64,000 nucleotides of DNA, taken from Mucilaginibacter oryzae (GTDB lineage Bacteria; Bacteroidota; Bacteroidia; Sphingobacteriales; Sphingobacteriaceae). Position 1 is the stretch's first letter, and each line of letters opens with the position of its first letter. The stretch lies in assembly GCF_003148845.1 (NCBI RefSeq), contig NZ_QGHA01000004.1, positions 434,001 through 498,000 on the forward strand. Reading direction: 5' to 3'. Made by a program: the position numbers and the translations under genes. Shown one piece after another: positions 1 through 64,000 of this stretch. A model generated the notes under the pieces. The model saw nothing but the letters and a program-made list of their open reading frames with translations, did not search any database and was not told the origin of the DNA.

Positions 1-582
1 AAACAAACCGGGGCCAAACCGGGCGACTTTATTTACCAGGATACCAATAACGATGGTGTGATAGATAGTAAAGACCGTGTGTCTTTAGGCAGCCCGATGC
101 CAAAATATAATTATGGTATCAACACCTCGTTCACTTACAAGAATTTTGATCTTGCCCTTGATTTTCAGGGTACCGCCGATGTAAGCGTTTATAATGCCAA
201 TATCGCTTACCGCTTTGGTAACGAAAATTTCACCAAAGACTTTTTTGATCACCGCTGGCATGGTCCGGGCACATCTAATACCTATCCATCAGTAAACGTA
301 GGCTCTACAGACAATGCTAAGCCAAACTCGTTTTATGTAGAAAGCGGTGCTTATTTCAGGCTCAGGAACGCCCAGTTAGGTTACACTTTGCCTGGAAGCA
401 TATTAAGCAAATGGAAAATACAAAAGGTTAGGTTGTTCGCCAACGCGCAAAATGCCCTTAACTTCTTCGGCTACAAGGGCTTTAGTCCGGAAGTTGGCGG
501 TTCTGTAGGTAATATGGGTATCGATGCTAATGTTTACCCATTGTATGCTACCTACAATTTTGGTGTTAACGTTACTTTTTAA
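1..582 (+). CDS. SusC/RagA-family TonB-linked outer membrane protein, C-terminal part (5' end outside the window)
   Basis: The frame is open from base 1, so this is the last 193 residues of a much longer protein (the family usually has about 1000). The part seen holds the typical D-x-N-N-D-G-x-I-D loop near the start (residues 14-22 of the fragment), then alternating beta-strands and a C-terminus ending in V-N-V-T-F, the aromatic-ended strand of an outer membrane beta-barrel. SusC proteins import oligosaccharides across the outer membrane with TonB energy and form a lidded complex with SusD. The susD partner starts 11 bases downstream, which supports the call. The substrate cannot be read from this fragment; the neighbouring GH144 genes suggest a beta-glucan. 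Confidence 0.95.
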   Translation, partial: KQTGAKPGDFIYQDTNNDGVIDSKDRVSLGSPMPKYNYGINTSFTYKNFDLALDFQGTADVSVYNANIAYRFGNENFTKDFFDHRWHGPGTSNTYPSVNVGSTDNAKPNSFYVESGAYFRLRNAQLGYTLPGSILSKWKIQKVRLFANAQNALNFFGYKGFSPEVGGSVGNMGIDANVYPLYATYNFGVNVTF

Positions 583-593
583 TCAATATAAAG

Positions 594-2078
594 ATGAAGA
601 ACAGTAAAAAAACTTTATTGCAAAAGGCCGTTATTTTAGGTCTTGTTGCATCAGCTATATCATTTCAGGCTTGTAAAAAGAGCTTCTTAAACGTTGCTCC
701 GGCGGGTAACCAGGCAGCCACCCAATTCTGGAAAACTCAGGACGACGCTACAAAAGCTGTAAATGCCATGTATGCTAACCTGCGCGAATGGAAAAACATC
801 GCTTTCGCTCCGATAGCCGTTGAAAGCATGGGATCTGACGATGCCGAAAAAGGCAGCAGCCCTACCGATGCTACATTTTTCAATAATTTTCACAACTTCA
901 CTGTAACCGCAGGTGACGGCCAGGTAGCTGATTTTTGGGCAGGCCAGTATCAAACTATTAACTTTGCCAACCAGATTTTGACTAATGTACCGGGCATAAC
1001 TATGGATGAGGGCCTCAAAGCAAGATATCTTGCCGAAGCTAAATTTATCCGCGCCTATGCTTATTTCAGGTTAGTGCGCGCCTTTGGCGATGTGCCTTTG
1101 CGTTTATCTGTGCCTAAAAACGCCTCTGATTATAACCTGCCGCGCTCGCCGAAAGCACAGGTTTGGGCCGCTATCGAAACTGATTTGAATGATGCCGCGT
1201 CGGTTTTACCGCAATCTTATTCATCGGCCGATATTGGTCGCGCTACTAAAGGTGCCGCACTTACTTTACATGCTAAAGCCGCATTATATCAAAAGAAATG
1301 GACTGACGTGGTTACCTACACCACACAGGTAATGGGTATGGGTTATTCATTGTTTCCTGATTACGAGCAGATGTTCCGTACCACGCATAAAAACAACCAG
1401 GAATCTATTTTCGAGGTTCAGTGTATGCTGATCCCCAATAACCCTGACGCCTCTAATTCGCAGTATTCGCAGGTGCAGGGGGTGCGCGGCTCAACTGGTG
1501 GTGGCTGGGGCTTTAACGTGCCAACTGCCGATTTGGCTGCAGCCTACGAAACTGGCGACCCGCGCCGCGATGCCACCATTATTTTTCGCGGTGAAACTAC
1601 ACCGGAGGGTGATAAAATCCCTGCCGACGGGGATAACCCGATGTACAACCAGAAATCGTACGTGCCTTTCAGTCTGTATGTATCGGGCTTTAACGAAGGC
1701 TGCCAGCAAAATAAAATCGTTTTACGCTATGCGGATGTATTGCTGATGAACGCAGAAGCCAACAATGAGTTAGGTAATTCGGCACCTGCCCTGGCATCGC
1801 TTGAGTTGGTGCGTGCCCGTGCAAGGGCCGGTAACGCCGCGATATTGCCTAAAGTAACCGTTACCGGACAGGCCGATTTACGCGCCGCTATTTATAAAGA
1901 GCGCCGCGTTGAATTTGCGATGGAGTTTGACCGTTATTTCGATGTGATCCGCCAGGGACGTGGTGCAGAAGTATTTGGTTCGCGCGGCTGGAAAGCAGGT
2001 AAAAACGAGGTATGGCCGGTACCGCAAAATGAAATTGACCTAAGCGGCGGCACTTTAACACAAAACCCGGGTTATTGA
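594..2078 (+). CDS. SusD/RagB-family glycan-binding outer membrane lipoprotein
   Basis: 494 residues, the usual SusD length. The signal peptide ends in a lipobox (S-F-Q-A-C) with Cys27 as the lipidated residue. The family N-terminal signature (F-L-N-V-A-P, then A-x-x-F-W-x-T-x-x-D-A) is at residues 31-53. The helical TPR-like body contains A-E-A-K-F-I-R-A-Y-A-Y-F-R-L, and the C-terminus has the diagnostic E-R-R-V-E-F-A-x-E-F-D-R-Y-F-D and V-W-P-V-P-Q-x-E. It binds glycan on the cell surface and closes over the SusC barrel encoded 11 bases upstream. The two genes form one transcription unit with the LamG gene that follows. Confidence 0.96.
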   Translation: MKNSKKTLLQKAVILGLVASAISFQACKKSFLNVAPAGNQAATQFWKTQDDATKAVNAMYANLREWKNIAFAPIAVESMGSDDAEKGSSPTDATFFNNFHNFTVTAGDGQVADFWAGQYQTINFANQILTNVPGITMDEGLKARYLAEAKFIRAYAYFRLVRAFGDVPLRLSVPKNASDYNLPRSPKAQVWAAIETDLNDAASVLPQSYSSADIGRATKGAALTLHAKAALYQKKWTDVVTYTTQVMGMGYSLFPDYEQMFRTTHKNNQESIFEVQCMLIPNNPDASNSQYSQVQGVRGSTGGGWGFNVPTADLAAAYETGDPRRDATIIFRGETTPEGDKIPADGDNPMYNQKSYVPFSLYVSGFNEGCQQNKIVLRYADVLLMNAEANNELGNSAPALASLELVRARARAGNAAILPKVTVTGQADLRAAIYKERRVEFAMEFDRYFDVIRQGRGAEVFGSRGWKAGKNEVWPVPQNEIDLSGGTLTQNPGY

Positions 2079-2098
2079 TCATCAAAAATTCAGCAACA

Positions 2099-2977
2099 AT
2101 GAAATTACTATCCAACAATAAAATAAAAGCAACGCTGCTGGCCGGTGCCGTGGCGTGTGCCACGATCACATCGTGCCAAAAAGGCTTCGATCCCAAATCG
2201 TACGCACCTTCAAAACCGCTGCCAACCTTTGGGGGCTACAGCGCCAGTAAAGATATTGAGCCTGCCAGCCTGGTAGCTTATTATCCGTTCACAACCTCTC
2301 TGGCCGATAGTATTGCCGGTGGTACAGGCGTAGCAACCGGTACCAGCTTTGCCAAGGGCTTAAATGGTAATGGTTTAAAAGGCGCAGCCAATGCTTACGC
2401 TCTTTATGATACCCCTGCCGCTATTAAAGCTTTAAAAAGTTTTACTGCCAGTATATGGGTAAATATGCCGCAAAATAATGCCGCTATAGGCTTAATGGAT
2501 ATCCAGAATGATCAGCCCGGAGGCGCAGGTTTCTGGGGCAGCTTAGCCATATTTTTTGATAATGGCGGCTCGGCCACAAAAGGCGTACTGAAGGTGCATG
2601 CCTTTAATATAGCCGGCAGTTCGGCTGGTGTTGACGGTTGGGAGGGCGGATACAGCGTTGACGATCCGTGGAATAAATGGATCAATGTAACCGTTACGTT
2701 TGATGCGGCAAGTTCAACTATTTATGTTTATTACAACGGAGCCCTGGCCGGCAAAAACACGGTTGCAGGTTTTGCCCCGATGGACTGGAGCAAGGCAGCT
2801 AAAATGGTGTTCGGTACGTTGCAGTTTCAAACTACACCTTCGCTTACTGCAAATACAGGTGCGCAGGGCTGGGCTGGGTATGTTACCGGTACTTTAGATA
2901 ACATCCGCTTTTATAATAAAGCGCTTTCAGCTTCGCAGGTTTCGGCTTTATACAACCTCGAAGCCGCCGGAAGATAA
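2099..2977 (+). CDS. LamG/concanavalin-like surface lipoprotein, candidate surface glycan-binding protein
   Basis: 292 residues from the ATG at 2099; an upstream in-frame codon at 2075 lies inside the end of susD and would precede the signal peptide. A lipobox (T-I-T-S-C) places the lipidated Cys at residue 26. From about residue 58 there is a LamG-like jelly roll: L-V-A-Y-Y-P-F then the F-T-A-S-I-W-V-N strand, ending in L-D-N-I-R-F-Y-N-K-A-L-S, the standard end of laminin-G/pentraxin domains. Third in the SusC-SusD unit, it sits where polysaccharide loci usually encode a surface glycan-binding protein. No catalytic residues of a GH16 enzyme are visible, so binding is more likely than hydrolysis. 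Confidence 0.85.
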   Translation: MKLLSNNKIKATLLAGAVACATITSCQKGFDPKSYAPSKPLPTFGGYSASKDIEPASLVAYYPFTTSLADSIAGGTGVATGTSFAKGLNGNGLKGAANAYALYDTPAAIKALKSFTASIWVNMPQNNAAIGLMDIQNDQPGGAGFWGSLAIFFDNGGSATKGVLKVHAFNIAGSSAGVDGWEGGYSVDDPWNKWINVTVTFDAASSTIYVYYNGALAGKNTVAGFAPMDWSKAAKMVFGTLQFQTTPSLTANTGAQGWAGYVTGTLDNIRFYNKALSASQVSALYNLEAAGR

Positions 2978-2996
2978 TACACAGTTGATTGATTCG

Positions 2997-3029
2997 GGTT
3001 GTCCTGCCGTAAGGCAGGCAACCTTTTTT
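2997..3029 (+). terminator. Intrinsic terminator after the SusC-SusD-LamG unit
   Basis: A hairpin with an outer G-G-T-T-G/C-A-A-C-C stem and an inner CCTGCC/GGCAGG stem around a GTAA loop is followed directly by six T. It lies between the LamG gene and the first GH144 gene, so the hydrolases may be transcribed separately or by read-through. Confidence 0.8.
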
Positions 3030-3042
3030 ATCCCCATCTACA

Positions 3043-4713
3043 ATGATAAATACTAAAAGCACTTTGGTATTTGCAGTTGCGCTTTTATTTTTTGCCTGCG
3101 GTAAAAGTTCAAAAAGCAACCCTGATCCGGTTAAGCCAACGCCATCGTCATTTACCTTTAGTTCGGTTAAGGTAAACGGTAAAAGCCAGGGCTTTACTTA
3201 TACCGATGTAAGTACAAAGCCTGCTATAAGTATTTCTTTTTCCGAACCCCTTAACCGTTCGTTGGCAGGCGGGAGCGTTGCTATTACTGACGCGGCAGGA
3301 GCAGCGGCCGCTTTTACCGTAGCTTTTCAGCATAACGACAGCACGTTGGTGATCACTCCGAACGGTTTGCAAAATATAAGCCGGTATACCGTTAATGTTT
3401 CAACGGCTTTAAAATCGGCCAAAAGCGGTAGCCTTCAATCGGCCGTCCAGATTAAGCTCACTACCTCAATTGATAGTACCCCGAAGTTTCCATTGGTGAG
3501 CGATACGGAATTGCTCGACCTGGTTGAGAAGCAAACCTTTAGATATTTTTATGATTTTGGCCACCCCACCAGCGGCCTGGCGCGCGAGCGCAACTCGTCG
3601 GGCGATGTGGTAACATCCGGCGGGTCTGGTTTCGGTATAATGGCCATTATTGCCGGTATAAATCGTGGCTATATTACCCACGCCGATGGCCTTGCGCGGC
3701 TCCAGAAAATTGTAGGTTTTTTAAATACCAAAGCGCAAAAGTTTCACGGCGCACTTCCGCATTGGTTAAATGGTACTACAGGGGCCGTTGTGCCTTTCAG
3801 CGCGCAGGATAACGGTGCCGACCTTGTAGAAACTTCTTACCTGATGCAGGGCCTTATCACCGCCCGCCAGTATTTTAACGATGCCAGCCAGGCCGAAACC
3901 CAGTTGCGCGCGGACATTAATGCCTTGTGGAATGGTGTTGAGTGGGACTGGTTCAGGCAAAACAATCAAAACGTACTTTACTGGCATTGGAGCCCCGATC
4001 AAAACTGGGCTATCAACATGAAAATAAGCGGCTGGAACGAAGCGCTGATCACTTATGTGCTCGGTGCTTCTTCAACCACCCATGGTATCCCCAAATCGGT
4101 TTACGACCAGGGATGGGCGGCTAATGGCGGTATTAAAAACGGCAAAACATTTTATAATGTTACCCTGCCGCTTGGGCCGGATAGGGGTGGACCGCTGTTT
4201 TTTGCACATTATTCTTTCCTCGGTATAAACCCTAATGGGTTAAGCGATGCTTATGCCAACTACGAAACACAGAACAAGGCCCACGCCCTTATCAATTATA
4301 ATTATTGCGTAACTAACCCTCTGGGTAATGGCGGTTATAGTGCCGACTGCTGGGGACTGACCGCCAGTGATATTCAAGGCGGTTATACCGCAAGTTCGCC
4401 AACCAACGACGTTGGCGTGATTGCCCCTACCGCAGCCATCGCCTCGTTGCCATATACGCCTGCGCAATCAATGGCCGCCCTTCGTTTTTTTTATTACACC
4501 CTGGGTGATAAGCTTTGGGGTGAATATGGTTTTCACGATGCTTTTAATTTAACGGACCCGTGGTTTGCTGATTCGTATCTGGCTATTGACCAGGGGCCTA
4601 TTGTGGTGATGATTGAGAATTATCGTAGCGGCCTGCTCTGGAACTTGTTTATGAGTGCGCCCGAAATAAAAACAGGAATGAAAAGCTTAGGCTTTAGCAG
4701 CCCTAACTTATAA
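3043..4713 (+). CDS. GH144-type (PF10091 glycoamylase-like) glucanase lipoprotein with an N-terminal Ig-like domain
   Basis: 556 residues. The lipobox F-F-A-C puts Cys19 as the lipid anchor, so the enzyme is probably outside the outer membrane. Residues about 35-145 form a Big_5/Ig-like domain (I-S-I-S-F-S-E-P-L and L-V-I-T-P). The catalytic alpha/alpha toroid covers about 150-556 with T-F-R-Y-F-Y-D-F-G-H-P, T-S-G-G-S-G-F-G, G-W-N-E, C-W-G-L-T-A-S-D, P-T-A-A and A-I-D-Q-G-P-I-V. Characterised PF10091/GH144 enzymes are endo- or exo-beta-1,2-glucanases; that specificity is inferred by family. A second paralogue starts 18 bases after its stop, so the pair looks like a tandem duplication with different N-termini. 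Confidence 0.88.
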   Translation: MINTKSTLVFAVALLFFACGKSSKSNPDPVKPTPSSFTFSSVKVNGKSQGFTYTDVSTKPAISISFSEPLNRSLAGGSVAITDAAGAAAAFTVAFQHNDSTLVITPNGLQNISRYTVNVSTALKSAKSGSLQSAVQIKLTTSIDSTPKFPLVSDTELLDLVEKQTFRYFYDFGHPTSGLARERNSSGDVVTSGGSGFGIMAIIAGINRGYITHADGLARLQKIVGFLNTKAQKFHGALPHWLNGTTGAVVPFSAQDNGADLVETSYLMQGLITARQYFNDASQAETQLRADINALWNGVEWDWFRQNNQNVLYWHWSPDQNWAINMKISGWNEALITYVLGASSTTHGIPKSVYDQGWAANGGIKNGKTFYNVTLPLGPDRGGPLFFAHYSFLGINPNGLSDAYANYETQNKAHALINYNYCVTNPLGNGGYSADCWGLTASDIQGGYTASSPTNDVGVIAPTAAIASLPYTPAQSMAALRFFYYTLGDKLWGEYGFHDAFNLTDPWFADSYLAIDQGPIVVMIENYRSGLLWNLFMSAPEIKTGMKSLGFSSPNL

Positions 4714-4731
4714 AATACAACTATTTTTCGA

Positions 4732-6087
4732 ATGAAAAAACTATCTATTATTACCCACATTCTGCTGTCGCTGTCGCTTTGTGGCTTTGCCCAAAAACCG
4801 GCAAAAAAGGCCAACGATGGGATTAAGCCGGTAGGCATTATCAGGAACCTTACAGATAGCGCCCTGCTTGATGTGGTGCAGCGCCAAACATTCAGGTATT
4901 TCTGGGATTTTGGTCACCCGGTAAGCGGGTTGGCCCGCGAGCGGAGTAATACTTCGTTTGATTATGGCAATGAGGTGGTAACCACCGGCGGCTCAGGTTT
5001 CGGTGTAATGTCATTGATCGTGGCTGATAGCCGTAAGTGGATCACCCACGAGCAGGCAGTTGACAGGATGCTGAAGATTGTCAGGTTTTTAAGCAAGGCT
5101 GATGAATTTCACGGCGCTTTCCCGCACTGGTTAAACGGCGAAACTGGTAAGGTGATCCGTTTTGGCCGTAAGGATGACGGGGCGGATATTGTTGAATCGG
5201 CCTACCTGTTCCAGGGCCTGTTGTGCGCCAGGCAGTACTTTAACGCCGATAACCCGAAAGAAAATACCATTCGCGGTATGATCAATGGTTTGTGGAGCGA
5301 TATGGAATGGAACTGGTTTACCCGCGATGGCCGCGATGCCCTTTACTGGCACTGGAGCCCCAACAACGGCTGGGCCATGAATTTTCCGATACATGGTTTT
5401 AACGAATGTTTAATTACCTATGTGTTGGCCGCATCGGCCGAGCGTTACCCGGTTAGTGCCAGTGTTTATCATAACGGCTGGGTGCAGAGCGACTTTTTTA
5501 AAAACGGGAAAACTTTTTACGGCTTTAAATTACCCCTGGGTTTTGATTATGGCGGTCCGCTGTTTTTTTCGCAGTACTCTTTTCTGGGTTTAAATCCGAA
5601 GGGCTTAAAAGATCAATATGCTGATTACTGGGAACAGAATAAGAATCATACCCTCATTAATCATGCTTATTGCGTAGAAAACCCACAAAAATATAAAGGC
5701 TACGGCGAAAATTGCTGGGGACTAACCGCCAGCGATAACTATGAGGGATACAACGCGCATTCGCCAACTAATGATCTGGGTGTAATCACACCTACCGCGG
5801 CGCTATCGGCTTTCCCTTACACGCCCGAATATTCAATGAAGGCCCTGCGCCATTTTTATTACGATCTTGGCGATAAGATCTGGGGAGAGTACGGTTTTAC
5901 GGATGCTTTCAGCGAATCGCATAACTGGTATGCTAATTCATATTTGGCAATAGATCAGGGGCCTATCATTGTGATGATTGAAAACTATCGTACGGGTTTG
6001 CTTTGGAAGCTTTTTATGAGTTGCCCTGAGGTGAAGGGCGGTTTAAAAAAGCTGGGTTTTGAAAGCCCGGAAATCGCAAAAAATTAA
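4732..6087 (+). CDS. GH144-type (PF10091) glucanase, secreted paralogue without the Ig-like domain
   Basis: 451 residues. A Sec signal peptide ends around A-Q at residues 20-21 and no Cys follows, so this copy should be periplasmic while its lipoprotein neighbour is surface anchored. The catalytic domain follows directly, with the same order of motifs: T-F-R-Y-F-W-D-F-G-H-P, T-T-G-G-S-G-F-G, G-F-N-E-C, C-W-G-L-T-A-S-D and A-I-D-Q-G-P-I-I. The pairing suggests a division of labour (surface cleavage to oligomers, periplasmic trimming), as in other Sus-like loci; this is inference. It is 18 bases behind the first copy and most likely co-transcribed with it. Confidence 0.88.
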   Translation: MKKLSIITHILLSLSLCGFAQKPAKKANDGIKPVGIIRNLTDSALLDVVQRQTFRYFWDFGHPVSGLARERSNTSFDYGNEVVTTGGSGFGVMSLIVADSRKWITHEQAVDRMLKIVRFLSKADEFHGAFPHWLNGETGKVIRFGRKDDGADIVESAYLFQGLLCARQYFNADNPKENTIRGMINGLWSDMEWNWFTRDGRDALYWHWSPNNGWAMNFPIHGFNECLITYVLAASAERYPVSASVYHNGWVQSDFFKNGKTFYGFKLPLGFDYGGPLFFSQYSFLGLNPKGLKDQYADYWEQNKNHTLINHAYCVENPQKYKGYGENCWGLTASDNYEGYNAHSPTNDLGVITPTAALSAFPYTPEYSMKALRHFYYDLGDKIWGEYGFTDAFSESHNWYANSYLAIDQGPIIVMIENYRTGLLWKLFMSCPEVKGGLKKLGFESPEIAKN

Positions 6088-6124
6088 ATCGGCCGAAAAA
6101 TAAACAAAAGGTGTTTAAAGAGGT

Positions 6125-6132
6125 TAAATTTG
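6125..6132 (+). promoter_or_regulatory. Candidate -7 box (TAAATTTG) for the alpha/beta hydrolase gene
   Basis: Exact match to the Bacteroidota -7 consensus TAnnTTTG, 43 bases before the ATG at 6176. No convincing -33 TTTG is seen at 17-23 bases upstream, so the call rests on the -7 box alone. Confidence 0.4.
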
Positions 6133-6175
6133 TTTTGGTACATTAAAACTGTACTAAAACTTTTAACCTTTTTTT

Positions 6176-6973
6176 ATGGTCAAAAAAATGCCCGTTATTG
6201 TTGCGCTGGGTTTGTTATTGTTATCCTCTTTCTCAGCAGGTGCACAAAATATGTCGTCGTTTGATAGGGGAAGTTATATTTTTAAAGTAGATACGCTGCC
6301 TTATCGCATACTGTTTCCCAAACATTTTAACCCCGGACAAAAGTACCCGTTGCTGTTTGTGCTTCACGGGTCGGGGGAACGCGGCAATAACAACGAATCG
6401 CAACTGGTTTATGGAGCCTCCCGCTTTCTGCAGGATAGCGTACGGGAAATGTACGAGGCTATCGTGGTTTTTCCGCAATGCCCGGCTAAAAGCTATTGGA
6501 GCAATGTGAAGCAGGTAACTGATTCGGTAACCAATAAACGTAAATTTATTTTCCAGGAAGATGCACCGCCAACTATGGCCATGGTAATGTTGATGGGCCT
6601 GGTTGAGCAGTTTTTAGATAAGCCTTTTGTAGATAAGCATAAAGTTTACGTGGGTGGCCTGAGTATGGGCGGCATGGGCACGTTCGAGATCATTGGCCGT
6701 AAACCTAAAGTATTCGCTGCAGCGTTTGCCATTTGCGGCGGTGACAATACGCTCAATGCAAAAAAATACGCTAAAAAAGTTCCACTGTGGATCTTCCACG
6801 GTAGTAATGACCCTGTAGTACCCGCAGATCATTCGCAGGTTATGGTAGATGCCATTAAAGAGGCCGGGGGTAATCCGCGTTTTACCTTATATCCTGGCGT
6901 TGGGCACAACAGTTGGGAAAATGCCTTTAATGAGCCCGATTTGCTGCATTGGTTGTTTTCGCATAGCAAGTAA
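6176..6973 (+). CDS. Secreted alpha/beta hydrolase (dienelactone-hydrolase/S9-like esterase), end of the polysaccharide locus
   Basis: 265 residues with a signal peptide ending near A-G-A-Q (residues 21-24). The alpha/beta hydrolase triad is visible: nucleophile Ser163 in G-G-L-S-M-G-G, Asp212 in H-G-S-N-D-P, His244 in G-V-G-H-N-S. An oxyanion loop H-G-S-G-E-R-G is at 64-70. Proteins of this type in polysaccharide loci often act as carbohydrate esterases or predicted peptidases/phospholipases; the substrate cannot be told from sequence. It is 88 bases after the second GH144 gene with its own candidate promoter. Confidence 0.82.
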   Translation: MVKKMPVIVALGLLLLSSFSAGAQNMSSFDRGSYIFKVDTLPYRILFPKHFNPGQKYPLLFVLHGSGERGNNNESQLVYGASRFLQDSVREMYEAIVVFPQCPAKSYWSNVKQVTDSVTNKRKFIFQEDAPPTMAMVMLMGLVEQFLDKPFVDKHKVYVGGLSMGGMGTFEIIGRKPKVFAAAFAICGGDNTLNAKKYAKKVPLWIFHGSNDPVVPADHSQVMVDAIKEAGGNPRFTLYPGVGHNSWENAFNEPDLLHWLFSHSK

Positions 6974-7366
6974 CATTGATATTTACTGGTGAAAACACCA
7001 TGGCCGTCAACTTAAGAACGAGGCCATTCAAAAGTTGAGGAGAAAAGTATGATTTACTCGCTAAGTACTACTGTGCTTAGATTCCCCGTAGGGGATACCT
7101 ATTTATAGACGATGCAAGCAGACAGTCTTTTGCCTCGTAGAGGCTACCCTCTTCAGGATATTTATAAGCATGATTTATAGGGTAGCCTCTAAGAGGCAAA
7201 GGGCCTTTTTATCTTTATCCTACAAACGGGTAGCGCCTAACGGCGCATCGGAAAATTTGTATATGGCAGCTTAGGTTAACGGTCAAGGTGACAAAACCAA
7301 CAACGGCGAGACAGCGAATGGAAGTTACGCGTCTGCTAAACTCCTGGAAAGTTTGGAGTAAATGAT
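6974..7366. repeat. REP/BIME-like cluster: four GGTA-hairpin units in mirrored orientation
   Basis: This 393-base gap has no gene. It holds four short units with one architecture: the tetranucleotide GGTA, one base (G or T), a stem, CTA plus A or C, and the returning stem. They lie at about 7083-7099 (minus), 7131-7148 (minus), 7181-7197 (plus) and 7230-7246 (plus). Units two and three form a larger inverted repeat, 7129-7150 against 7179-7200, with 21 of 22 bases paired. A conserved tetranucleotide at the foot of a hairpin, in head-to-head pairs, is the layout of REP/BIME elements mobilised by RAYT transposases. No RAYT gene is present in this window. Confidence 0.75.
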
Positions 7367-8488
7367 TTACTCTTCCTCCTCCGATTTTTTGGGAGTAGTT
7401 TTAGCATTGAACCGCGGCTTAAAGCCAAGCTTTGGTGCAGTAGGTTCTGTTGGCTTTGTGGGTTCATCAATGGGCGGGTCGGCTTTTTCATTCTCCACTG
7501 GTTTTTCCTCTTCAGCTGCTGGCTTTGGTTTCATAGCCGCAGCGTTAAAACGCGGTTTAAAACCTAATTTTGGTGCGGGTACTTCTGTAGCCGGTGCCTG
7601 AGGTGCCTCTTCAGCAGGTGATTGTTCCTCTTTTTTAACTTCAATAATCGGGGCATCCTCTTCAACAGCAGGTTTTGGTTTCACTATAGCAGCGTTAAAG
7701 CGGGGTTTAAAACCCATTTTAGGCGCTGGTTTTTCTTCAGCTGCGGTATCGTCTTTCTTATCCTCGGCAGGCGTTTCCTTAGGCTTCATCGCAGCGGCGT
7801 TGAAGCGGGGGGGGAAGCCCATTTTTGCAGCGGGTTTTTCTTCGGTTGGCTTAGGCGCTTCGGCAGTAGCTTCTTCTTTTTTATCTTCTGCCGGTACCGC
7901 ATCTTCAGCTGGCTTGGGTTTTACCATTGCCGCGTTAAAGCGGGGTTTAAAACCTGGCTTTGCAACTGTTGGCGTTTCCGACGGGGCCGCTGGTGTATCA
8001 GCTTTTTGTTCGGAAGGTGCTTCTGCTGATGTTATTTCACTATCAGTTGGTTTTGCCTTAGCCATTGCAGGGTTAAAGCGTGGTTTAAATGCCGGTTTGG
8101 CCGCATTTTTGGTAGCAGGCGTTTCCGGATTTGTTGGTTCTGGAGCCTGTTCTTTCAGATCTTCGGTTGAAGTAGTCGGTTTGGGAGCGGCCGGCGCGCG
8201 ATACTTAGGCGTAAAGCCAACTTTAGCAGTTGGTGCGGGTTCAGTCAAACTCTCTGTGATCGTTTGCTCGGCCAGCTGGTTTTTGATTTTTACCTTTTCG
8301 GTTTTTACTTCGACAGGCATCGGGAACCTGCGCCTCAGTTTATTGAACCAGTATTTTTTGGAATGGTCGAAGCTTTTTTCGCCCATTTGTTCAAAATGGT
8401 TTTGGAATTCAGAAAACAAAGCCGGCTCGCCTTGTTGTAAGGCGGTAAGGTCAATTCTTTTCTTCTTTAAAAATTCCTCAAAAACCAT
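7367..8488 (-). CDS. Unrecognised low-complexity protein with seven G-F-K-P-R-F motif repeats
   Basis: 373 residues, no signal peptide or membrane segment. Residues 1-58 form a compact conserved-looking domain (F-L-K-K-K-R-I-D-L then Y-W-F-N-K-L-R-R-R-F). The rest is a Pro/Ala/Lys/Glu-rich disordered region carrying seven copies of a basic-aromatic motif, consensus K-x-G-F-K-P-R-F-N-A-A, beginning at residues 89, 131, 177, 222, 257, 307 and 353. The spacers are acidic and 35-50 residues apart. Regular short motifs on an acidic tether suggest a multivalent scaffold for a folded partner, but the partner is unknown. Its neighbours (DUF2442, YebC) give no function. Confidence 0.75.
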   Translation of the reverse strand: MVFEEFLKKKRIDLTALQQGEPALFSEFQNHFEQMGEKSFDHSKKYWFNKLRRRFPMPVEVKTEKVKIKNQLAEQTITESLTEPAPTAKVGFTPKYRAPAAPKPTTSTEDLKEQAPEPTNPETPATKNAAKPAFKPRFNPAMAKAKPTDSEITSAEAPSEQKADTPAAPSETPTVAKPGFKPRFNAAMVKPKPAEDAVPAEDKKEEATAEAPKPTEEKPAAKMGFPPRFNAAAMKPKETPAEDKKDDTAAEEKPAPKMGFKPRFNAAIVKPKPAVEEDAPIIEVKKEEQSPAEEAPQAPATEVPAPKLGFKPRFNAAAMKPKPAAEEEKPVENEKADPPIDEPTKPTEPTAPKLGFKPRFNAKTTPKKSEEEE

Positions 8489-8501
8489 TTTTTGTCAGAT
8501 A

Positions 8502-8575
8502 TAAGAATCAGGAATCAAGAGATTAAGACAAAAGGAGTTTCTCATCTTGTTTCTCGACTCTTGTGGTCTTGGCTC
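8502..8575. repeat. Short intergenic repeat of the AAGAATCAGGAATCAAGAG family
   Basis: The string at about 8504-8522 closely matches the reverse complement of 40860-40880 (AGAATCAGGAAGCAAGAG). It is followed by a loosely complementary T/C-rich arm ending in CTCGACTCTTG. Its role is unknown. Confidence 0.45.
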
Positions 8576-8577
8576 TC

Positions 8578-8793
8578 TCACAGCATCACATCAGTATCCA
8601 GTTTATTAAAACGGATCCCCTTGTCGGTTTGGCTCCAGTCTTCACGTTCCTCATCAGTAGCGTTGAGGAGTTTGGGGAACCATTCCAGCGGAAAAGCTTG
8701 TGGTTTGCCGCCGTCACTTTCAACAAAAAGAAGACCGTTAGCAAAAGTTACTTTTACTTTACGTTCGCCTTTTCGTGTGTTTAATAGTGGCAT
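8578..8793 (-). CDS. DUF2442-family small protein
   Basis: 71 residues. It shows the DUF2442 signature: K-V-T-F-A-N-G near residue 15, P-L-E-W-F-P-K-L-L-N-A-T at 39-50, and a C-terminus ending G-I-R-F-N-K-L-D-T-D. DUF2442 proteins are small beta-rich proteins of unknown role, sometimes encoded beside toxin-antitoxin genes. No toxin partner is visible here. The start codon abuts a repeat that fills the gap to the upstream yebC stop. Confidence 0.85.
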   Translation of the reverse strand: MPLLNTRKGERKVKVTFANGLLFVESDGGKPQAFPLEWFPKLLNATDEEREDWSQTDKGIRFNKLDTDVML

Positions 8794-8878
8794 AGCCCCC
8801 TCTAAATCTCCCCCGGTAGGGGAGACTTTTTATTTTGTTTATTAAAGCCCTCCCTACCGGGGAGGTTTTTGTTGGGCT
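8794..8878. repeat. Intergenic repeat family A, copy 1 (AGCCCC...GGGGCT double hairpin)
   Basis: It starts AGCCCCCTCTAAATC, then a TCTCCCC/GGGGAGA hairpin, GACTTT, an AT-rich centre, a second CCTCCC/GGGGAGG hairpin, and ends in GGGCT. It fills exactly the interval between the yebC stop codon and the DUF2442 start codon. Other copies lie at 28806-28899 and 54892-54970. Both hairpins have T-rich flanks, so terminator activity is plausible. Confidence 0.8.
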
Positions 8879-9603
8879 TACTCGGCCATGTTATGGTAAA
8901 CTGCCTGCACGTCGTCGTCTTCTTCCAAACGGTCAATCAGTTTCATAATCTCCGGAACCTGCTCTTCAGTTACCGAATGGAATGATTGCGGAATGCGCTC
9001 CAGTTTGGCCGATTTTACTTCGATACCCATTTCTTCCAAAGCTTTTTGCATTTTGCCAAAATCTTCAAAAGCTGTATGGATTACAGCAATATCGTTGCCA
9101 TTTTCGTCGGCTTCAACAAATATTTCTTCCAGGCCGGCATCAATCAGTTCCAGTTCAAGCTCTTCCAGGTCGCGGTCGCCCGGCTCAAAAGTGAAAACCG
9201 ATTTGCGGGTGAATATGAAATCAAGCGAACCTGTTTTTCCTAACGAGCCGCCGTATTTGGTAAAATAGCTGCGTACATTGGCAACAGTACGGTTGGTGTT
9301 ATCTGTAGCGGTTTCAACGAGCACGGCAACACCGTATGGCGCGTAACCTTCGTAAACAAGCTCTTCGTAATCTTTTTCGTCGCGGCTCGACGCGCGTTTA
9401 ATGGCAGCCTCAACACGGTCTTTAGGCATGTTTACGGCTTTGGCGTTTTGTACCGCGGTGCGCAGGCGCGAGTTGGTGTTCACATCGCCGCCGCCGGCTT
9501 TAACAGCCATCACAATCTCTTTACCTAAACGGGTAAACTGCACAGCCATTTTGGCCCAGCGCTTAAATTTTCTTTCTTTACGGAATTCAAATGCTCTTCC
9601 CAT
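8878..9603 (-). CDS. YebC/PmpR (TACO1)-family regulator or translation factor
   Basis: 241 residues from the ATG at 9603; a longer frame lacks family similarity before M-G-R-A-F-E-F-R-K. Diagnostic features: K-R-W-A-K-M-A near the N-terminus, N-S-R-L-R-T-A-V-Q-N-A-K-A-x-N-M-P-K-D-R, and Y-E-G-Y-A-P-Y-G-V-A-V-L-V-E. YebC proteins were long annotated as transcriptional regulators; recent work on the family links them to relieving ribosome stalling, like mitochondrial TACO1. The start M-G-R-A-F-E-F-R replaces the usual M-A-G-H-S-K-W, a variant typical of Bacteroidota. Confidence 0.93.
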   Translation of the reverse strand: MGRAFEFRKERKFKRWAKMAVQFTRLGKEIVMAVKAGGGDVNTNSRLRTAVQNAKAVNMPKDRVEAAIKRASSRDEKDYEELVYEGYAPYGVAVLVETATDNTNRTVANVRSYFTKYGGSLGKTGSLDFIFTRKSVFTFEPGDRDLEELELELIDAGLEEIFVEADENGNDIAVIHTAFEDFGKMQKALEEMGIEVKSAKLERIPQSFHSVTEEQVPEIMKLIDRLEEDDDVQAVYHNMAE

Positions 9604-9707
9604 GTGTTTTAGTTCATTGTTTGTGGTTGATGGTTCATGGATCAACCCTTATTGTTTCACAAGCGCTTGCCTGTAAAAGCGAGGCTGTAAATATAATATT
9701 TGTTTAA

Positions 9708-9800
9708 CTAAAGGCGGATAAAAACCTTTAACCTTTATCCTCTGGTCTTTAAGCTTTAAAAGTCAAAACCTTTATCCCTTTCGCCTTTAACCTCTTACCT
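9708..9800. repeat. CTTTAACC/CTTTCGCC-type intergenic repeat, copy 1
   Basis: A pyrimidine-rich run of related heptamers (CCTTTAA, CCTTTAT, CCTTTCG) flanked by TAAAGGCG at the left and CGCCTTTAA at the right, so the ends can pair. The core CCTTTCGCCTTTAACCT (9777-9793) recurs at 21886-21902. It lies between the yebC promoter region and the end of the threonine dehydrogenase gene. Confidence 0.6.
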
Positions 9801-9803
9801 CGC

Positions 9804-10757
9804 TTAAATGATCTTTTTCAAGTTTTCCAGCATGTCGGCCACCATTTTGGGCAGGTTGTATTCTAACTGCCAGCCCCAGTCGTTTTGGGCGTAGCTGTCA
9901 TCTATCGATTTTGGCCAGCTATCGGCAATGGCCTGGCGCGGATCATTCCCGCTGTAGCTGATCTCGAAACCGGGGATCAATTTTTTGATCTCCGCGGCTA
10001 ATTGCTCAGGGGTAAAGCTAATGCCTGCTAAATTGTATGACGAGCGGATGCTGATCTTTTCGGCAGGTGCATCCATTAAACTGATGGTGGCACGGATGGC
10101 ATCGTCCATATACATCATGGGCAGGGCTGTACCCCCTGCCAAAAAGCTTTCGTATTTGCCGGTTTTTAAGGCCTGGTGAAATATGTGTACGGCATAATCG
10201 GTGGTGCCGCCGCCCGGGTTGGCTTTCCAGCCTACCAAACCAGGGTAACGGATGCTGCGTACATCCAGTCCGTATTTATTAAAATAATATTCGCACCAGC
10301 GTTCGCCGGCCAGTTTGCTGAAGCCGTAAACTGTATTAGGGTCCATTACACAATACTGCGGTGTATGGTATTGCGGCGAATGAGGACCGAAAACAGCAAT
10401 AGAACTTGGCCAGAATACTTTGTTAACTTTAAATTCAACCGCGAAATCGAGGATATGTAACAGGCCGGTCATGTTCAGGTCCCAGGCCATTTTAGGTTTT
10501 TGTTCACCTACGGCAGATAGGATGGCCGCCAACAGGTAAACTTGTGTAGGGCGGTGCTTATCAAATATGTGATGCAGGTTATCTTTGTCAAGCACGTTCA
10601 CCAGTTCAAAAGGACCGCTGCTGATGCGCATTGCATAGGTAGGGCTGTTGATATCCGAAGCTATAACAGCATCGGCGCCGTGTATATTTCTCAAAGCCAG
10701 TACCAGTTCGGTGCCTATTTGTCCGTTGGCGCCAATCACCAAAATTTTTTCGCTCAT
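9804..10757 (-). CDS. tdh: SDR-type NAD-dependent L-threonine 3-dehydrogenase
   Basis: 317 residues from the ATG at 10757; the open frame runs 75 codons further upstream, but only through the promoter and a repeat. The Rossmann motif G-A-N-G-Q-I-G is at residues 9-15, the SDR pair Y-x-x-x-K is in Y-G-F-S-K, and T-D-Y-A-V-H-I-F-H-Q-A is the signature that separates this epimerase-like threonine dehydrogenase from UDP-glucose epimerases. It oxidises L-threonine to 2-amino-3-ketobutyrate, which KBL converts to glycine and acetyl-CoA. No kbl gene is nearby. Cytoplasmic. Confidence 0.92.
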   Translation of the reverse strand: MSEKILVIGANGQIGTELVLALRNIHGADAVIASDINSPTYAMRISSGPFELVNVLDKDNLHHIFDKHRPTQVYLLAAILSAVGEQKPKMAWDLNMTGLLHILDFAVEFKVNKVFWPSSIAVFGPHSPQYHTPQYCVMDPNTVYGFSKLAGERWCEYYFNKYGLDVRSIRYPGLVGWKANPGGGTTDYAVHIFHQALKTGKYESFLAGGTALPMMYMDDAIRATISLMDAPAEKISIRSSYNLAGISFTPEQLAAEIKKLIPGFEISYSGNDPRQAIADSWPKSIDDSYAQNDWGWQLEYNLPKMVADMLENLKKII

Positions 10758-10778
10758 GCAATTTTGAGTTTTACGGCG

Positions 10779-10811
10779 CAAATGTAGGGTTTTTAAGTAT
10801 TTAGTCAGCAA
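10779..10811 (-). promoter_or_regulatory. Promoter of the threonine dehydrogenase gene
   Basis: On the minus strand, TTG (10809-10811), 22 bases of spacer, then TACATTTG (10779-10786), which fits the Bacteroidota -33/-7 consensus. It lies 21 bases before the ATG at 10757 and supports the chosen start over the longer frame. Confidence 0.6.
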
Positions 10812-10844
10812 GTCCGAAGTCGGTAAGTCCAAAAGAAGTAAAAA

Positions 10845-10965
10845 AGCCTGGATTTGGACCTTACACCAATTTCGGTTTTTCAGTCTGGACCGAGATTTGG
10901 GGGGATTTTTAGGATTGATGAGAGTGACAAAATCTGCGTAATTATTCCCAATCGGTGTAATCTCA
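10845..10965. repeat. TCTGAACCGGGATTT-type intergenic repeat, copy 1
   Basis: Contains GTCTGGACCGAGATTTGG then GGATTTTTAGGATT, enclosed by ACACCAAT (left) and ATCGGTGT (right), which can pair. It belongs to the family also seen at 12190-12330 and 31827-31988. The gap 10758-11115 otherwise holds the tdh promoter and the asd leader with a CATATTTG box at 11024-11031. Confidence 0.65.
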
Positions 10966-11115
10966 TAAAGTAATTCCCACAAAAACTATAGACTTAATAT
11001 TTCTCCGATACCAAAAAAATGTGCATATTTGAGGGTTTAACTTTTAAAACACATAATCAATTAAAAAGGGGCCGCTGTGAAGCAGCCCGGATACATTTCA
11101 AAAACAATTTAAAAA

Positions 11116-12123
11116 ATGAAAGTCGCAGTAGTAGGTGCTACAGGATTAGTAGGCACCAAAATGTTGCAGGTTCTTGCAGAACGCAACTTCCCCGTTACAG
11201 AATTAATTCCCGTAGCTTCAGAAAAAAGTATTGGTAAAGAAATTACTTTTAAGGGTAAGCAGTTTAAGGTAGTTTCTGTTGAGGATGCGATTAAGATGAA
11301 GCCGGACGTAGCGATTTTCTCGGCCGGCGGAAGCACTTCATTACAGCAAGCCCCTTTGTTTGCGGCTGCTGGTACAACTGTGATCGATAACTCGTCGGCA
11401 TGGCGCATGGATCCAACCAAAAAACTGGTTGTGCCCGAGGTTAACGCTAATGTGCTTACTCCCGAAGATAAGATCATTGCCAACCCAAACTGTTCAACCA
11501 TACAAATGGTGGTAGCTTTAAAACCGCTGCATGATAAATATAAAATAAAAAGGGTGGTGGTTTCAACCTACCAGTCAGTTACCGGTACCGGCGTTAAGGC
11601 TGTCGATCAGTTGTTTAACGAGCGTAAAGGCATTGACGGACCGAAAGTTTACCCATACACTATCGACCTGAACGTGATCCCTCAAATTGACGTATTTACC
11701 GAAAATGGTTATACCAAAGAGGAGATGAAAATGATCCTCGAAACCAAAAAGATCATGGGCGATGACAGCATTAAAGTAACTGCCACTACAGTACGCATCC
11801 CGGTTATGGGTGGCCACTCCGAGTCGGTTAATATTGAGTTTGTTAACGATTTCGACCTGGCCGAAGTACGCGAACTGTTAGCGAACGCGCCGGGCGTTGT
11901 TGTGGTTGACGATACAGCAAACCTGAAATACCCGATGCCGCTTGATGCGCATGATAAAGATGAGGTGTTTGTAGGTCGTATCCGTCGTGACGAAACTCAG
12001 GATAATACCCTGAACTGTTGGATAGTATCAGACAACCTGCGTAAAGGCGCTGCTACCAATGCCGTGCAAATTGCCGAGTACCTGGCAGCTCAGCATCTGA
12101 TCGGTCAGCCTGTTGAGGCGTAA
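11116..12123 (+). CDS. asd: Aspartate-semialdehyde dehydrogenase
   Basis: 335 residues, full length. N-terminal NADP-binding motif G-A-T-G-L-V-G at 7-13, catalytic Cys126 in N-P-N-C-S-T, and the dimerisation-domain motif R-I-P-V-M-G-G-H-S-E-S. It reduces beta-aspartyl phosphate to aspartate semialdehyde, the branch point to lysine/diaminopimelate, threonine and methionine. It stands alone here, with a strong terminator immediately downstream. The leader of about 85 bases contains a weak GC-rich hairpin; it does not match a lysine riboswitch. Confidence 0.97.
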   Translation: MKVAVVGATGLVGTKMLQVLAERNFPVTELIPVASEKSIGKEITFKGKQFKVVSVEDAIKMKPDVAIFSAGGSTSLQQAPLFAAAGTTVIDNSSAWRMDPTKKLVVPEVNANVLTPEDKIIANPNCSTIQMVVALKPLHDKYKIKRVVVSTYQSVTGTGVKAVDQLFNERKGIDGPKVYPYTIDLNVIPQIDVFTENGYTKEEMKMILETKKIMGDDSIKVTATTVRIPVMGGHSESVNIEFVNDFDLAEVRELLANAPGVVVVDDTANLKYPMPLDAHDKDEVFVGRIRRDETQDNTLNCWIVSDNLRKGAATNAVQIAEYLAAQHLIGQPVEA

Positions 12124-12145
12124 GCATCTATAGATATTACATAGT

Positions 12146-12178
12146 AAAGCCCCATAGCGTTTGTTATGGGGCTTTTTT
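12146..12178 (+). terminator. Intrinsic terminator of asd
   Basis: Perfect 11-bp stem AAAGCCCCATA / TATGGGGCTTT with an 8-base loop, continuing into six T, 22 bases after the asd stop. Confidence 0.92.
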
Positions 12179-12189
12179 CTGCAGATAAA

Positions 12190-12330
12190 TATCCTTAAAT
12201 TTGAGTATGAACGAAATATTTTTCCTTATTGAAGTCAAATCAGAATTTACAGAATTTTAGGATCAAAAAAATTATGTAATTATCATACATTGTGACAATT
12301 CTCAAATTCGGTAAATTCTGATTCAAACAA
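12190..12330. repeat. TCTGAATCAGGATTT-type intergenic repeat, copy 2 (inverted pair)
   Basis: AATCAGAATTTACAGAATTTTAGG (12238-12261) faces a second unit, CAAATTCGGTAAATTCTGATT (12303-12323), on the opposite strand, so the two form an imperfect stem of about 20 bases around an AT-rich centre. Same family as 10845-10965 and 31827-31988. Confidence 0.65.
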
Positions 12331-12333
12331 TCA

Positions 12334-13011
12334 TTATTCCGCAATAAACGGTTCGATATGGCTCAGGGCAAACATCAGCTGCTCGTCCTGGCTCAGGTCG
12401 GTGTTATCTAATATGATGGCGTCTTCGGCGCGGGTTAAAGGGCTTTCTTCGCGGGTGGTGTCCTGGTAATCACGATGGGCCAGGTTATCAAAAACTTCTT
12501 CGAGGGTGATATCAGGGTTGGTTGGCAATAACTCTTTATAGCGACGTTCTGCGCGTACCTTTGGGTCGGCGGTCATAAATAGTTTTACCTGTGCATCCGG
12601 AAATACTACGGTGCCGATGTCCCGACCATCCATAATGATGTTTTTTGAACGGCCCAGGCGTTGCTGCTGGCGCACCATGGCAGTGCGAACTTCTTTGATA
12701 GCGGCTACTGCACTTACTTTTTCCGCCACGTGCATCTGCCGAATCTCTTCCGATACATCCTCTTCATTTAATGTAATGAAGGTTTTATGGTTGTGGGTTT
12801 TAAAATTCAGATGGATGTTGTGTAGGGCGTTGGCTACCTGAGCATGATCTTGCAGGTCAATATTATGCCTGATAAAGTATAAGGCCACGGCGCGATACAT
12901 TGCCCCGCTATCAACATAAATAAACTGAAGCTCTTTTGCTAAGGCTTTTGCGATAGTGCTTTTCCCGCATGAAGAATAGCCATCGATGGCTACTACAATA
13001 TTGTTGCTCAT
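12334..13011 (-). CDS. cmk: (d)CMP kinase
   Basis: 225 residues. P-loop G-Y-S-S-C-G-K-S-T at 11-19, the CMP-binding V-D-S-G-A-M-Y-R-A-V at 33-42, and M-D-G-R-D-I-G-T-V-V-F-P-D-A, the Cmk signature, in the middle. It phosphorylates CMP and dCMP with ATP for nucleotide salvage and synthesis. Divergent from arfB with a 69-base gap. Confidence 0.97.
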   Translation of the reverse strand: MSNNIVVAIDGYSSCGKSTIAKALAKELQFIYVDSGAMYRAVALYFIRHNIDLQDHAQVANALHNIHLNFKTHNHKTFITLNEEDVSEEIRQMHVAEKVSAVAAIKEVRTAMVRQQQRLGRSKNIIMDGRDIGTVVFPDAQVKLFMTADPKVRAERRYKELLPTNPDITLEEVFDNLAHRDYQDTTREESPLTRAEDAIILDNTDLSQDEQLMFALSHIEPFIAE

Positions 13012-13080
13012 AGGATTGCTAAAATAGCAAATTCACAGCAAAAAGATAGTCCTTTGCAGTAAGTTAATGTATTTTTAAAC

Positions 13081-13497
13081 ATGAATTTTAACAAAGCTGA
13101 TCTGCAAAAAGAAACGGTATACAAAACATCCAGAAGCGGCGGCAAGGGCGGCCAGAATGTAAATAAAGTATCCAGCAAAGTTGAACTGCTGTTTTCAATC
13201 ACAGCATCGGCTTTATTTACTGAGGAAGAAAAGCAAACTCTTACTGAAAAGCTGCAAAACCGCTTAAACAAAGATGGTTATGTGCAGGTGATTTGCGATG
13301 AAGAACGCAGTCAGTATCTAAATAAAGAAAAAGCTATCGGGCGCCTTATACTGCTGCTTACCAAAGCGCTTCAGAAGCCTAAGGTGCGTAAACCAACCAA
13401 GGTGAGCAAAGCAGCAAAAGCCGCACGGTTGGATAATAAGAAAATACAATCGGCCAAAAAAGAGGGAAGAGGCCGGAAGTTTGATATCAGTGATTAG
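13081..13497 (+). CDS. arfB: Alternative ribosome-rescue peptidyl-tRNA hydrolase ArfB (YaeJ)
   Basis: 138 residues. The G-G-Q catalytic motif is at residues 23-25 within S-G-G-K-G-G-Q-N-V-N-K, with V-E-L just after, as in ArfB/ICT1. The C-terminal tail from about 100 is very rich in Lys and Arg (K-A-A-K-A-A-R-L-D-N-K-K), the segment that enters the empty mRNA channel of stalled ribosomes. It releases nascent chains from non-stop complexes without a stop codon. Confidence 0.93.
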   Translation: MNFNKADLQKETVYKTSRSGGKGGQNVNKVSSKVELLFSITASALFTEEEKQTLTEKLQNRLNKDGYVQVICDEERSQYLNKEKAIGRLILLLTKALQKPKVRKPTKVSKAAKAARLDNKKIQSAKKEGRGRKFDISD

Positions 13498-13500
13498 GAT

Positions 13501-13574
13501 GTTAGAGAATCAGAGGCTGGAGATCTGAGTTTAGACATTGACACTAACCTCTAATCTCCAACCACTGATCTCTC
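13501..13574. repeat. Imperfect inverted repeat between arfB and the LpxR-like gene
   Basis: AGAGAATCAGAGGCTGGAGATCTGAG (left) pairs imperfectly with the arm 13545-13574, which reads back as GAGATCAGTGGTTGGAGATT. It fills the whole gap between two convergent stops, so it may act as a two-way terminator. Confidence 0.55.
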
Positions 13575-14534
13575 CTACTTAAACCTATAAAACCCGGTAA
13601 TTGACCCCCACTGGTGTGAGCGGATCATCTCTTTAGTATCTTTGGTATGGAAAATGGCGGCAACATCAAACGCGAACCTGCTGGTGGTAAAAGCCACACC
13701 AAACTGCTGGCTGAAAATAAACGGTTTTTTAGTCCCCGTAATTTCCATGCTTCCGGGATCATCGTGCTTCCGGAAAAGGCTGCCTTGTATGGTGGCATCA
13801 TAACCAACCAGGTTGGCCAATGGTTTGTAATAAAAAAATATTTCGTGTTTGTGCAGCAATTGCTCTTCGCCACCGGTTGATACAATGCTCTGTGTACTTA
13901 TTGAGTTGAAAAGCTGGTTAAAGTTACCAATACGAACAAAGCCGCCTGCTCCTGCCCCCGTAAAACCGTTGCCAAGGTTGGCATATGATGCAAAACTCAG
14001 ATCAATCCACGAGGCCCTCGCTAACAGCTTATTATACTCTGCCGACAGGTTAAGTTCCACATCATTTTTAATTTGATACTGCCAGCCATTAAGCGAATAA
14101 AAACCAAAGGTGCTGTGGATAAGTTTTTGAACGGGTTCGCCGCCAGCCGCGGGGCCAACCAAGCCTAATTGAGCGCCCAGCTTCAGGTTGCTTTCGTTTT
14201 TATATAAAAAGTTTAACGTTGAGCCTATATAGGAGTACGCAGCAAAAGGCCTGTCTACATCAAAAGGTCCGCGTACATAGCCCGATTGCGGGTTAAACAT
14301 TTTTTGGCCCATTTCAAAGCCCAGTACTTTGTTTTGCAGTTCTTTTTGAGATGGATTTACCTGTAAAGCCTTGCGGTAATAAAAAAAGATACCGTTGGTG
14401 TAATACCTGTCAGAACCCTGGCCCAGGAATGAATCATTATCTGATTGGATCCCAAATTCGTGGCCACGTGTCTGGGCAACTAAACAGGTAGTGCCCAATA
14501 GGCATACCAGCGTAAAAAATAGTTTATTAAGCAT
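13575..14534 (-). CDS. LpxR-family (DUF2219) outer membrane protein, possible lipid A deacylase
   Basis: 319 residues with a signal peptide cleaved near V-A-Q (residues 19-21). It opens with the family's N-D-S-F-L-G-Q-G-S-D-R-Y-Y-T-N-G, matching the N-D-x-F-x-x-x-D-x-x-Y-T-N-G motif that includes the Asn/Asp residues at the LpxR active site. The remainder is alternating barrel strands ending in G-F-Y-R-F-K. LpxR removes the 3'-acyloxyacyl chain of lipid A in Salmonella; activity here is inferred from family only. Confidence 0.82.
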   Translation of the reverse strand: MLNKLFFTLVCLLGTTCLVAQTRGHEFGIQSDNDSFLGQGSDRYYTNGIFFYYRKALQVNPSQKELQNKVLGFEMGQKMFNPQSGYVRGPFDVDRPFAAYSYIGSTLNFLYKNESNLKLGAQLGLVGPAAGGEPVQKLIHSTFGFYSLNGWQYQIKNDVELNLSAEYNKLLARASWIDLSFASYANLGNGFTGAGAGGFVRIGNFNQLFNSISTQSIVSTGGEEQLLHKHEIFFYYKPLANLVGYDATIQGSLFRKHDDPGSMEITGTKKPFIFSQQFGVAFTTSRFAFDVAAIFHTKDTKEMIRSHQWGSITGFYRFK

Positions 14535-14642
14535 TGGGGTTTATATAGTAATTAGCTCGCTAATATATAAAAAACGCAATGTAAATAAAGGAGTTGTGGA
14601 ATTGGCGGGTTAGGAAAGTTTGACAGCAAAACTTTTATTCTC

Positions 14643-14680
14643 AAAAAAAAGGTTCACAGGGCAAACTGCGAACCTTTTTT
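14643..14680 (-). terminator. Two-way intrinsic terminator downstream of lon
   Basis: AAAAAAGGTTC and GAACCTTTTTT arms enclose CAG...CTG pairing, with A-runs on one side and T-runs on the other. It sits 19 bases beyond the lon stop and can serve both strands. Confidence 0.85.
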
Positions 14681-14698
14681 AAATATGGGCGGTTTTAA

Positions 14699-17173
14699 TT
14701 AATTAACAACGTTTTTTTCGTCTTCTTTAACAGTCAAATCCAAAGCATCTTTTACTTTTTCATCAAGTACCGCCAGCTTAATTACATCGCGCATATCGGT
14801 AACATAATGGAAGCTGAGATCTTTTATATAATCCTCTTTAATTTCAAGGATATCCTTTTGGTTGGATTTACAAAGGATAATCTCTTTGATATTGGCACGT
14901 TTGGCAGCCAGGATCTTTTCTTTGATACCGCCAACAGGCAATACACGGCCGCGCAGGGTAATTTCGCCTGTCATGGCTAAATGAGGTTTCACTTTACGTT
15001 GCGTAAACGCCGAAACCAGCGCGGTAAGCATGGTAACACCTGCAGAAGGTCCATCTTTAGGCGTAGCACCCGCCGGAACATGAACGTGTACATCCCACTG
15101 GTCAAACAGTTTCGGGTTAATATTAAATGTACCTGCGTGCGCGCGTAAATAGGCAAGCGCGATGGTAACAGATTCTTTCATCACATCGCCAAGGCTGCCT
15201 GTAAGGGTTAAGCGCCCTTTACCCGGGCTCAGGCTTGCTTCAATAAACAGGATGTCGCCGCCAACAGATGTCCAGGCTAAGCCTGTTACAACGCCTGCAA
15301 CGTCGTTCCCTTCGTAAAGGTCTTTGTCAAAGATGGGCGCGCCTAATATCTTTTCAATGTCTTTTTTGTTAACATTGGTATTATAAGGCTCGTCCATCGC
15401 GATGTTTTTGGCTACGCCCCGCACTACCGAACCTATTTTTTTCTCCAGCGAACGCACGCCCGATTCACGGGTGTAATCTACAATCAGTTTTTCAAGCACA
15501 TCGGCTTTCAGGCTGATGTCTTTTAATTTAAGACCGTGGGCTTCGCGTTGCTTCGGCAACAGGTGTTGCTTGGCAATCTCCACTTTTTCTTCGATGGTGT
15601 AGCCATTAACCTCAATAATTTCCATCCTGTCAAGCAAAGCAGGCTGGATCGTGCTTAATGAGTTTGCGGTAGCTATAAACATCACGTTAGAAAGGTCGTA
15701 ATCCATCTCTACATAATGATCATAAAAAGTGCCGTTTTGCTCCGGGTCAAGCACCTCAAGCAGGGCGGATGACGGATCGCCCCTGAAATCATTACCAACC
15801 TTATCTATCTCATCCAAAATAAAAACCGGGTTTGAAGCGCCCGCTTTTTTGATAGACTGGATGATGCGGCCGGGCATGGCGCCGATATATGTTTTACGGT
15901 GACCGCGAATCTCGGCTTCATCACGAATACCGCCCAATGCCATCCTTACATATTTACGGCCGAGGGCTTTGGCTATTGATTTTCCCAGTGAGGTTTTACC
16001 AACACCCGGAGGGCCCACCAAACACAGTATTGGCGCTTTCATATCATGCTTTAACTTCAGCACGGCCAGGTATTCGATAATGCGTTGTTTTACTTTATCT
16101 AAGCCAAAATGGTCTTTATCCAAAACGCGTTGCGCACGTTTCAGGTCGAAGTTATCTTTGGTGAACTCGTTCCATGGCAAATCAAGCAGCAGCTCGAGGT
16201 AGTTGATCTGTACCGAATAATCGGCCGCTGCTGGATTGGTGCGCGCCAGTTTCTCAATCTCTTTATTAAAATGATCCTTAACCTCTTTAGCCCATTTCTT
16301 CTTGGCTGCGCGCTGGCGCAGGCTGTCAATTTCCAGGTCGGGTGTGTTGCCGCCAAGTTCTTCCTGTATGGTTTTAAGCTGCTGGTTCAGAAAATAATCG
16401 CGCTGCTGCTTGTCAAGGTCAACGCGTACCTTGGTCTGGATCTGGTTTTTAAGCTCCAGCATCTGCAAATCGAGCGTTAAATGTTCCAGTACCAGGTTGG
16501 CACGTTCGCGCAGGTTGGCAACCTCAAGCAGGCGCTGTTTGGCCGCCATATCGGCATTCATATTTGATGATATGAAGTTGATCAGGAACGAAGTGCTTTC
16601 AATATTGCGGATAGCGATGCCCGCTTCGCTCGGAATATTTGGCGAAAGCTGGATAATGTTCATGGCCATATCTTTAATAGATGATACCATGGCTTTAAAT
16701 TCCTTATCTTCCTTGCCTTTTATTTCCTGGAATGGTTCAACAGTTGCTTTAATGTACGGTTCGCTTTGTACCTCTTCTTTCAGGTAAAAGCGTTTTTTGC
16801 CCTGTATAATAACAGTAGTATTACCATCGGGCATCTGCAGCATTTTGATGATGAGCGCAATGGTACCTACTTTGTTAAGCTGGTTGAAAGTAGGGTCTTC
16901 AATGCCCACATCCTGTTGCGCAACCACCCCAATCATCCGGCTGCCTTTGTTGGCATCGCGAATCAATTTGATTGATTTATCCCTGCCAACGGTAATAGGT
17001 ATCACAACACCGGGAAATAACACCGTGTTGCGTAAAGGCAATATAGGCATCACATCGGGCAATTCTTCGTTATTCATTTCCTCCTCATCCTCTGATGACA
17101 TGAGCGGAAAAAACTCCGAATCCTCATTTATAACCGGTAAAGCATGCTTGAAATCAAACGGATCTAAACTCAT
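14699..17173 (-). CDS. lon: ATP-dependent Lon protease
   Basis: 824 residues. Order: N-terminal substrate-binding LON domain (about 40-250), coiled-coil linker, AAA+ module with Walker A G-P-P-G-V-G-K-T (387-394) and Walker B F-I-L-D-E-I-D (451-457), then the protease domain with Ser710 in K-D-G-P-S-A-G-V-T and Lys751 in G-G-I-K-E-K as the catalytic dyad. It degrades misfolded and regulatory proteins in the cytoplasm. A 40-residue acidic N-terminal extension precedes the LON domain. The 370-base upstream region suggests complex control. Confidence 0.97.
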
Positions 17174-17543
17174 TAATTATATTTATGTGTAGTATAAAAC
17201 GTCATGTTGTCAGCCTGTAAGCTTACCACGGCGGTGTTTACAGGTAAATTTGCAGTTTTAAGCCGCGGAACATTATGTTTCAAGAGCTGTGCCAAGTTAA
17301 GCTAATAAATAACAACAATCAATTTACGTAATTAATATATTGATTACGTGATTATTATAAATAAGTTGGTTGATTTGTAAATAAATGAGATTTTGTTGTT
17401 AAAGATGAAAAAAAGTCATAGTATCGCTGTGCTCAAAATTTTTGTGCCCGGTAATTTTTAAAATAAATTAATAGTAAGGCATAATAATTTGTTTTATTGA
17501 TAGTTATTGTAATACCATTATTGTTTAACCATTAATCCGTTCA
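17174..17543. other. 370-base divergent regulatory region between lon and the TPR gene
   Basis: AT-rich and without a gene. Near lon there is an interrupted dyad, CCTGTAA...TTTACAGG (about 17214-17243). In the middle, two direct repeats TTACGTAATTA (17324-17334) and TTACGTGATTA (17344-17354) lie 20 bases apart, about two helical turns, and could be an operator. No exact TAnnTTTG box was found for either gene. Confidence 0.4.
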
Positions 17544-18188
17544 ATGAAACTGTCGGTTATCATTCCCTTCCTGATCATGTCAACGTTCGAACCTGCATTG
17601 GCGCAAAACGCTTATGTTAGGCTGGGGCAGCAAGCGTTGATGGATGGTGATTTTCGGTCGGCAGTGGCTCATTTGGAAAAGGCCTGTATTACCGATTCAA
17701 CCAATGCCAATGCCATGTGGATGCTGGGTTATTCGTATTACCATAGTGATAATTATAAAAAATCAATAGTGGCTTATAGCAAGGTGATAGCGGTGAAGCC
17801 TGCCGACGCTACCGCTTATTATTACCGCGCAAGGGCCAAAGGTTACCTCGGCCGTGATAGCCAGGCCAGCCCTGCCGATAAAGAACTTTATTTATTAGGG
17901 GCTATCGTCGATCTTACCAAGGCTATAGCCATCAACAACGATTTAAAGGATAATAAATACTACCAGAACCGTGGCATCGCCTATCGCGATTACGGTATGT
18001 TCAAACTGCAAAACAACTCACGCTTTTATGATAGGGCGCGGGGATTAAACTCACTCAAAGCCGCTATTGCCGACCTGGAAAAAGTACTGGCCGATAATCC
18101 ATCCCGCATGGATATAGCTACCTTGATCGATCAATCAAAAGATAAACTGATTCAGGCCACTACCGGCAATACGTTGGTTAAGCATTGA
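17544..18188 (+). CDS. Secreted TPR-repeat protein
   Basis: 214 residues. A signal peptide ends at A-L-A-Q (residues 18-21). At least three TPR units follow, recognisable by A-L-M-D-G-D-F-R-S-A-V-A-H-L-E-K-A, W-M-L-G-Y-S-Y-Y-H-S-D-N-Y-K-K-S-I and Y-Y-Y-R-A-R-A-K-G-Y-L-G; a fourth is degenerate. It is probably a periplasmic protein-interaction protein. Its stop lies directly against the remnant of an unrelated SRPBCC gene, so this gene or its 3' border was joined to its present neighbour by a rearrangement. Confidence 0.8.
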   Translation: MKLSVIIPFLIMSTFEPALAQNAYVRLGQQALMDGDFRSAVAHLEKACITDSTNANAMWMLGYSYYHSDNYKKSIVAYSKVIAVKPADATAYYYRARAKGYLGRDSQASPADKELYLLGAIVDLTKAIAINNDLKDNKYYQNRGIAYRDYGMFKLQNNSRFYDRARGLNSLKAAIADLEKVLADNPSRMDIATLIDQSKDKLIQATTGNTLVKH

Positions 18189-18198
18189 CTTTTTTCAG

Positions 18199-18429
18199 GG
18201 GGGCAGAAGGTTTGATTTTGAGGCTACTTATGATGAAATTGTTGAAGGCGAAAAGTTTACCTGCACCATGCCAAACGGTCGCCAGGCGAGCGTGCAGTTT
18301 AAACAAAACGGAGCGCAGACTGATGTTACCGTAACGTTCGATCCGGAAAATCAAAACCCTATCGAAATGCAGAAAAATGGCTGGCAGGCCATCTTAAATA
18401 GTTTTAAAAACTATACTGAAGCAAATTGA
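18199..18429 (+). pseudogene. 3' remnant of an SRPBCC/AHSA1-family gene
   Basis: No start codon lies near the 5' border, but one frame reads a continuous SRPBCC C-terminus for about 75 codons to a TGA at 18427: F-D-F-E-A-T-Y-D-E-I-V-E-G-E, then V-T-F-D-P-E-N and N-P-I-E-M-Q-K-N-G-W-Q-A-I-L. This matches the last half of YndB/AHSA1-like lipid-binding START-fold proteins. The N-terminal half is missing; the border coincides with the end of the TPR gene. The remaining codons are intact, so the truncation looks recent. Confidence 0.75.
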
Positions 18430-18591
18430 TATTAACCTGATATGGTTTATTACTAAAAACATGCGGTAAATACTGGCGTTGCAAACGCCAATCCATATTA
18501 AGCGCTCATTTTAAATGAGCGCAAGAAATATGAGCGCAAGAGATAAAAAAAAATCATAGCTGCAATTACCTTTCGCCTCTAAGCTCAAAAT

Positions 18592-19041
18592 CTATCCCCG
18601 CATTTTGTCCAATAAATCGCTAAGTGTAGCGGCTTCATCTTCGGTGAGGTTTTGGCTCAGGATATCTTTTGTTTTAAACTCCTGGTCCATTTTCGCAAGG
18701 GTAGCCAGGCCTTCTTCGCTAATGCGGATATCTACGGCCCTGCGGTCGCGGTTGTTGGTACAGCGCGATACGAGGCCTTTCTGAACCAGGCGGTCAACAA
18801 TGCGCGAAGCGTCAGACATTTTATCGATCATCCGTTCCTTCAGCAGGTTGATGGTAGCCGGTTTAGGGTACTGGCCCCGCAAAATCCTCAGGATATTAAA
18901 TTGCTGTTGCGTAATATTATGTTTTTCAAAATGGCAACGAAAATAGTTACCCAGCCACCCCTGCGTGTAGGCCACGTTAATGGCTACCTTGTGGTAAACG
19001 TCTTCAAAATTGGTACTTTGTATTTCGTCTTCTATCCGCAT
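18592..19041 (-). CDS. MarR-family transcriptional regulator
   Basis: 149 residues from the ATG at 19041; the 27-codon upstream extension has no MarR similarity. The winged-helix core shows F-N-I-L-R-I-L-R, then L-K-E-R-M-I-D-K-M-S-D-A-S-R-I-V-D-R-L (recognition helix) and a wing N-N-R-D-R-R-A-V-D-I-R-I-S-E-E-G. MarR dimers usually repress nearby transport or stress genes and release DNA on binding small phenolic ligands. The target is not obvious here. Confidence 0.9.
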   Translation of the reverse strand: MRIEDEIQSTNFEDVYHKVAINVAYTQGWLGNYFRCHFEKHNITQQQFNILRILRGQYPKPATINLLKERMIDKMSDASRIVDRLVQKGLVSRCTNNRDRRAVDIRISEEGLATLAKMDQEFKTKDILSQNLTEDEAATLSDLLDKMRG

Positions 19042-19087
19042 AATAGTAGTAATGAATGGGATACAAATATGTTTAATTATTTTTAAT

Positions 19088-19276
19088 TTAACATGGATTT
19101 GTTGACCCGTTATCCGCTGCACCGGTTTCAGATTGGGTTAATGGCGGCCTGCCATAATTCCAGGGGCAGTGCAGGCATTTGTTTTTGCAGCAGTAGCCGC
19201 GCTTTAAATGGTATTGGGCTGTAAAAACAAAATTGCCATCGTCGTTAATATAGTAATCGGCACCCTCCTGCAACAT
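19088..19276 (-). CDS. DUF5522 small Cys-rich protein
   Basis: 62 residues from the ATG at 19276, which overlaps the stop of the upstream exonuclease gene by one base (TGATG), so translational coupling is likely. It carries the DUF5522 signature Y-H-L-K-R-G-Y-C-C-K-N-K-C-L-H-C-P-W: four cysteines and a His that could bind zinc. Function unknown. It is common as a small partner gene in Bacteroidota. Confidence 0.85.
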   Translation of the reverse strand: MLQEGADYYINDDGNFVFTAQYHLKRGYCCKNKCLHCPWNYGRPPLTQSETGAADNGSTNPC

Positions 19277-20214
19277 CAATTCAGTATTTTTACAAAGATA
19301 TCATCTTTTAGATAAGCCCGCAGGTGTTCGCCCTTGCCATGAAGCGTCCAAACCTGTTGGGGTTGGGTTTGGGCTATGGTTTGCAGGATATCGTTCCAGT
19401 CTACATGGTCGGATATAAATAAGGTGTCCTGGTTGTTAACCTGTAAATTTTTCCACCCGGAAGCAAACAACCGTTTTACTCCCGTAGCCCTGATGTAACT
19501 ATCAAAAGTAAAAGGCGGAACGACATACACAAATTCATCCTGAACCTTCATTAGTTTACGCCCGTAAACCTGGTATTTACCCGGCGGGAAACCCATCTTT
19601 TCATAAATAAGATTGATAGGCATTATTTTATGGTGCACCAGGATCTTTTTTTGCGGCGCATGTTCGGTTATCAGGTTAATTAGCCGCTGGCTTTTGCCAA
19701 GCGCGTAAGCGCCCAACAGGATGTTTACTTTAATATCATTTATCTTTATGATCTCGGCAACCGGATCGGGATGGATCACAGCGGGATCAGCAAAAGTGCT
19801 TTCTGTAATCAATACATCAGCGGTAACCCATTCCACAGGCTCGCAGGTGGCATCTGGCTGCAGCTTGTAATCGCCGGTATAAAGGTAGCGCGCGCCCCGG
19901 TATTCCATCAGGATCTGAGCCGAGCCGAGCATGTGCCCTGCCGGCACAAGGGTTATGGTTACGCCGCCAACCACAAATGGCCGGTTAAACTCCGCTATGT
20001 GGAAAACCCTGGCTGCTGTACGGTCATATCTCAGTTGCATAATGCTTGCCGTAGCCCTGGTGCAATATACATTGGTGTTACCGCTTACGGCATGATCAGC
20101 ATGGGCGTGTGATATGATAGCCGTTTTGGCCGGTTGTTGCGGGTCGAGATAGAAATCGCCGTATTTACAGTACAGGCCTTTATCATCAAAGTAAACAAAA
20201 TCGTCGAGTATCAT
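19276..20214 (-). CDS. MBL-fold exonuclease of the DNA-ligase-associated type
   Basis: 312 residues. Metallo-beta-lactamase motif H-A-H-A-D-H near residues 35-40, P-A-G-H-M-L-G-S-A-Q-I, and Y-T-G-D-Y, with a beta-CASP-like C-terminal region (G-A-Y-A-L-G-K-S-Q). The opening D-K-G-L-Y-C-K-Y-G-D-F-Y-L-D-P is typical of the ligase-associated exonuclease group (TIGR04122-like). The usual partners (ATP-dependent ligase, Lhr-like helicase, PdeM phosphoesterase) are absent here. Start and stop overlap neighbours by one base on both sides, so it belongs to the coaE operon. Confidence 0.82.
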   Translation of the reverse strand: MILDDFVYFDDKGLYCKYGDFYLDPQQPAKTAIISHAHADHAVSGNTNVYCTRATASIMQLRYDRTAARVFHIAEFNRPFVVGGVTITLVPAGHMLGSAQILMEYRGARYLYTGDYKLQPDATCEPVEWVTADVLITESTFADPAVIHPDPVAEIIKINDIKVNILLGAYALGKSQRLINLITEHAPQKKILVHHKIMPINLIYEKMGFPPGKYQVYGRKLMKVQDEFVYVVPPFTFDSYIRATGVKRLFASGWKNLQVNNQDTLFISDHVDWNDILQTIAQTQPQQVWTLHGKGEHLRAYLKDDIFVKILN

Positions 20215-20810
20215 TAATTGCGGGAGAGTGACAGGTAAAGCTCGTGTAAACGCAGTATCTGCGGTATTACCAACTGCTTTCCGTCGTTGATAATTACATC
20301 ATTGGCCAGTTTTACTTTTTCATCCTGGGGCATCTGGCGGGCCTCGCGGCTTTCCACATCGGCGCGGCTTAACTTATCGCGAAGCATTACACGGTTAATC
20401 CGGGTTTCGAGCGGGGCGGTGATCATAATAGCCCGGTCGCACATTTTATACGATCCGCTTTCAAACAAGATAGCAGCCTCCCGAATTACGTAGGGTGCGG
20501 CCTGGTGCAGCCCGTCAAATTGTTCAAAAGCCCTGAATACGGCGGGATGTACCAGCGCGTTCAGCTTATCAAGTTCGGCCTTGTTGTTGAAAACTATGTT
20601 GGAGATGTATTTACGGTTCAGGCTGCCATCACCCCTATAAGCCTCGTTGCCAAAAGCCTGTTTAATACCTGCAATAAGTACATCATCGGTAACCATTACC
20701 TTTTTAGCTTCGTCATCGGCATAAAAAACCGGTACGCCAAGCAATTCAAATACCTTGGCTATGGTTGTTTTGCCGCTGCCTATATTACCTGTTAAACCTA
20801 CTTTAAGCAT
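20214..20810 (-). CDS. coaE: Dephospho-CoA kinase
   Basis: 198 residues. P-loop G-N-I-G-S-G-K-T at 8-15, F-Y-A-D-D-E-A-K near 29-36, and L-V-H-P-A-V-F in the middle; all three are CoaE hallmarks. It performs the last step of CoA synthesis, phosphorylating the ribose 3'-OH of dephospho-CoA. It shares TAATG junctions with the exonuclease gene downstream and the YbbR gene upstream, so the three are translationally coupled. Confidence 0.96.
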   Translation of the reverse strand: MLKVGLTGNIGSGKTTIAKVFELLGVPVFYADDEAKKVMVTDDVLIAGIKQAFGNEAYRGDGSLNRKYISNIVFNNKAELDKLNALVHPAVFRAFEQFDGLHQAAPYVIREAAILFESGSYKMCDRAIMITAPLETRINRVMLRDKLSRADVESREARQMPQDEKVKLANDVIINDGKQLVIPQILRLHELYLSLSRN

Positions 20811-21754
20811 TATTTGGTGATGATGAAATCGATGTTGCCGGGTTCAACTTTTACTATTTTACAAAACGGGGGCACTCGGATCAGCTTTACCGGCAAGGTG
20901 CTGTAACCTTTATCGCGCCACAAATCCAGGTCGGCGGTAGCTTCAAAAAGATCTTCGTCCATATCGGGGTACCTGCTTAACGATGTGGTAAAAGTGATCT
21001 TTACCTTTTGCGGAAATACCTTTACATCCGCGTAATTATTATGGAGCAGCTTTACCGGGATCTCGAGTGTTTTTTCGGTAAACTCATCAACCGGTATAAT
21101 GGCCTGTACCGATCTGGGGTAAACGTTCAGGTTTCCCTCTTTGCTGGGCTGCAGGTTTACCCGGGTATTAATCGTTTCGTTAATACCGGTTAATTTAAGC
21201 GAATCTGTTTTCCACGAAGTGATATCCTTCAGCCGTTCAACCGGGCCGCTCACGGTAACGTATGCCGGTTTCACCGTGATATTACCCGATATGGCAAACT
21301 GTTTTTGATAAACTATCCCGGTTACCAGTTCCACAGGTACTTTTTTTACCAGGCGGTTACTGAAATCAAAATACAAGGTATCCGGATCGATAGAGATGAT
21401 CTGGCTCACACCTTCCTTACCCGCGTTAATTTGTTTTAACTGGCTGCTTAAAACCACGTAATTATGGTTTTCGAGCGTGTGCAGATCAACGGTAAGCGGT
21501 TTGCTATCGTTATTGATTTTTGAAAAAAGCATTTGCCAGCCGGTGCCCTTAATGGTAACGTCAACCGTATCGGGCTGCAGCGAATGAAAAGCGCGCTTTT
21601 GAGGAGCGTTTTTAAATATCAGCACCTCGCGGATGGTGTAGGGAATAGGATCAGAAAGGGTAGTAAAAATCCAGGCTACAACAGCCACGGCCAAACAGGT
21701 AAAAAATACCGATAGCCGCCTCCGTTCTGTTGCCGATAATTTTACTATTGCCAT
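20810..21754 (-). CDS. YbbR-like domain protein (CdaR-like), membrane anchored
   Basis: 314 residues with one N-terminal membrane segment (about 13-32), the rest extracytoplasmic. Repeated YbbR units are visible as P-V-x-L-V-T-G and V-T-V-S-G-P-V-E-R-L-K-D-I. In Firmicutes YbbR/CdaR modulates a diadenylate cyclase; in Bacteroidota the gene lies in this conserved block next to coaE and yajC, and its role is less clear. Confidence 0.85.
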   Translation of the reverse strand: MAIVKLSATERRRLSVFFTCLAVAVVAWIFTTLSDPIPYTIREVLIFKNAPQKRAFHSLQPDTVDVTIKGTGWQMLFSKINNDSKPLTVDLHTLENHNYVVLSSQLKQINAGKEGVSQIISIDPDTLYFDFSNRLVKKVPVELVTGIVYQKQFAISGNITVKPAYVTVSGPVERLKDITSWKTDSLKLTGINETINTRVNLQPSKEGNLNVYPRSVQAIIPVDEFTEKTLEIPVKLLHNNYADVKVFPQKVKITFTTSLSRYPDMDEDLFEATADLDLWRDKGYSTLPVKLIRVPPFCKIVKVEPGNIDFIITK

Positions 21755-21761
21755 TATTTTT

Positions 21762-21916
21762 TAAGGTTAAAGGCGAAAGGTTAAAGGTGAAAGGTTTTCC
21801 ACTTTAGTGTTTCCCTTTTCCTTTAACCTTTCATCCTGTTTGTTTTATGTAAGGAGTGTTTAAGGTTCAAAACGATAAGCTTCTACCTTTCGCCTTTAAC
21901 CTTTTCCCTTTCACCT
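21762..21916. repeat. CTTTAACC/CTTTCGCC-type intergenic repeat, copy 2 (inverted pair)
   Basis: AAGGTTAAAGGCGAAAGG (about 21763-21780) faces CCTTTCGCCTTTAACCTTTT (21886-21905) across about 100 bases, with further CCTTTAACCTTT units in between. It is longer than the copy at 9708-9800 and interrupts the yajC-YbbR interval. Confidence 0.65.
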
Positions 21917-21924
21917 AAACAAAA

Positions 21925-22248
21925 CTATGCTTTTTTCTCAACCGGCGGCGTATTCAGCGCTTTTGATGCCTCGAGCGAGATAGCTGATTTATCAAAGCGG
22001 ATTTTGCCGTTATCAACCTCAACTAAAAAAGTAGTATCGTTAACAGCGATAATACGGCCGTGAATACCGGCAGTAGTCACTACTTTATCACCTGTTTTTA
22101 ATTCTTCAACGTATTTTTTTTGGTCTTTTTGTTTTTTAACCTGCGGGCGGATCATGAAAAAGTAAAACACCACGATGATCAACACCATGGGTACCAGCTG
22201 GCCATACTGACCAAAACCGCCTGCCTCTAATAAAATAGTAGCTATCAT
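21925..22248 (-). CDS. yajC: Preprotein translocase accessory subunit YajC
   Basis: 107 residues with one membrane segment (about 15-35) containing M-V-L-I-I-V-V-F-Y-F-F-M-I-R-P-Q, then the YajC signature K-K-Q-K-D-Q-K-K and L-K-T-G-D-K-V-V-T-T-A-G-I-H-G. It associates with SecDF in the inner membrane. A 12-base gap to the DUF1573 gene indicates co-transcription. Confidence 0.95.
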   Translation of the reverse strand: MIATILLEAGGFGQYGQLVPMVLIIVVFYFFMIRPQVKKQKDQKKYVEELKTGDKVVTTAGIHGRIIAVNDTTFLVEVDNGKIRFDKSAISLEASKALNTPPVEKKA

Positions 22249-22260
22249 TGTTTAAATTAA

Positions 22261-22707
22261 TTATTTCTTTTTTAATACCTCGCCTATCAGGTGTACCATC
22301 GTTTCGGCGGGAATGGTGTTGGCGGTAACCGTAATTTGTTTATCCTGCAAACCGCTTTTGCCGGCACTGTTAAAGGTAACGCCTATAACAGCGCTTTCGC
22401 CGGGTTTAACCGGGCTTTTAGGCCAGGTTGGGGTAGTGCAGCCGCAGGTAGCACGCGCGTTGGTAATAATCAACGGCGATTTACCGGTATTGGTAAATTT
22501 AAAATCGTAATGCGTGGTATCGCCTTCGGTAATCTTGCCAAAATCGTGGCTTTCTTTTTCAAATTTCACCACCGGCGCGTTGGCCGCTTTGGCGCTGCTA
22601 TCTGCCTGTGCCGTAGCGCTGCTATCTGCTTTGCTGCCGCTCCCGGTGCCATTGCAGGCTGCCAGTAACATGCCTGCTGCAACTAAACTTAAAAACAGTT
22701 TTTTCAT
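22261..22707 (-). CDS. DUF1573 lipoprotein
   Basis: 148 residues. The lipobox L-L-A-A-C gives Cys18. After a Ser/Ala linker, the DUF1573 Ig-like (ASPM/SPD-2/Hydin-like) domain reads H-D-F-G-K-I-T-E-G-D, F-K-F-T-N-T-G-K-S-P-L-I-I and A-R-A-T-C-G-C-T-T-P. Function unknown; it is a fixed member of the nusB-yajC-coaE block in this phylum. Confidence 0.92.
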   Translation of the reverse strand: MKKLFLSLVAAGMLLAACNGTGSGSKADSSATAQADSSAKAANAPVVKFEKESHDFGKITEGDTTHYDFKFTNTGKSPLIITNARATCGCTTPTWPKSPVKPGESAVIGVTFNSAGKSGLQDKQITVTANTIPAETMVHLIGEVLKKK

Positions 22708-22715
22708 TTTTCAGA

Positions 22716-23663
22716 TTATTCTATAAGGCCGCGGCCAATTTTTTTGATCTTATTTTCGGCTTTCAGCTCAATCAAAATCTTGTCTAAGATACCGTTTATA
22801 AATGAATTACTTTTAGGTGTACTAAACTCTTTCGAAATCTCCAGGTACTCGTTAATAGTCACCTTAACCGGTATCGAATTAAAGTTAATAAACTCGGTAA
22901 TAGCCATTTTCATCAGCAGTGTATCCATCATGGCAATACGCTCGGGCTCCCAGTTTTGGGTTTTGGCGGCAATCAGCTCCTGGTAAGCGCCATCGTACCG
23001 CACACTTTGCTGAAACAGGTTCACTACAAACTCGCGGTCTTCAACCCAGTTGCCGGTAATTTCGGCCAGGTGGTTAAGCTTGTAATCATCGTGCGAGAAG
23101 TTTTTGAACGTTTTGGCTATCAATGCCTGTAAAACATCCTTATCAACCGGCCAAAAAATAAACATATCCTCAAAAACCTGTTCGGCCAGCGATGATTTCA
23201 GGATCACTTTTTTGAAAATGAATTTGATGATGTCTTTGTCGGTTTGCAGGGTATCGCCGGTTTTGGCAAGATATTCTGCATACTCGGGCGAATTGCGGAG
23301 GGTGATGAAAAGGGTTTTGGCCAGTTCGGGTTCAAAATTCCAGTCAACCTTGTACTTTTTCTTAGCCTGTATGTACTCTTTGTTATCATTAAGGCTAACT
23401 ATAAACCTGTTGGTGATAATTTTAAGGTTGGGGTTCAGGTCTTCGGCGGTGGGCAGGTGTTTGTTGGCACGTTCCTGTGCGTCGTTTTCTGAAAAACTTA
23501 CCACTTCCCCAATCAGCGAGAGCATCCAGATATACATTTCGTAAACCTGATCGATGCTATGGAGCATGTTTTTTTCGAAAAGTTTAACATCTTTCGTATC
23601 CGATTGGTGATACGCGTACAGTGCCTGTAGTACTTTTACCCGGAGGTGCCTTCTGTTTAACAT
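22716..23663 (-). CDS. nusB: Transcription antitermination factor NusB, long Bacteroidota form
   Basis: 315 residues, about twice the E. coli length because Bacteroidota NusB has an N-terminal extension. The start L-N-R-R-H-L-R-V-K-V-L-Q-A-L-Y-A-Y is typical, and the canonical NusB fold is at the C-terminus: M-D-T-L-L-M-K-M-A-I-T-E, I-P-V-K-V-T-I-N-E-Y-L-E-I-S-K-E-F-S-T, S-F-I-N-G-I-L-D. It binds boxA RNA with NusE to prevent premature termination in rRNA operons. Confidence 0.95.
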   Translation of the reverse strand: MLNRRHLRVKVLQALYAYHQSDTKDVKLFEKNMLHSIDQVYEMYIWMLSLIGEVVSFSENDAQERANKHLPTAEDLNPNLKIITNRFIVSLNDNKEYIQAKKKYKVDWNFEPELAKTLFITLRNSPEYAEYLAKTGDTLQTDKDIIKFIFKKVILKSSLAEQVFEDMFIFWPVDKDVLQALIAKTFKNFSHDDYKLNHLAEITGNWVEDREFVVNLFQQSVRYDGAYQELIAAKTQNWEPERIAMMDTLLMKMAITEFINFNSIPVKVTINEYLEISKEFSTPKSNSFINGILDKILIELKAENKIKKIGRGLIE

Positions 23664-23724
23664 TTTTGTAAGAACGATTTTGGTTGCCTTGATGGCAAAC
23701 GGTGATATAACTAATTAATTGTGT

Positions 23725-24810
23725 TTAATAGGATGATTTTACCTTGCGGATGTCTTCAATGCGTTTTTCGGCAATTTTATTGGCCGCGTTAATGGTTGAA
23801 ATATTTTCGGCTTTTGATAGCTTTAATACGTTGCGCGTGGCTTCGTAAATATTTTCGGTAAGCTGAAGCGTGCGTTTCCTGTTAAAATTCATCAACTCGG
23901 AATAACCGGTGATGATGCCGCCCGCGTTAATTACATAATCGGGTGCAAACAGGATGCCCTTATCAACCAGCATTTGCCCGTGTTCGGCCTCATCCCGCAG
24001 CTGGTTATTGGCCGAGCCCGCTATGATACCGCATTTCAATTTACCGATGGTTTGGCTGTTAACCGTGCCGCCCATAGCGCATGGCGCGTAAATATCGGCA
24101 TCGATATCAAAAATGGTGTTGTTTGATACCGCCTCGGCGCCATATTTTTTGGCTATCTGTATTACGCGCTCCTCGTTAATATCGCTGGCGTAAACCTTTA
24201 CATTTTCATCGCGCAGTAAACGTACCAGGTTTTCGCCAACGTGACCAATACCCTGTACAATAACCGATTTGCCGGTTAAGCTGTCGCTACCGTACATTTC
24301 GCGGGTGCAGGCTTTAATGCCCATCAATACGCCGAGGGCTGTGATAGGCGATGGGTCGCCGCTGCCGCCAATATTTTCGGGTGCGCCGGTAACATGGGTG
24401 GTTTCCATTTTAATGTACTCCATGTCGCGCGGGTTGGTGCCCACGTCTTCGGCAGCAATAAATTCGCCGTTCAGGTTTTTTACAAACCGGCCGAATTTGC
24501 GCAGTAAAGCTTCGGTTTTGCCCTGGCGCGAATCGCCGATAATTACCGAATAACCGCCGCCCAGGTTAAGGCCTGCAATGGCCGCCTTATAAGTCATGCT
24601 TTTGGCCAAACGCAGCACATCGTCCAATGCTTCACCCTCGGTACGATAGGCCCACATGCGCACACCGCCAAAGGCAGGGCCCAGGGTAGTATCATGAATA
24701 GCGATAATCGCTTTCAGGTTGGTATCCGGGTCGGAGCAGAAAACAACTTTTTTGTGCCCGAAAGCATCAAGCTGATTAAATATGGATTCCGGTAGATGTT
24801 GCTCGGGCAT
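23725..24810 (-). CDS. Glu/Leu/Phe/Val dehydrogenase family protein (leucine-dehydrogenase-like) with the catalytic Lys replaced by Tyr
   Basis: 361 residues from the ATG at 24810, close to leucine dehydrogenase length. Substrate Lys75 (M-T-Y-K) and Asp122 (A-A-E-D-V-G-T) are conserved, and the NAD domain has G-I-G-H-V-G. In the glycine loop, however, the residue after G-G-G is Tyr87 (G-L-N-L-G-G-G-Y-S-V-I-I-G-D), where active family members have the catalytic Lys (K80 of Bacillus leucine dehydrogenase). Spacing confirms the register: 12 residues from K75 and 35 to D122, as in the Bacillus enzyme. A perfect promoter precedes it, so it is expressed. It may be a reduced-activity or repurposed enzyme. 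Confidence 0.88.
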   Translation of the reverse strand: MPEQHLPESIFNQLDAFGHKKVVFCSDPDTNLKAIIAIHDTTLGPAFGGVRMWAYRTEGEALDDVLRLAKSMTYKAAIAGLNLGGGYSVIIGDSRQGKTEALLRKFGRFVKNLNGEFIAAEDVGTNPRDMEYIKMETTHVTGAPENIGGSGDPSPITALGVLMGIKACTREMYGSDSLTGKSVIVQGIGHVGENLVRLLRDENVKVYASDINEERVIQIAKKYGAEAVSNNTIFDIDADIYAPCAMGGTVNSQTIGKLKCGIIAGSANNQLRDEAEHGQMLVDKGILFAPDYVINAGGIITGYSELMNFNRKRTLQLTENIYEATRNVLKLSKAENISTINAANKIAEKRIEDIRKVKSSY

Positions 24811-24846
24811 TTGTTTGGACAAAATAATATTGTTTTTAAGGCCGCA

Positions 24847-24877
24847 CAAAAGTAGCGGTTTTTTTAGTTATGACAAA
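24847..24877 (-). promoter_or_regulatory. Promoter of the leucine-dehydrogenase-like gene
   Basis: Reading the minus strand: TTTG (24874-24877), 19-base spacer, TACTTTTG (24847-24854), then 36 bases to the ATG. Exact match to the Bacteroidota -33/-7 consensus. Confidence 0.75.
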
Positions 24878-24952
24878 GTAAAGATACGGTTGAATGATAA
24901 AAAGAGGACGGATATATTTATTGAATCGATATTATCACGATTATCAATAAAG

Positions 24953-25117
24953 ATGATTTTTAAGAAGAGCAAGAAGCAAGTGTTTTGCTCTATGTACTAT
25001 AAAAGAATATTTATAGGATTAATATACATTTTTGTATTATTAGTAGTACATTTAATAGACATTTATCATTATGTTTGGATCAATAATGATCCTAAGCTTT
25101 ACAGTAAAAAAAGATAA
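24953..25117 (+). CDS. Small membrane peptide, or the displaced N-terminus of the next gene
   Basis: 54 codons from the ATG at 24953. A basic start (M-I-F-K-K-S-K-K-Q) is followed by one hydrophobic segment (I-F-I-G-L-I-Y-I-F-V-L-L-V-V at 19-32) and a short polar tail. It overlaps the peptidase-like frame by 47 bases. The frame ends just after a run of seven A (25106-25112); one A fewer would fuse it in frame with the downstream protein, giving a membrane-anchored peptidase of about 210 residues. It could be a genuine small gene, a phase-variable N-terminus or a frameshift. Confidence 0.4.
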   Translation: MIFKKSKKQVFCSMYYKRIFIGLIYIFVLLVVHLIDIYHYVWINNDPKLYSKKR

Positions 25118-25586
25118 AAAGGAAATTACCTTATACACTAGTAAGAGTAATTTAATTGATAACGAGCAGTATACGGGGTTGGAGGAGACGCCTTTATTTA
25201 AGGCTCAAATGGAAGGTCTAAAGAAACAATATCCTGAACTCATTTTCAAAACATCACCGTCAGATTGTTATAACTGCCATGGAATGACATTTGCAAGTAG
25301 AAGGACAGGGATATATGATGCAGAAGAGGTTAAGAAAATATTAATGGATGATGAGTTTCATGAGATTCAGTTGGGAGACGTTTTAGCGGGAGATATTGCC
25401 GTATGGTACGATAAAAAAAATGGTGACGCAGAACACTCTGGTTTTGTCATTTCAGTGCAACGAGATATACAACCAGTAGTGCCATTTGTAATAAGTAAAT
25501 GGGGAATTACGTCAGAAGTAATACATTCCGTATACTTAACTCCATACTCCAATACGGATATTAAATATTATAGGTGTAAATTATGA
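25071..25586 (+). CDS. Papain-like (NlpC/CHAP-type fold) peptidase candidate, first gene of an AT-rich operon
   Basis: 171 residues from ATG 25071; an in-frame ATG at 25086 is an alternative. The central motif D-C-Y-N-C-H-G-M-T-F-A-S-R-R offers a nucleophile Cys, and G-D-I-A-V-W-Y followed by E-H-S-G-F-V-I-S-V supplies the strand and the His of a Cys-His pair. This order is seen in NlpC/P60, CHAP and related amidases. K-W-G near the C-terminus fits the same fold. The exact family is not recognised. It overlaps the next gene by four bases (ATGA). Base composition is clearly more AT-rich than the surroundings, suggesting acquisition. Confidence 0.6.
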   Translation: MFGSIMILSFTVKKDKKEITLYTSKSNLIDNEQYTGLEETPLFKAQMEGLKKQYPELIFKTSPSDCYNCHGMTFASRRTGIYDAEEVKKILMDDEFHEIQLGDVLAGDIAVWYDKKNGDAEHSGFVISVQRDIQPVVPFVISKWGITSEVIHSVYLTPYSNTDIKYYRCKL

Positions 25587-25996
25587 ATACAAATAAAGAA
25601 CAATTGGACTTAAGTACTTTAATGAAGTATCTAAGTTTTGCTAATACACCATCATATTTGTATAAGCACTACAAAGAAAATGATTCTATCGCGACTCTAT
25701 CAAGCAGTTATTCAACTGATGCTATAGTAAGTGATTTTATGGCAATTGTTAATACGGAAAGGCGAACAATAGAAGATTTAACATTACTATATTCTTTTAT
25801 AATCGCTTTGACATTTAAACCTACAGAGCAAGTCAACTTTTTCTTTAAACAATTGAAGGATGCGCCGTTGAGATGGGCTGAAAAAATTGCCTCTATATAT
25901 TTCGCAAATAATTCATCTGAAGTGTGTGATTATAATATAGTGTCTGAAAATATTAGTTTCCAGAAAGATTTAAAAGTAAACACTGAAATATTTTAA
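25583..25996 (+). CDS. Unrecognised helical protein, second gene of the AT-rich operon
   Basis: 137 residues with no signal peptide or membrane segment. Predominantly helical by eye (for example T-E-R-R-T-I-E-D-L-T-L-L-Y-S-F-I-I-A-L and F-F-K-Q-L-K-D-A-P-L-R-W-A-E-K-I). I do not recognise a family. The ATGA overlap with the peptidase gene and a two-base gap to the next gene suggest all three are made together in fixed ratio, as in complexes or toxin-immunity sets. Function unknown. Confidence 0.55.
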   Translation: MNTNKEQLDLSTLMKYLSFANTPSYLYKHYKENDSIATLSSSYSTDAIVSDFMAIVNTERRTIEDLTLLYSFIIALTFKPTEQVNFFFKQLKDAPLRWAEKIASIYFANNSSEVCDYNIVSENISFQKDLKVNTEIF

Positions 25997-25998
25997 AT

Positions 25999-26385
25999 AT
26001 GTATTTACAATCGCTATTGGTTGCAGAAGAGGGTTTAAGAGATTATAATAGCAATAAGATATCTTTAATAAATATCATAGATTCAGTATCTGCTACTGCT
26101 TTTCCATTGTCTCTTGAAAAATTTGTAGTCTTTGCTTTGGCTTACAGAGAAGCAACTGATTTAGAGATATACCAGTTCTCAGGTACATTATTTATATATA
26201 ATAATGATGAGCTTTTAAAGTCTTCCGATTTTAACTTTAAATTTGGAGAGAAAAATGTTATGAGATATTTATCTCGTTGGAGCGGTGTTGTATTTCAATC
26301 GCCAGGTACATGTCGAATTGTAATGAAATTTGAAAACGGCACAACGAAAGAAGTTTATTTTGAATTAAAAAAAATCGATAAGTGA
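25999..26385 (+). CDS. Small beta-rich protein, possibly DUF6941-like, third gene of the AT-rich operon
   Basis: 128 residues, soluble. It begins Y-L-Q-S-L-L-V-A-E-E-G-L-R-D-Y and N-K-I-S-L-I-N-I-I-D, continues with strands such as F-V-V-F-A-L-A-Y-R-E and F-S-G-T-L-F-I-Y, and ends in P-G-T-C-R-I-V-M-K-F-E, a pattern of a small beta-sandwich. The arrangement resembles DUF6941 proteins, but I hold this only loosely. A perfect hairpin follows the stop by nine bases and probably ends the operon. Confidence 0.5.
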   Translation: MYLQSLLVAEEGLRDYNSNKISLINIIDSVSATAFPLSLEKFVVFALAYREATDLEIYQFSGTLFIYNNDELLKSSDFNFKFGEKNVMRYLSRWSGVVFQSPGTCRIVMKFENGTTKEVYFELKKIDK

Positions 26386-26393
26386 TTTATCGG

Positions 26394-26423
26394 AATCTAA
26401 GGCAAATGCTCTTGCCTTAGATT
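26394..26423 (+). terminator. Hairpin closing the AT-rich operon
   Basis: Perfect 12-bp stem AATCTAAGGCAA / TTGCCTTAGATT with a six-base loop, beginning nine bases after the stop at 26385. There is no long T-run, so termination is likely but not certain. Confidence 0.6.
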
Positions 26424-26500
26424 GTTCGATCCTTTGCTGATGCACGTATGCCATGTGTATTTCATAGGAATAGTATTGAATTGTTAAGTAACCAGATTGC

Positions 26501-26536
26501 CCCGCTACCGCAAGCGAGGACGCTTGCGGTAGCGGG
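26501..26536. repeat. CCGCTACCGCAAGCG hairpin, left flank of the MORN-like lipoprotein gene
   Basis: Perfect 16-bp arms (26501-26516 and 26521-26536) around a four-base loop AGGA. It lies nine bases from the lipoprotein stop and is GC-rich within AT-rich DNA. The left arm recurs in direct orientation at 27097-27111 beyond the other end of the gene. Confidence 0.75.
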
Positions 26537-26545
26537 AGTATTGCG

Positions 26546-27058
26546 CTAAAGCTCCATCTTTACTACGCGAATTTTATTAATCAAATCGGTTCGCGTAGTT
26601 AAGCCCTCTTTTTTCAACTTATCTACTACTATGTTAAACATAGGCTGTTTTTTTTCTATGTCAAATTCGTTGTTGTTGTTTGTTACGATATATAAGTCAA
26701 TGAAAGTTTGATTTCCCTCTCTTACTGTGCAAACATTCATTCGAATAGCGTGCTCAATTGATCCAATCTCCCCGGATTTTAATAAATGTGGTTGATAGGT
26801 TCCCGATTGAATAATTTCGTTGTTGTATCCGTAAGCAAACCACGTTCCATTGGGAACGCCGTTTAAAAACGAAGTTTTGCCAGAAACCTGTCCGGTGATA
26901 AATTTCGATACGGCCACGCCGGTATATGGAACATTGGTGTTATTGGATATAAAATACATATTGCTCTTTATTACCATGTCGTCAATTTGCACATCCTTAA
27001 CTGAGCATCCCGTAATAATTAAGAACGTAATAAAAATTATCTCTTTTATTTTTTTCAT
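26546..27058 (-). CDS. Lipoprotein with MORN/YwqK-like repeats
   Basis: 170 residues; the lipobox I-I-T-G-C gives Cys18. From about residue 43 it reads P-Y-T-G-V-A-V-S-K-F, then S-G-K-T-S-F-L-N-G-V-P-N-G-T-W-F-A-Y and I-I-Q-S-G-T-Y: the strand pattern of MORN_2/YwqK repeats. The C-terminal half is a separate alpha/beta segment I do not recognise. YwqK-like proteins are often immunity or surface proteins. The gene is flanked by copies of one 15-bp repeat, which may mark it as an inserted cassette. Confidence 0.62.
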   Translation of the reverse strand: MKKIKEIIFITFLIITGCSVKDVQIDDMVIKSNMYFISNNTNVPYTGVAVSKFITGQVSGKTSFLNGVPNGTWFAYGYNNEIIQSGTYQPHLLKSGEIGSIEHAIRMNVCTVREGNQTFIDLYIVTNNNNEFDIEKKQPMFNIVVDKLKKEGLTTRTDLINKIRVVKMEL

Positions 27059-27096
27059 AGATCATCTTCAAAAAGAAAATTGAGCATTTGCTATAT

Positions 27097-27111
27097 CCGC
27101 TACCGCAAGCG
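27097..27111 (+). repeat. CCGCTACCGCAAGCG, right direct copy
   Basis: Identical over 15 bases to 26502-26516 and in the same orientation, 38 bases beyond the lipoprotein start codon. Unlike the left copy, it is not followed by its own inverted arm. Confidence 0.6.
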
Positions 27112-27193
27112 TCCCCGATTGTGGGCGCTATGCTAAGCTGTACGCCCCCCCTCAGCAGCTTATTGACCTAATCTCGGGCAACAAGCGAGGTAT

Positions 27194-27817
27194 CTATTCA
27201 TTAGCCCTGTTTTTACTAACCATTTGCATCGCTTTTACTTTTAAACCCTGGGCTTCGTTTGCGAGATTGGCCGCGCTTTTTAAATCCGGCAGACTTTCAA
27301 ATTGATAGCGCTCTATGATCGGCAAGGTAACGGCCAGTTTTAAAGCAAGGTGATAGTCGCCCACCTTTATCCTGTTGCTATCAATATGGTTTACCAAAAT
27401 TGAGAACTGGTTTATGGTGTCCTGGTACTTATGTCGGCTTTGATCTATCATCTCCCTGAAATGAGCCCTCAAAACAGTGTCTTTGATATTCAATAAAAGG
27501 TCGCCTGCCGACCTGTAATACTCCAACGATTTCCCGTTGTACATGTCAAACTGTTTCAGGCTGTCAGCGGCTCCGTCATCAAAATGCCGGATCAAATCTT
27601 CCAACTTGCGCAGTTCGGGCCGTTTTAGCAATTGGTTAGCATAAATATCATCAATCAGGTTAGCCCCTCTCGAACCTTTTATGGCTGAAAGATCAGTGCT
27701 ATCATCCGGTATCGACTTAGTAATATCTTTACGTAACCGGGTATTATCATTTTTGGCATTGTTACAGGCAGTACAGATAAATAAAAGTATTGCGGGCAAT
27801 AAGGTATTAATTTTCAT
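27194..27817 (-). CDS. Unrecognised lipoprotein
   Basis: 207 residues. The lipobox C-T-A-C gives Cys18. The mature part is charged and helical (R-P-E-L-R-K-L-E-D-L-I-R-H-F-D-D, Y-Y-R-S-A-G-D-L-L-L-N-I), with no motif I recognise and no repeats. Codon use is closer to the chromosome average than in the AT-rich operon nearby. It faces the preceding MORN-like gene in the same direction but 135 bases away, so co-transcription is uncertain. Confidence 0.6.
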   Translation of the reverse strand: MKINTLLPAILLFICTACNNAKNDNTRLRKDITKSIPDDSTDLSAIKGSRGANLIDDIYANQLLKRPELRKLEDLIRHFDDGAADSLKQFDMYNGKSLEYYRSAGDLLLNIKDTVLRAHFREMIDQSRHKYQDTINQFSILVNHIDSNRIKVGDYHLALKLAVTLPIIERYQFESLPDLKSAANLANEAQGLKVKAMQMVSKNRANE

Positions 27818-27878
27818 GGTTGAATATAAAACATTGCTACCGATTACTCAAAATGATTGTGCCCCGAATAAGGGTTAA

Positions 27879-28899
<1,021 letters not shown>

Positions 28900-28900
28900 G

Positions 28901-29737
28901 CTACAGCTTATTCAATTCATCCATCAGCACCTTGCTGTACTTGTTAAAATAGCGCCTCACCCCAAAACCCATTACCGTTTGGATGCCCCTGGTAGCGTTG
29001 GTTAAAAACACCTCATCGGCTTCGTACAAAATATCGGGATTGATCTGGGCTTCGGTTAGGGGGATATTGTTTTCTTCGGCCAGTTTAATCACTACCTGGC
29101 GCATTACGCCTTCCACACACCCCTCGCTTAAAGCAGGCGTATACAAATGATTTTGGTAATTAATAAAGATATTGGAGCTGCTGGCCTCGCATAAATTGCC
29201 GTTTTGGTTCAACAGAAAAACATCATCAAGCCTGTTTTGCGTTTTATGGATGCCCGCCATCACATAAATAAGCGAGTTGCAGGTTTTTATGTTGGATAGG
29301 TAATTACATGGCTTGGGCAAATCGGCAAAAACATCCATAATAAGCCCGCGCTCGTTTAAAAAATAGCGGGGCTCCTCGCTGGGGTTCAGTTCCAGGCAGT
29401 AACCCATTTTGTTTTGGCTTGGCGTGTAAAGGCCTTCGGCATCGCGGTAAACAGTAAGGCGCAGCCTGCCATGCTTAACTCTGTTACGGCGGGCCAGTTC
29501 GGTCACTATCTCGTTTAAAAACCAGGTATCCATTTGCGAGTACCCGTCAATTTTGAGGGCTTTCATGCCGCGCTGCAGCCGGTCGGCATGCAGTTCGGCA
29601 AATTTCAGTTTTCCCTTCATCAGCCGCATACTTTCAAACAGGCCGTCGCCATATTTAAAGCCCCGGTTACCGACGCTCAACAGCGGTGTGTTTTGCGGAA
29701 AATATTCGCCGTTAAAATTGATGAATACGGGCATCAT
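28901..29737 (-). CDS. Class IV PLP aminotransferase, candidate aminodeoxychorismate lyase (PabC-like)
   Basis: 278 residues. Fold-type IV signature: N-R-G-F-K-Y-G-D-G-L-F-E-S-M-R near residues 24-38, the PLP Lys in S-N-I-K-T-C-N-S, and C-E-A-S-S-S-N-I-F, then T-N-A-T-R-G-I. This family includes branched-chain aminotransferases, D-amino-acid aminotransferases and PabC. The length and the presence of pabB elsewhere in the window favour a folate role (4-amino-4-deoxychorismate to p-aminobenzoate), but this is not settled by sequence. Two adjacent in-frame ATGs (29737 and 29734) are possible starts. Confidence 0.78.
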   Translation of the reverse strand: MMPVFINFNGEYFPQNTPLLSVGNRGFKYGDGLFESMRLMKGKLKFAELHADRLQRGMKALKIDGYSQMDTWFLNEIVTELARRNRVKHGRLRLTVYRDAEGLYTPSQNKMGYCLELNPSEEPRYFLNERGLIMDVFADLPKPCNYLSNIKTCNSLIYVMAGIHKTQNRLDDVFLLNQNGNLCEASSSNIFINYQNHLYTPALSEGCVEGVMRQVVIKLAEENNIPLTEAQINPDILYEADEVFLTNATRGIQTVMGFGVRRYFNKYSKVLMDELNKL

Positions 29738-29802
29738 GTTATAAACAGGTATAATCTAAAGGCTGCTGGTTAATTGTTAAATGGCTGTTTCTGTTAAACG
29801 TA

Positions 29803-30840
29803 TTATTCCCTGTTGTCGGTATCGCTGTACCTTCGCCATTTGGCCAGTACAGCTTCAAAATCGGCCGGTAGGGGCGATTCGAAGTGCACCTGTTTTTTTA
29901 ATGTAGGGTGTAAAAAGCCTAAAGTCTGCGCGTGCAGCGCCTGCCTCGGCATCAGCGCGAAACAGTTTTCAACAAACTGTTTGTACTTGCTGAAGCTGGT
30001 ACCCTTTAAAATCTTATCGCCGCCGTAAGTAGCGTCGCTAAACAGCGGGTGACCAATATGCCGCATATGCGCCCTGATCTGGTGGGTACGCCCGGTTTCC
30101 AGCTGACATTCTATCAGCGTAACATAGCCCATCCGCTCCAAAACCTTATAGTGCGTTACAGACCATTTGCCTTTTTCCGGGTCATCATATATCGACATTA
30201 CCCTTCTATCGGCCACACTGCGGCCAATATAGCCGGTTACGGTGCCATCTTCAGGTAAATCGCCCCAAACCAGCGCTATGTATTTACGGGTAATGGTATG
30301 CTCAAAAAACTGTTTAGCAAGCCAGGTCATGGCGCGTTCGTTTTTACTGATAAGCAGTAACCCCGAAGTATCTTTATCAATACGGTGTACCAGGCCGGGC
30401 CTGCCATCATTACCAGGCAGAGTAGGTAACTGCTGAAAATGATAAACCAGGGCGTTTACCAGCGTACCTGTGTAGTTGTTATAGCCGGGATGTACCACCA
30501 TGCCCGGTTCCTTATCAACCACCAGCACATCATCATCTTCATAAATAATATTGATGGGGATGTTTTCCGGATATACTTCCGTATCGCGCGGCGGGTGAGG
30601 CAAAACCACCGAGATCACATCCAGGGGTTTTACTTTATAGCTGGATTTGATGGTTTTATCGTTCACCAGCACGTTGCCCAGCTCAATGGCGTTCTGGATG
30701 CGGTTGCGCGAGGCATTCTCCACCCGGTGCATCAAAAACTTATCAATACGCAAAAGCGACTGCCCCTTATCAACAACTATGCGCAGGTGTTCATAAAGGT
30801 CCTGTTCTTCCTGTTCAACAAGTTCGGGTTCGTATGCCAT
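29803..30840 (-). CDS. RluA-family 23S rRNA pseudouridine synthase (RluD-like)
   Basis: 345 residues. An N-terminal S4 RNA-binding domain (L-R-I-D-K-F-L-M-H-R and S-Y-K-V-K-P-L-D) is followed by the catalytic domain with H-R-I-D-K-D-T-S-G-L-L, whose Asp is the catalytic residue, and later E-T-G-R-T-H-Q-I-R-A-H. The architecture and length fit RluD, which modifies helix 69 of 23S rRNA. A -7 box ends only eight bases before the start codon, so the mRNA leader should be very short. Confidence 0.92.
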   Translation of the reverse strand: MAYEPELVEQEEQDLYEHLRIVVDKGQSLLRIDKFLMHRVENASRNRIQNAIELGNVLVNDKTIKSSYKVKPLDVISVVLPHPPRDTEVYPENIPINIIYEDDDVLVVDKEPGMVVHPGYNNYTGTLVNALVYHFQQLPTLPGNDGRPGLVHRIDKDTSGLLLISKNERAMTWLAKQFFEHTITRKYIALVWGDLPEDGTVTGYIGRSVADRRVMSIYDDPEKGKWSVTHYKVLERMGYVTLIECQLETGRTHQIRAHMRHIGHPLFSDATYGGDKILKGTSFSKYKQFVENCFALMPRQALHAQTLGFLHPTLKKQVHFESPLPADFEAVLAKWRRYSDTDNRE

Positions 30841-30848
30841 TTGAGGCG

Positions 30849-30856
30849 CAAAAGTA
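30849..30856 (-). promoter_or_regulatory. Candidate -7 box (TACTTTTG) of the RluA-family gene
   Basis: On the minus strand TACTTTTG lies eight bases from the ATG at 30840, giving a leader of a few bases at most. No clear -33 box. Confidence 0.5.
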
Positions 30857-30915
30857 ATCGTTTTTTGTGGTTCGTTAAGCGTAATATTGCAATAGCATTA
30901 AGGCGATATTATTTT

Positions 30916-31818
30916 ATGAACATCGATCTGGAAATTTTCAGCCCCGTACAGCCCATCAGCAACCCCATGTTTGATGCCCGGGGGGTGAAGGTTTTAATTA
31001 AACGCGATGACCTGATCCACCCCATGATATCGGGCAATAAATGGCGCAAACTTAAATACGTACTTAAAAGGGCACAGCATCAGCACAAAATACACCTGGT
31101 AACCTTTGGCGGCGCATACTCCAATCACCTGCTGGCAACCGCTGCCGCGGCGGCCAGGTTCGGCTTTAAAAGCACCGGCATAGTGCGGGGCGAGCAGGTT
31201 GATAACGACACCTTATTTTTATGCCGTCTGCATGGGATGCAACTGCAATTTACCAACAGGGACAGCTATCGGGATAAACCGGCATTGTTTCAGCAATTTT
31301 TTGGTAACAACGGGCAGGCTTTTTTTATTGATGAAGGTGGAGCATCGGCCGAAGGGGCTTTGGGTTGCAGCGAACTGGTAGATGAATTGCCCGAAACCTA
31401 CGATCATATCTTTTGCGCCTGCGGAACCGGCACCACGGCGGCAGGCATCATCAACGGCTTAGGCAATCATCAGCTTAAAACGAAATTTAATGCGGTGCCT
31501 GTATTTAAAAACGGCGGTTTCATTAAAAATGAGATCGACAGGTTTTTAACAGTCGCCGCTGATTTTAACGTTCACACCGGCTACCATTTTGGGGGATATG
31601 GAAAAGCAAACGATGAACTGATCAACTTCATTAAAAAGTTTGTGGCCGACACCGGTATCCTGATTGAACCGGTTTATACCGGCAAAATGATGTACGCGTT
31701 ATTTGACCAGGTTGAAAAAGGCGCGTTTAAGCCGGGGAGCAAAATTTTAGCCGTACACAGCGGCGGAATCTGGGGGTTATTGGGGATGAAGGAAAAGTTT
31801 GACCGATGGTCTTTTTGA
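30916..31818 (+). CDS. ACC deaminase / D-cysteine desulfhydrase family PLP enzyme
   Basis: 300 residues from the ATG at 30916; the same frame is open for 159 codons upstream, but that part is antisense to the RluA gene. Fold-type II PLP features: the lysine in I-S-G-N-K-W-R-K-L-K-Y, S-N-H-L-L-A-T-A-A-A and C-G-T-G-T-T-A-A-G-I for phosphate binding. Family members deaminate 1-aminocyclopropane-1-carboxylate or cleave D-cysteine to pyruvate, H2S and ammonia; D-cysteine desulfhydrase is the safer call for a non-plant-associated locus. Confidence 0.85.
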   Translation: MNIDLEIFSPVQPISNPMFDARGVKVLIKRDDLIHPMISGNKWRKLKYVLKRAQHQHKIHLVTFGGAYSNHLLATAAAAARFGFKSTGIVRGEQVDNDTLFLCRLHGMQLQFTNRDSYRDKPALFQQFFGNNGQAFFIDEGGASAEGALGCSELVDELPETYDHIFCACGTGTTAAGIINGLGNHQLKTKFNAVPVFKNGGFIKNEIDRFLTVAADFNVHTGYHFGGYGKANDELINFIKKFVADTGILIEPVYTGKMMYALFDQVEKGAFKPGSKILAVHSGGIWGLLGMKEKFDRWSF

Positions 31819-31826
31819 TTGCGTTG

Positions 31827-31988
31827 ATTTTGTCTGAACCGAAATTTATCGAATTAAGAAATTACCAGAATTTTAAAGCGGTTAGCAAATTCCATAAATT
31901 CTAATAATTCCCCCAAATTCGAGTTCAGACAAAAGAAGCGAAACAAAATCCCGTAATCCAAAAATCCTCCCAAATCCCGGTTCAGATT
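31827..31988. repeat. TCTGAACCGGGATTT-type intergenic repeat, copy 3 (three units)
   Basis: One unit reads plus (TTGTCTGAACCGAAATTTATCG), and two read minus in tandem: TTTGTCTGAACTCGAATTTG and TAATCTGAACCGGGATTTGG. It fills the gap between convergent stops. The right edge enters the last codons of the histidine kinase gene. Confidence 0.7.
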
Positions 31989-34014
31989 ACGCATCCATAT
32001 TGATCGGTATTTCAAAATAAAACGTCGATCCCTTTCCATACTCACTTTCCACCCATAATTTTCCGTTGTGTCGGGTTACTATCTCATTGCAGATATACAG
32101 GCCGATCCCCAGGCCCGACATGTGTGAAGCCAGATTTTCGACCCGGTAAAACCTCGAAAAAACACGATCTAACTGATCGGGCTGGATACCGATACCAAAA
32201 TCCTGTACCGAAACCCTGAATTTATCGCCGTTCACACCTGCCGTAATGATTACCTCATCGGCTTTAGGCGAATATTTAACCGCGTTGGTGATCAGGTTTA
32301 TGATAACCTGCTCAATACGCTGGCTGTCGCCGTTTATAAACAGTGTTTCAAATGGCATATTAAAAATAAGCCGGTGCGACGGGTTGGTTTGCTGCAAAAT
32401 TTCGCGTAAATCGGTAAGCAGCCTCACCACATCAAAACCGGTATAAGTAAACGGGAGCTTACCGGTTTGAATTTTGGTAACATCCAGCAAATCCGATATC
32501 AGCGTGGTTAATTTACCAACCTGGTCAAGCGCTTTGCCTACAAGCACCTTATTTTTTTCATCGGCTACTAAATTCCGTTCTATAATTTGCAGATAGCCTT
32601 TCAGGCTGGTAACGGGGGTACGCAATTCGTGACTGGCAAGACCTATAAACTCGTCCTTTTTTTCGTTAAGCTGCTTAATATCCTCGTAAAGTTTGGCGTT
32701 GTCAAGCGCAACAGCTGCCTGGGCAGATACGGCCACCACAAGCTGCTCATGCTCGTGGGTAAACTTAGCCGGTTCGGGGTGGCCAAAAAACAAGCCGCCT
32801 ATCACCTTGCCCGATTTTGCCCTCACCGGCACCGCCAGGTAACTCACTACCGGCAAATGCCCTGCAGGTTTGCCAAAATGCGGATCATTTTTTCCGTAAC
32901 GCGCATCTTTGGTGATATCGTCAACCCTTACCGCGCCCTCACCGCTAAACGTAGGGTGAAAAACTGCTGTATTACGGGGCATCTCCAGGTTTTCGAAAGC
33001 CTCACGCGGGGCGCCCGATAAGGTGAACAGCTTATATGATTCGCCCTTTTCATCAATAAGGTTATGAAAAAAAGCGCCGAACTGTGCGCCGCAGAGTTGC
33101 GTGGTAGCATCGGTAACCTTTTGCAGGATGTTCTGGATATCCAGTTCGGCCGAGATCACCTGCCCTATGGTGTTCAAAATCTCCAACCGCTCGGCATATT
33201 GCCGCGTACGCTCTTCGGCCTCTTTTTGCCTGCGTATATCCCGTATTATTTTTGAGGCGCCAATTACCCGGTTGTTGCTATCCCTCATGGGCGATACGGT
33301 AAGTGAAATTCTCACCTCATCGCCGTTTTTGGCTTTGCGTACGGTTTCAAAATGTTCAACGCGTTCGTTAGCTTTTATTTTTGAAACGATAAGCTTTTCT
33401 TCATCATACCTGTCTTCGGGCATTAACTGGAAAATATGTTTTCCGATGATCTCTTCTTCCGTGTAGCCAAACAGGCGTTGCGCGGCATTATTCCAGCTGG
33501 TAATTATCCCATCCAGTGTTTTACTGATAATCGGGTCTTCCGACGAATCGATAATCGAGGCCAGCATCGCCTTTCGCGACTCATGGCTTTTTTGCGCCGT
33601 AACATCAACCAGCATGCTAACCGCGCCAATCAGTTCCTGTTTTTCATTAAAACGCGGCCGCGGGGTAGGTAAAATATACCTGATGGTGCGATCGCCGCGT
33701 TCAATTATAAGCTCCTCGCCGATAACAGCCACACCCGTTTGCAGGGTACGCCCCATGGGCGATTGTTCATAAGACAGCACGGTGCCATCGGTACGAAAAA
33801 GCTTCCAATCCATAAACCACTTGTCGCGACCAATATGTGGTGGCCTTCCCCATAACTCAACGGCGGCTTTATTAAATGAAACTATATAGCCATCCTTGTC
33901 GCAGGTATATACCGCAATGGGCAAATCTTCGAGCAGGTCCCAGGCTTCAGTACCGGCAAGCGTTGCCTTTAAGGCTGTTTTGGTTTGATAGGCTGACGAT
34001 GGTTCTACTCCCAT
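31987..34014 (-). CDS. Hybrid-free sensor histidine kinase, PAS-PAS-GAF-HisKA-HATPase, cytoplasmic
   Basis: 675 residues with no membrane segment. PAS at about 25-140, a second PAS at 145-270 (W-N-N-A-A-Q-R-L-F-G-Y-T-E-E-E-I), GAF at 290-440, then HisKA with the phosphorylated His in S-H-E-L-R-T-P and HATPase_c with N-L-I-T-N-A-V-K-Y-S, D-F-G-I-G-I and G-L-G-I-G-L-Y-I. It senses a cytoplasmic or diffusible signal and passes phosphate to a response regulator. No receiver protein is encoded nearby, so it is an orphan kinase. Confidence 0.92.
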   Translation of the reverse strand: MGVEPSSAYQTKTALKATLAGTEAWDLLEDLPIAVYTCDKDGYIVSFNKAAVELWGRPPHIGRDKWFMDWKLFRTDGTVLSYEQSPMGRTLQTGVAVIGEELIIERGDRTIRYILPTPRPRFNEKQELIGAVSMLVDVTAQKSHESRKAMLASIIDSSEDPIISKTLDGIITSWNNAAQRLFGYTEEEIIGKHIFQLMPEDRYDEEKLIVSKIKANERVEHFETVRKAKNGDEVRISLTVSPMRDSNNRVIGASKIIRDIRRQKEAEERTRQYAERLEILNTIGQVISAELDIQNILQKVTDATTQLCGAQFGAFFHNLIDEKGESYKLFTLSGAPREAFENLEMPRNTAVFHPTFSGEGAVRVDDITKDARYGKNDPHFGKPAGHLPVVSYLAVPVRAKSGKVIGGLFFGHPEPAKFTHEHEQLVVAVSAQAAVALDNAKLYEDIKQLNEKKDEFIGLASHELRTPVTSLKGYLQIIERNLVADEKNKVLVGKALDQVGKLTTLISDLLDVTKIQTGKLPFTYTGFDVVRLLTDLREILQQTNPSHRLIFNMPFETLFINGDSQRIEQVIINLITNAVKYSPKADEVIITAGVNGDKFRVSVQDFGIGIQPDQLDRVFSRFYRVENLASHMSGLGIGLYICNEIVTRHNGKLWVESEYGKGSTFYFEIPINMDA

Positions 34015-34288
34015 ATTTTCACTGGTACCCCACTTTAATTATGCAGTGCTGCTAAATTAAATAATAAAATAACCAACCAATAAAAGAATTTAATCGAAAG
34101 GAAACTCCTGGTGAGGTGATTAATTGCTATAAGATACATACAATCAACATTGAAGTATGTTTGAGCGGGCTTCATAAAATCGCTCTTAAAAAATCATCAA
34201 TGCTCACCAGGCGTTACCCCAAATTTTGTTCCGCTGGCACCACCTCTATATAAGCCGGGCAAGTGGTTTGGTTTTTAGGAGGCGTAAA

Positions 34289-34357
34289 ATGAAAACAATG
34301 ATGATTTTGCTCCATTTATTCAAAAACATACGGCTTGCCAAAGTGTACCATTTTTGA
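34289..34357 (+). CDS. Possible 22-residue peptide with an unusual Shine-Dalgarno sequence
   Basis: AGGAGG (34277-34282) is placed six bases before an ATG that opens a 22-codon frame (M-K-T-M-M-I-L-L-H-L-F-K, then N-I-R-L-A-K-V-Y-H-F). Strong Shine-Dalgarno sites are rare in Bacteroidota, which makes this worth noting. The peptide is hydrophobic and basic. No family support. Confidence 0.2.
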   Translation: MKTMMILLHLFKNIRLAKVYHF

Positions 34358-34414
34358 GTTTGGTACAAAAAGTAAGTTTAAACAATTTAAAGTTACTTTT
34401 TGGTCAATCGGTTC

Positions 34415-34449
34415 AAAAACTGCCTAAATTTTGATTTTAGGCAGTTTTT
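34415..34449. promoter_or_regulatory. Perfect 14-bp inverted repeat over the lat -33 region (operator or terminator)
   Basis: AAAAACTGCCTAAA (34415-34428) and TTTAGGCAGTTTTT (34436-34449) are perfectly complementary around the seven-base loop TTTTGAT. The loop contains the TTTG of the lat -33 box, and the right arm fills the -33/-7 spacer. T-runs at both ends also allow a two-way terminator. A repressor bound here would block RNA polymerase. Confidence 0.65.
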
Positions 34450-34459
34450 ATTAAATTTG
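34430..34459 (+). promoter_or_regulatory. Promoter of lysine 6-aminotransferase
   Basis: TTTG (34430-34433), 18-base spacer, TAAATTTG (34452-34459), then 17 bases to the ATG at 34477. Complete match to the Bacteroidota consensus. Confidence 0.75.
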
Positions 34460-34476
34460 TAACAAACCAATTTGAT

Positions 34477-35808
34477 ATGTACAACCTACTTGTTTCTCCG
34501 CAAAACGTGCAGGCTTCGTTACAGAAGCATGTGTTAGCCGACGGCTTCGACCTCACTTTCGATATGGAAAAAAGTAAGGGTGTTTATATTTACGATGCCA
34601 AATACAACCGCACATTACTTGATTTTTTTACCTGCTTCGCCTCGGTGCCGCTGGGTTATAACCACCCCAAAATGGTAAACGACGAGGAGTTTAAAAAAAA
34701 CCTGATGCTTGCGGCCTTAACCAACCCTTCAAACTCGGATATTTACACTACCCAGTACGCCCAGTTTGTTGAAACCTTTGCCCGTATAGGTATTCCCGAT
34801 TATTTACCGCATGCTTTTTTTATTGCAGGCGGGGCTTTGGCTATTGAAAACGGACTTAAAGTGGCTATGGACTGGAAAGTGCAAAAAAACTTTGCCAAAG
34901 GTTACACCAAAGAAAAAGGCTTTAAAGTACTCCACTTTGAGCATGCCTTTCATGGCCGTTCGGGTTATACCTTAAGCCTTACCAATACCGTACCCAATAA
35001 AACCAAGTGGTTTGCCAAGTTCGACTGGCCTCGGGTATCTGTACCTTATATCAATTTTCCGTACAGTGATGCCAATCACGATGATTTACTGCACCGCGAG
35101 GCGCTGTCTGTGGCACAAATAAGGCAGGCCTTTGCCGATAACAAGGATGATATTTGCGCCATCATTATCGAGCCCATCCAATCGGAAGGGGGGGACAACC
35201 ATGTGCGGAAGGAATTTTTGGAAAAACTGCGCGAACTGGCCGACGAATACGAGGCCTTATTAATTTACGATGAGGTGCAAACCGGCGTGGGCTTAAGCGG
35301 TAAATTCTGGTGCCATGAACACTTCGGCGAAAAAGCCCGTCCGGACATTTTAGCCTTTGGCAAAAAAATGCAGGTTTGCGGCATACTGGCAGGCCGCCGT
35401 ATTGATGAGGTGGAGGATAATGTTTTTAAAATATCATCGCGTATTAACTCAACCTGGGGAGGTAATTTGGTTGATATGGTACGTTCATCAAAAATACTGG
35501 AGATTATTGAAGAGGATAAACTTTGCGATAACGCGGAGGCAATGGGCCAATACCTGCGGGCAGGTTTAAGTGAAATAGCACAGCGGAACCCGGTAATCAG
35601 TAATGTACGCGGCCGTGGATTGCTCACCGCCTTTGATTTTCCTGACAAAAACACAAGGGATAATTTCTTGAAAAGAGGATTTGATAATAATATTATGTAT
35701 CTTGGTTGCGGTGAGAAGAGCATACGTTTCCGCCCGGCGCTCATTATTGAAAAAAGCCATATTGACACAGGCCTGGATATGATAAATCAGATATCGGCCG
35801 CCCTGTAA
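34477..35808 (+). CDS. lat: L-lysine 6-aminotransferase (lysine epsilon-transaminase)
   Basis: 443 residues, class III aminotransferase. The family-specific start (L-A-D-G-F-D-L-T-F-D-M-E-K-S-K-G near 20-35), the T-C-F-A-S-V-P-L-G-Y-N-H-P segment, E-P-I-Q-S-E-G-G-D, D-E-V-Q-T-G-V-G and the PLP lysine in A-F-G-K-K-M-Q-V-C-G are those of Lat rather than ornithine or GABA transaminases. It transfers the epsilon-amino group of lysine to 2-oxoglutarate, giving aminoadipate semialdehyde (cyclising to piperideine-6-carboxylate). No dehydrogenase partner is adjacent. Expression is likely controlled by the dyad over its promoter. Confidence 0.93.
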   Translation: MYNLLVSPQNVQASLQKHVLADGFDLTFDMEKSKGVYIYDAKYNRTLLDFFTCFASVPLGYNHPKMVNDEEFKKNLMLAALTNPSNSDIYTTQYAQFVETFARIGIPDYLPHAFFIAGGALAIENGLKVAMDWKVQKNFAKGYTKEKGFKVLHFEHAFHGRSGYTLSLTNTVPNKTKWFAKFDWPRVSVPYINFPYSDANHDDLLHREALSVAQIRQAFADNKDDICAIIIEPIQSEGGDNHVRKEFLEKLRELADEYEALLIYDEVQTGVGLSGKFWCHEHFGEKARPDILAFGKKMQVCGILAGRRIDEVEDNVFKISSRINSTWGGNLVDMVRSSKILEIIEEDKLCDNAEAMGQYLRAGLSEIAQRNPVISNVRGRGLLTAFDFPDKNTRDNFLKRGFDNNIMYLGCGEKSIRFRPALIIEKSHIDTGLDMINQISAAL

Positions 35809-35924
35809 CTATTCACAAAGAGAACCTTGTTATTGCCCCATTTTACGGGGTGCACAACTGGATGTTAACTAATATTTAATAAGGACAAAAGCACATCTAT
35901 TATTTGCAAAATACAAAAGATATT

Positions 35925-35956
35925 AAAATACGCTACTTTTTTTCCAAAATACGCTA
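35925..35956 (+). promoter_or_regulatory. Two direct repeats AAAATACGCTA, 21 bases apart
   Basis: Identical 11-mers at 35925-35935 and 35946-35956, separated by two helical turns, with a related TGCAAAATAC just before. They lie 70-100 bases upstream of the gene at 36027 in very AT-rich DNA. Candidate binding sites, possibly for that gene's own product. Confidence 0.45.
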
Positions 35957-36026
35957 TATTTTTTGTTATTATTCCAATTAGATTTGTTGTAACCCGTTTT
36001 AAGTAACGTAGTTCTATCCATTTGTT

Positions 36027-36464
36027 ATGAGTAAACATATAGAGAAATTAAAAAAACAACTTATTGAGGTTGCGGAAGTTGTAAATTCGTTTAAATCAGA
36101 AGCAGTACAGGTTCGGATTATTGATCGCCTACTGGAGGTAATGATTGAATCTGAAAAAACGGATGCGGAAGGCGCCGATTTGTTCAGCAAAAAAGGACGC
36201 AAATTACGTTTGGAAGATGAAAACGGGGTAGTTACCGGTCGTAAAAAACCAGGTGCCACTAAAATATTGAACCAGCTGCTGAATACCGATTTTTTTGATA
36301 GTCAACGCTCTATATCATCTATAGCGAACTATTGCAAAGAGCAATATGATTCGGACTTTAAAACTTCCGAGTTATCTGGGATCCTTTTAAAACTGGCTAA
36401 TGAAAATAAGCTCAGAAGAGAAAGAAGCAACGAAAATAATCGTTTTGAATATATTAAAGCTTAA
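36027..36464 (+). CDS. Unrecognised soluble protein with a C-terminal winged-helix-like segment
   Basis: 145 residues. The N-terminal 50 residues look like a helical hairpin (I-E-K-L-K-K-Q-L-I-E-V-A-E-V-V). A basic linker (K-K-G-R-K-L-R-L and T-G-R-K-K-P-G) leads to a helical C-terminus whose pattern S-I-S-S-I-A-N-Y-C-K-E-Q-Y and S-E-L-S-G-I-L-L-K-L-A-N-E-N-K-L-R-R-E-R resembles a small DNA-binding winged helix. I do not recognise the family. It is single, preceded by two direct repeats and followed by a strong terminator. Confidence 0.6.
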   Translation: MSKHIEKLKKQLIEVAEVVNSFKSEAVQVRIIDRLLEVMIESEKTDAEGADLFSKKGRKLRLEDENGVVTGRKKPGATKILNQLLNTDFFDSQRSISSIANYCKEQYDSDFKTSELSGILLKLANENKLRRERSNENNRFEYIKA

Positions 36465-36486
36465 ACAGATCTAATATCCACATATT

Positions 36487-36523
36487 AAAAAGAGCCTCCC
36501 CGATAAACAGGGAGGCTCTTTTT
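36487..36523. terminator. Two-way intrinsic terminator
   Basis: Perfect 14-bp stem AAAAAGAGCCTCCC / GGGAGGCTCTTTTT with a nine-base loop, between the stops of two convergent genes (36464 and 36568). Confidence 0.93.
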
Positions 36524-36567
36524 GCTGAAACAGGTCAGCTATTTTGCAAATAGCGGTATAAAAATTC

Positions 36568-37293
36568 CTACTTAAGATTAAACAGGTTATCTACCCCTAA
36601 AATTTTCCTGCTTGTAAAACCTTCGGCATATTTAGCACCAATTGCCTTACCAAATTCCCGGGCACGCCCTGTAACTATTTCAATAAAATCGGGAGTTGAA
36701 ATGTAGGTTTGCGGCTCCCCTTCCCAATCAGGGTTGTAAAACTGCGACCCATAAGCATAAATGCTTTCAATCTTTTTGTCCCAGTGTTCGGTAATGTCTA
36801 CCAGTATATCAGGCGTTATATAGTTATCCTGTATGAAATGCATCACCAGGTCTGGTCGCCAGGCTTCCTGAACTTCGCCGTTGCCGTGATACGTTTCAAT
36901 TTTTCTGAGCCCGGCCAGAAATGCCGAAGCCTCCACCAGTTGATTGGCCCGGCCATGATCGGGGTGACGATCATGATAGGCATTGGTAATAACAATTGCA
37001 GGTTTATATTTACGGATAGCTTCGATAACCTTGATCTGGTATTCGCGGGTGTTTTCAAAAAAGCCATCCGGTAAACCAAGGTTTTCGCGCACAGCAAGGC
37101 CCAGGATCTTCGCCGCTGCTTCAGCCTCCTGTTTACGGATCTCGGCCGAGCCGCGGGTACCCAGTTCGCCGCGGGTAAGATCAATAATACCCACTTTATA
37201 ACCGAGGGCTATATGTTTTAAAATTGTACCGGCACAGCCCAGTTCCGCATCGTCGGGATGTACGGATAAAACCAGTATATCTAATTTAAGCAT
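36568..37293 (-). CDS. bshB1: Bacillithiol biosynthesis deacetylase BshB1
   Basis: 241 residues of the PIG-L/LmbE family. Zinc site H-P-D-D-A-E-L-G at 12-19 and Y-H-D-R-H-P-D-H-G-R-A near 106-116, and the BshB1-type D-L-T-R-G-E-L-G-T-R-G-S. It removes acetyl from GlcNAc-malate in bacillithiol synthesis. A -7 box lies four bases before the ATG, so the mRNA should be leaderless. A glutathione-peroxidase-like gene ends 14 bases upstream, a fitting neighbour in thiol redox metabolism. Confidence 0.94.
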   Translation of the reverse strand: MLKLDILVLSVHPDDAELGCAGTILKHIALGYKVGIIDLTRGELGTRGSAEIRKQEAEAAAKILGLAVRENLGLPDGFFENTREYQIKVIEAIRKYKPAIVITNAYHDRHPDHGRANQLVEASAFLAGLRKIETYHGNGEVQEAWRPDLVMHFIQDNYITPDILVDITEHWDKKIESIYAYGSQFYNPDWEGEPQTYISTPDFIEIVTGRAREFGKAIGAKYAEGFTSRKILGVDNLFNLK

Positions 37294-37297
37294 GGCG

Positions 37298-37305
37298 CAA
37301 AGGTA
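37298..37305 (-). promoter_or_regulatory. -7 box of bshB1 placed four bases before the start codon
   Basis: Minus strand TACCTTTG, then four bases (CGCC), then ATG. The expected transcription start coincides with the start codon. It lies between the GPx stop and bshB1, so bshB1 may also be read through from GPx. Confidence 0.55.
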
Positions 37306-37307
37306 AG

Positions 37308-37814
37308 TTATTGCTTAGCCGGGGCTGTCAGCAGGCGGTCAATCTTTTTCCTGATTTTTGACGACAGCGGCTTGGTGAAAGGGTAGTAAAAATCAACCAC
37401 ATGGCCTTCCTGATCAACTAAAAACTTATGAAAATTCCACCGGGGGCTTGAAGCCAGTTTACCATTCGCTTTCTTATCGGCAAAGAACCGGTACAGCGGA
37501 TGGGCGTAGGCTCCCCTAACTTTTATCTTATCAAACACCGGGTAATTGGCGCCATAGTTTTCACAAAACACGCCGATGGCTTGTCCGTCTAAAGGTTCCT
37601 GCTGGCCAAAATCGTTAGAAGGGAATGCGAGGATCTCAAAATCGCGCCCCGCAAATTGCTTTTTCAATTCCGCAAGCTCTTTAAGCTGCGGGGTAAAGCC
37701 GCATTGTGAAGCGGTATTTACAATCAACAGTACTTTACCTTTATACGCGGAAAGATCGGTTTCTTCACCGTTTAGCTTTTGAACGCTAAAGCGGTAAATG
37801 CTTGTATTATCCAT
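37308..37814 (-). CDS. Glutathione-peroxidase-family thiol peroxidase
   Basis: 168 residues. The peroxidatic Cys lies in N-T-A-S-Q-C-G-F-T near residue 39; F-P-S-N-D-F-G-Q-Q-E-P replaces the mammalian F-P-C-N-Q-F-G version, so the usual Gln is Asp, as in many bacterial members. W-N-F-H-K-F-L-V supplies the Trp-Asn pair. Reductant is probably thioredoxin or bacillithiol rather than glutathione, given bshB1 beside it (inference). Three bases separate it from the DUF4294 gene upstream. Confidence 0.92.
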   Translation of the reverse strand: MDNTSIYRFSVQKLNGEETDLSAYKGKVLLIVNTASQCGFTPQLKELAELKKQFAGRDFEILAFPSNDFGQQEPLDGQAIGVFCENYGANYPVFDKIKVRGAYAHPLYRFFADKKANGKLASSPRWNFHKFLVDQEGHVVDFYYPFTKPLSSKIRKKIDRLLTAPAKQ

Positions 37815-37817
37815 TAA

Positions 37818-38450
37818 TTAGTTATTGGTCGAGTCGTAACCGGCCTGGGTTAATATGGCCTCAATGTCACGCTGCTCCTCGCGGTCGTAAGTTTCTTTAA
37901 GGTTATGACCAAATATGCTGGCTATTGATTGAAACATGAATGCCTTAAAACCGCCTTTCAGTTCTTTAACCATGGCAAAGCTTGTTTGGCCCGTTTCGCG
38001 ATCAATCAACTTGATCAAAACCTCTCCCTGACTAATTGTCAGGTTCTTTATTTCTTTATTAAACAGGGTTTTTATTTCGTCTTCGCACTTGCTTACAAGC
38101 TCCTTTTGGGTTTTCTTATCGGCAGTAACCGCAAGGTCACGTTGCAGCTGGCGGTATCTTTGCCCGGCAAAGCGCGCGTACGGCAACACTTTAAGCACAT
38201 TGTAACGCAGGCGACGATAATTTAGCCTGTCGGCTTCGCTGGCAAAAATGCGGGTATCTACAATTTTCACCTCGGGCTCAACAATCCATGGCACCAGTTC
38301 GCCATCTAAAACAGTCATAGCCGTTTTGATGGTATCATTTTTGCCAAGTTTTACAGATGGAGGCGTAGGCGTAACGGCAGGCGCAGTTGTCTGGGCGTTT
38401 GCAACGCCAAGCAGACAACAGAACAACAACACAAAACCAATAAATTTCAT
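37818..38450 (-). CDS. DUF4294 exported protein
   Basis: 210 residues with a signal peptide ending A-N-A-Q (residues 17-20). After a Pro/Thr-rich linker comes the DUF4294 body, with V-L-D-G-E-L-V-P-W-I, R-R-L-R-Y-N-V-L-K-V-L-P-Y-A-R and I-K-L-I-D-R-E-T-G. Function unknown; confined to Bacteroidota. First gene of the DUF4294-GPx-bshB1 run on the minus strand. Confidence 0.9.
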   Translation of the reverse strand: MKFIGFVLLFCCLLGVANAQTTAPAVTPTPPSVKLGKNDTIKTAMTVLDGELVPWIVEPEVKIVDTRIFASEADRLNYRRLRYNVLKVLPYARFAGQRYRQLQRDLAVTADKKTQKELVSKCEDEIKTLFNKEIKNLTISQGEVLIKLIDRETGQTSFAMVKELKGGFKAFMFQSIASIFGHNLKETYDREEQRDIEAILTQAGYDSTNN

Positions 38451-38464
38451 ATTTTTACTTACAA

Positions 38465-38472
38465 CAAAAATA
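38465..38472 (-). promoter_or_regulatory. Candidate -7 box (TATTTTTG) of the DUF4294-GPx-bshB1 run
   Basis: Minus-strand TATTTTTG, 14 bases before the ATG at 38450. No convincing -33 box. Confidence 0.45.
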
Positions 38473-38559
38473 ATGTAATTTTTTTTGGTATTTTACTAAT
38501 ACCCGCAATAATATTTATTTGCCGGGTGTTTACAATTTTATACCGTTAATACCCCGTAC

Positions 38560-40782
38560 ATGAAAGACTTAGTGATTGATCTGGAAGCCGAGAAGAACGA
38601 GATACTGAAAAGATACCGCGCCTTGCTGCGTGCCTGTAAATCAACCCTCCAAAAGGGCGATAAGCGCATGATACGCAAGGCTTTTGATATGGCCCTTGAA
38701 AGCCATAAAGATATGCGCCGTAAAAGCGGCGAACCTTATATATACCACCCCATTGCCGTTGCCCAGATAGCTGCCGAAGAAATTGGGCTGGGCACCACAT
38801 CTATAGTGTGCGCCTTACTGCATGATGTGGTTGAAGATACCAGCGTTACATTGGATGAAATTGAAATGGAATTTGGCAAAAAAGTTGCCAAAATCATTGA
38901 CGGGCTTACCAAAATTTCGGGGGTGTTTGATACCAACAGTTCGCTGCAGGCCGAAAACTTTCGTAAAATGCTGCTCACCCTGGCCGATGATGTGAGGGTG
39001 ATACTCATTAAGCTGGCCGACCGGCTGCACAACATGCGCACCATGGAGTTTATGCCGAGAGATAAGCAATTGAAACTCTCGTCAGAAACGGTGTACCTGT
39101 ACGCTCCCCTCGCTCACCGCCTGGGTTTGTACGCCATAAAATCCGAACTGGAAGATCTGTCCATGAAATACATGGAGCGGGAAACCTACCAGTTCATCAA
39201 AAATAAACTGAACGAAAAAAAGACGGAGCGCGAACGGTTTATCCGCGATTTTATCGAGCCTATCAACAAGGTTTTACATAGCCAGGGTCTGGAAGCCGAT
39301 ATATTTGGCCGCCCGAAATCTATCCACTCCATCTGGAATAAGATGAAAAAGAAATCGATACCTTTTGAAGAGGTGTACGATCTTTTTGCCATCCGCATTA
39401 TTTTGGATAGCCCCCAGGAGCATGAAAAAGCCGACTGCTGGAAAGCTTACTCGATAGTTACCGACCAGTACCGCCCCAACCCCGACAGGCTTCGCGACTG
39501 GATCTCATCACCCAAAGCAAACGGTTACGAATCATTACACACTACGGTAATGGGCCCCCGGGGGCAATGGGTTGAGGTACAGATCAGAACCAAACGCATG
39601 AATGAGATTGCCGAAAAGGGCTTTGCCGCGCATTGGAAATATAAAGAATCCAGCACCGACAGCGGCCTGGACCAATGGGTAAGCAAGGTGCGCGAGATGC
39701 TGAAAAACCCGGACAGTAACGCGCTTGATTTCATCGACGACTTTAAAATGAACCTCTTTAGCGATGAGATCTTTATTTTCACGCCGAAGGGCGCGCTCAT
39801 CCAGTTACCGTTAAACGCTACCGCGCTCGATTTCGCGTTCGAAATCCATACCGATGTAGGTGCGAGCTGTATAGGCGCCAAAGTGAACCACAAACTGGTG
39901 CCGTTAAGCTATAAACTGCAAAACGGCGACCAGGTAGAGATCATTACCTCCGGCAAACAAACACCTAAGGAAGATTGGCTGAACTTTGTGGTTACCGCCA
40001 AGGCTAAAGCCAAAATTAAATCGGCTTTAAAAGAGGAGAAACGTAAAATTGCCGAGGACGGCAAGGAGATCCTGGAGCGTAAAATGAAATCGCTCAAGAT
40101 CACTTACAATTCTGAAAACCTGCAGAAGATCAGCTACTTTTTTAAACTTCAGGCTACCCAGGATCTTTTTTACAATGTTGCCAAAGGCATTATTGATATG
40201 AAAGACCTGAAGGAATACCTGGCCTCCGAAAAAGTGGTTGATAACAAACCGCAGGACAAAATGGACCAGGAGCAGGTTCAAACCCTCATTAAAAATATCA
40301 AAGCCAAAGACAGTGATATTTTATTGATTGGGGAGGACATGCAGAAGATAGATTATAAGCTGGCCAACTGCTGCAACCCTATTCCGGGCGATGATGTTTT
40401 TGGCTTTGTTACCGTGAGCGATGGTATCAAAATTCACCGTACCAACTGCCCTAACGCGGCCAAGCTGATGGCTAATTACGGCTACCGTATAGTGAAAGCT
40501 CGCTGGACCAACCAGCAGGAACTTGCCTTCCTTACGGGCCTGCGTATTACCGGTATTGACGAGGTTGGCCTGATCAACAAGCTCACTACCGTAATATCAA
40601 ACGACTTTAAGATCAATATCCGCTCCATCACTGTTGATAGCGATAACGGTATTTTTGAAGGCCAGCTGATGCTTTATGTAAATGATACCGGCCACCTGGA
40701 TACCCTGATCAAAAACCTGAAACAGGTAAAGGGCGTAACAGCGGTTAACCGTTTTGATTCGGCTATTGAGAAAGCGTCCTGA
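38560..40782 (+). CDS. rsh: Bifunctional (p)ppGpp synthetase/hydrolase, RelA/SpoT homologue (Rsh)
   Basis: 740 residues. The HD hydrolase domain (about 50-200) keeps H-P-I-A-V-A and L-L-H-D-V-V-E-D; the synthetase domain (about 240-360) keeps D-L-F-A-I-R-I-I-L, N-G-Y-E-S-L-H-T-T and V-E-V-Q-I-R-T. Both activities should therefore be present. A TGS domain (F-T-P-K-G, A-L-D-F-A-F-E-I-H) and a C-terminal ACT domain (G-L-R-I-T-G-I-D-E-V-G-L-I) follow. It sets the stringent alarmone level in the cytoplasm. Confidence 0.96.
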   Translation: MKDLVIDLEAEKNEILKRYRALLRACKSTLQKGDKRMIRKAFDMALESHKDMRRKSGEPYIYHPIAVAQIAAEEIGLGTTSIVCALLHDVVEDTSVTLDEIEMEFGKKVAKIIDGLTKISGVFDTNSSLQAENFRKMLLTLADDVRVILIKLADRLHNMRTMEFMPRDKQLKLSSETVYLYAPLAHRLGLYAIKSELEDLSMKYMERETYQFIKNKLNEKKTERERFIRDFIEPINKVLHSQGLEADIFGRPKSIHSIWNKMKKKSIPFEEVYDLFAIRIILDSPQEHEKADCWKAYSIVTDQYRPNPDRLRDWISSPKANGYESLHTTVMGPRGQWVEVQIRTKRMNEIAEKGFAAHWKYKESSTDSGLDQWVSKVREMLKNPDSNALDFIDDFKMNLFSDEIFIFTPKGALIQLPLNATALDFAFEIHTDVGASCIGAKVNHKLVPLSYKLQNGDQVEIITSGKQTPKEDWLNFVVTAKAKAKIKSALKEEKRKIAEDGKEILERKMKSLKITYNSENLQKISYFFKLQATQDLFYNVAKGIIDMKDLKEYLASEKVVDNKPQDKMDQEQVQTLIKNIKAKDSDILLIGEDMQKIDYKLANCCNPIPGDDVFGFVTVSDGIKIHRTNCPNAAKLMANYGYRIVKARWTNQQELAFLTGLRITGIDEVGLINKLTTVISNDFKINIRSITVDSDNGIFEGQLMLYVNDTGHLDTLIKNLKQVKGVTAVNRFDSAIEKAS

Positions 40783-40900
40783 GTAGAGAAACAGGAAATT
40801 AAGAGGAAGGAATACAGAGGCAGGCAATCAAGAATTAAGAGACAAGACGAAACTCATTACTCTTGCTTCCTGATTCTTGACTTCCTGACTTCCTGACTCT
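40783..40900. repeat. AAGAATCAGGAAGCAAGAG-type inverted repeat between rsh and fur
   Basis: CAGGCAATCAAGAATTAAGAGACAAGA (40821-40847) pairs imperfectly with 40860-40886 on the opposite strand (CAGGAAGTCAAGAATCAGGA reading back). Purine-rich left, pyrimidine-rich right. Related to 8502-8575. It may end rsh transcription. Confidence 0.6.
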
Positions 40901-40927
40901 AACAATCCTATTCCCATAAATAATTAA

Positions 40928-40935
40928 TAACTTTG
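40928..40935 (+). promoter_or_regulatory. Candidate -7 box (TAACTTTG) of the Fur-family gene
   Basis: Exact TAnnTTTG match 18 bases before the ATG at 40954; no -33 TTTG is obvious. Confidence 0.5.
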
Positions 40936-40953
40936 CTACGTTAATATAACATT

Positions 40954-41421
40954 ATGCCACAGCAGGATACCATACCCATGGTTAAGAAGATTTTTGAGGC
41001 TTACCTCGAAAATAAAAATTTGCGTAAAACACCCGAGCGTTTTGCCATACTTGAAGAGATTTATTCCCGTACCGATCATTTTGATGTGGAATCGTTGTAC
41101 ATCCACATGAAAAATAAAAAATACCGTGTGAGCCGTGCTACCGTGTATAATACACTGGAGCTGCTGGTATCATGCGATCTGGTTACCAAGCACCAGTTTG
41201 GTAAAAACATGGCCCAGTTCGAAAAATCATACGGCTACAAACAGCATGATCACATCATTTGTATTGATTGCGGCAAAGTGGTTGAGTTTTGTGATCCGCG
41301 CATCCAGCAGATCCAGAGCATGATGGGCGATATTTTAAAGTTTGATATCAAACACCACTCGTTAAACCTTTATGGCAATTGCACCAAATTAAGGGATGGT
41401 AATTGTGACAGAAAAATTTAA
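40954..41421 (+). CDS. Fur-family metal-responsive regulator
   Basis: 155 residues. The winged helix has [14 protein letters not shown] and [12 protein letters not shown] (recognition helix), then metal ligands [11 protein letters not shown] and [10 protein letters not shown]. The C-x-x-C structural zinc pair has the form C-I-D-C. Whether it senses iron, zinc or peroxide cannot be told by eye. The purA -7 box overlaps its stop codon. Confidence 0.92.
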
Positions 41422-41426
41422 CTTTG
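41419..41426 (+). promoter_or_regulatory. Candidate purA -7 box overlapping the fur stop codon
   Basis: TAACTTTG, of which the first three bases are the Fur-family gene's stop TAA; 41 bases before the purA ATG. Confidence 0.45.
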
Positions 41427-41452
41427 CCCCCTTTCATAACACATATTCTTGA

Positions 41453-42745
<1,293 letters not shown>

Positions 42746-42757
42746 TAACATAACTGT

Positions 42758-42862
42758 CCGTAGAGACACGGCCTACATGAAGGTAAAGAAACGAGAAAAG
42801 ATCAGCTTAAGCTGATCTTTTCTCGTTTCTTTACCTTCCTCCGTTTCGTGTCTCCACGAAAC
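42758..42862. repeat. Perfect 60-bp palindrome nested in a GAGACACG inverted repeat
   Basis: Bases 42779-42808 are perfectly complementary to 42809-42838 with no loop (centre GATCAGCTT|AAGCTGATC). Outside, CGTAGAGACACGG (left) faces CCGTTTCGTGTCTCCACG (right). It lies between the purA stop and the pabB promoter. It can act as a terminator, and its perfection suggests a recent mobile or replicative origin. Confidence 0.85.
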
Positions 42863-42916
42863 GAAACCGCCATGCAAATCGAATCACATTAAACTATCTA
42901 ATTTCATTTACTTGGT

Positions 42917-42924
42917 TATTTTTG
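42917..42924 (+). promoter_or_regulatory. -7 box of pabB placed four bases before the GTG start
   Basis: TATTTTTG, then CACC, then GTG. Same spacing as at bshB1 and gpmI. Leaderless mRNA expected. Confidence 0.6.
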
Positions 42925-42928
42925 CACC

Positions 42929-44194
42929 GTGATTGTACAGGTACAGTATTTGCCGCATTTTAAACACAAAGCACTGCAATGGGCGTCAGTATTTGATACC
43001 ACATGTTACCTTGATTCGAACGGTTTCAGCGATCCATATTCTAAATTTGATACGCTGATAGCTGCAGGTGCAAAGTCGCACCTTATTGCCAGTGTTGGTA
43101 ACGCATTTGAGCAGCTTAAACAATTCAGAAAAAATAATCCTGGCTGGATGACCGGCTTTTTAGGATATGATCTTAAAAATGAGGTTGAGCAGCTTACATC
43201 CGAAAACGTTGATGGATTGCGATTCCCTGATTTGTATTTTTTTGTTCCTGAACATTTGATCCTGATTAAGGGGAATGACATTGAAATAATTTCTGATGAA
43301 CCGGAGCGGGTAATGAACGCCATTACTGTTCAGAAACCTGTAGTGGCCAAACGGCAATCTCCCATAAGCTTAAAACCGCGTTTCAGCCGGGAAGAATATA
43401 TTGATACCGTAAACCAGATCAAAGCGCACATCAGCCGCGGTGATCTTTACGTGACCAACTTTTGCCAGGAGTTTTTTGCAGAGGAAGCGGAGATTGATCC
43501 GCTAAACCTTTTTACACAACTCAATGCCGTATCACCTAATCCATTTTCTGCCTTTTTTAAATGGGGTAGCAATTATATCCTTGGTGCATCCCCCGAACGC
43601 TTTTTGGCTAAACGAGATAACAGGCTGATATCGCAACCCATTAAGGGCACGGCCAAACGGATGGATGATAAACAGGCCGATGAACAGGCCAAACAAAACC
43701 TGCGTAGCCACCCCAAAGAACTGCAGGAAAACGTAATGGTGGTTGACCTGGTGCGTAACGATCTTACCCGCTCGGCCAAAGCAGGTACGGTTAAAACAGA
43801 AGAGCTATTCGGCATTTACAGCTTTAAGCATGTACATCAAATGATCTCGACAGTAGTTTGTGAGGTACAAGACGGCCTTACAAACGTTGAGGTGGTCAAA
43901 AACACCTTCCCCATGGGCAGTATGACCGGCGCACCCAAAGTGCGTTGTATGCAGCTGATGGAACATTATGAGCGAAGCAAAAGGGGCGTGTATTCCGGCG
44001 CGATAGGCTATTTTAGCCCGGATGATGATTTTGATTTTAATGTGGTGATCAGGTCGTTGCTATATAACTCGGTTAATAAATATCTCTCTTTTCATGCGGG
44101 AGGAGCCATTACCTATCATGCTATTGCCGAAAATGAATATGAAGAGTGTTTATTGAAGGCCAAGGCGGTAATGGAAGTTTTAGGAGGTAAATAA
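42929..44194 (+). CDS. pabB: Aminodeoxychorismate synthase component I (PabB)
   Basis: 421 residues from a GTG start; no ATG occurs in the right place. Chorismate-binding enzyme with the P-I-K-G-T motif, whose Lys is diagnostic for PabB over anthranilate synthase (P-I-A-G-T). Other family motifs are E-L-Q-E-N-V-M-V-V-D-L-V-R-N-D-L and F-P-M-G-S-M-T-G-A-P-K. It aminates chorismate for p-aminobenzoate and folate. No pabA lies beside it; the class IV aminotransferase at 28901 may be the lyase. Confidence 0.92.
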   Translation: MIVQVQYLPHFKHKALQWASVFDTTCYLDSNGFSDPYSKFDTLIAAGAKSHLIASVGNAFEQLKQFRKNNPGWMTGFLGYDLKNEVEQLTSENVDGLRFPDLYFFVPEHLILIKGNDIEIISDEPERVMNAITVQKPVVAKRQSPISLKPRFSREEYIDTVNQIKAHISRGDLYVTNFCQEFFAEEAEIDPLNLFTQLNAVSPNPFSAFFKWGSNYILGASPERFLAKRDNRLISQPIKGTAKRMDDKQADEQAKQNLRSHPKELQENVMVVDLVRNDLTRSAKAGTVKTEELFGIYSFKHVHQMISTVVCEVQDGLTNVEVVKNTFPMGSMTGAPKVRCMQLMEHYERSKRGVYSGAIGYFSPDDDFDFNVVIRSLLYNSVNKYLSFHAGGAITYHAIAENEYEECLLKAKAVMEVLGGK

Positions 44195-44216
44195 AGCCTT
44201 TCGCTTTAATATTTAA

Positions 44217-44310
44217 GGCACGCAAAGGAGCGGAGGCGCAAAGAAAAAACTAAGGCTTTGCTTCTAAACGCTTCACAAAAAACCTTTGCGCCTTAGCACC
44301 TTTTTGCGCC
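44217..44310. repeat. GGCGCAAAG-type inverted repeat after pabB
   Basis: GGCACGCAAAGGAGCGG then AGGCGCAAAG (44217-44243) against CTTTGCGCCTTAGCACC then TTTTTGCGCC (44284-44310). About 22 of 27 positions can pair. The gap 44195-44398 has no gene and no clear promoter. Confidence 0.65.
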
Positions 44311-44398
44311 AAAACATCTACAATACCCGTACAAAATCAGCAACTTTTATTATATTGAGCAGTAAAAACTTCAAACACCCGCTCATTTAATTATCAAT

Positions 44399-46354
44399 AT
44401 GTTAAAACCCCTACAAAACATTAAATTGATCATATTCGGCTTACTTACGTTATCTGCCGGAGTAACCTCAGCCCAAACAAAATACAACCCGGCCGATTTA
44501 TTTCCGGCCATTTCCTTACTCCCCCAGGGCAACGTATACCGCACAGCAACCGGCGAACCCGGCCCCGCCTATTGGCAAAACAAAGCCGATTATGTAATTG
44601 ATGTAGCGCTTGATGATAAAACTAAGGTAATAAGCGGAACGGCCACCATCACCTATACCAACAACAGCCCCAAAGCATTGTCGGCTCTGTGGTTACAGTT
44701 GGAGCAAAATGTGTTTAAAAAAAATTCGAGGGGGATTGAATCAAAGCTTTTTTTGTATAAAGACTCAACCAGCGAAACGCCGGACGGTGGTTACCAGATT
44801 GAAAATATCCGGCTTGCCGGTAAAAATGAAAACATACGGTATCATATCTACGATACCCGCATGCAGCTGGAACTGGCTGAGCCCTTAGCCAGTGGCCAGT
44901 CCATCAGCTTTAGCATCCGTTACAAATACAACTTCCCGGTAAATTATAAAAATGCCGACTTTTTAGTAAACCGCACCGATATCCTGCCCACCAAAAACGG
45001 CGAGATCTACGCTGTAGCCCAATGGTATCCCCGCCTGTGTGTACTGGACGATGTTGAAGGATGGAATACACTCCCTTACCTGGGCAATGGAGAATTTTAT
45101 TTAGAGTACGGTAATTTCGAGGTGAACATTACAGTGCCATCCGGAATGATTGTTGAAAGCTCGGGCGATTTATTAAACCCCGGCGAGGTGCTGACGCCAA
45201 TACAGCTTAAACGCTGGCAGCAAGCTAAACAAAGCGAAACACCTGTACAGATCCGCACGGCGGCAGAGGTAACCGATGCCAAATCGCGCCCGGCAAAACC
45301 ATTTTGCACCTGGAAATTTAAACTGGATAACGCCCGCGATTTTGCCTGGACAGCCTCCCGCTCATTTATTTGGGAAGCCGAAAGTTTTACCATCGCGGGC
45401 GGTAAAAGGGTAATGGGCAGCTCGGTTTTCCCGGTTGAATCGGACAAAGCCAAGAGCTGGAAGCGTTCATCAGCGTATGTTAAATTCACCTTGCAGCATT
45501 TTTCGGAGCAATGGTTTCCTTATCCCTACAACAAGGCGGTTAATGTGGCTTCTAACCTGGATGGCATGGAATACCCCGGCATGGTATTTTGCGCGGCGAA
45601 AGATACCGGTAACATGTACTGGGCCGTTGTAAACCACGAGTTAGGGCACACCTGGTTCCCGATGGTGGTTGGCAGTAATGAACGTAAATACGCGTGGATG
45701 GATGAGGGCTTTAATATGTTTATTGATATGATAGCCACCAAAAAATTTAACAAAGGTGAGTTTATCGGTTATGCCGAAATTGACAGTCCGCTGGATTCAT
45801 TATTTACAGAGAAGCTATTACCGATAGTTACCAGGCCTGATGCTTTGCCCGGCAACCAGGTTTATCCGCTGCAATATCAAAAAGTGGCCTATGCTTTAGG
45901 CCTGCTGCGCAACCATATTTTAGGTATTGAACGTTTTGACACGGCTTTCAGGAAATATATTCGCGATTGGGCTTACAAACACCCTACCCCCTGGGATTTT
46001 TTCAGGAGCATGGATAGCTCGGTTGGTGAAGACCTGACCTGGTTCTGGAAATCGATGTTTTTAAATAACTACCGTTTAGATCAAAAAATAACGAAGGTGG
46101 AAAACGCCGCGGGCAAACAACCCCGGATCACTATTGAAAATATCAACAAAGCAGCGATGCCGCTGGTGGTCGATCTTACCTATGCCGACGGTTCGGCAGA
46201 GCACCGCGAATTTCCGGTAGAGATTTGGGAATATACCGGCAGTTATACTTTTAGCGGTAATAAGAAAGCTGCGGTGAGCAAAGTGGAGGTAGATGCAGGC
46301 AAGGTTTATCCGGATGTGGATAGAGGGAATAATATATATGAGGCTGGGAAATAG
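44399..46354 (+). CDS. Exported M1-family zinc metallopeptidase
   Basis: 651 residues with a signal peptide ending T-S-A-Q (residues 23-26). The M1 active site is complete: H-E-L-G-H-T-W-F-P with a downstream third ligand Glu in W-M-D-E-G-F. The exopeptidase loop D-G-M-E-Y-P-G-M replaces G-A-M-E-N, which suggests endopeptidase or unusual specificity. It probably degrades peptides in the periplasm or at the cell surface. Monocistronic; a GC-rich hairpin follows. Confidence 0.93.
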   Translation: MLKPLQNIKLIIFGLLTLSAGVTSAQTKYNPADLFPAISLLPQGNVYRTATGEPGPAYWQNKADYVIDVALDDKTKVISGTATITYTNNSPKALSALWLQLEQNVFKKNSRGIESKLFLYKDSTSETPDGGYQIENIRLAGKNENIRYHIYDTRMQLELAEPLASGQSISFSIRYKYNFPVNYKNADFLVNRTDILPTKNGEIYAVAQWYPRLCVLDDVEGWNTLPYLGNGEFYLEYGNFEVNITVPSGMIVESSGDLLNPGEVLTPIQLKRWQQAKQSETPVQIRTAAEVTDAKSRPAKPFCTWKFKLDNARDFAWTASRSFIWEAESFTIAGGKRVMGSSVFPVESDKAKSWKRSSAYVKFTLQHFSEQWFPYPYNKAVNVASNLDGMEYPGMVFCAAKDTGNMYWAVVNHELGHTWFPMVVGSNERKYAWMDEGFNMFIDMIATKKFNKGEFIGYAEIDSPLDSLFTEKLLPIVTRPDALPGNQVYPLQYQKVAYALGLLRNHILGIERFDTAFRKYIRDWAYKHPTPWDFFRSMDSSVGEDLTWFWKSMFLNNYRLDQKITKVENAAGKQPRITIENINKAAMPLVVDLTYADGSAEHREFPVEIWEYTGSYTFSGNKKAAVSKVEVDAGKVYPDVDRGNNIYEAGK

Positions 46355-46374
46355 CTCAGCCCACAGCCGCCCCG

Positions 46375-46406
46375 AGCCGCCGCTCGGCTCCAGCCGAGCG
46401 GCGGCT
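46375..46406. terminator. GC-rich perfect hairpin between convergent genes
   Basis: AGCCGCCGCTCGGCT (46375-46389) and AGCCGAGCGGCGGCT (46392-46406) are perfectly complementary with a two-base loop. It lies between the M1 stop and the DUF2071 stop. It could be a terminator or a repeat; there is no T-run. Confidence 0.7.
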
Positions 46407-46410
46407 TCTA

Positions 46411-47154
46411 TTAATTCCTGACACTACCTTTCACCATAATCTTTTCCCCCATCCTCACCACAACCTCCGATCCCAGCGCAAAAAACGCGGAAACAGGTTC
46501 TTTCTCTAAATAAGGCTTAAATTCCCTGCCATACAAAGCGGTAACATCAGCGTCAAAAATATAATCGATTACAGCGCCGGTTTGCCATGTTACGTGCTCC
46601 ACCTGGTATTCCATCGTTTTGGTAGCACTCAGCGCGTTATATCCCCAGTAATGTTCTAAAATAAATTCTTCGGGGCTGCCGGGTTCAATGGCTTGTGGTT
46701 TATTGCTTACCGTCGCACCCAGTTTGTTCCAATGGCCGTTCAGCTTCCATTCGTATAAAAAACCGGTGTGGTTATCAGCAGCCGGGGTAACCGAGTGCCG
46801 CATTGGTAATGCCCGGTAATGTTCCCTGTAAAGATTATTGGCAATAAGCGCTATCATCGCTTTAGGCACTATCTCGCTTATAAACACAGCCCCCCGCTTC
46901 CACTCGGTACCGTTAAAATACCTAACGTAAAAACGGAGATTCACTTCTTCAAAATTCACATGCCATGGCCATTTAATCCCTACAACATTAGTATCCAGGA
47001 ACATGAAGCCAACCATGCTCACCAGGACCTTGCCTTCCCAAAAATCAAGCTCGGTGCCTGGAGGAATGTGCGGTTTCAGTATATCAGGATCAACCTCGTA
47101 ATTGAGCATTACCAGGTTTTTCCATTGCGCTTTTAAAAACTGCCTTTTAGCCAT
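46411..47154 (-). CDS. DUF2071 (YqjF-like) protein
   Basis: 247 residues from the ATG at 47154; a 12-codon extension would run into the preceding terminator. DUF2071 motifs: F-L-K-A-Q-W-K-N-L-V-M-L-N-Y-E-V-D-P, V-S-M-V-G-F-M-F, E-V-N-L-R-F-Y-V-R-Y and G-A-V-F-I-S-E-I-V-P. The fold is acetoacetate-decarboxylase-like; the reaction is unknown. Its start codon follows a terminator hairpin by only nine bases, so transcription must begin inside or through that hairpin. Confidence 0.9.
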   Translation of the reverse strand: MAKRQFLKAQWKNLVMLNYEVDPDILKPHIPPGTELDFWEGKVLVSMVGFMFLDTNVVGIKWPWHVNFEEVNLRFYVRYFNGTEWKRGAVFISEIVPKAMIALIANNLYREHYRALPMRHSVTPAADNHTGFLYEWKLNGHWNKLGATVSNKPQAIEPGSPEEFILEHYWGYNALSATKTMEYQVEHVTWQTGAVIDYIFDADVTALYGREFKPYLEKEPVSAFFALGSEVVVRMGEKIMVKGSVRN

Positions 47155-47163
47155 AAAAGTAAA

Positions 47164-47187
47164 AATCCCGCCTTTGCGGGGCGGGAT
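47164..47187 (-). terminator. Intrinsic terminator of the plsY-M48 unit
   Basis: Minus strand: GATCCCGCC, loop, GGCGGGAT, then TTTTTAC. Sits ten bases after the M48 peptidase stop and nine bases before the DUF2071 ATG. Confidence 0.8.
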
Positions 47188-47197
47188 CAAATATAAA

Positions 47198-47998
47198 TTA
47201 AGGTTTGTAATATTTCATAGCCTCAGGTATGAGGTTCTGGATATTGGCTATACGGGTAGCATCGGCCGGGTGGGTGCTTAAAAACTCGGGCGGGGCACCG
47301 CCTTTGTTTTGCGCCGCCATACGCTGCCAAAACGCGATGGCGTTATGCGGGTCATAACCGGCCATGGCCATAAAGGTTAACCCTAAACGGTCTGCTTCCG
47401 ACTCCTGGTTACGCGAGTACGCCAGTAACTTAAGTTGCGAGCCAACACCGTATAATGTGCTTATAGCAGTTTGGGTAGCCTGCGATTGCTGGCTTGTGGC
47501 AGCGCCTACCAATTGCCCGCCCCCCTGTACCAGCATCTCCTGCGAAATGCGCTCGGCCGAGTGCCTGGCGATGGCGTGACCAATTTCGTGTCCCATAACT
47601 ACAGCTAAATAAGCATCGGTATTGGCAACGGGCAGCAGGCCGCTATACACAGCTACTTTACCACCCGGCATGCACCAGGCATTAACCTCGCTGCTTTGAA
47701 TGAGGTTAAACTCCCAGGCAAAGTTGTACTGATTGCCGTAACCGTTGTCATTCAGGTATTTTTGGATGGCTGTGGCCAGCCTGTTACCGATAACTTTAAC
47801 GCGCTGTGCATCTGTACCGTTTGAAATTACCTTGGTTTTAGGATCGGACAGCAGTTGCTTGTAACTGGCGGCTGCCGATTGGTTTACCTCGGCATCGCCC
47901 ACAAGGCTTAGTTGTTTACGACCGGTTAATGGCACCGTGGAACACGAAAAAATGGTCATGACAGCAATCACAACCAAAGCAGGTTTAAATCTTTTCAT
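47198..47998 (-). CDS. M48-family zinc metallopeptidase, lipoprotein (LoiP/YggG-like)
   Basis: 266 residues. The lipobox I-F-S-C gives Cys19. Active site H-E-I-G-H-A-I-A-R-H-S, third ligand Glu in E-S-E-A-D-R-L-G, both intact. The P-L-T-G-R-K-Q-L-S-L-V start is typical of periplasmic YggG/LoiP proteins, which take part in outer membrane quality control. It begins seven bases after plsY and is co-transcribed with it. Confidence 0.92.
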   Translation of the reverse strand: MKRFKPALVVIAVMTIFSCSTVPLTGRKQLSLVGDAEVNQSAAASYKQLLSDPKTKVISNGTDAQRVKVIGNRLATAIQKYLNDNGYGNQYNFAWEFNLIQSSEVNAWCMPGGKVAVYSGLLPVANTDAYLAVVMGHEIGHAIARHSAERISQEMLVQGGGQLVGAATSQQSQATQTAISTLYGVGSQLKLLAYSRNQESEADRLGLTFMAMAGYDPHNAIAFWQRMAAQNKGGAPPEFLSTHPADATRIANIQNLIPEAMKYYKP

Positions 47999-48005
47999 AA
48001 ATGGA

Positions 48006-48659
48006 TCAGGCAGTAGTGGTTTTTTTCTTAAAAAAATTAACTTTCGATTCTTTGCCCCTTATTAGTCGCTCGATATTTTTTTGGTGGGTTACCAATACCA
48101 GTACGCAAATACACATGCCGTAGATTACTATAGCCCGTATAGGCGTTGGGAAAATAAAGGTAACGCCTATAGGATAAGTAAACGCCGCCGTGATTGAACT
48201 TAATGATACGTATTTAGAGACCAGTAACACCGTTATAAATACAAAAATACATAACAAGGCTGCATGAAAGTGTATAGCCAAAATCATTCCAAAAAGGGTA
48301 GCTACGCCTTTGCCACCCCTAAAACCGGCAAAAATCGGGAACAAATGGCCCATAACTGCGGCAATTCCGAGGGCCAGTTCATAATTAGTATAGGCTACCG
48401 AGTTGATAGGCCCGGTGGCCGAAACACCAATAAAATACGCGAAGTTGGTGGCAGCCCAGCCTTTAAAAATATCAAGCAACATAACCGGAATCCCGGCTTT
48501 TTTGCCCAACACCCTGAAAGTGTTGGTAGCACCGGCGTTACCGCTCCCGTATTCACGTACATCTACGTTATAAAAAGCCATACCTATCCAAACAGCTGTG
48601 GGTATCGAGCCGCATAGATAAGCCATTATGAGTGCTGTAACAGAGTAAACGGTTATCAT
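48006..48659 (-). CDS. plsY: Glycerol-3-phosphate acyltransferase PlsY
   Basis: 217 residues with about five membrane segments. PlsY motifs: G-S-I-P-T-A-V-W near 17-24, G-S-G-N-A-G-A-T-N near 38-46, F-A-G-F-R-G-G-K-G-V-A-T in the middle. It transfers an acyl group from acyl-phosphate to glycerol-3-phosphate in the inner membrane, the first step of phospholipid synthesis. Confidence 0.95.
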   Translation of the reverse strand: MITVYSVTALIMAYLCGSIPTAVWIGMAFYNVDVREYGSGNAGATNTFRVLGKKAGIPVMLLDIFKGWAATNFAYFIGVSATGPINSVAYTNYELALGIAAVMGHLFPIFAGFRGGKGVATLFGMILAIHFHAALLCIFVFITVLLVSKYVSLSSITAAFTYPIGVTFIFPTPIRAIVIYGMCICVLVLVTHQKNIERLIRGKESKVNFFKKKTTTA

Positions 48660-48764
48660 TCTGCTGCAATATTACAAAATTGAAGCGGTAATAGCGCTTT
48701 AATCACGGCGCTTTTGCTACTAAACTTTGTGTAAATAAATGTTATCGGATTTTTTCTTCCCGCG

Positions 48765-49610
48765 TTATTTTACCGCCTTTAAGCTAAGGTCGAGGCTCTT
48801 AACCGAATGCGTTAAAGCACCTACTGAGATGTAATCAACCCCGCATTTGGCATACTCGCTAATATTATCGATAGTAATGCCGCCCGATGCTTCGGTAACA
48901 TAACTACCGTTAACTAATTTAACCGCGGTCCGCAGATCATCAAAGTTAAAGTTATCTAACAAAATGCGGTTTACGCCACCTGTTTCCAGTACCTGCCGCA
49001 ACTCATCAATATTACGTACCTCTATCTCGATGGCTAATTGCTTGTTGTTTTCTTTAAGATAATGGTTAGCGCTTTCTATAGCCTGCCTGATCCCGCCCGC
49101 GTAATCAACGTGGTTATCTTTAATCAGGATCATATCGTACAAACCAAACCTGTGGTTAACGCCGCCGCCAATGCGTACGGCCCATTTTTCAAGATAACGC
49201 AGCCCTGGCGTTGTTTTACGGGTATCTAAAACATGGGTACCGGTATCCTTCAGCAGCTCAACAATCTCACGTGTTTTTGTAGCAATTCCCGACATGCGCT
49301 GCATACAATTCAGTACCAAACGCTCGGCAGTTAATATATTGCGCGAACTGCCTTCTACCTCAAAAGCTACGTCGCCATACTTTACCGTGGCCCCATCGTT
49401 TATAAAAACAGTAAGCTTCAGGTTAGGATCAACAATATGAAAAATTTCAGCAGCCAGTTCAACACCGGCCAGTACACCTTCGTCTTTAACTAAAAGTTTT
49501 GCCTTACCGGTAGCACCTGCAGGTATGGTTGACAGGGATGTATGGTCGCCATCGCCTACATCCTCTGCCAGGGTATACTTTATAAATTGGTGTATAAGTT
49601 CTTTATCCAA
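48765..49610 (-). CDS. nadC: Nicotinate-nucleotide pyrophosphorylase (carboxylating)
   Basis: 281 residues from a TTG start at 49610. No ATG is available near the N-terminus, and the -7 box at 49629-49636 excludes the more distal TTG at 49640. Family motifs: L-A-E-D-V-G-D-G-D-H-T, L-V-L-N-C-M-Q-R-M-S-G-I-A-T, D-T-R-K-T-T-P-G-L-R, H-R-F-G-L-Y-D-M-I-L-I-K-D-N-H. It converts quinolinate and PRPP to nicotinate mononucleotide in NAD synthesis. Confidence 0.94.
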   Translation of the reverse strand: MDKELIHQFIKYTLAEDVGDGDHTSLSTIPAGATGKAKLLVKDEGVLAGVELAAEIFHIVDPNLKLTVFINDGATVKYGDVAFEVEGSSRNILTAERLVLNCMQRMSGIATKTREIVELLKDTGTHVLDTRKTTPGLRYLEKWAVRIGGGVNHRFGLYDMILIKDNHVDYAGGIRQAIESANHYLKENNKQLAIEIEVRNIDELRQVLETGGVNRILLDNFNFDDLRTAVKLVNGSYVTEASGGITIDNISEYAKCGVDYISVGALTHSVKSLDLSLKAVK

Positions 49611-49628
49611 GTGTGTTACTATTTGGGG

Positions 49629-49636
49629 CAAAAGTA
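49629..49636 (-). promoter_or_regulatory. Candidate -7 box (TACTTTTG) of nadC
   Basis: Minus-strand TACTTTTG, 18 bases before the TTG chosen as the nadC start. Confidence 0.5.
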
Positions 49637-49640
49637 ACAA

Positions 49641-49772
49641 TTTTTGAGTTCATAGATAATGGTTCATAGTTCATGGCCAAAACACAGGTTCGGTAGTTGA
49701 GCAAAAAGAGCAAAATGAACTATAAACATTCGGCTATGAACTATGATCCATGAACCATGAACTATCAAAAAC
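49641..49772. repeat. GTTCATAGTTCATGG-type inverted repeat between nadC and the DUF4783 gene
   Basis: TTTTTGAGTTCATAGATAAT with GGTTCATAGTTCATGG (49641-49676) faces the arm 49736-49772, which reads back as TGAGTTTTTGATAGTTCATG. It ends exactly at the DUF4783 stop. A related half-unit (GATGGTTCATGGATC) lies at about 9626-9642 upstream of yebC. Confidence 0.6.
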
Positions 49773-50156
49773 TCACTTCACTTTCTCATCCTCTATTTTC
49801 AGCTCAACCACACTGTTATCCTTAAGGGTAATGGCTACCCGGAATTCGCCGTTATCTGTATTTAACAAATACACACCAAAATGATAGTTACCGCCTGAGT
49901 TTACCTTATGCAACGATTTGATGCTTTTGGGTTTATTTTTTGCCAGAAATTTATCGAGGATAACAGTAGCCTGGGTTTGCGAATAGGTATTCTCATTATC
50001 CATAATGGTAATTTCGATACTGGGCGCAAGTAGTTTGGATAACTCTTTGGTATTACCGGCTTTAAGCAAATTGGCCACATTATCTATCCCGTCGGCCATG
50101 GTGGCAAGCGGAAGCATTAACAGTAAAATAACTGAGGGCAAGTATAATAGTTTCAT
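49773..50156 (-). CDS. DUF4783 exported protein
   Basis: 127 residues with a signal peptide ending at about T-M-A-D (residues 19-22). The mature NTF2-like domain has L-L-K-A-G-N-T-K-E-L-S-K-L-L-A-P-S-I-E-I-T and F-L-A-K-N-K-P-K-S. DUF4783 proteins are small periplasmic proteins of unknown role in Bacteroidota, usually next to nadC and plsY, as here. Confidence 0.9.
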   Translation of the reverse strand: MKLLYLPSVILLLMLPLATMADGIDNVANLLKAGNTKELSKLLAPSIEITIMDNENTYSQTQATVILDKFLAKNKPKSIKSLHKVNSGGNYHFGVYLLNTDNGEFRVAITLKDNSVVELKIEDEKVK

Positions 50157-50280
50157 AAGGTGATAAAGTTACAAAGAGATACCATGTTTAAATTGGTTTT
50201 TGAAAGATTTTTCAAAATTATATTAAATATAAAACGGCAATACTTTATGCTTATTTTGCAATGATCTATAAATAAAAAAA

Positions 50281-50314
50281 TTGTACCTAAAGTATTGCCA
50301 TGCGGTTATATTTG
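50281..50314 (+). promoter_or_regulatory. Promoter of gpmI, leaderless arrangement
   Basis: TTG (50281-50283), 23-base spacer, TATATTTG (50307-50314), then CATT and the GTG start codon. The transcription start should coincide with the GTG. Confidence 0.65.
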
Positions 50315-50318
50315 CATT

Positions 50319-51842
50319 GTGGAAAACAAGAAAAAACTCGCATTAATTATACTTGATGGCTGGGGTTACGGCCGCAACGATCAATCAAACGCTATCATTG
50401 CTGCAAAAACGCCGTTTTTTGACAGCCTGATTCAGCAATATCCAAATTCAAAGCTCGAAGCATCGGGTACCGCGGTAGGTTTACCGGCCGGGCAGATGGG
50501 CAACTCCGAAGTTGGGCATATGAACCTTGGTGCAGGCCGGGTGGTTTACCAGGAACTTGGCCGCATCCATAAAGCGGTTGACGATAACGAACTGCCAACC
50601 ATCCCCGTTTTGAAAGACGCTTTTGAATACGCCAAACAAAACAATAAAAACGTTCATTTCATCGGCCTTGTATCTGATGGCGGGGTTCACTCACACATCA
50701 GGCACGTAAAAGGCCTTTGCGATGCAGCTAAACAGCTGGAAGTACCCAACGTGTACATTCACGCTTTTTTAGATGGCCGTGACACCGACCCAAAATCGGG
50801 CCTGGGTTTTATTACCGATCTGGAAGAACACATTGCAGGTACCAACGCCAAAATTGCTTCGGCCATTGGCAGGTATTACGCGATGGACCGCGATAACCGC
50901 TGGGAACGTGTTAAATTAGCTTACGACCTGATGGTTAACGGCATTGGCACGCCTGCCGAAAAAATTACCGACCTCATTAAACACTCCTACCTGGAAGAAG
51001 TTACAGACGAATTTGTAAAACCGATTGTAGCTATTGACGGTGAAGGCAAACCACTTGCTGTTATTGCCGAAGGTGATGTAGTGATCTGTTTCAACTTCCG
51101 TACAGACAGGGGCCGCGAAATCAGCCTGGCTTTAACCCAGAAATCATTCCCTGAGTATAACATGCATCCGCTCAATATCCGTTACATCACCATGACCCCA
51201 TATGATGAAACGTTTAAAAACGTGCAGATTGTGTTTAACAAGGAAGACCTGACCAAAACCCTTGGCGAGATTTTGCAGAACGCGGGCAAAAGCCAGATCA
51301 GGATTGCCGAAACTGAAAAATATCCGCATGTAACCTTCTTCTTTTCGGGTGGCCGCGAAAGAGAATTTGTTAATGAAAAACGCCTGCTGGTGCCGTCGCC
51401 TAAAGTGGCTACTTATGATCTGCAACCGGAAATGAGTGCAGCCGGTATAAGGGATGCCATCATTCCTGAACTGGAAGCCGGCTGGCCGGATTTTGTATGC
51501 CTTAACTTTGCCAATACCGATATGGTTGGTCACACCGGCGTATTCAGCGCGGTAGTGAAGGCTGCCGAAACTGCCGATAGCTGCACCCAGGCGGTTGTTG
51601 AAGCAGGTTTGGCTAATGGCTACTCGTTCATTATCCTGGCCGACCATGGTAATGCCGATTACATGATCAATGAAGATGGCTCACCCAACACAGCGCATAC
51701 CACTAACCTGGTGCCATGTATTGTGATTGATAAAGATGTGAAAGAAGTGAAAGATGGTAAACTGGGCGATGTTGCACCTACTATACTAAGCATATTAGGC
51801 GTAGAGATTCCTGCCGAAATGACTGGCAATGTATTGGTTTAA
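50319..51842 (+). CDS. gpmI: 2,3-bisphosphoglycerate-independent phosphoglycerate mutase
   Basis: 507 residues from a GTG start. The nucleophile Ser is in G-Q-M-G-N-S-E-V-G-H near residue 65, metal ligands in L-D-G-W-G near 12-16, D-G-R-D-T-D-P, and A-N-T-D-M-V-G-H-T and A-D-H-G-N-A-D near the C-terminus. It interconverts 3- and 2-phosphoglycerate in glycolysis with manganese. The end overlaps the next gene by 14 bases, and its terminator lies inside that next gene. Confidence 0.96.
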   Translation: MENKKKLALIILDGWGYGRNDQSNAIIAAKTPFFDSLIQQYPNSKLEASGTAVGLPAGQMGNSEVGHMNLGAGRVVYQELGRIHKAVDDNELPTIPVLKDAFEYAKQNNKNVHFIGLVSDGGVHSHIRHVKGLCDAAKQLEVPNVYIHAFLDGRDTDPKSGLGFITDLEEHIAGTNAKIASAIGRYYAMDRDNRWERVKLAYDLMVNGIGTPAEKITDLIKHSYLEEVTDEFVKPIVAIDGEGKPLAVIAEGDVVICFNFRTDRGREISLALTQKSFPEYNMHPLNIRYITMTPYDETFKNVQIVFNKEDLTKTLGEILQNAGKSQIRIAETEKYPHVTFFFSGGREREFVNEKRLLVPSPKVATYDLQPEMSAAGIRDAIIPELEAGWPDFVCLNFANTDMVGHTGVFSAVVKAAETADSCTQAVVEAGLANGYSFIILADHGNADYMINEDGSPNTAHTTNLVPCIVIDKDVKEVKDGKLGDVAPTILSILGVEIPAEMTGNVLV

Positions 51843-52395
51843 CCTCAAAAATATAAGGAAAGCCGCCCTATGGGGCGGCTTTTTGCTGTTGGTAACATTT
51901 GTATTTTCGTGCAGGCCCGATAACAGGCAAAGCGGCGCGAAGTTGGTTTATTTTGACCTGAAAGCATTTTTCCGGGCGGATTCGGCCCGGTTAGCAAGCG
52001 TTAATCCTGCAGTCATAAAAACAGTTACCCATAACGGGGTTACCGAAGCCAAAACTGTACATATAGGTAACTGGAGCCAGGAGCTGAACCTTTTTATCCA
52101 ATCAGACATTAACCGCCCTGCCTGGAAAAACAGTTACTTGGTAAGCGCGGGCGATAGCGCCATCATTTACAGCGCACGAACACCCGAATTAAAAACCCGC
52201 CGTATTATCATCAAAAAAATTGGTGAAAAGGTACAATGGATCCTGATTTACAATCACACTAAAAATCTGTTGTATGAAACCAATGAAAAGCTGAGCTATT
52301 TTCCCGATTCATTGTACCGGATTGAAAAATCGCAGCACGTAAAGCTAATGGGACGCAACGACTATAAGGTACAGGGAACTTTGCCGAAGAGGTAA
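51829..52395 (+). CDS. Unrecognised lipoprotein overlapping the gpmI end
   Basis: 188 residues. The ATG lies inside gpmI (14-base overlap in another frame). The signal peptide ends in the lipobox F-V-F-S-C (Cys28). The mature protein has Y-F-D-L-K-A-F-F-R-A-D-S near the start and a beta-rich middle; I do not recognise a family. The signal peptide is encoded by a sequence that forms a strong terminator hairpin (51859-51884), so its expression should depend on read-through. Confidence 0.72.
   Translation: MYWFNLKNIRKAALWGGFLLLVTFVFSCRPDNRQSGAKLVYFDLKAFFRADSARLASVNPAVIKTVTHNGVTEAKTVHIGNWSQELNLFIQSDINRPAWKNSYLVSAGDSAIIYSARTPELKTRRIIIKKIGEKVQWILIYNHTKNLLYETNEKLSYFPDSLYRIEKSQHVKLMGRNDYKVQGTLPKR
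51859..51884 (+). terminator. Terminator-type hairpin within the lipoprotein signal-peptide codons
   Basis: AAAGCCGCCC / GGGCGGCTTT with a four-base loop and five T. It begins 17 bases after the gpmI stop and lies at codons 11-18 of the downstream lipoprotein. Confidence 0.8.
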
Positions 52396-52473
52396 GTTAA
52401 TATTCCATTAAAGCTATATCATTAATAAATCAACCAGTTTATTTACATAAACTTTTTTTATTCGTGCTCATTT

Positions 52474-52977
52474 TTATTTATTTAAGGTTAACAATAGCTC
52501 GTCGAGTTTTTGGAGCGTAGCCATCATGCCCTGCTCCATACCCATCTGTATAACCGTTTCCAGATCAGACAGCGATTTATAGGTTACGATGGTTTCAACC
52601 AGGGTGTTTTCATCCTTGCCGGTAAAGCTTACCAGCCATTCGGCGCGGGGCAATGCTTCGTTTATTTCACCTTCGGCATTGCTAAAAGCGTCTAAAGCGG
52701 TGTAATAATCAATCGGCCTGATCTTAACATACTCGGTAAGGCCCCAGTATTCGGTACCGTTTGGTTCAACCATGGCATAGTGCCAGTGCCCACCCTCGCT
52801 AAAATCCATCGATTTTGTTTTGGTAGTTAACGGTTTGGGGGCAAACCATTGGTTAAGCAACCGGCTTTGGGTGTAGCAATCCCAAACCAGTTGTCTGCCT
52901 GCCATAAACTCACGCCTGATGGTAAGTGTATTGTTTTGTTTGTCGGCCAAAAAATCAAACTGCAAATGGTGTTTCAT
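52474..52977 (-). CDS. SRPBCC/AHSA1-family protein
   Basis: 167 residues. START-like fold motifs: L-T-I-R-R-E-F-M-A-G-R-Q-L-V-W-D-C-Y-T, L-L-N-Q-W-F-A-P-K-P and M-G-M-E-Q-G-M-M-A-T-L-Q-K-L-D. Such proteins bind hydrophobic ligands; many are paired with an ArsR regulator, exactly as here, with a one-base TAATG overlap. Ligand unknown. Confidence 0.92.
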   Translation of the reverse strand: MKHHLQFDFLADKQNNTLTIRREFMAGRQLVWDCYTQSRLLNQWFAPKPLTTKTKSMDFSEGGHWHYAMVEPNGTEYWGLTEYVKIRPIDYYTALDAFSNAEGEINEALPRAEWLVSFTGKDENTLVETIVTYKSLSDLETVIQMGMEQGMMATLQKLDELLLTLNK

Positions 52978-53294
52978 TATTGTTGTTTTTTTAGGTTAGA
53001 TAAAAGTTCGTCGAGCTGCGAAAAGCGGGTTTCCCAAATTTTGCGGAACTGCTCCAGCCATTTATCTATCTCTTTCATTTTGTCAATCTCCAGCTGGTAA
53101 TAAATTTCCCGTCCCTGGTGTTCCTGCTTTAGCAACCTGCATTCGGTTAATATCTTCAGGTGTTTTGAAATGGCCTGCCGGGTGGTGTCAAAATGCTCTG
53201 CAATGGCATTGGGTGTCATGGCCTGTAGGGCAATAAGGGCTATAATGGCCCTACGGGTTGGATCGGATATGGCCTGAAAAATATCTCGTCTCAT
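52977..53294 (-). CDS. ArsR/SmtB-family regulator paired with the SRPBCC gene
   Basis: 105 residues. Winged helix with [28 protein letters not shown] and a wing [13 protein letters not shown]. The Cys metal motif of classic ArsR is missing, so it is of the non-metal subgroup that pairs with AHSA1-like genes. It probably represses the two-gene unit and perhaps the DoxX gene. Confidence 0.93.
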
Positions 53295-53349
53295 TAAATC
53301 TTTAGTTGTGCAAACCGCCGACCGGCAAAATCAAAAGTTATAAATTATA

Positions 53350-53730
53350 TTATTTCCTGATCATGGGGAGGTACTTTTCCCGGTTATCAATAATTACCCA
53401 AATAACAACCGCCGTTAACGCCAGTGAAACAGGCAATGCCGATGGCGACATGCTGATATTGGATAACAAAATTCCGGTTAATACCGGTGTAAGCACTACC
53501 GCCCCCAATGCCCTTGTTACCGGAATGATCAGCAGCAAACCACCTATCACTTCGGCTGCGCCTACCAGCGGCATCAGCCAGCCAATAGTCATGTACGCCT
53601 GCCCAACTTTTACCATTTCGGCGGGCATATCTTTAGGCATAGGCATGTAGTTAAAAAATTTATTTAAACCCGCATTAATAAACATCAGGCCTGTTAAAAG
53701 GCACAAAACAAACAGTATTATTTTTTTCAT
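53350..53730 (-). CDS. DoxX-family membrane protein
   Basis: 126 residues from the ATG at 53730; the 16-codon upstream extension is not part of the fold. Four membrane segments and DoxX features (G-L-M-F-I-N-A-G-L-N-K-F near 11-22, G-A-A-E-V-I-G-G-L-L-L-I-I-P). Role uncertain; DoxX proteins are linked to redox and quinone processes. A complete promoter precedes it. Confidence 0.85.
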   Translation of the reverse strand: MKKIILFVLCLLTGLMFINAGLNKFFNYMPMPKDMPAEMVKVGQAYMTIGWLMPLVGAAEVIGGLLLIIPVTRALGAVVLTPVLTGILLSNISMSPSALPVSLALTAVVIWVIIDNREKYLPMIRK

Positions 53731-53763
53731 GATTAAAGGTTTTAATAAGAAACTGACTGGTTG

Positions 53764-53794
53764 CAAATATATGTGCAACTATTTGGTTTCGCAA
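53764..53794 (-). promoter_or_regulatory. Promoter of the DoxX-family gene
   Basis: Minus strand: TTG (53792-53794), 20-base spacer, TATATTTG (53764-53771), 33 bases to the ATG at 53730. Confidence 0.6.
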
Positions 53795-53840
53795 GTAGTT
53801 TTCGAAAAAAATTAAAAGCATTGGACTCAACAACTGCCTA

Positions 53841-54776
53841 TTACAAAAACTGCAGCGAATTGCCCGGATGGATATGCGTAGCCTTCACGCCCGGTACATG
53901 CTGTTTAAGCCAGCCAATCATAAATTCTGATCCCGGCTCTTCGCTGGCAATGTGGCCTAATACAATCAGCGATAGCTTATCGCCCTTGGCCTGGGCATCG
54001 CGCACGTACTCGGCGGTTTCCCATTCCGAAATTTCGCCGCAAATCAGTACATCTGGTTTTTTGGTGCTCATTTCGGTAATCTGGCGTTTGCCGCCTGCCG
54101 CGCCGGGTAACAGCAGCACCTTTTGGCAACTTTGCGCTATATTACCAATATAGCGTACCTTTTCTATTTTCAGCTTCTTTTTCAGTGTATCTATCAAATT
54201 GCCTAATGAGGTAGGGGGGAGGGTAAGCAGGTTGCCGGTTTCGGGTTTGTAGTAACTCACCCAATCCAGTTGTTTTAAAAAGCCGAGGCCCACGCCATCG
54301 GGCTTAAGGCTGTGGATGGTATCGTGATTGCGCCAAACGGCTATATTGTGCTTATCCAATAGTTGCTTTTTGTATTGGTAAACATCATCATTGGCCAGCC
54401 AGGCTGTTTCGTCGGCATGGTTGTAAAAGGTAGGCTCATGGGCAATAATAAAGTTTGCGCCAAGGCTTATAGCTTTTTCAATAACGCTTATGTTAGCGAA
54501 CATGGTGGTAACTATACCGGTAACCACTATATCCCGGTTCCCGGCTTTCAAAGTATCAACCGTGTTAGGCAATGGCGCGCCGGGCACCTGTTTCATAAAC
54601 AGATCAATAATCTGGCCTACGGTTATGTTTTCGGCCTGTTTGATAATGGATGCGGCATTGCCGGTTAAGGGGCCAGATAACAAGGCGGCTGTTCCGGCCA
54701 GAGTACTTAATTGCGCAATAAATTTGCGGCGGTTAACACCATCGTTAAAGGGAGTGGAATTTTGCGTTTGGTTCAT
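53841..54776 (-). CDS. Exported Nif3-like dinuclear-metal protein with a Tat signal
   Basis: 311 residues. The N-terminus has a twin-arginine signal (N-R-R-K-F-I-A-Q-L then A-G-T-A-A-L-L-S-G, residues 16-36), unexpected for a Nif3 protein. The mature part shows Nif3/GTP-cyclohydrolase-like metal ligands: I-I-A-H-E-P-T-F-Y-N-H and W-R-N-H-D-T in the first half, G-H-I-A-S-E-E-P-G in the second. Export folded through Tat fits a metal cofactor loaded in the cytoplasm. Substrate unknown. A -7 box lies 22 bases upstream. Confidence 0.85.
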   Translation of the reverse strand: MNQTQNSTPFNDGVNRRKFIAQLSTLAGTAALLSGPLTGNAASIIKQAENITVGQIIDLFMKQVPGAPLPNTVDTLKAGNRDIVVTGIVTTMFANISVIEKAISLGANFIIAHEPTFYNHADETAWLANDDVYQYKKQLLDKHNIAVWRNHDTIHSLKPDGVGLGFLKQLDWVSYYKPETGNLLTLPPTSLGNLIDTLKKKLKIEKVRYIGNIAQSCQKVLLLPGAAGGKRQITEMSTKKPDVLICGEISEWETAEYVRDAQAKGDKLSLIVLGHIASEEPGSEFMIGWLKQHVPGVKATHIHPGNSLQFL

Positions 54777-54798
54777 CAGGTTGATAATTAAGTGTAAT

Positions 54799-54806
54799 CA
54801 AATATA
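54799..54806 (-). promoter_or_regulatory. Candidate -7 box (TATATTTG) of the Nif3-like gene
   Basis: Minus strand exact TAnnTTTG match, 22 bases before the ATG at 54776; no -33 TTG at standard distance. Confidence 0.5.
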
Positions 54807-54839
54807 TCAATTAAGGTTGAGAGCAGGCTCCTGTTTAAC

Positions 54840-55017
54840 ACCCATCATCAGGGGGAATCGCTAAAAAGAGTTGCCTTTGCCTACGCGAAAAACCTCACCC
54901 CAGCCCTCCTCAAAGAGGCAGCGCTTTATTTCTTAAAGTCCTCTCCTCTGGAGAGGATTTAGGTGAGGCTACACTCAGTCAACTCTTTTTCAAAAGTGAT
55001 TCCCCGGTACCCATCAT
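54840..55017. mobile_element. MITE-like element with a 9-bp target duplication, containing repeat family A copy 3
   Basis: ACCCATCAT occurs at 54840-54848 and 55009-55017 as a direct repeat. The 160 bases between have imperfect terminal inverted repeats: 54851-54873 (GGGGGAATCGCTAAAAAGAG) against 54980-55005 (reads back GGGGAATCACTTTTGAAAAA). Inside, 54892-54970 is a copy of repeat family A in the minus orientation (AGCCTCACCTAAATCC... to GGGTGAGG). There is no coding capacity, so it would be moved by a transposase elsewhere. Confidence 0.7.
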
Positions 55018-55043
55018 TACCTGTATTAAGAAATATCAAAAAA

Positions 55044-55059
55044 GTAACAGTTTTGTTAC
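55044..55059. promoter_or_regulatory. GTAAC-N6-GTTAC dyad, box 1, upstream of the GT87 gene
   Basis: GTAACAGTTTTGTTAC, 36 bases before the GTG at 55096, which is promoter position. Matches the two boxes at 56368 and 56452 (consensus GTAACRGKTWTGTTAC). Confidence 0.65.
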
Positions 55060-55095
55060 CGATGTTATATATTCGCACAGAAATATCCTAAATAC

Positions 55096-56274
55096 GTGCA
55101 AAAACTTGCTAAGCTCGCCTATAACAAACCTTTTGTTTACACACTATGGTTTGGTTTAAGTTTATTTTTGGTTGTTAAAGGCGTTTTAGCCCACCAGGGT
55201 TTTAACAACTATACCATTTTTAAATACAACTTTTTAAATGTAATCCATCAGCATAACCTGTATGCTTACCAACCTGAGCATTATTACGATTTGAACCACT
55301 ACGGTCCGGTGTTTTCTATCATTATGGCGCCCTTTGCCATACTGCCCGATAGTATAGGGGTTATTTTATGGGTATTGCTTAACGCCTTTATCCTGCTTAA
55401 AGCCATTCAAACGCTGCCGATAAAAAAAGACCAGTATGTGGTGATTCTGCTGCTCTGCGCGCATGAGTTGATGACAGCCTCGGCCAACGTGCAAAGCAAC
55501 CCCATGATAGCCGCTTTAATTATCCTTGGCTTTAATTTTATAAAACGTGAGCAAGATTTCTGGGCGGCGCTCATGATAGCCTTAGGAGCTTTTATAAAAC
55601 TTTACGGGATAGTTGGCCTGGCTTTCTTTTTCTTTTCAACCAACAAGCCCAAATTTGTTTTGAGCTTTATTTTCTGGTCGGCTGTGTTGTTTGTATTGCC
55701 CATGGCTATCTCGTCGCCATCGTTTATTGTGCAAACCTATCATGATTGGTATACCGATTTGGTGGTTAAAAATAATGATAACCAGCATTCGTACATGCAG
55801 GAAATCTGTATAACAGGTTTAATCAGGAGGGTGTTTGATTACCAGGATTTGAAAAATATGTATGTGATCGGGCCAGCGCTGGTATTGTTTGGCCTGTCGT
55901 ATTTACGAATTAAAGCGTATAAAACCCTTCAGTATCAATTGCTCATCCTGTCGTCGGTACTTATTTTCGCGGTTATTTTTAGCAGCTCGGCCGAATCATC
56001 TACTTACATTATCGCCTTTACCGGCGTAGCCATCTGGTTTATGAACCTGGACAGGCCGGTTACCGGTTTCGAGATTTTTTTGCTGGTTTTCGCGCTTATT
56101 ATCACCAGCCTGTCTCCGTCAGATCTTTTTCCCGATTATATCCGCAGGCATTATATCGTACCGTATAAATTGAAATCGCTGCCCTGTTTTTTAATCTGGG
56201 TTAAAATCATTTACGAAACCCTGTTCAGGGATTTCAGTGCCGAAACACCGGCCCCCGCAACCGCGATTGAATAG
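55096..56274 (+). CDS. GT87-family (DUF2029) membrane mannosyl/arabinosyltransferase-like protein
   Basis: 392 residues from a GTG start, with about ten membrane segments. The first loop has N-N-Y-T-I-F-K-Y-N-F and N-L-Y-A-Y-Q-P-E-H-Y-Y-D-L-N-H-Y-G-P-V-F, the pattern of GT-C enzymes of family 87, which use polyprenyl-phosphate sugars as donors. A P-F-A motif follows at about residue 78. The neighbouring GT2 enzyme could supply such a donor, so the two may work in one pathway of envelope glycan assembly. The dyad boxes link their control. Confidence 0.8.
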   Translation: MQKLAKLAYNKPFVYTLWFGLSLFLVVKGVLAHQGFNNYTIFKYNFLNVIHQHNLYAYQPEHYYDLNHYGPVFSIIMAPFAILPDSIGVILWVLLNAFILLKAIQTLPIKKDQYVVILLLCAHELMTASANVQSNPMIAALIILGFNFIKREQDFWAALMIALGAFIKLYGIVGLAFFFFSTNKPKFVLSFIFWSAVLFVLPMAISSPSFIVQTYHDWYTDLVVKNNDNQHSYMQEICITGLIRRVFDYQDLKNMYVIGPALVLFGLSYLRIKAYKTLQYQLLILSSVLIFAVIFSSSAESSTYIIAFTGVAIWFMNLDRPVTGFEIFLLVFALIITSLSPSDLFPDYIRRHYIVPYKLKSLPCFLIWVKIIYETLFRDFSAETPAPATAIE

Positions 56275-56360
56275 CTGGTTAAACTATAGTTAAATATTAA
56301 GCCGGCTTTTAATTTGACAAAAAAACGATAAAGAACTTCGTATATCATATTGTTATTGGT

Positions 56361-56383
56361 TATTTTTGTAACGGTTATGTTAC
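56361..56383 (+). promoter_or_regulatory. GTAAC-N6-GTTAC dyad, box 2, overlapping a -7 box (TATTTTTG)
   Basis: GTAACGGTTATGTTAC is at 56368-56383. TATTTTTG at 56361-56368 shares its last G with the dyad, so a bound protein would cover the transcription start. This promoter would serve the GT2-deacetylase pair. Confidence 0.65.
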
Positions 56384-56451
56384 GATTTTGAGCTTTCGAT
56401 ACCCTCAATTAAAAAAAACGTGGGGTATTGTAGCGTTTTATACTTTTTAGC

Positions 56452-56467
56452 GTAACAGGTATGTTAC
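56452..56467. promoter_or_regulatory. GTAAC-N6-GTTAC dyad, box 3, upstream of the GT2 gene
   Basis: GTAACAGGTATGTTAC, 74 bases before the GT2 ATG and 84 bases (eight helical turns) after box 2. The rest of the gap 56275-56541 holds no gene. Confidence 0.65.
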
Positions 56468-56541
56468 GTGGGTATAGGGATATATCAAGATCTGGTTTCA
56501 CCTTTATTAAACCTGCTGCAAAAAAATAGTGATCGAGTAAA

Positions 56542-57510
56542 ATGGCTTACCTTGTCGATAAAAAGCTTTCTATTGTTATACCCTCTCACAACGAGGAGAA
56601 AAATATCAGTTACCTGATCGATCAGATCCGCGAAACACTTGAGCCCACCGGCTACGCTTACGAATTGATTTTTGTTGATGACGGAAGCCGCGACAATACG
56701 CTAAATGAGCTGAAGGTTAATGCCGAAATACACTCTAATGTATTTTATGTGGAATTATCGCGCAATTTTGGTAAAGATTACGCGCTGAAAGCGGGCATAG
56801 CCATGGCCAGTGGTAACGCGGTAATAACCATGGATGCCGATTTGCAGCACCCGCCGCAAATGATATTAAAAATGCTGTACCACTGGGAAGAGGGCTACGA
56901 TATTGTTTACACGTATCGCGAAGGCGAAAACCCCCATGGCAAAGGTTATCAAAAAGTTACCTCCAGGCTGTTTTACAAGGGCCTGAATATGCTATCAGAC
57001 ATTAAAATGGAAAACGGCACTGCCGATTTCAGGCTGATAGACGAGAAGGTAGTGAAGCAGCTCAAGCTGATTGATGAGTACGAGATATTTTTCAGAGGGA
57101 TCATCAAATGGGCGGGTTATAAACAGATTGGCATTCCATATGTACCGTCCAAACGCCATACCGGCGAAGCGAGCTATTCGTTTGCCAAGCTGGTTAAACT
57201 GGCGGTAACCACAATTATGGCTTTTAGCGCCAGGCCGCTCTACATCATCTCGATGGTTGGCCTGCTGTTTTCAACCGTGGCTATTTTGTATATCCCTTAT
57301 GTACTGATCAGCTATTGTTTGGGATACGCGGTATCGGGCTGGGCGTCAATCATCGCGACCATCGCCTTTTTTGGCGGCCTGCAGCTAATGTTGATGAGCG
57401 TGATAGGTATTTATGTGGGTAAGATCTTTATGCAATCCAAACACAGGCCCAATTATATTATCCGTTCATCAAATGTTGTTATTGTAGATAATGATCTTAT
57501 TAGGATTTGA
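56542..57510 (+). CDS. GT2 polyprenyl-phosphate glycosyltransferase (DPM1/GtrB-like)
   Basis: 322 residues. GT-A domain with S-I-V-I-P-S-H-N-E-E, F-V-D-D-G-S-R-D-N-T and the catalytic M-D-A-D-L-Q-H-P-P; S-R-N-F-G-K-D-Y-A-L is family typical. Two C-terminal membrane segments (about 235-255 and 265-295) match GtrB/ArnC enzymes that load a sugar onto undecaprenyl phosphate. It overlaps the deacetylase gene by 20 bases, so the products probably act on the same lipid-linked intermediate (as ArnC and ArnD do). Confidence 0.9.
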   Translation: MAYLVDKKLSIVIPSHNEEKNISYLIDQIRETLEPTGYAYELIFVDDGSRDNTLNELKVNAEIHSNVFYVELSRNFGKDYALKAGIAMASGNAVITMDADLQHPPQMILKMLYHWEEGYDIVYTYREGENPHGKGYQKVTSRLFYKGLNMLSDIKMENGTADFRLIDEKVVKQLKLIDEYEIFFRGIIKWAGYKQIGIPYVPSKRHTGEASYSFAKLVKLAVTTIMAFSARPLYIISMVGLLFSTVAILYIPYVLISYCLGYAVSGWASIIATIAFFGGLQLMLMSVIGIYVGKIFMQSKHRPNYIIRSSNVVIVDNDLIRI

Positions 57511-58312
57511 TGTAGAGGAGTTTGATCTGCCGACAGAATACGGCAAATCGATCCCTTTTGATGAGCAACTTGAAATTTCTACCCGCGGTACCCGAACCAT
57601 ACTTGAATTGCTGAAGCAGAAAAAAGTAAAAGCTACTTTTTTCTGCACCGCAAACTACGCGGTTAACCGACCGGACGTCATCCGGCAGATAGTAGCAGAC
57701 GGCCACGAGATCGCATCGCACGGTTATTACCATTCGGAATTCATACCCGAGCACCTGCTGCAATCAAAGCAGGTACTGGAAGAGCTTTCCGGCACCCCGG
57801 TAACTGGTTTCAGGATGGCACGGATGATGCCGGTTGATGAAGCCGAAATTGAAAAGGCCGGTTATGAATATAACTCGTCATTAAACCCAACCTGGTTGCC
57901 GGGCAGGTATAACAACCTGAAAAAGCCGCGTTCCTGGTTTTACGATCAGAATGTTTTGCAGCTCCCGGCATCGGTATCGTCGTGGCTGCGTTTTCCGCTT
58001 TTTTGGCTAAGCTTCCATAACCTCCCCTTGTTTTTATTAAAACGGATGAGTAATGGAGCCTACCGAAAAGATGGTTACCTGAACCTGTATTTCCATCCCT
58101 GGGAATTTACAGACCTGCACAATCACGAGCGATTTGGCATCCCCGGCTATATAGCCAGAAACTCCGGCGAACCCTTAACCGCGCGGCTGGCCGGTTTTAT
58201 TGACTGGGCACAAGCTAAAGGCTACCCGTTTGCACGCACCGCCGACTTTTGCGATACCATTAAAAACAAACACCGCGAGGCCATAGTTATGCCTTTGTGG
58301 GCGGCTAAATAA
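57491..58312 (+). CDS. Polysaccharide deacetylase (NodB-like) family protein
   Basis: 273 residues. NodB motifs: first Asp in L-L-G-F-D-V-E-E-F at 3-11, the metal-binding S-H-G-Y-Y-H-S-E-F in the middle, and F-R-M-A-R. A C-terminal L-Y-F-H-P-W-E-F carries the last motif. The first motif (F-D-V-E) groups it with the DUF3473/PEP-CTERM-locus deacetylases. With the overlapping GT2 gene, it suggests an ArnC/ArnD-like transfer and N-deacetylation of a lipid-linked amino sugar, which could alter surface charge. Inference, not proven. Confidence 0.87.
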   Translation: MILLGFDVEEFDLPTEYGKSIPFDEQLEISTRGTRTILELLKQKKVKATFFCTANYAVNRPDVIRQIVADGHEIASHGYYHSEFIPEHLLQSKQVLEELSGTPVTGFRMARMMPVDEAEIEKAGYEYNSSLNPTWLPGRYNNLKKPRSWFYDQNVLQLPASVSSWLRFPLFWLSFHNLPLFLLKRMSNGAYRKDGYLNLYFHPWEFTDLHNHERFGIPGYIARNSGEPLTARLAGFIDWAQAKGYPFARTADFCDTIKNKHREAIVMPLWAAK

Positions 58313-58340
58313 CTAACAGTAAATCAATTAATAAAATTGA

Positions 58341-58370
58341 TTGAAAATTCGCCATAAATTTGCATCTTTG
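58341..58370 (+). promoter_or_regulatory. Candidate tRNA-Arg promoter
   Basis: TTG (58341-58343), 19-base spacer, CATCTTTG (58363-58370; one mismatch to TAnnTTTG), 20 bases before the tRNA. An exact TAAATTTG at 58355-58362 is an alternative -7 with poorer spacing. Confidence 0.5.
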
Positions 58371-58390
58371 CACCGCGAAAAAGTCGCGAT

Positions 58391-58464
58391 GGTCTCATAG
58401 CTCAGCTGGATAGAGCAACTGCCTTCTAAGCAGTAGGTCTTTGGTTCGAATCCAAATGAGATCA
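58391..58464 (+). tRNA. tRNA-Arg (anticodon TCT)
   Basis: Full cloverleaf: acceptor GGTCTCA/TGAGATC, D-arm GCTC/GAGC, anticodon stem ACTGC/GCAGT with loop CTTCTAA (anticodon TCT), T-arm with TTCGAAT. 74 bases, discriminator A, no encoded CCA. It reads AGA/AGG. Preceded by a candidate promoter and followed by a terminator. Confidence 0.97.
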
Positions 58465-58469
58465 CGTTA

Positions 58470-58509
58470 ATGGACAAGTCGGATAATTTCCCGCTTGTTC
58501 ATTTTTTTT
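58470..58509 (+). terminator. Intrinsic terminator of tRNA-Arg
   Basis: ATGGACAAG and CTTGTTCAT arms (one mismatch) followed by eight T. The remaining 58510-58652 has no gene I can support. Confidence 0.8.
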
Positions 58510-58652
58510 GTTGTAATTATTTGTTAATCAATGCGATATTGCAAGTGATTTCATTCGTCGGGTGGTTCGAAGTAGACTCCCCTATGACAACGTGTTTCTT
58601 AAAAACATAACACATCATGAGTAAACACGAAGCAATGAAATAAGGGAGAATT

Positions 58653-59903
58653 CTATTCCACTTTCCAGTAATTCCCACTTACAATAATCATATTCAGCAT
58701 TTTGATGCTATTATCATAGTAATCGTAATCCTCCAGTTTAAAAGCTACGAGGTAGTCCCAAAGCTTGTTTAACCATTGCTGGTTACCTTTATCAACCATC
58801 GCGGCCACCGTAAAAGGAGCGATAAAACTCAAAGCCTCAAAATACCGGCCTTTAATATCATTCCCTTCCAGCGTATACCCTGCCGAAATATTATCCGGGT
58901 TGCCATTGGTTGTCTCTTTTATCCAGTGGTTTATCTTATCAACAAATAACTTAGCCCGCTTATCACCGTACAATAAATAATCGGTGCCTACACGCCAAGG
59001 TACACGGCAGGCATTATAGTTATAAAAACCATCATATTTGGATTCGAGATAATGGGGTTTGGCGGGACGGGCTTTTTTATCAATCCTTTGTATAAAATCA
59101 GGAACCAGGCCTGCATCAGGGCTGTAAGTTTTTTGCAGTTTAGCAAGCAGGCTGTAATTACGATCAATAACCTTTTGCCATTTGCCGTTTTTTACAGCGT
59201 CATCAAAAGCCTTAAAATTGGCCGGCATAAAATCTGATGTGCGCATATCATAGTAATCCCTGCTATCGCCATCGCTGCCATCGCTTAATAATACGGAGTA
59301 ACTAAGCGGGTTAATTTCATAACGCATAATGGCGGTTAACATTTTCCGGGCTTCCTGCAGGTAATTTATACCTCCTTTACTTCCCCATTGCTTATCTGCT
59401 AACAATAACGAATAAGCTATATCCATATCGCCATCAGTAGCCGCGCTTCCGTCAAGGCTTTTGCAGCCTTTTCCCTGCGCCCAGGCCATCAGGTAAGCCG
59501 ATCTGCCTGCAGGATGGGCTTTGTAGTAATTGTACAAACCATCGTAAACGGCTTTGGCCTGCTTATCATAACCGGCCATCAGCGCGGTGATGATCATGCC
59601 ATAACCCTGCCCTTCAGATACGCATTCTTTTCCCGGTTTCTCAAACCAAACATAATACTGCTGCCTATCGCAGCCAGGCTTAATATAGCGCGCCTTCCAT
59701 TGGTTGTAAAACATTTCTACCTGCTCATCCAGCTGTTTTTGAGTCAGATGGCTGGGTTTGATGGTACCGGCAGCGTAAACAACATGTTTTGGAAACGGTC
59801 TCAATACTGTTTGCGCACACAGGCCATTCACTATCAATAGCAATATCAAAAAGCAGCTAAACTGCACGCAGTTCCTGGTAATTTTCGGCATTGTCAAATT
59901 CAT
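58653..59903 (-). CDS. GH8-family endoglucanase/chitosanase-type enzyme, exported
   Basis: 416 residues. The signal peptide ends L-C-A-Q (residues 28-31). GH8 active-site motifs: general acid Glu in V-S-E-G-Q-G-Y-G-M, and Asp in A-T-D-G-D-M-D-I-A-Y-S-L-L-L-A. GH8 members cleave cellulose, chitosan, lichenan or xylan ends. The start codon lies inside the LysR gene (47-base overlap, or 35 from the second ATG at 59891), which is unusual for an exported enzyme and means its expression is coupled to the regulator. Confidence 0.9.
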   Translation of the reverse strand: MNLTMPKITRNCVQFSCFLILLLIVNGLCAQTVLRPFPKHVVYAAGTIKPSHLTQKQLDEQVEMFYNQWKARYIKPGCDRQQYYVWFEKPGKECVSEGQGYGMIITALMAGYDKQAKAVYDGLYNYYKAHPAGRSAYLMAWAQGKGCKSLDGSAATDGDMDIAYSLLLADKQWGSKGGINYLQEARKMLTAIMRYEINPLSYSVLLSDGSDGDSRDYYDMRTSDFMPANFKAFDDAVKNGKWQKVIDRNYSLLAKLQKTYSPDAGLVPDFIQRIDKKARPAKPHYLESKYDGFYNYNACRVPWRVGTDYLLYGDKRAKLFVDKINHWIKETTNGNPDNISAGYTLEGNDIKGRYFEALSFIAPFTVAAMVDKGNQQWLNKLWDYLVAFKLEDYDYYDNSIKMLNMIIVSGNYWKVE

Positions 59904-60807
59904 TGCACAGCATTTCGGTTTTGCAGAAATGATTTTTGAGGCAGCTCAAAAAGTTTTGAATTACCGGGGTATCGCGGCAGGTGGCGGCGTACCAGGTACG
60001 TTTTGCAATACTATGGTGCAATGGTTTTGTAACAATGTGTTTACCGGGCAGGTACGGCTTCACAATCCAGTCGGCCATAACGCTTATTCCGAGGCCTGCA
60101 TTTACCATCTCTATAGTGGCATCTGTATAGTGGATCCGGCTCAAAGTTTTGGGCTTTACCTGCTGCTCTTGTATCAGCGTTTCAATGATGGGTGTCTCCT
60201 GGTATGAGGGGTCGTAAAGGGCCAGAATAAGCTCCTGGTCCTGGAAGTCGCAAATGTCAATTACGGGCTTTTTTACCAGTGGATGATCGGCCGGTAAAAT
60301 GCAGATCAGGCGGTCTTCAAAAATGCGTTCATACACTATCTGGGTGTTCACCATCTGGGTACGCACAATGCCCAGGTCAAGGTCGCCGCGCATCAGGTAT
60401 TCAAGTGGCCTTCGGCTCGCGTCAGAAACTATATTTATGTTAATATCAGGCCATTGGCTCTTAAAATCCTTAATTACACCCGGCAACCAATGGTAAGCCG
60501 TATAGCACTGCATACTGATATTGAGCTTGCCCGTTTTACCATTTTTATAGTTGTTAATATCCTCTTCGAGGATACGTATTTCGGCCAGTATTTTTTCTGA
60601 ACTTCGTAAAAAACGGAAGCCGACTTCGGTTAGCTGGAGCTTCTTTCCCTGGCGGTGAAAAACCTCTATACCCAGTTCCTTTTCCAGCTCTTTTAACTGG
60701 TGGCTAAGGGCAGATTGGGTGAGGTGTAAAGAGGCGGCAGCTTTGGTGAGCGAACCCTCTTTGGATATGGTATCTACCAACCTGAAATGATGTAATGCGA
60801 TATTCAT
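59857..60807 (-). CDS. LysR-family transcriptional regulator
   Basis: 316 residues from the ATG at 60807; a 22-codon extension upstream would include the promoter. The winged helix reads F-R-L-V-D-T-I-S-K-E-G-S-L-T-K-A-A and L-T-Q-S-A-L-S-H-Q-L-K-E-L-E, followed by the two-lobed effector domain (D-L-D-L-G-I-V, G-L-G-I-S-V-M). Divergent from a TolC-RND operon, which is its likely target. A dyad lies one base upstream of its own start codon. Confidence 0.92.
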   Translation of the reverse strand: MNIALHHFRLVDTISKEGSLTKAAASLHLTQSALSHQLKELEKELGIEVFHRQGKKLQLTEVGFRFLRSSEKILAEIRILEEDINNYKNGKTGKLNISMQCYTAYHWLPGVIKDFKSQWPDININIVSDASRRPLEYLMRGDLDLGIVRTQMVNTQIVYERIFEDRLICILPADHPLVKKPVIDICDFQDQELILALYDPSYQETPIIETLIQEQQVKPKTLSRIHYTDATIEMVNAGLGISVMADWIVKPYLPGKHIVTKPLHHSIAKRTWYAATCRDTPVIQNFLSCLKNHFCKTEMLCNEFDNAENYQELRAV

Positions 60808-60808
60808 T

Positions 60809-60823
60809 ATTAGTTTTACTAAT
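60809..60823. promoter_or_regulatory. Dyad ATTAGT-TTT-ACTAAT at the LysR start codon
   Basis: Perfect 6-bp arms around three T, beginning two bases upstream of the LysR ATG and just downstream of its -7 box (60832-60839, TATTTTTG on the minus strand). A T-rich interrupted dyad fits a LysR binding site; here it would block its own transcription. Confidence 0.5.
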
Positions 60824-60831
60824 GATTTGTA

Positions 60832-60839
60832 CAAAAATA
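60832..60839 (-). promoter_or_regulatory. Candidate -7 box (TATTTTTG) of the LysR gene
   Basis: Minus-strand exact TAnnTTTG match, 24 bases before the ATG at 60807. Confidence 0.5.
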
Positions 60840-60868
60840 ATTCATTTTTCTCATGAATCATATACCTA

Positions 60869-60876
60869 TACATTTG
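60869..60876 (+). promoter_or_regulatory. Candidate -7 box (TACATTTG) of the TolC-RND operon
   Basis: Exact TAnnTTTG match, 21 bases before the ATG at 60898; no -33 TTG is seen at standard distance, which suits activator (LysR) dependence. Confidence 0.5.
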
Positions 60877-60897
60877 CGGTGTATAAAATACACCCTC

Positions 60898-62301
60898 ATG
60901 TTAAACACTAATTCAAAAAAATTACTCCTGTTTTTTTTGAGTGTTTTATATGTCTTACACGTACAAGCTCAGCAACAAATCCTGTCCATTAAGGATGCTG
61001 AACAAATGGCCCTTGCTAACTATGCTTCCATCAAGTCGAAGGCAAACCAGCTTAACGCCTCTAAGGCATACCTCAAAGAAACAAAAACGGAGTACCTGCC
61101 GGATGTCAATTTCTCCGCGCAGCAGGACTACGGTACGGTGAACGGCCAAAACGGGCCATCGTACGGTTACCGCGGCCTTTCGGTATCCTCATCAGGACCG
61201 GCCCTGGCCAAACAAAACTGGAACGCAGCTTTTGGAGCCCTCTATTTAACCAACGTAAGCTGGGACTTTTTTGCCTTCGGCAGATCGAAGCAGCGTATCG
61301 GCGTACAGAAAACCATCGTATCGCGTGATGAGACCGACCTTGCGCAGGAGCAGTTTCAGCACCAGGTACGCGTGGCGGCTACTTATCTTAACTTACTGGC
61401 AGCCCAACAGCTTGCCAAAGCACAGCAGGATAACCTTAACCGCGCCAAACAACTGCAAACCGTAGTTGTGGCACGTGTAAAGAACGGGCTAAACCCGGGC
61501 GTTGACTCATCTTTAGCTAACGCCGAGGTATCAAACGCTAAAATAGCCCTGACCAACGCGCAGCAAACCGTTCAGGACCAAAGCAACCAGCTTTCTATTT
61601 ACCTGGGCATCCCGCCGCAGGAGTTTCTGCTGGACAGCGCTTTCATCACCAAACAGCCCAACAACCTCGAAGCCCTGAGTTCAGTAGCTGCAAGCGATCA
61701 TCCTACCCTCAAATTTTACCAAAACAGGATCAACGTAAGCGATCAGCAGGCTAAATACCTCCGCACCTTCGCCATGCCAACGTTCAGTTTATTTGGCGTT
61801 TACCAGGGCAGGGGTTCCGGCTTTAATTCGGATTATGCCGTTAACCAGGATAGCTACACAGGCAGTTACGGCGCAGGTGTTGACCCTACGCGTTTTAACT
61901 ATCTTTTTGGCATAGGCGTGGTATGGAACTTTACCAGCGTTTTCCGTACCCATTACCAGGTACAATCGCAAAAGTTTACCTCGCAGCAATATAAAAACGA
62001 TTACGAACTGGTTGACAAGCAATTGAAGGCCCAGCAATCATTAGCCGAAACACGGATAGCCAACGCGCTCAAAAACGCGAACGAGGTGCCTGTTGAGGTC
62101 AGCGCAGCCAACAACGCTTACATTCAGAAATATACGCTGTATAAAAACGGCCTGTCAAACATCGTTGATTTTACGCAGGCGCTTTATACCCTTAACCGGG
62201 CCGAGATCGATAAGTACATCGCCCTGAACAATGTATGGCAGGCGCTGCTTTATAAATCGGCATCAACCGGCGATTTCGGGTTATTCATCAATAATTTTTA
62301 A
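60898..62301 (+). CDS. TolC-family outer membrane efflux protein
   Basis: 467 residues from the ATG at 60898. A signal peptide ends H-V-Q-A-Q (residues 20-24). The two TolC repeat halves are visible: long coiled helices with A-T-Y-L-N-L-L-A-A-Q-Q-L-A-K-A-Q-Q-D-N-L and the second with L-K-A-Q-Q-S-L-A-E-T-R-I-A-N-A. It forms the outer membrane channel for the RND pump encoded 18 bases downstream. Confidence 0.93.
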   Translation: MLNTNSKKLLLFFLSVLYVLHVQAQQQILSIKDAEQMALANYASIKSKANQLNASKAYLKETKTEYLPDVNFSAQQDYGTVNGQNGPSYGYRGLSVSSSGPALAKQNWNAAFGALYLTNVSWDFFAFGRSKQRIGVQKTIVSRDETDLAQEQFQHQVRVAATYLNLLAAQQLAKAQQDNLNRAKQLQTVVVARVKNGLNPGVDSSLANAEVSNAKIALTNAQQTVQDQSNQLSIYLGIPPQEFLLDSAFITKQPNNLEALSSVAASDHPTLKFYQNRINVSDQQAKYLRTFAMPTFSLFGVYQGRGSGFNSDYAVNQDSYTGSYGAGVDPTRFNYLFGIGVVWNFTSVFRTHYQVQSQKFTSQQYKNDYELVDKQLKAQQSLAETRIANALKNANEVPVEVSAANNAYIQKYTLYKNGLSNIVDFTQALYTLNRAEIDKYIALNNVWQALLYKSASTGDFGLFINNF

Positions 62302-62319
62302 CTGTTACACACATATACA

Positions 62320-64000
62320 ATGGGAATGATAAAAGGGGCGCTGCAAAAACCAATTACAATATTGGTTATCGTAGCCGGGCTGTTCTTCTTCGGTATAAAC
62401 GCGGTACGTACCATCAAGATCGATATATTTCCGGATCTTAACCTGCCGGTTATTTACGTATCGCACCCATACGGCGGTTTCACCCCAAACCAAATGGAAG
62501 CTTATTTCGGTAAGCAATATGTTAACCTGTTGCTTTTTGTATCGGGCGTAAAAAGCATCGAAACCAAAAACATCCAGGGCTTAACCTTAATAAAAGTTAC
62601 TTTTTACGAGGGCACTAACATGGCCCAGGCCGCGGCGGAGGTCACGAGTTATACCAACCGCGCCCAGGCCAGTTTCCCGCAAGGGTCGCAGCCGCCATTT
62701 ATTCTGCGCTTTGATGCCTCAACGCTGCCGGTTGGTCAGCTGGTGTTGAGCAGCGCCACCCGCAGCAATAACGAATTGCTTGATTATGCTTTGGTTTATG
62801 TACGTTCGTCGTTTACCTCTATCCCGGGGCTTGTTGCACCGGCTCCTTTTGGCGGTAACCAGCGTACTATCCTGATCAAGGCAGATCCCAACCTGTTACG
62901 CGCGCACAACCTAACGCCCGATCAGGTGGTGGTAGCCCTGCGCGAAAACAACCAGAACACCCCGGCAGGTAACGTGCGCATCGGCGATTACAATTACCTT
63001 GCGCCATCCAACACCACCATAAAAAAAGTGCAGGATTTTGGCGATATCCCCCTTTATAAAAACGGCATCCAAACGGTGTTTATGAAGGATGTAGCCACTA
63101 TTGAAGATGGTGCCGATATCACCAACGGTTACGCGCTTATTAACGGTAAACGTTCGGTATACCTGCCCATCACCAAATCGGCCACGGCTTCTACATGGGA
63201 TGTGGTACAAAACCTCAAAAAGGCGCTGCCCCGCTTCCAGGCTTTACTGCCCGAAGATGTGAAGCTCTCTTTCGTGTTCGATCAGTCGGTGTATGTAATT
63301 AACGCCGTAAAAAGTCTGGCTGAAGAGGGCGCTATCGGCGCGGTACTTACCGGCTTGATGGTATTGCTGTTTCTGGGCGATAAACGCGGCGCGCTTATCG
63401 TGATCCTTACTATCCCAACCTGTATCATTTCGGCCATCTTCTTCCTGTCGCTGGCGCACCAAACCATCAACATCATGACGTTGAGCGGCTTATCGCTGGC
63501 TATCGGCATCCTGGTAGACGAATCGACGGTAACCATCGAAAACATCCACCAGCACTTTGATATGGGCAAGCCTAAAGCTTTGGCTATCTGGGATGCCTGT
63601 AAGGAGATCGCGTTCCCTAAATTGCTGATCCTGTTCTGTATCCTGGCGGTGTTTGCACCGGCCTTTACCATGAACGGCATCCCGGGCGCCCTGTTCCTGC
63701 CGCTGGCATTGGCTATCGGTTTCTCCATGATCGTGTCTTACTTCCTGGCACAAACCTTTGTACCTATCATGGCCAACTGGATCATGATCAACAAGCACGA
63801 AGACCACAGCCATAAGGATGGTTTCGCTTTAGAGGATGAAGGCGAACCCTGGGAGCAGAAAGAAAAAGTGATGAAATCCGTTCTTGAGCACAAAGATCAT
63901 AAAGCCACCAGGTTTGATCAATTCAGGGATAGCTTTATGCGCCTGATGGAGCGCATGCTGCCCAAACGCAAGTTACTGGTAACAATTTATTTGTTAGGCG
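62320..64000 (+). CDS. RND-family efflux permease, N-terminal part (continues beyond the window)
   Basis: 560 codons from the ATG at 62320, open to the window end, so roughly half of a usual RND permease. First membrane segment at about 11-28 (I-T-I-L-V-I-V-A-G-L-F-F-F-G), then the porter domain (F-P-D-L-N-L-P-V-I-Y-V). The membrane bundle begins at about 340 (G-A-V-L-T-G-L-M-V-L-L-F-L-G), with the proton-relay region T-L-S-G-L-S-L-A-I-G-I-L-V-D-E-S-T-V-T-I-E-N (AcrB has D-D-A-I-V-V-V-E-N there). No membrane fusion protein gene lies between it and TolC; it may follow outside. Substrate unknown. Confidence 0.93.
   Translation, partial: MGMIKGALQKPITILVIVAGLFFFGINAVRTIKIDIFPDLNLPVIYVSHPYGGFTPNQMEAYFGKQYVNLLLFVSGVKSIETKNIQGLTLIKVTFYEGTNMAQAAAEVTSYTNRAQASFPQGSQPPFILRFDASTLPVGQLVLSSATRSNNELLDYALVYVRSSFTSIPGLVAPAPFGGNQRTILIKADPNLLRAHNLTPDQVVVALRENNQNTPAGNVRIGDYNYLAPSNTTIKKVQDFGDIPLYKNGIQTVFMKDVATIEDGADITNGYALINGKRSVYLPITKSATASTWDVVQNLKKALPRFQALLPEDVKLSFVFDQSVYVINAVKSLAEEGAIGAVLTGLMVLLFLGDKRGALIVILTIPTCIISAIFFLSLAHQTINIMTLSGLSLAIGILVDESTVTIENIHQHFDMGKPKALAIWDACKEIAFPKLLILFCILAVFAPAFTMNGIPGALFLPLALAIGFSMIVSYFLAQTFVPIMANWIMINKHEDHSHKDGFALEDEGEPWEQKEKVMKSVLEHKDHKATRFDQFRDSFMRLMERMLPKRKLLVTIYLLG

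What the first reader, a model, noticed from the sequence alone, without database searches (positions are those of the whole stretch)
23725..24810. Leucine-dehydrogenase-like protein with Tyr in place of the catalytic Lys
Seen: the glycine loop reads G-G-G-Y (Tyr87), with the substrate Lys75 and Asp122 kept at exactly the spacing of Bacillus leucine dehydrogenase (12 and 35 residues). Known: the Lys at this position is required for catalysis across Glu/Leu/Phe/Val dehydrogenases. The gene has an otherwise intact fold and a perfect promoter. Inference: it is either a pseudoenzyme/regulator or uses another amino donor chemistry.
Basis: partly seen in the sequence, partly recalled or inferred. 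Interest (0 to 1): 0.6.

Follow-up and report, generated by a model that had tools for sequence, protein, structure and literature searches.

The report
Leucine dehydrogenase repeatedly lost catalytic lysine
A soil bacterium carries an intact, strongly conserved relative of the enzyme leucine dehydrogenase whose key catalytic lysine is a tyrosine, and nearly half of the genes examined in its bacterial family have also lost that lysine, many times over, while staying under selection, which suggests the protein now does a job that does not need the textbook reaction.

Summary
The ORF at 23725-24810(-) is a leucine dehydrogenase (LeuDH) orthologue with Tyr87 in place of general base Lys80; Lys75 (K68) and Asp122 (D115) are kept. 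It is neither a sequencing error nor a private oddity. In the window's genus (Mucilaginibacter, inferred) 71 of 123 readable genes lack the Lys (Y42 S23 N2 C2 M1 T1). Across the family 116 of 256 genes read lack it; outside the family 0 of 78 read. The best family tree needs at least 13 Lys/non-Lys changes. Every non-Lys gene keeps Asp115; Lys68, Asn261 and the NAD residues are unchanged wherever read. Asp115-to-Glu occurs in 48 other genes, always with Lys, so the catalytic pair is altered in 164 of 256. Purifying selection stays strong (omega 0.043-0.054; Lys sets 0.036-0.039; nusB 0.057-0.062). Tyr genes also changed pocket residues (Leu40 to Phe in 39 of 42). In one part of the genus whose remaining copies all lack Lys, the gene was deleted cleanly. 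Best reading: a ligand- and NAD-binding LeuDH homologue whose selected role does not need full LeuDH turnover (sensor or pseudoenzyme), or else a re-tooled enzyme. Activity is untested.

The parts
23725..24810 (-). leucine dehydrogenase orthologue, 361 aa, without the catalytic Lys
24550..24552 (-). TAT codon of Tyr87 in place of general base Lys80
   Evidence: sequence; alignment
24586..24588 (-). Lys75 (= Lys68, substrate carboxylate), kept
   Evidence: Lys in 115 of 115 non-Lys80 and 140 of 140 Lys80 family genes read there
24445..24447 (-). Asp122 (= Asp115), kept
   Evidence: Asp in 116 of 116 non-Lys family genes
24670..24672 (-). Phe47 (= Leu40, pocket lining), changed in Tyr genes
   Evidence: Phe in 39 of 42 Tyr genes against 1 of 52 Lys genes of the genus
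24547..24549 (-). Ser88, next to the lost Lys
   Evidence: Ser in 40 of 42 Tyr genes; Ala in 52 of 52 Lys genes of the genus
24235..24252 (-). NAD-binding glycine motif GIGHVG, kept
   Evidence: translation; Gly187, Gly189, Gly192 and Asp210 invariant in the non-Lys family genes read there
24847..24877 (-). Bacteroidota-type promoter match TTTG-N19-TACTTTTG
   Evidence: 6 matches in window, 3.9 expected by chance
22716..23663 (-). nusB, immediately downstream; conserved neighbour of the locus
   Evidence: Pfam NusB; adjacent in 123 of 124 genus loci, the other cut short by its contig end

Best explanation
This is the only leucine dehydrogenase orthologue found in the genome, at its usual place before nusB, and it belongs to a family-wide group in which the catalytic pair Lys80/Asp115 has been released from constraint while the rest of the protein has not. 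Shown: the Lys is lost recurrently; Asp115 is kept in every gene that lost it; the residues for substrate carboxylate (Lys68, Asn261) and NAD are kept; the gene evolves under strong purifying selection; pocket residues changed in Tyr genes (here Leu40 to Phe, Thr43 to Val, Thr112 to Ala, Val294 to Gly; in most other Tyr genes also Gly42 and Ala113 to Ser). Inferred: without Lys80 the water step of deamination is crippled (a Lys80 mutant of Bacillus LeuDH had 1.5% deamination activity), so the selected role is binding of NAD(H) and a branched-chain amino- or keto-acid-like ligand with little or no turnover, as a sensor, regulatory or moonlighting protein descended from an enzyme. In the Tyr genes this state looks settled: Tyr is held through at least nine synonymous codon switches. 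In another part of the genus the Lys-less gene was later deleted.
For: Lys lost in 116 of 256 family genes read against 0 of 78 outside; at least 13 Lys/non-Lys and 27 multistate changes on a 288-row tree made without the active-site columns. Same locus for all: nusB directly downstream in 123 of 124 genus loci, Lys or not; a divergent ABC-transporter gene upstream in 67 of 80 named loci. Omega 0.043-0.054 in five non-Lys sets, 0.036-0.039 in two Lys sets, nusB of the same sets 0.057-0.062. Lys68, Asn261, Asp203 and the NAD glycines unchanged in all non-Lys genes read there. TAT/TAC switched at least 9 times among 40 Tyr genes. Of columns constant in Lys rows, those changed in non-Lys rows lie in the pocket in 4 of 7 cases, against 8 of 60 unchanged ones (Fisher p 0.016, post hoc). 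Lys80 as general base, residual 1.5% activity, and K80A not weakening the Km for leucine (3.7 against 5.1 mM): PMC12018205 and PMC6033044 (passages). Precedent: Thermus GdhA, a catalytically inactive subunit for leucine activation (PMC9570180, passages).
Against: No assay of any of these proteins was found. Asp115 is strictly kept when Lys is lost, which fits retained chemistry as well as binding. No partner, ligand or target is known, and no active LeuDH paralogue exists to regulate. Point estimates of omega are higher in non-Lys than in Lys sets (no confidence limits computed). Other active-site residues drift in non-Lys genes: Glu114 changed in 27 of 116 (13 of 140 Lys genes), Gly290 in 21 of 115, Asn262 in 5 of 115. 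Gene deletion in Lys-less lineages fits dispensability there. On the NusB tree part of the Tyr genes are mixed with Lys and Met genomes, so reversals from Tyr are not excluded.
Confidence: 0.48

Rival explanations
1. Re-tooled enzyme: hydride transfer to or from NAD is kept (NAD site, Lys68, Asp115) but the substrate no longer needs a water-activating base, for instance a preformed or cyclic imine, a secondary amine, or a hydroxy/keto acid. Tyr or a small polar residue then replaces Lys as a pocket residue.
For: Asp115 is Asp in 116 of 116 non-Lys genes although Asp-to-Glu arose nine times on Lys-bearing branches; about 34% of tree length is non-Lys, so all nine on Lys branches has chance about 0.024 (my arithmetic on a rough parsimony, post hoc). 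Pocket residues changed together with the Lys in Tyr genes. Lys68 and Asn261 kept.
Against: Nine different residues at the position are hard to reconcile with one new chemistry. No substrate hint from the neighbourhood. The independent-pairs test of Lys against Asp/Glu was uninformative (median p 1). The gene is dispensable in 20 relatives; at their empty sites nothing stands in its place (elsewhere in those genomes not searched).
Confidence: 0.27
2. Slow but sufficient LeuDH: demand for leucine deamination or amination is low in this family (transaminases may do most of it), so mutations that cut activity are tolerated; ammonia or amines in the cell may partly stand in for the Lys.
For: A Lys80-mutant LeuDH went from 1.5% to 20% deamination activity with 1 M ammonia (PMC12018205, passage). 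Two class IV aminotransferase matches in the own genome. Asp115-to-Glu occurs in 48 of 140 Lys genes. Of 20 losses of the gene with nusB kept, 19 lie in a group whose remaining copies all lack Lys.
Against: Purifying selection stays strong, with omega below that of nusB. Tyr is bulky, leaves no obvious cavity for an amine, and is held in its group. Pocket residues changed with it.
Confidence: 0.2
3. Sequencing or assembly error, or a decaying pseudogene.
For: Only the general possibility; some relatives have lost the gene.
Against: 42 Tyr genes in separate genomes with both codons; open frames; omega 0.049-0.054 in Tyr sets.
Confidence: 0.01

Closest known systems
Leucine dehydrogenase (EC 1.4.1.9; 1LEH, 6ACF, 8GXD)
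   Same: Fold, length, Lys68, Asp115, Asn261 and NAD motif; nusB within 400 bases downstream in 15 of 16 comparison loci outside the genus, five of these 16 from the same family
   Different: General base Lys80 is Tyr; pocket Leu40 is Phe and Val294 is Gly here (Cys in most of the family)
Thermus thermophilus GdhA (inactive regulatory subunit of hetero-oligomeric glutamate dehydrogenase)
   Same: A member of the Glu/Leu/Phe/Val dehydrogenase superfamily described as catalytically inactive and serving activation by leucine (PMC9570180, passages)
   Different: GdhA works beside an active paralogue GdhB in one hexamer; here there is one LeuDH-type gene per genome and no active LeuDH partner. Its own catalytic residues were not compared
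Lys80 mutants of Bacillus LeuDH
   Same: Same residue removed; they show what the loss costs (PMC12018205, PMC6033044, passages)
   Different: Laboratory mutants with an unchanged pocket; the natural Tyr genes also changed pocket residues
Engineered amine dehydrogenases from LeuDH (e.g. K68S/N261L/I111F/V294C/E114V, PMC8766677)
   Same: V294C and, in four genus genes, E114V occur naturally in this family
   Different: Engineers removed Lys68 and kept Lys80 (PMC6033044, passage); here Lys68 is kept and Lys80 lost

Membership tests
Leucine dehydrogenase (ELFV dehydrogenase family) | ELFV N-terminal and NAD-binding domains | tested here: met
   PF02812 E 4.9e-29, PF00208 E 5.3e-23; PDB LeuDH E down to 8e-121; fold match
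Leucine dehydrogenase (ELFV dehydrogenase family) | General base Lys80 | tested here: not met
   Tyr87
Leucine dehydrogenase (ELFV dehydrogenase family) | Lys68, Asp115, Asn261, NAD glycines and Asp203 | tested here: met
   present in the window protein and in the non-Lys relatives read there
Leucine dehydrogenase (ELFV dehydrogenase family) | NAD-dependent leucine deamination | not testable with these tools
   needs assay; none listed in paper searches
Pseudoenzyme | Loss of a residue required for catalysis in an otherwise conserved fold | tested here: met
Pseudoenzyme | Selective constraint kept after the loss | tested here: met
   omega 0.043-0.054, nusB control 0.057-0.062
Pseudoenzyme | Absence of catalytic activity | not testable with these tools
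   needs assay
GdhA-type regulatory subunit | Active Lys-bearing LeuDH-type paralogue in the same genome | tested here: not met
   one match in each of 124 gene-bearing genus genomes; own genome otherwise has a glutamate dehydrogenase, L002

The most novel reading that the evidence does not exclude
In this family (Sphingobacteriaceae) the LeuDH orthologue has become a new kind of NAD-dependent protein in which Lys80 is dispensable and Asp115 the sole essential acid/base residue, and the Tyr genes have a re-tooled pocket for an undiscovered reaction that needs no water activation, such as imine or secondary-amine redox.
Probability: 0.22. Interest if true: 0.8.

Novelty: new variant of a known kind. 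Interest (0 to 1): 0.6.

Why it matters
A lysine treated as indispensable in amino acid dehydrogenases (engineers who re-tooled LeuDH had to keep it, PMC6033044, passage) has been exchanged at least 13 times on the best tree of one bacterial family while the gene stays under selection. That gives a natural series (Lys, Asn, Ser, Thr, Cys, Gln, Gly, Ala, Met, Tyr) in one orthologue, several of them in named species, for testing how an enzyme passes to a non-enzymatic or new enzymatic role. It also warns that a 'leucine dehydrogenase' or 'Glu/Leu/Phe/Val dehydrogenase' label in this family should not be read as leucine dehydrogenase activity.

Tried and rejected
Sequencing error and pseudogene: rejected. 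Second Lys-bearing copy: none. Replacement of the locus from outside: not needed, since nusB is adjacent in Lys and non-Lys genomes alike. A relocated Lys in the pocket: of the pocket columns listed, only that of Ala187 ever holds an extra Lys, in 3 non-Lys and 4 Lys genes, so it does not compensate. One origin of all Tyr genes: holding the 40 main Tyr genes as one clade is not rejected (p-AU 0.43), while two further Tyr genes (L021, L236) sit in a Ser-bearing clade, so at least two origins are likely. Direction of change (loss or regain) is not settled by the trees. The independent-pairs test of Lys against Asp/Glu had too few informative pairs, so their exclusivity rests on counts and event placement. 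Neighbouring small ORFs in the window gave no functional hint. A second PDB search, meant to show the Thermus GdhA alignment, showed only LeuDH alignments, so GdhA's own residues were not compared. Paper searches on leucine dehydrogenase with catalytic lysine, Lys80, Mucilaginibacter, general base/pseudoenzyme, K80/K68/D115, Sphingobacterium, Pedobacter, and branched-chain fatty acids in Bacteroidetes (and on amino acid dehydrogenase pseudoenzymes) listed nothing on this loss. One search failed on a print statement and was repeated. Searches checked identities and counts for this report.

Full report
What is there. The ORF at 23725-24810 on the minus strand encodes 361 aa. Pfam gives both ELFV dehydrogenase domains, and the five closest solved sequences are leucine dehydrogenases (6acf, 8gxd, 8hpe, 3vpx, 1leh; E 8e-121 to 7e-108). 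The alignment puts Tyr87 at Lys80, Lys75 at Lys68 and Asp122 at Asp115. AlphaFold2 with a 59-row alignment gives pLDDT 90.7, and the first nine Foldseek matches are LeuDH (TM 0.93 to 8gxd, 0.90 to 6acf). The promoter match lies 36 bases before the ATG, but such matches are frequent in the window.

What the Lys does (literature, passages only). PMC6033044 section 2.1: Lys80 activates the water that attacks the iminium ion, stabilises the oxyanion, and interacts with the carboxylate; K80A and K80Q raise Km for ketoisocaproate, while Km for leucine rises for K80Q and falls slightly for K80A (3.7 against 5.1 mM); 'K80 had to be retained' when LeuDH was engineered. PMC12018205: 1 M ammonia raised deamination of a Lys80 mutant from 1.5% to 20% of wild type. 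PMC8766677 Table 1 lists Leu40, Gly41, Gly42, Met65, Val291 and Val294 as lining the pocket, and Ala113, Glu114 and Thr134 among positions that alter specificity or enlarge the site.

Survey of the genus. Named hits point to Mucilaginibacter: of 80 named loci, the best 80 of 266 that encoded a relative, K39 Y26 S10 N2 M1 C1 T1, including two Pedobacter with K. In the whole-genome set 124 of 149 genus genomes have the gene, each one match at E <= 1e-30. Of 124 loci, 123 can be read at the site: K52 Y42 S23 N2 C2 M1 T1; one fragment does not reach it. Asn codons, one base from Lys, Tyr and some Ser codons, are present.

Survey of the family and beyond. In the family sample 232 of 261 genomes have a match, 193 of them outside the genus. 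I read 133 of these 193 (60, 70, 3), picked by similarity and to cover genera, not at random. Family total with the genus: 256 genes, K140 Y42 S42 N13 C7 T5 Q3 G2 M1 A1. All 21 genomes read from one unnamed genus (g18) have Ser or Cys. Outside the family 34 of 34 and 44 of 44 genes read have Lys and Asp115; these too are a selection, mostly the better-scoring matches.

Trees. With active-site columns left out, the LeuDH tree of 129 rows (three genus fragments dropped) needs at least 7 Lys/non-Lys and 13 multistate changes. The tree of the neighbouring NusB, 146 rows (one gene not in its locus and two short ones dropped), needs 7. A family tree of 288 rows (two short rows dropped from 290) needs 13 and 27. 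Many forks are weak, and losses cannot be told from regains. The 40 main Tyr genes as one clade are not rejected (p-AU 0.43); on the NusB tree some of them are mixed with Lys and Met genomes.

What stays and what changes. In the non-Lys family genes Lys68, Asn261, Asp203 and the NAD glycines are unchanged in every gene read there, and Asp115 is Asp in 116 of 116. In Lys genes Asp115 is Glu in 48 of 140. So 164 of 256 family genes have a changed Lys80/Asp115 pair and none has both changed, against 0 of 78 outside. By rough parsimony Asp-to-Glu arose nine times (with one reversal), all on Lys-bearing branches, though about 34% of tree length (8.8 of 25.9) is non-Lys; the chance is about 0.024 if branches were random (my arithmetic, post hoc), and the independent-pairs test was uninformative. 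Other site residues drift too: Glu114 changed in 27 of 116 non-Lys and 13 of 140 Lys genes, Gly290 in 21 of 115 and Asn262 in 5 of 115 non-Lys genes. In the Tyr genes of the genus Leu40 is Phe in 39 of 42, Gly42 Ser in 28, Ala113 Ser in 29, and the residue after the Tyr is Ser in 40; Lys genes of the genus have Leu (51 of 52), Gly (52), Ala (52) and Ala (52). The window's own subgroup of ten Tyr genes keeps Gly42 and Ala113 but has Val43, Ala112 and Gly294; the window itself also has Thr293. Columns at least 99% constant in 174 Lys rows but changed in at least 5% of non-Lys rows lie in the pocket in 4 of 7 cases, against 8 of 60 unchanged columns (Fisher p 0.016, post hoc).

Selection. MG codon-model omega: Lys 0.036 and 0.039 (two random draws of 12), Tyr 0.054 and 0.049 (two draws of 12), the three other non-Lys clades 0.043 (6 genes), 0.053 (9) and 0.043 (12) (run, read). 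NusB on the same sets (10 of 12 genes in one of them) is 0.057-0.062. By these point estimates the Lys-less genes are constrained more than nusB and slightly less than the Lys genes; confidence limits were not computed. Among 40 Tyr genes the codon switched TAT/TAC at least nine times.

Locus and deletion. nusB follows LeuDH in 123 of 124 genus loci; the other is cut short. A divergent ABC-transporter gene (Pfam ABC_membrane) lies upstream in 67 of 80 named loci, several of the rest being cut short; it was not found in the window. Of 25 genus genomes without a LeuDH match, 20 have a full nusB. In these 20 no LeuDH remnant was found in the 1.5 kb before nusB, and an ABC-type gene starts there in the opposite direction. 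On the NusB tree 19 of these 20 fall in a 34-row group (SH-aLRT 90) whose 15 gene-bearing members all lack Lys; the twentieth is a draft genome 88% complete. No deletion falls among the 40 main Tyr genes there. The remaining five genomes without LeuDH could not be placed.

Interpretation. A decaying gene does not fit the omega values. A normal LeuDH does not fit the recurrent loss of its general base. The common factor is a kept NAD site and a kept site for a carboxylate ligand. I therefore favour a binding-competent, catalytically attenuated protein with a sensing, regulatory or moonlighting role (0.48). Next come a re-tooled enzyme that does not need water activation (0.27) and a slow but adequate LeuDH (0.20). 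Thermus GdhA is a precedent within the superfamily: catalytically inactive and used for leucine activation (PMC9570180). It needs an active paralogue, which is absent here.

Limits. No activity, ligand or expression data. Sampling is not random. The tests on pocket changes and on Asp/Glu were chosen after seeing the data. Of each paper cited I saw only the passages returned by the calls named.

Noticed in passing
L286, L288, L290, L303, L337, L383 and others (family loci): Asp115 is Glu in 48 of 140 Lys-bearing family genes and in 0 of 78 genes read outside the family; never together with loss of Lys80.
   Followed up: partly
L351-L371 (unnamed genus g18): All 21 genomes read have Ser or Cys for Lys80, and Glu114 is also replaced by Ile, Leu, Thr or Ser.
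   Followed up: partly
family loci, alignment position of Val294; L011, L015 for Glu114: Val294 is Cys in most family genes (122 of 139 Lys and 96 of 115 non-Lys genes read there) and Glu114 is Val in four Lys genes of the genus; both substitutions were used by engineers to make amine dehydrogenases from LeuDH.
   Followed up: no
window 25071-26385 (+): Three small ORFs, one a weak DUF6941 match, lie upstream of the gene where most relatives have a divergent ABC-transporter gene.
   Followed up: partly
window 28901-29737 (-): Class IV aminotransferase gene about 4 kb from the LeuDH-like gene; whether it acts on branched-chain amino acids was not tested.
   Followed up: no
L244-L263: Twenty genus genomes without the gene show an empty site between a divergent ABC-type gene and nusB, with no LeuDH remnant found.
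   Followed up: yes
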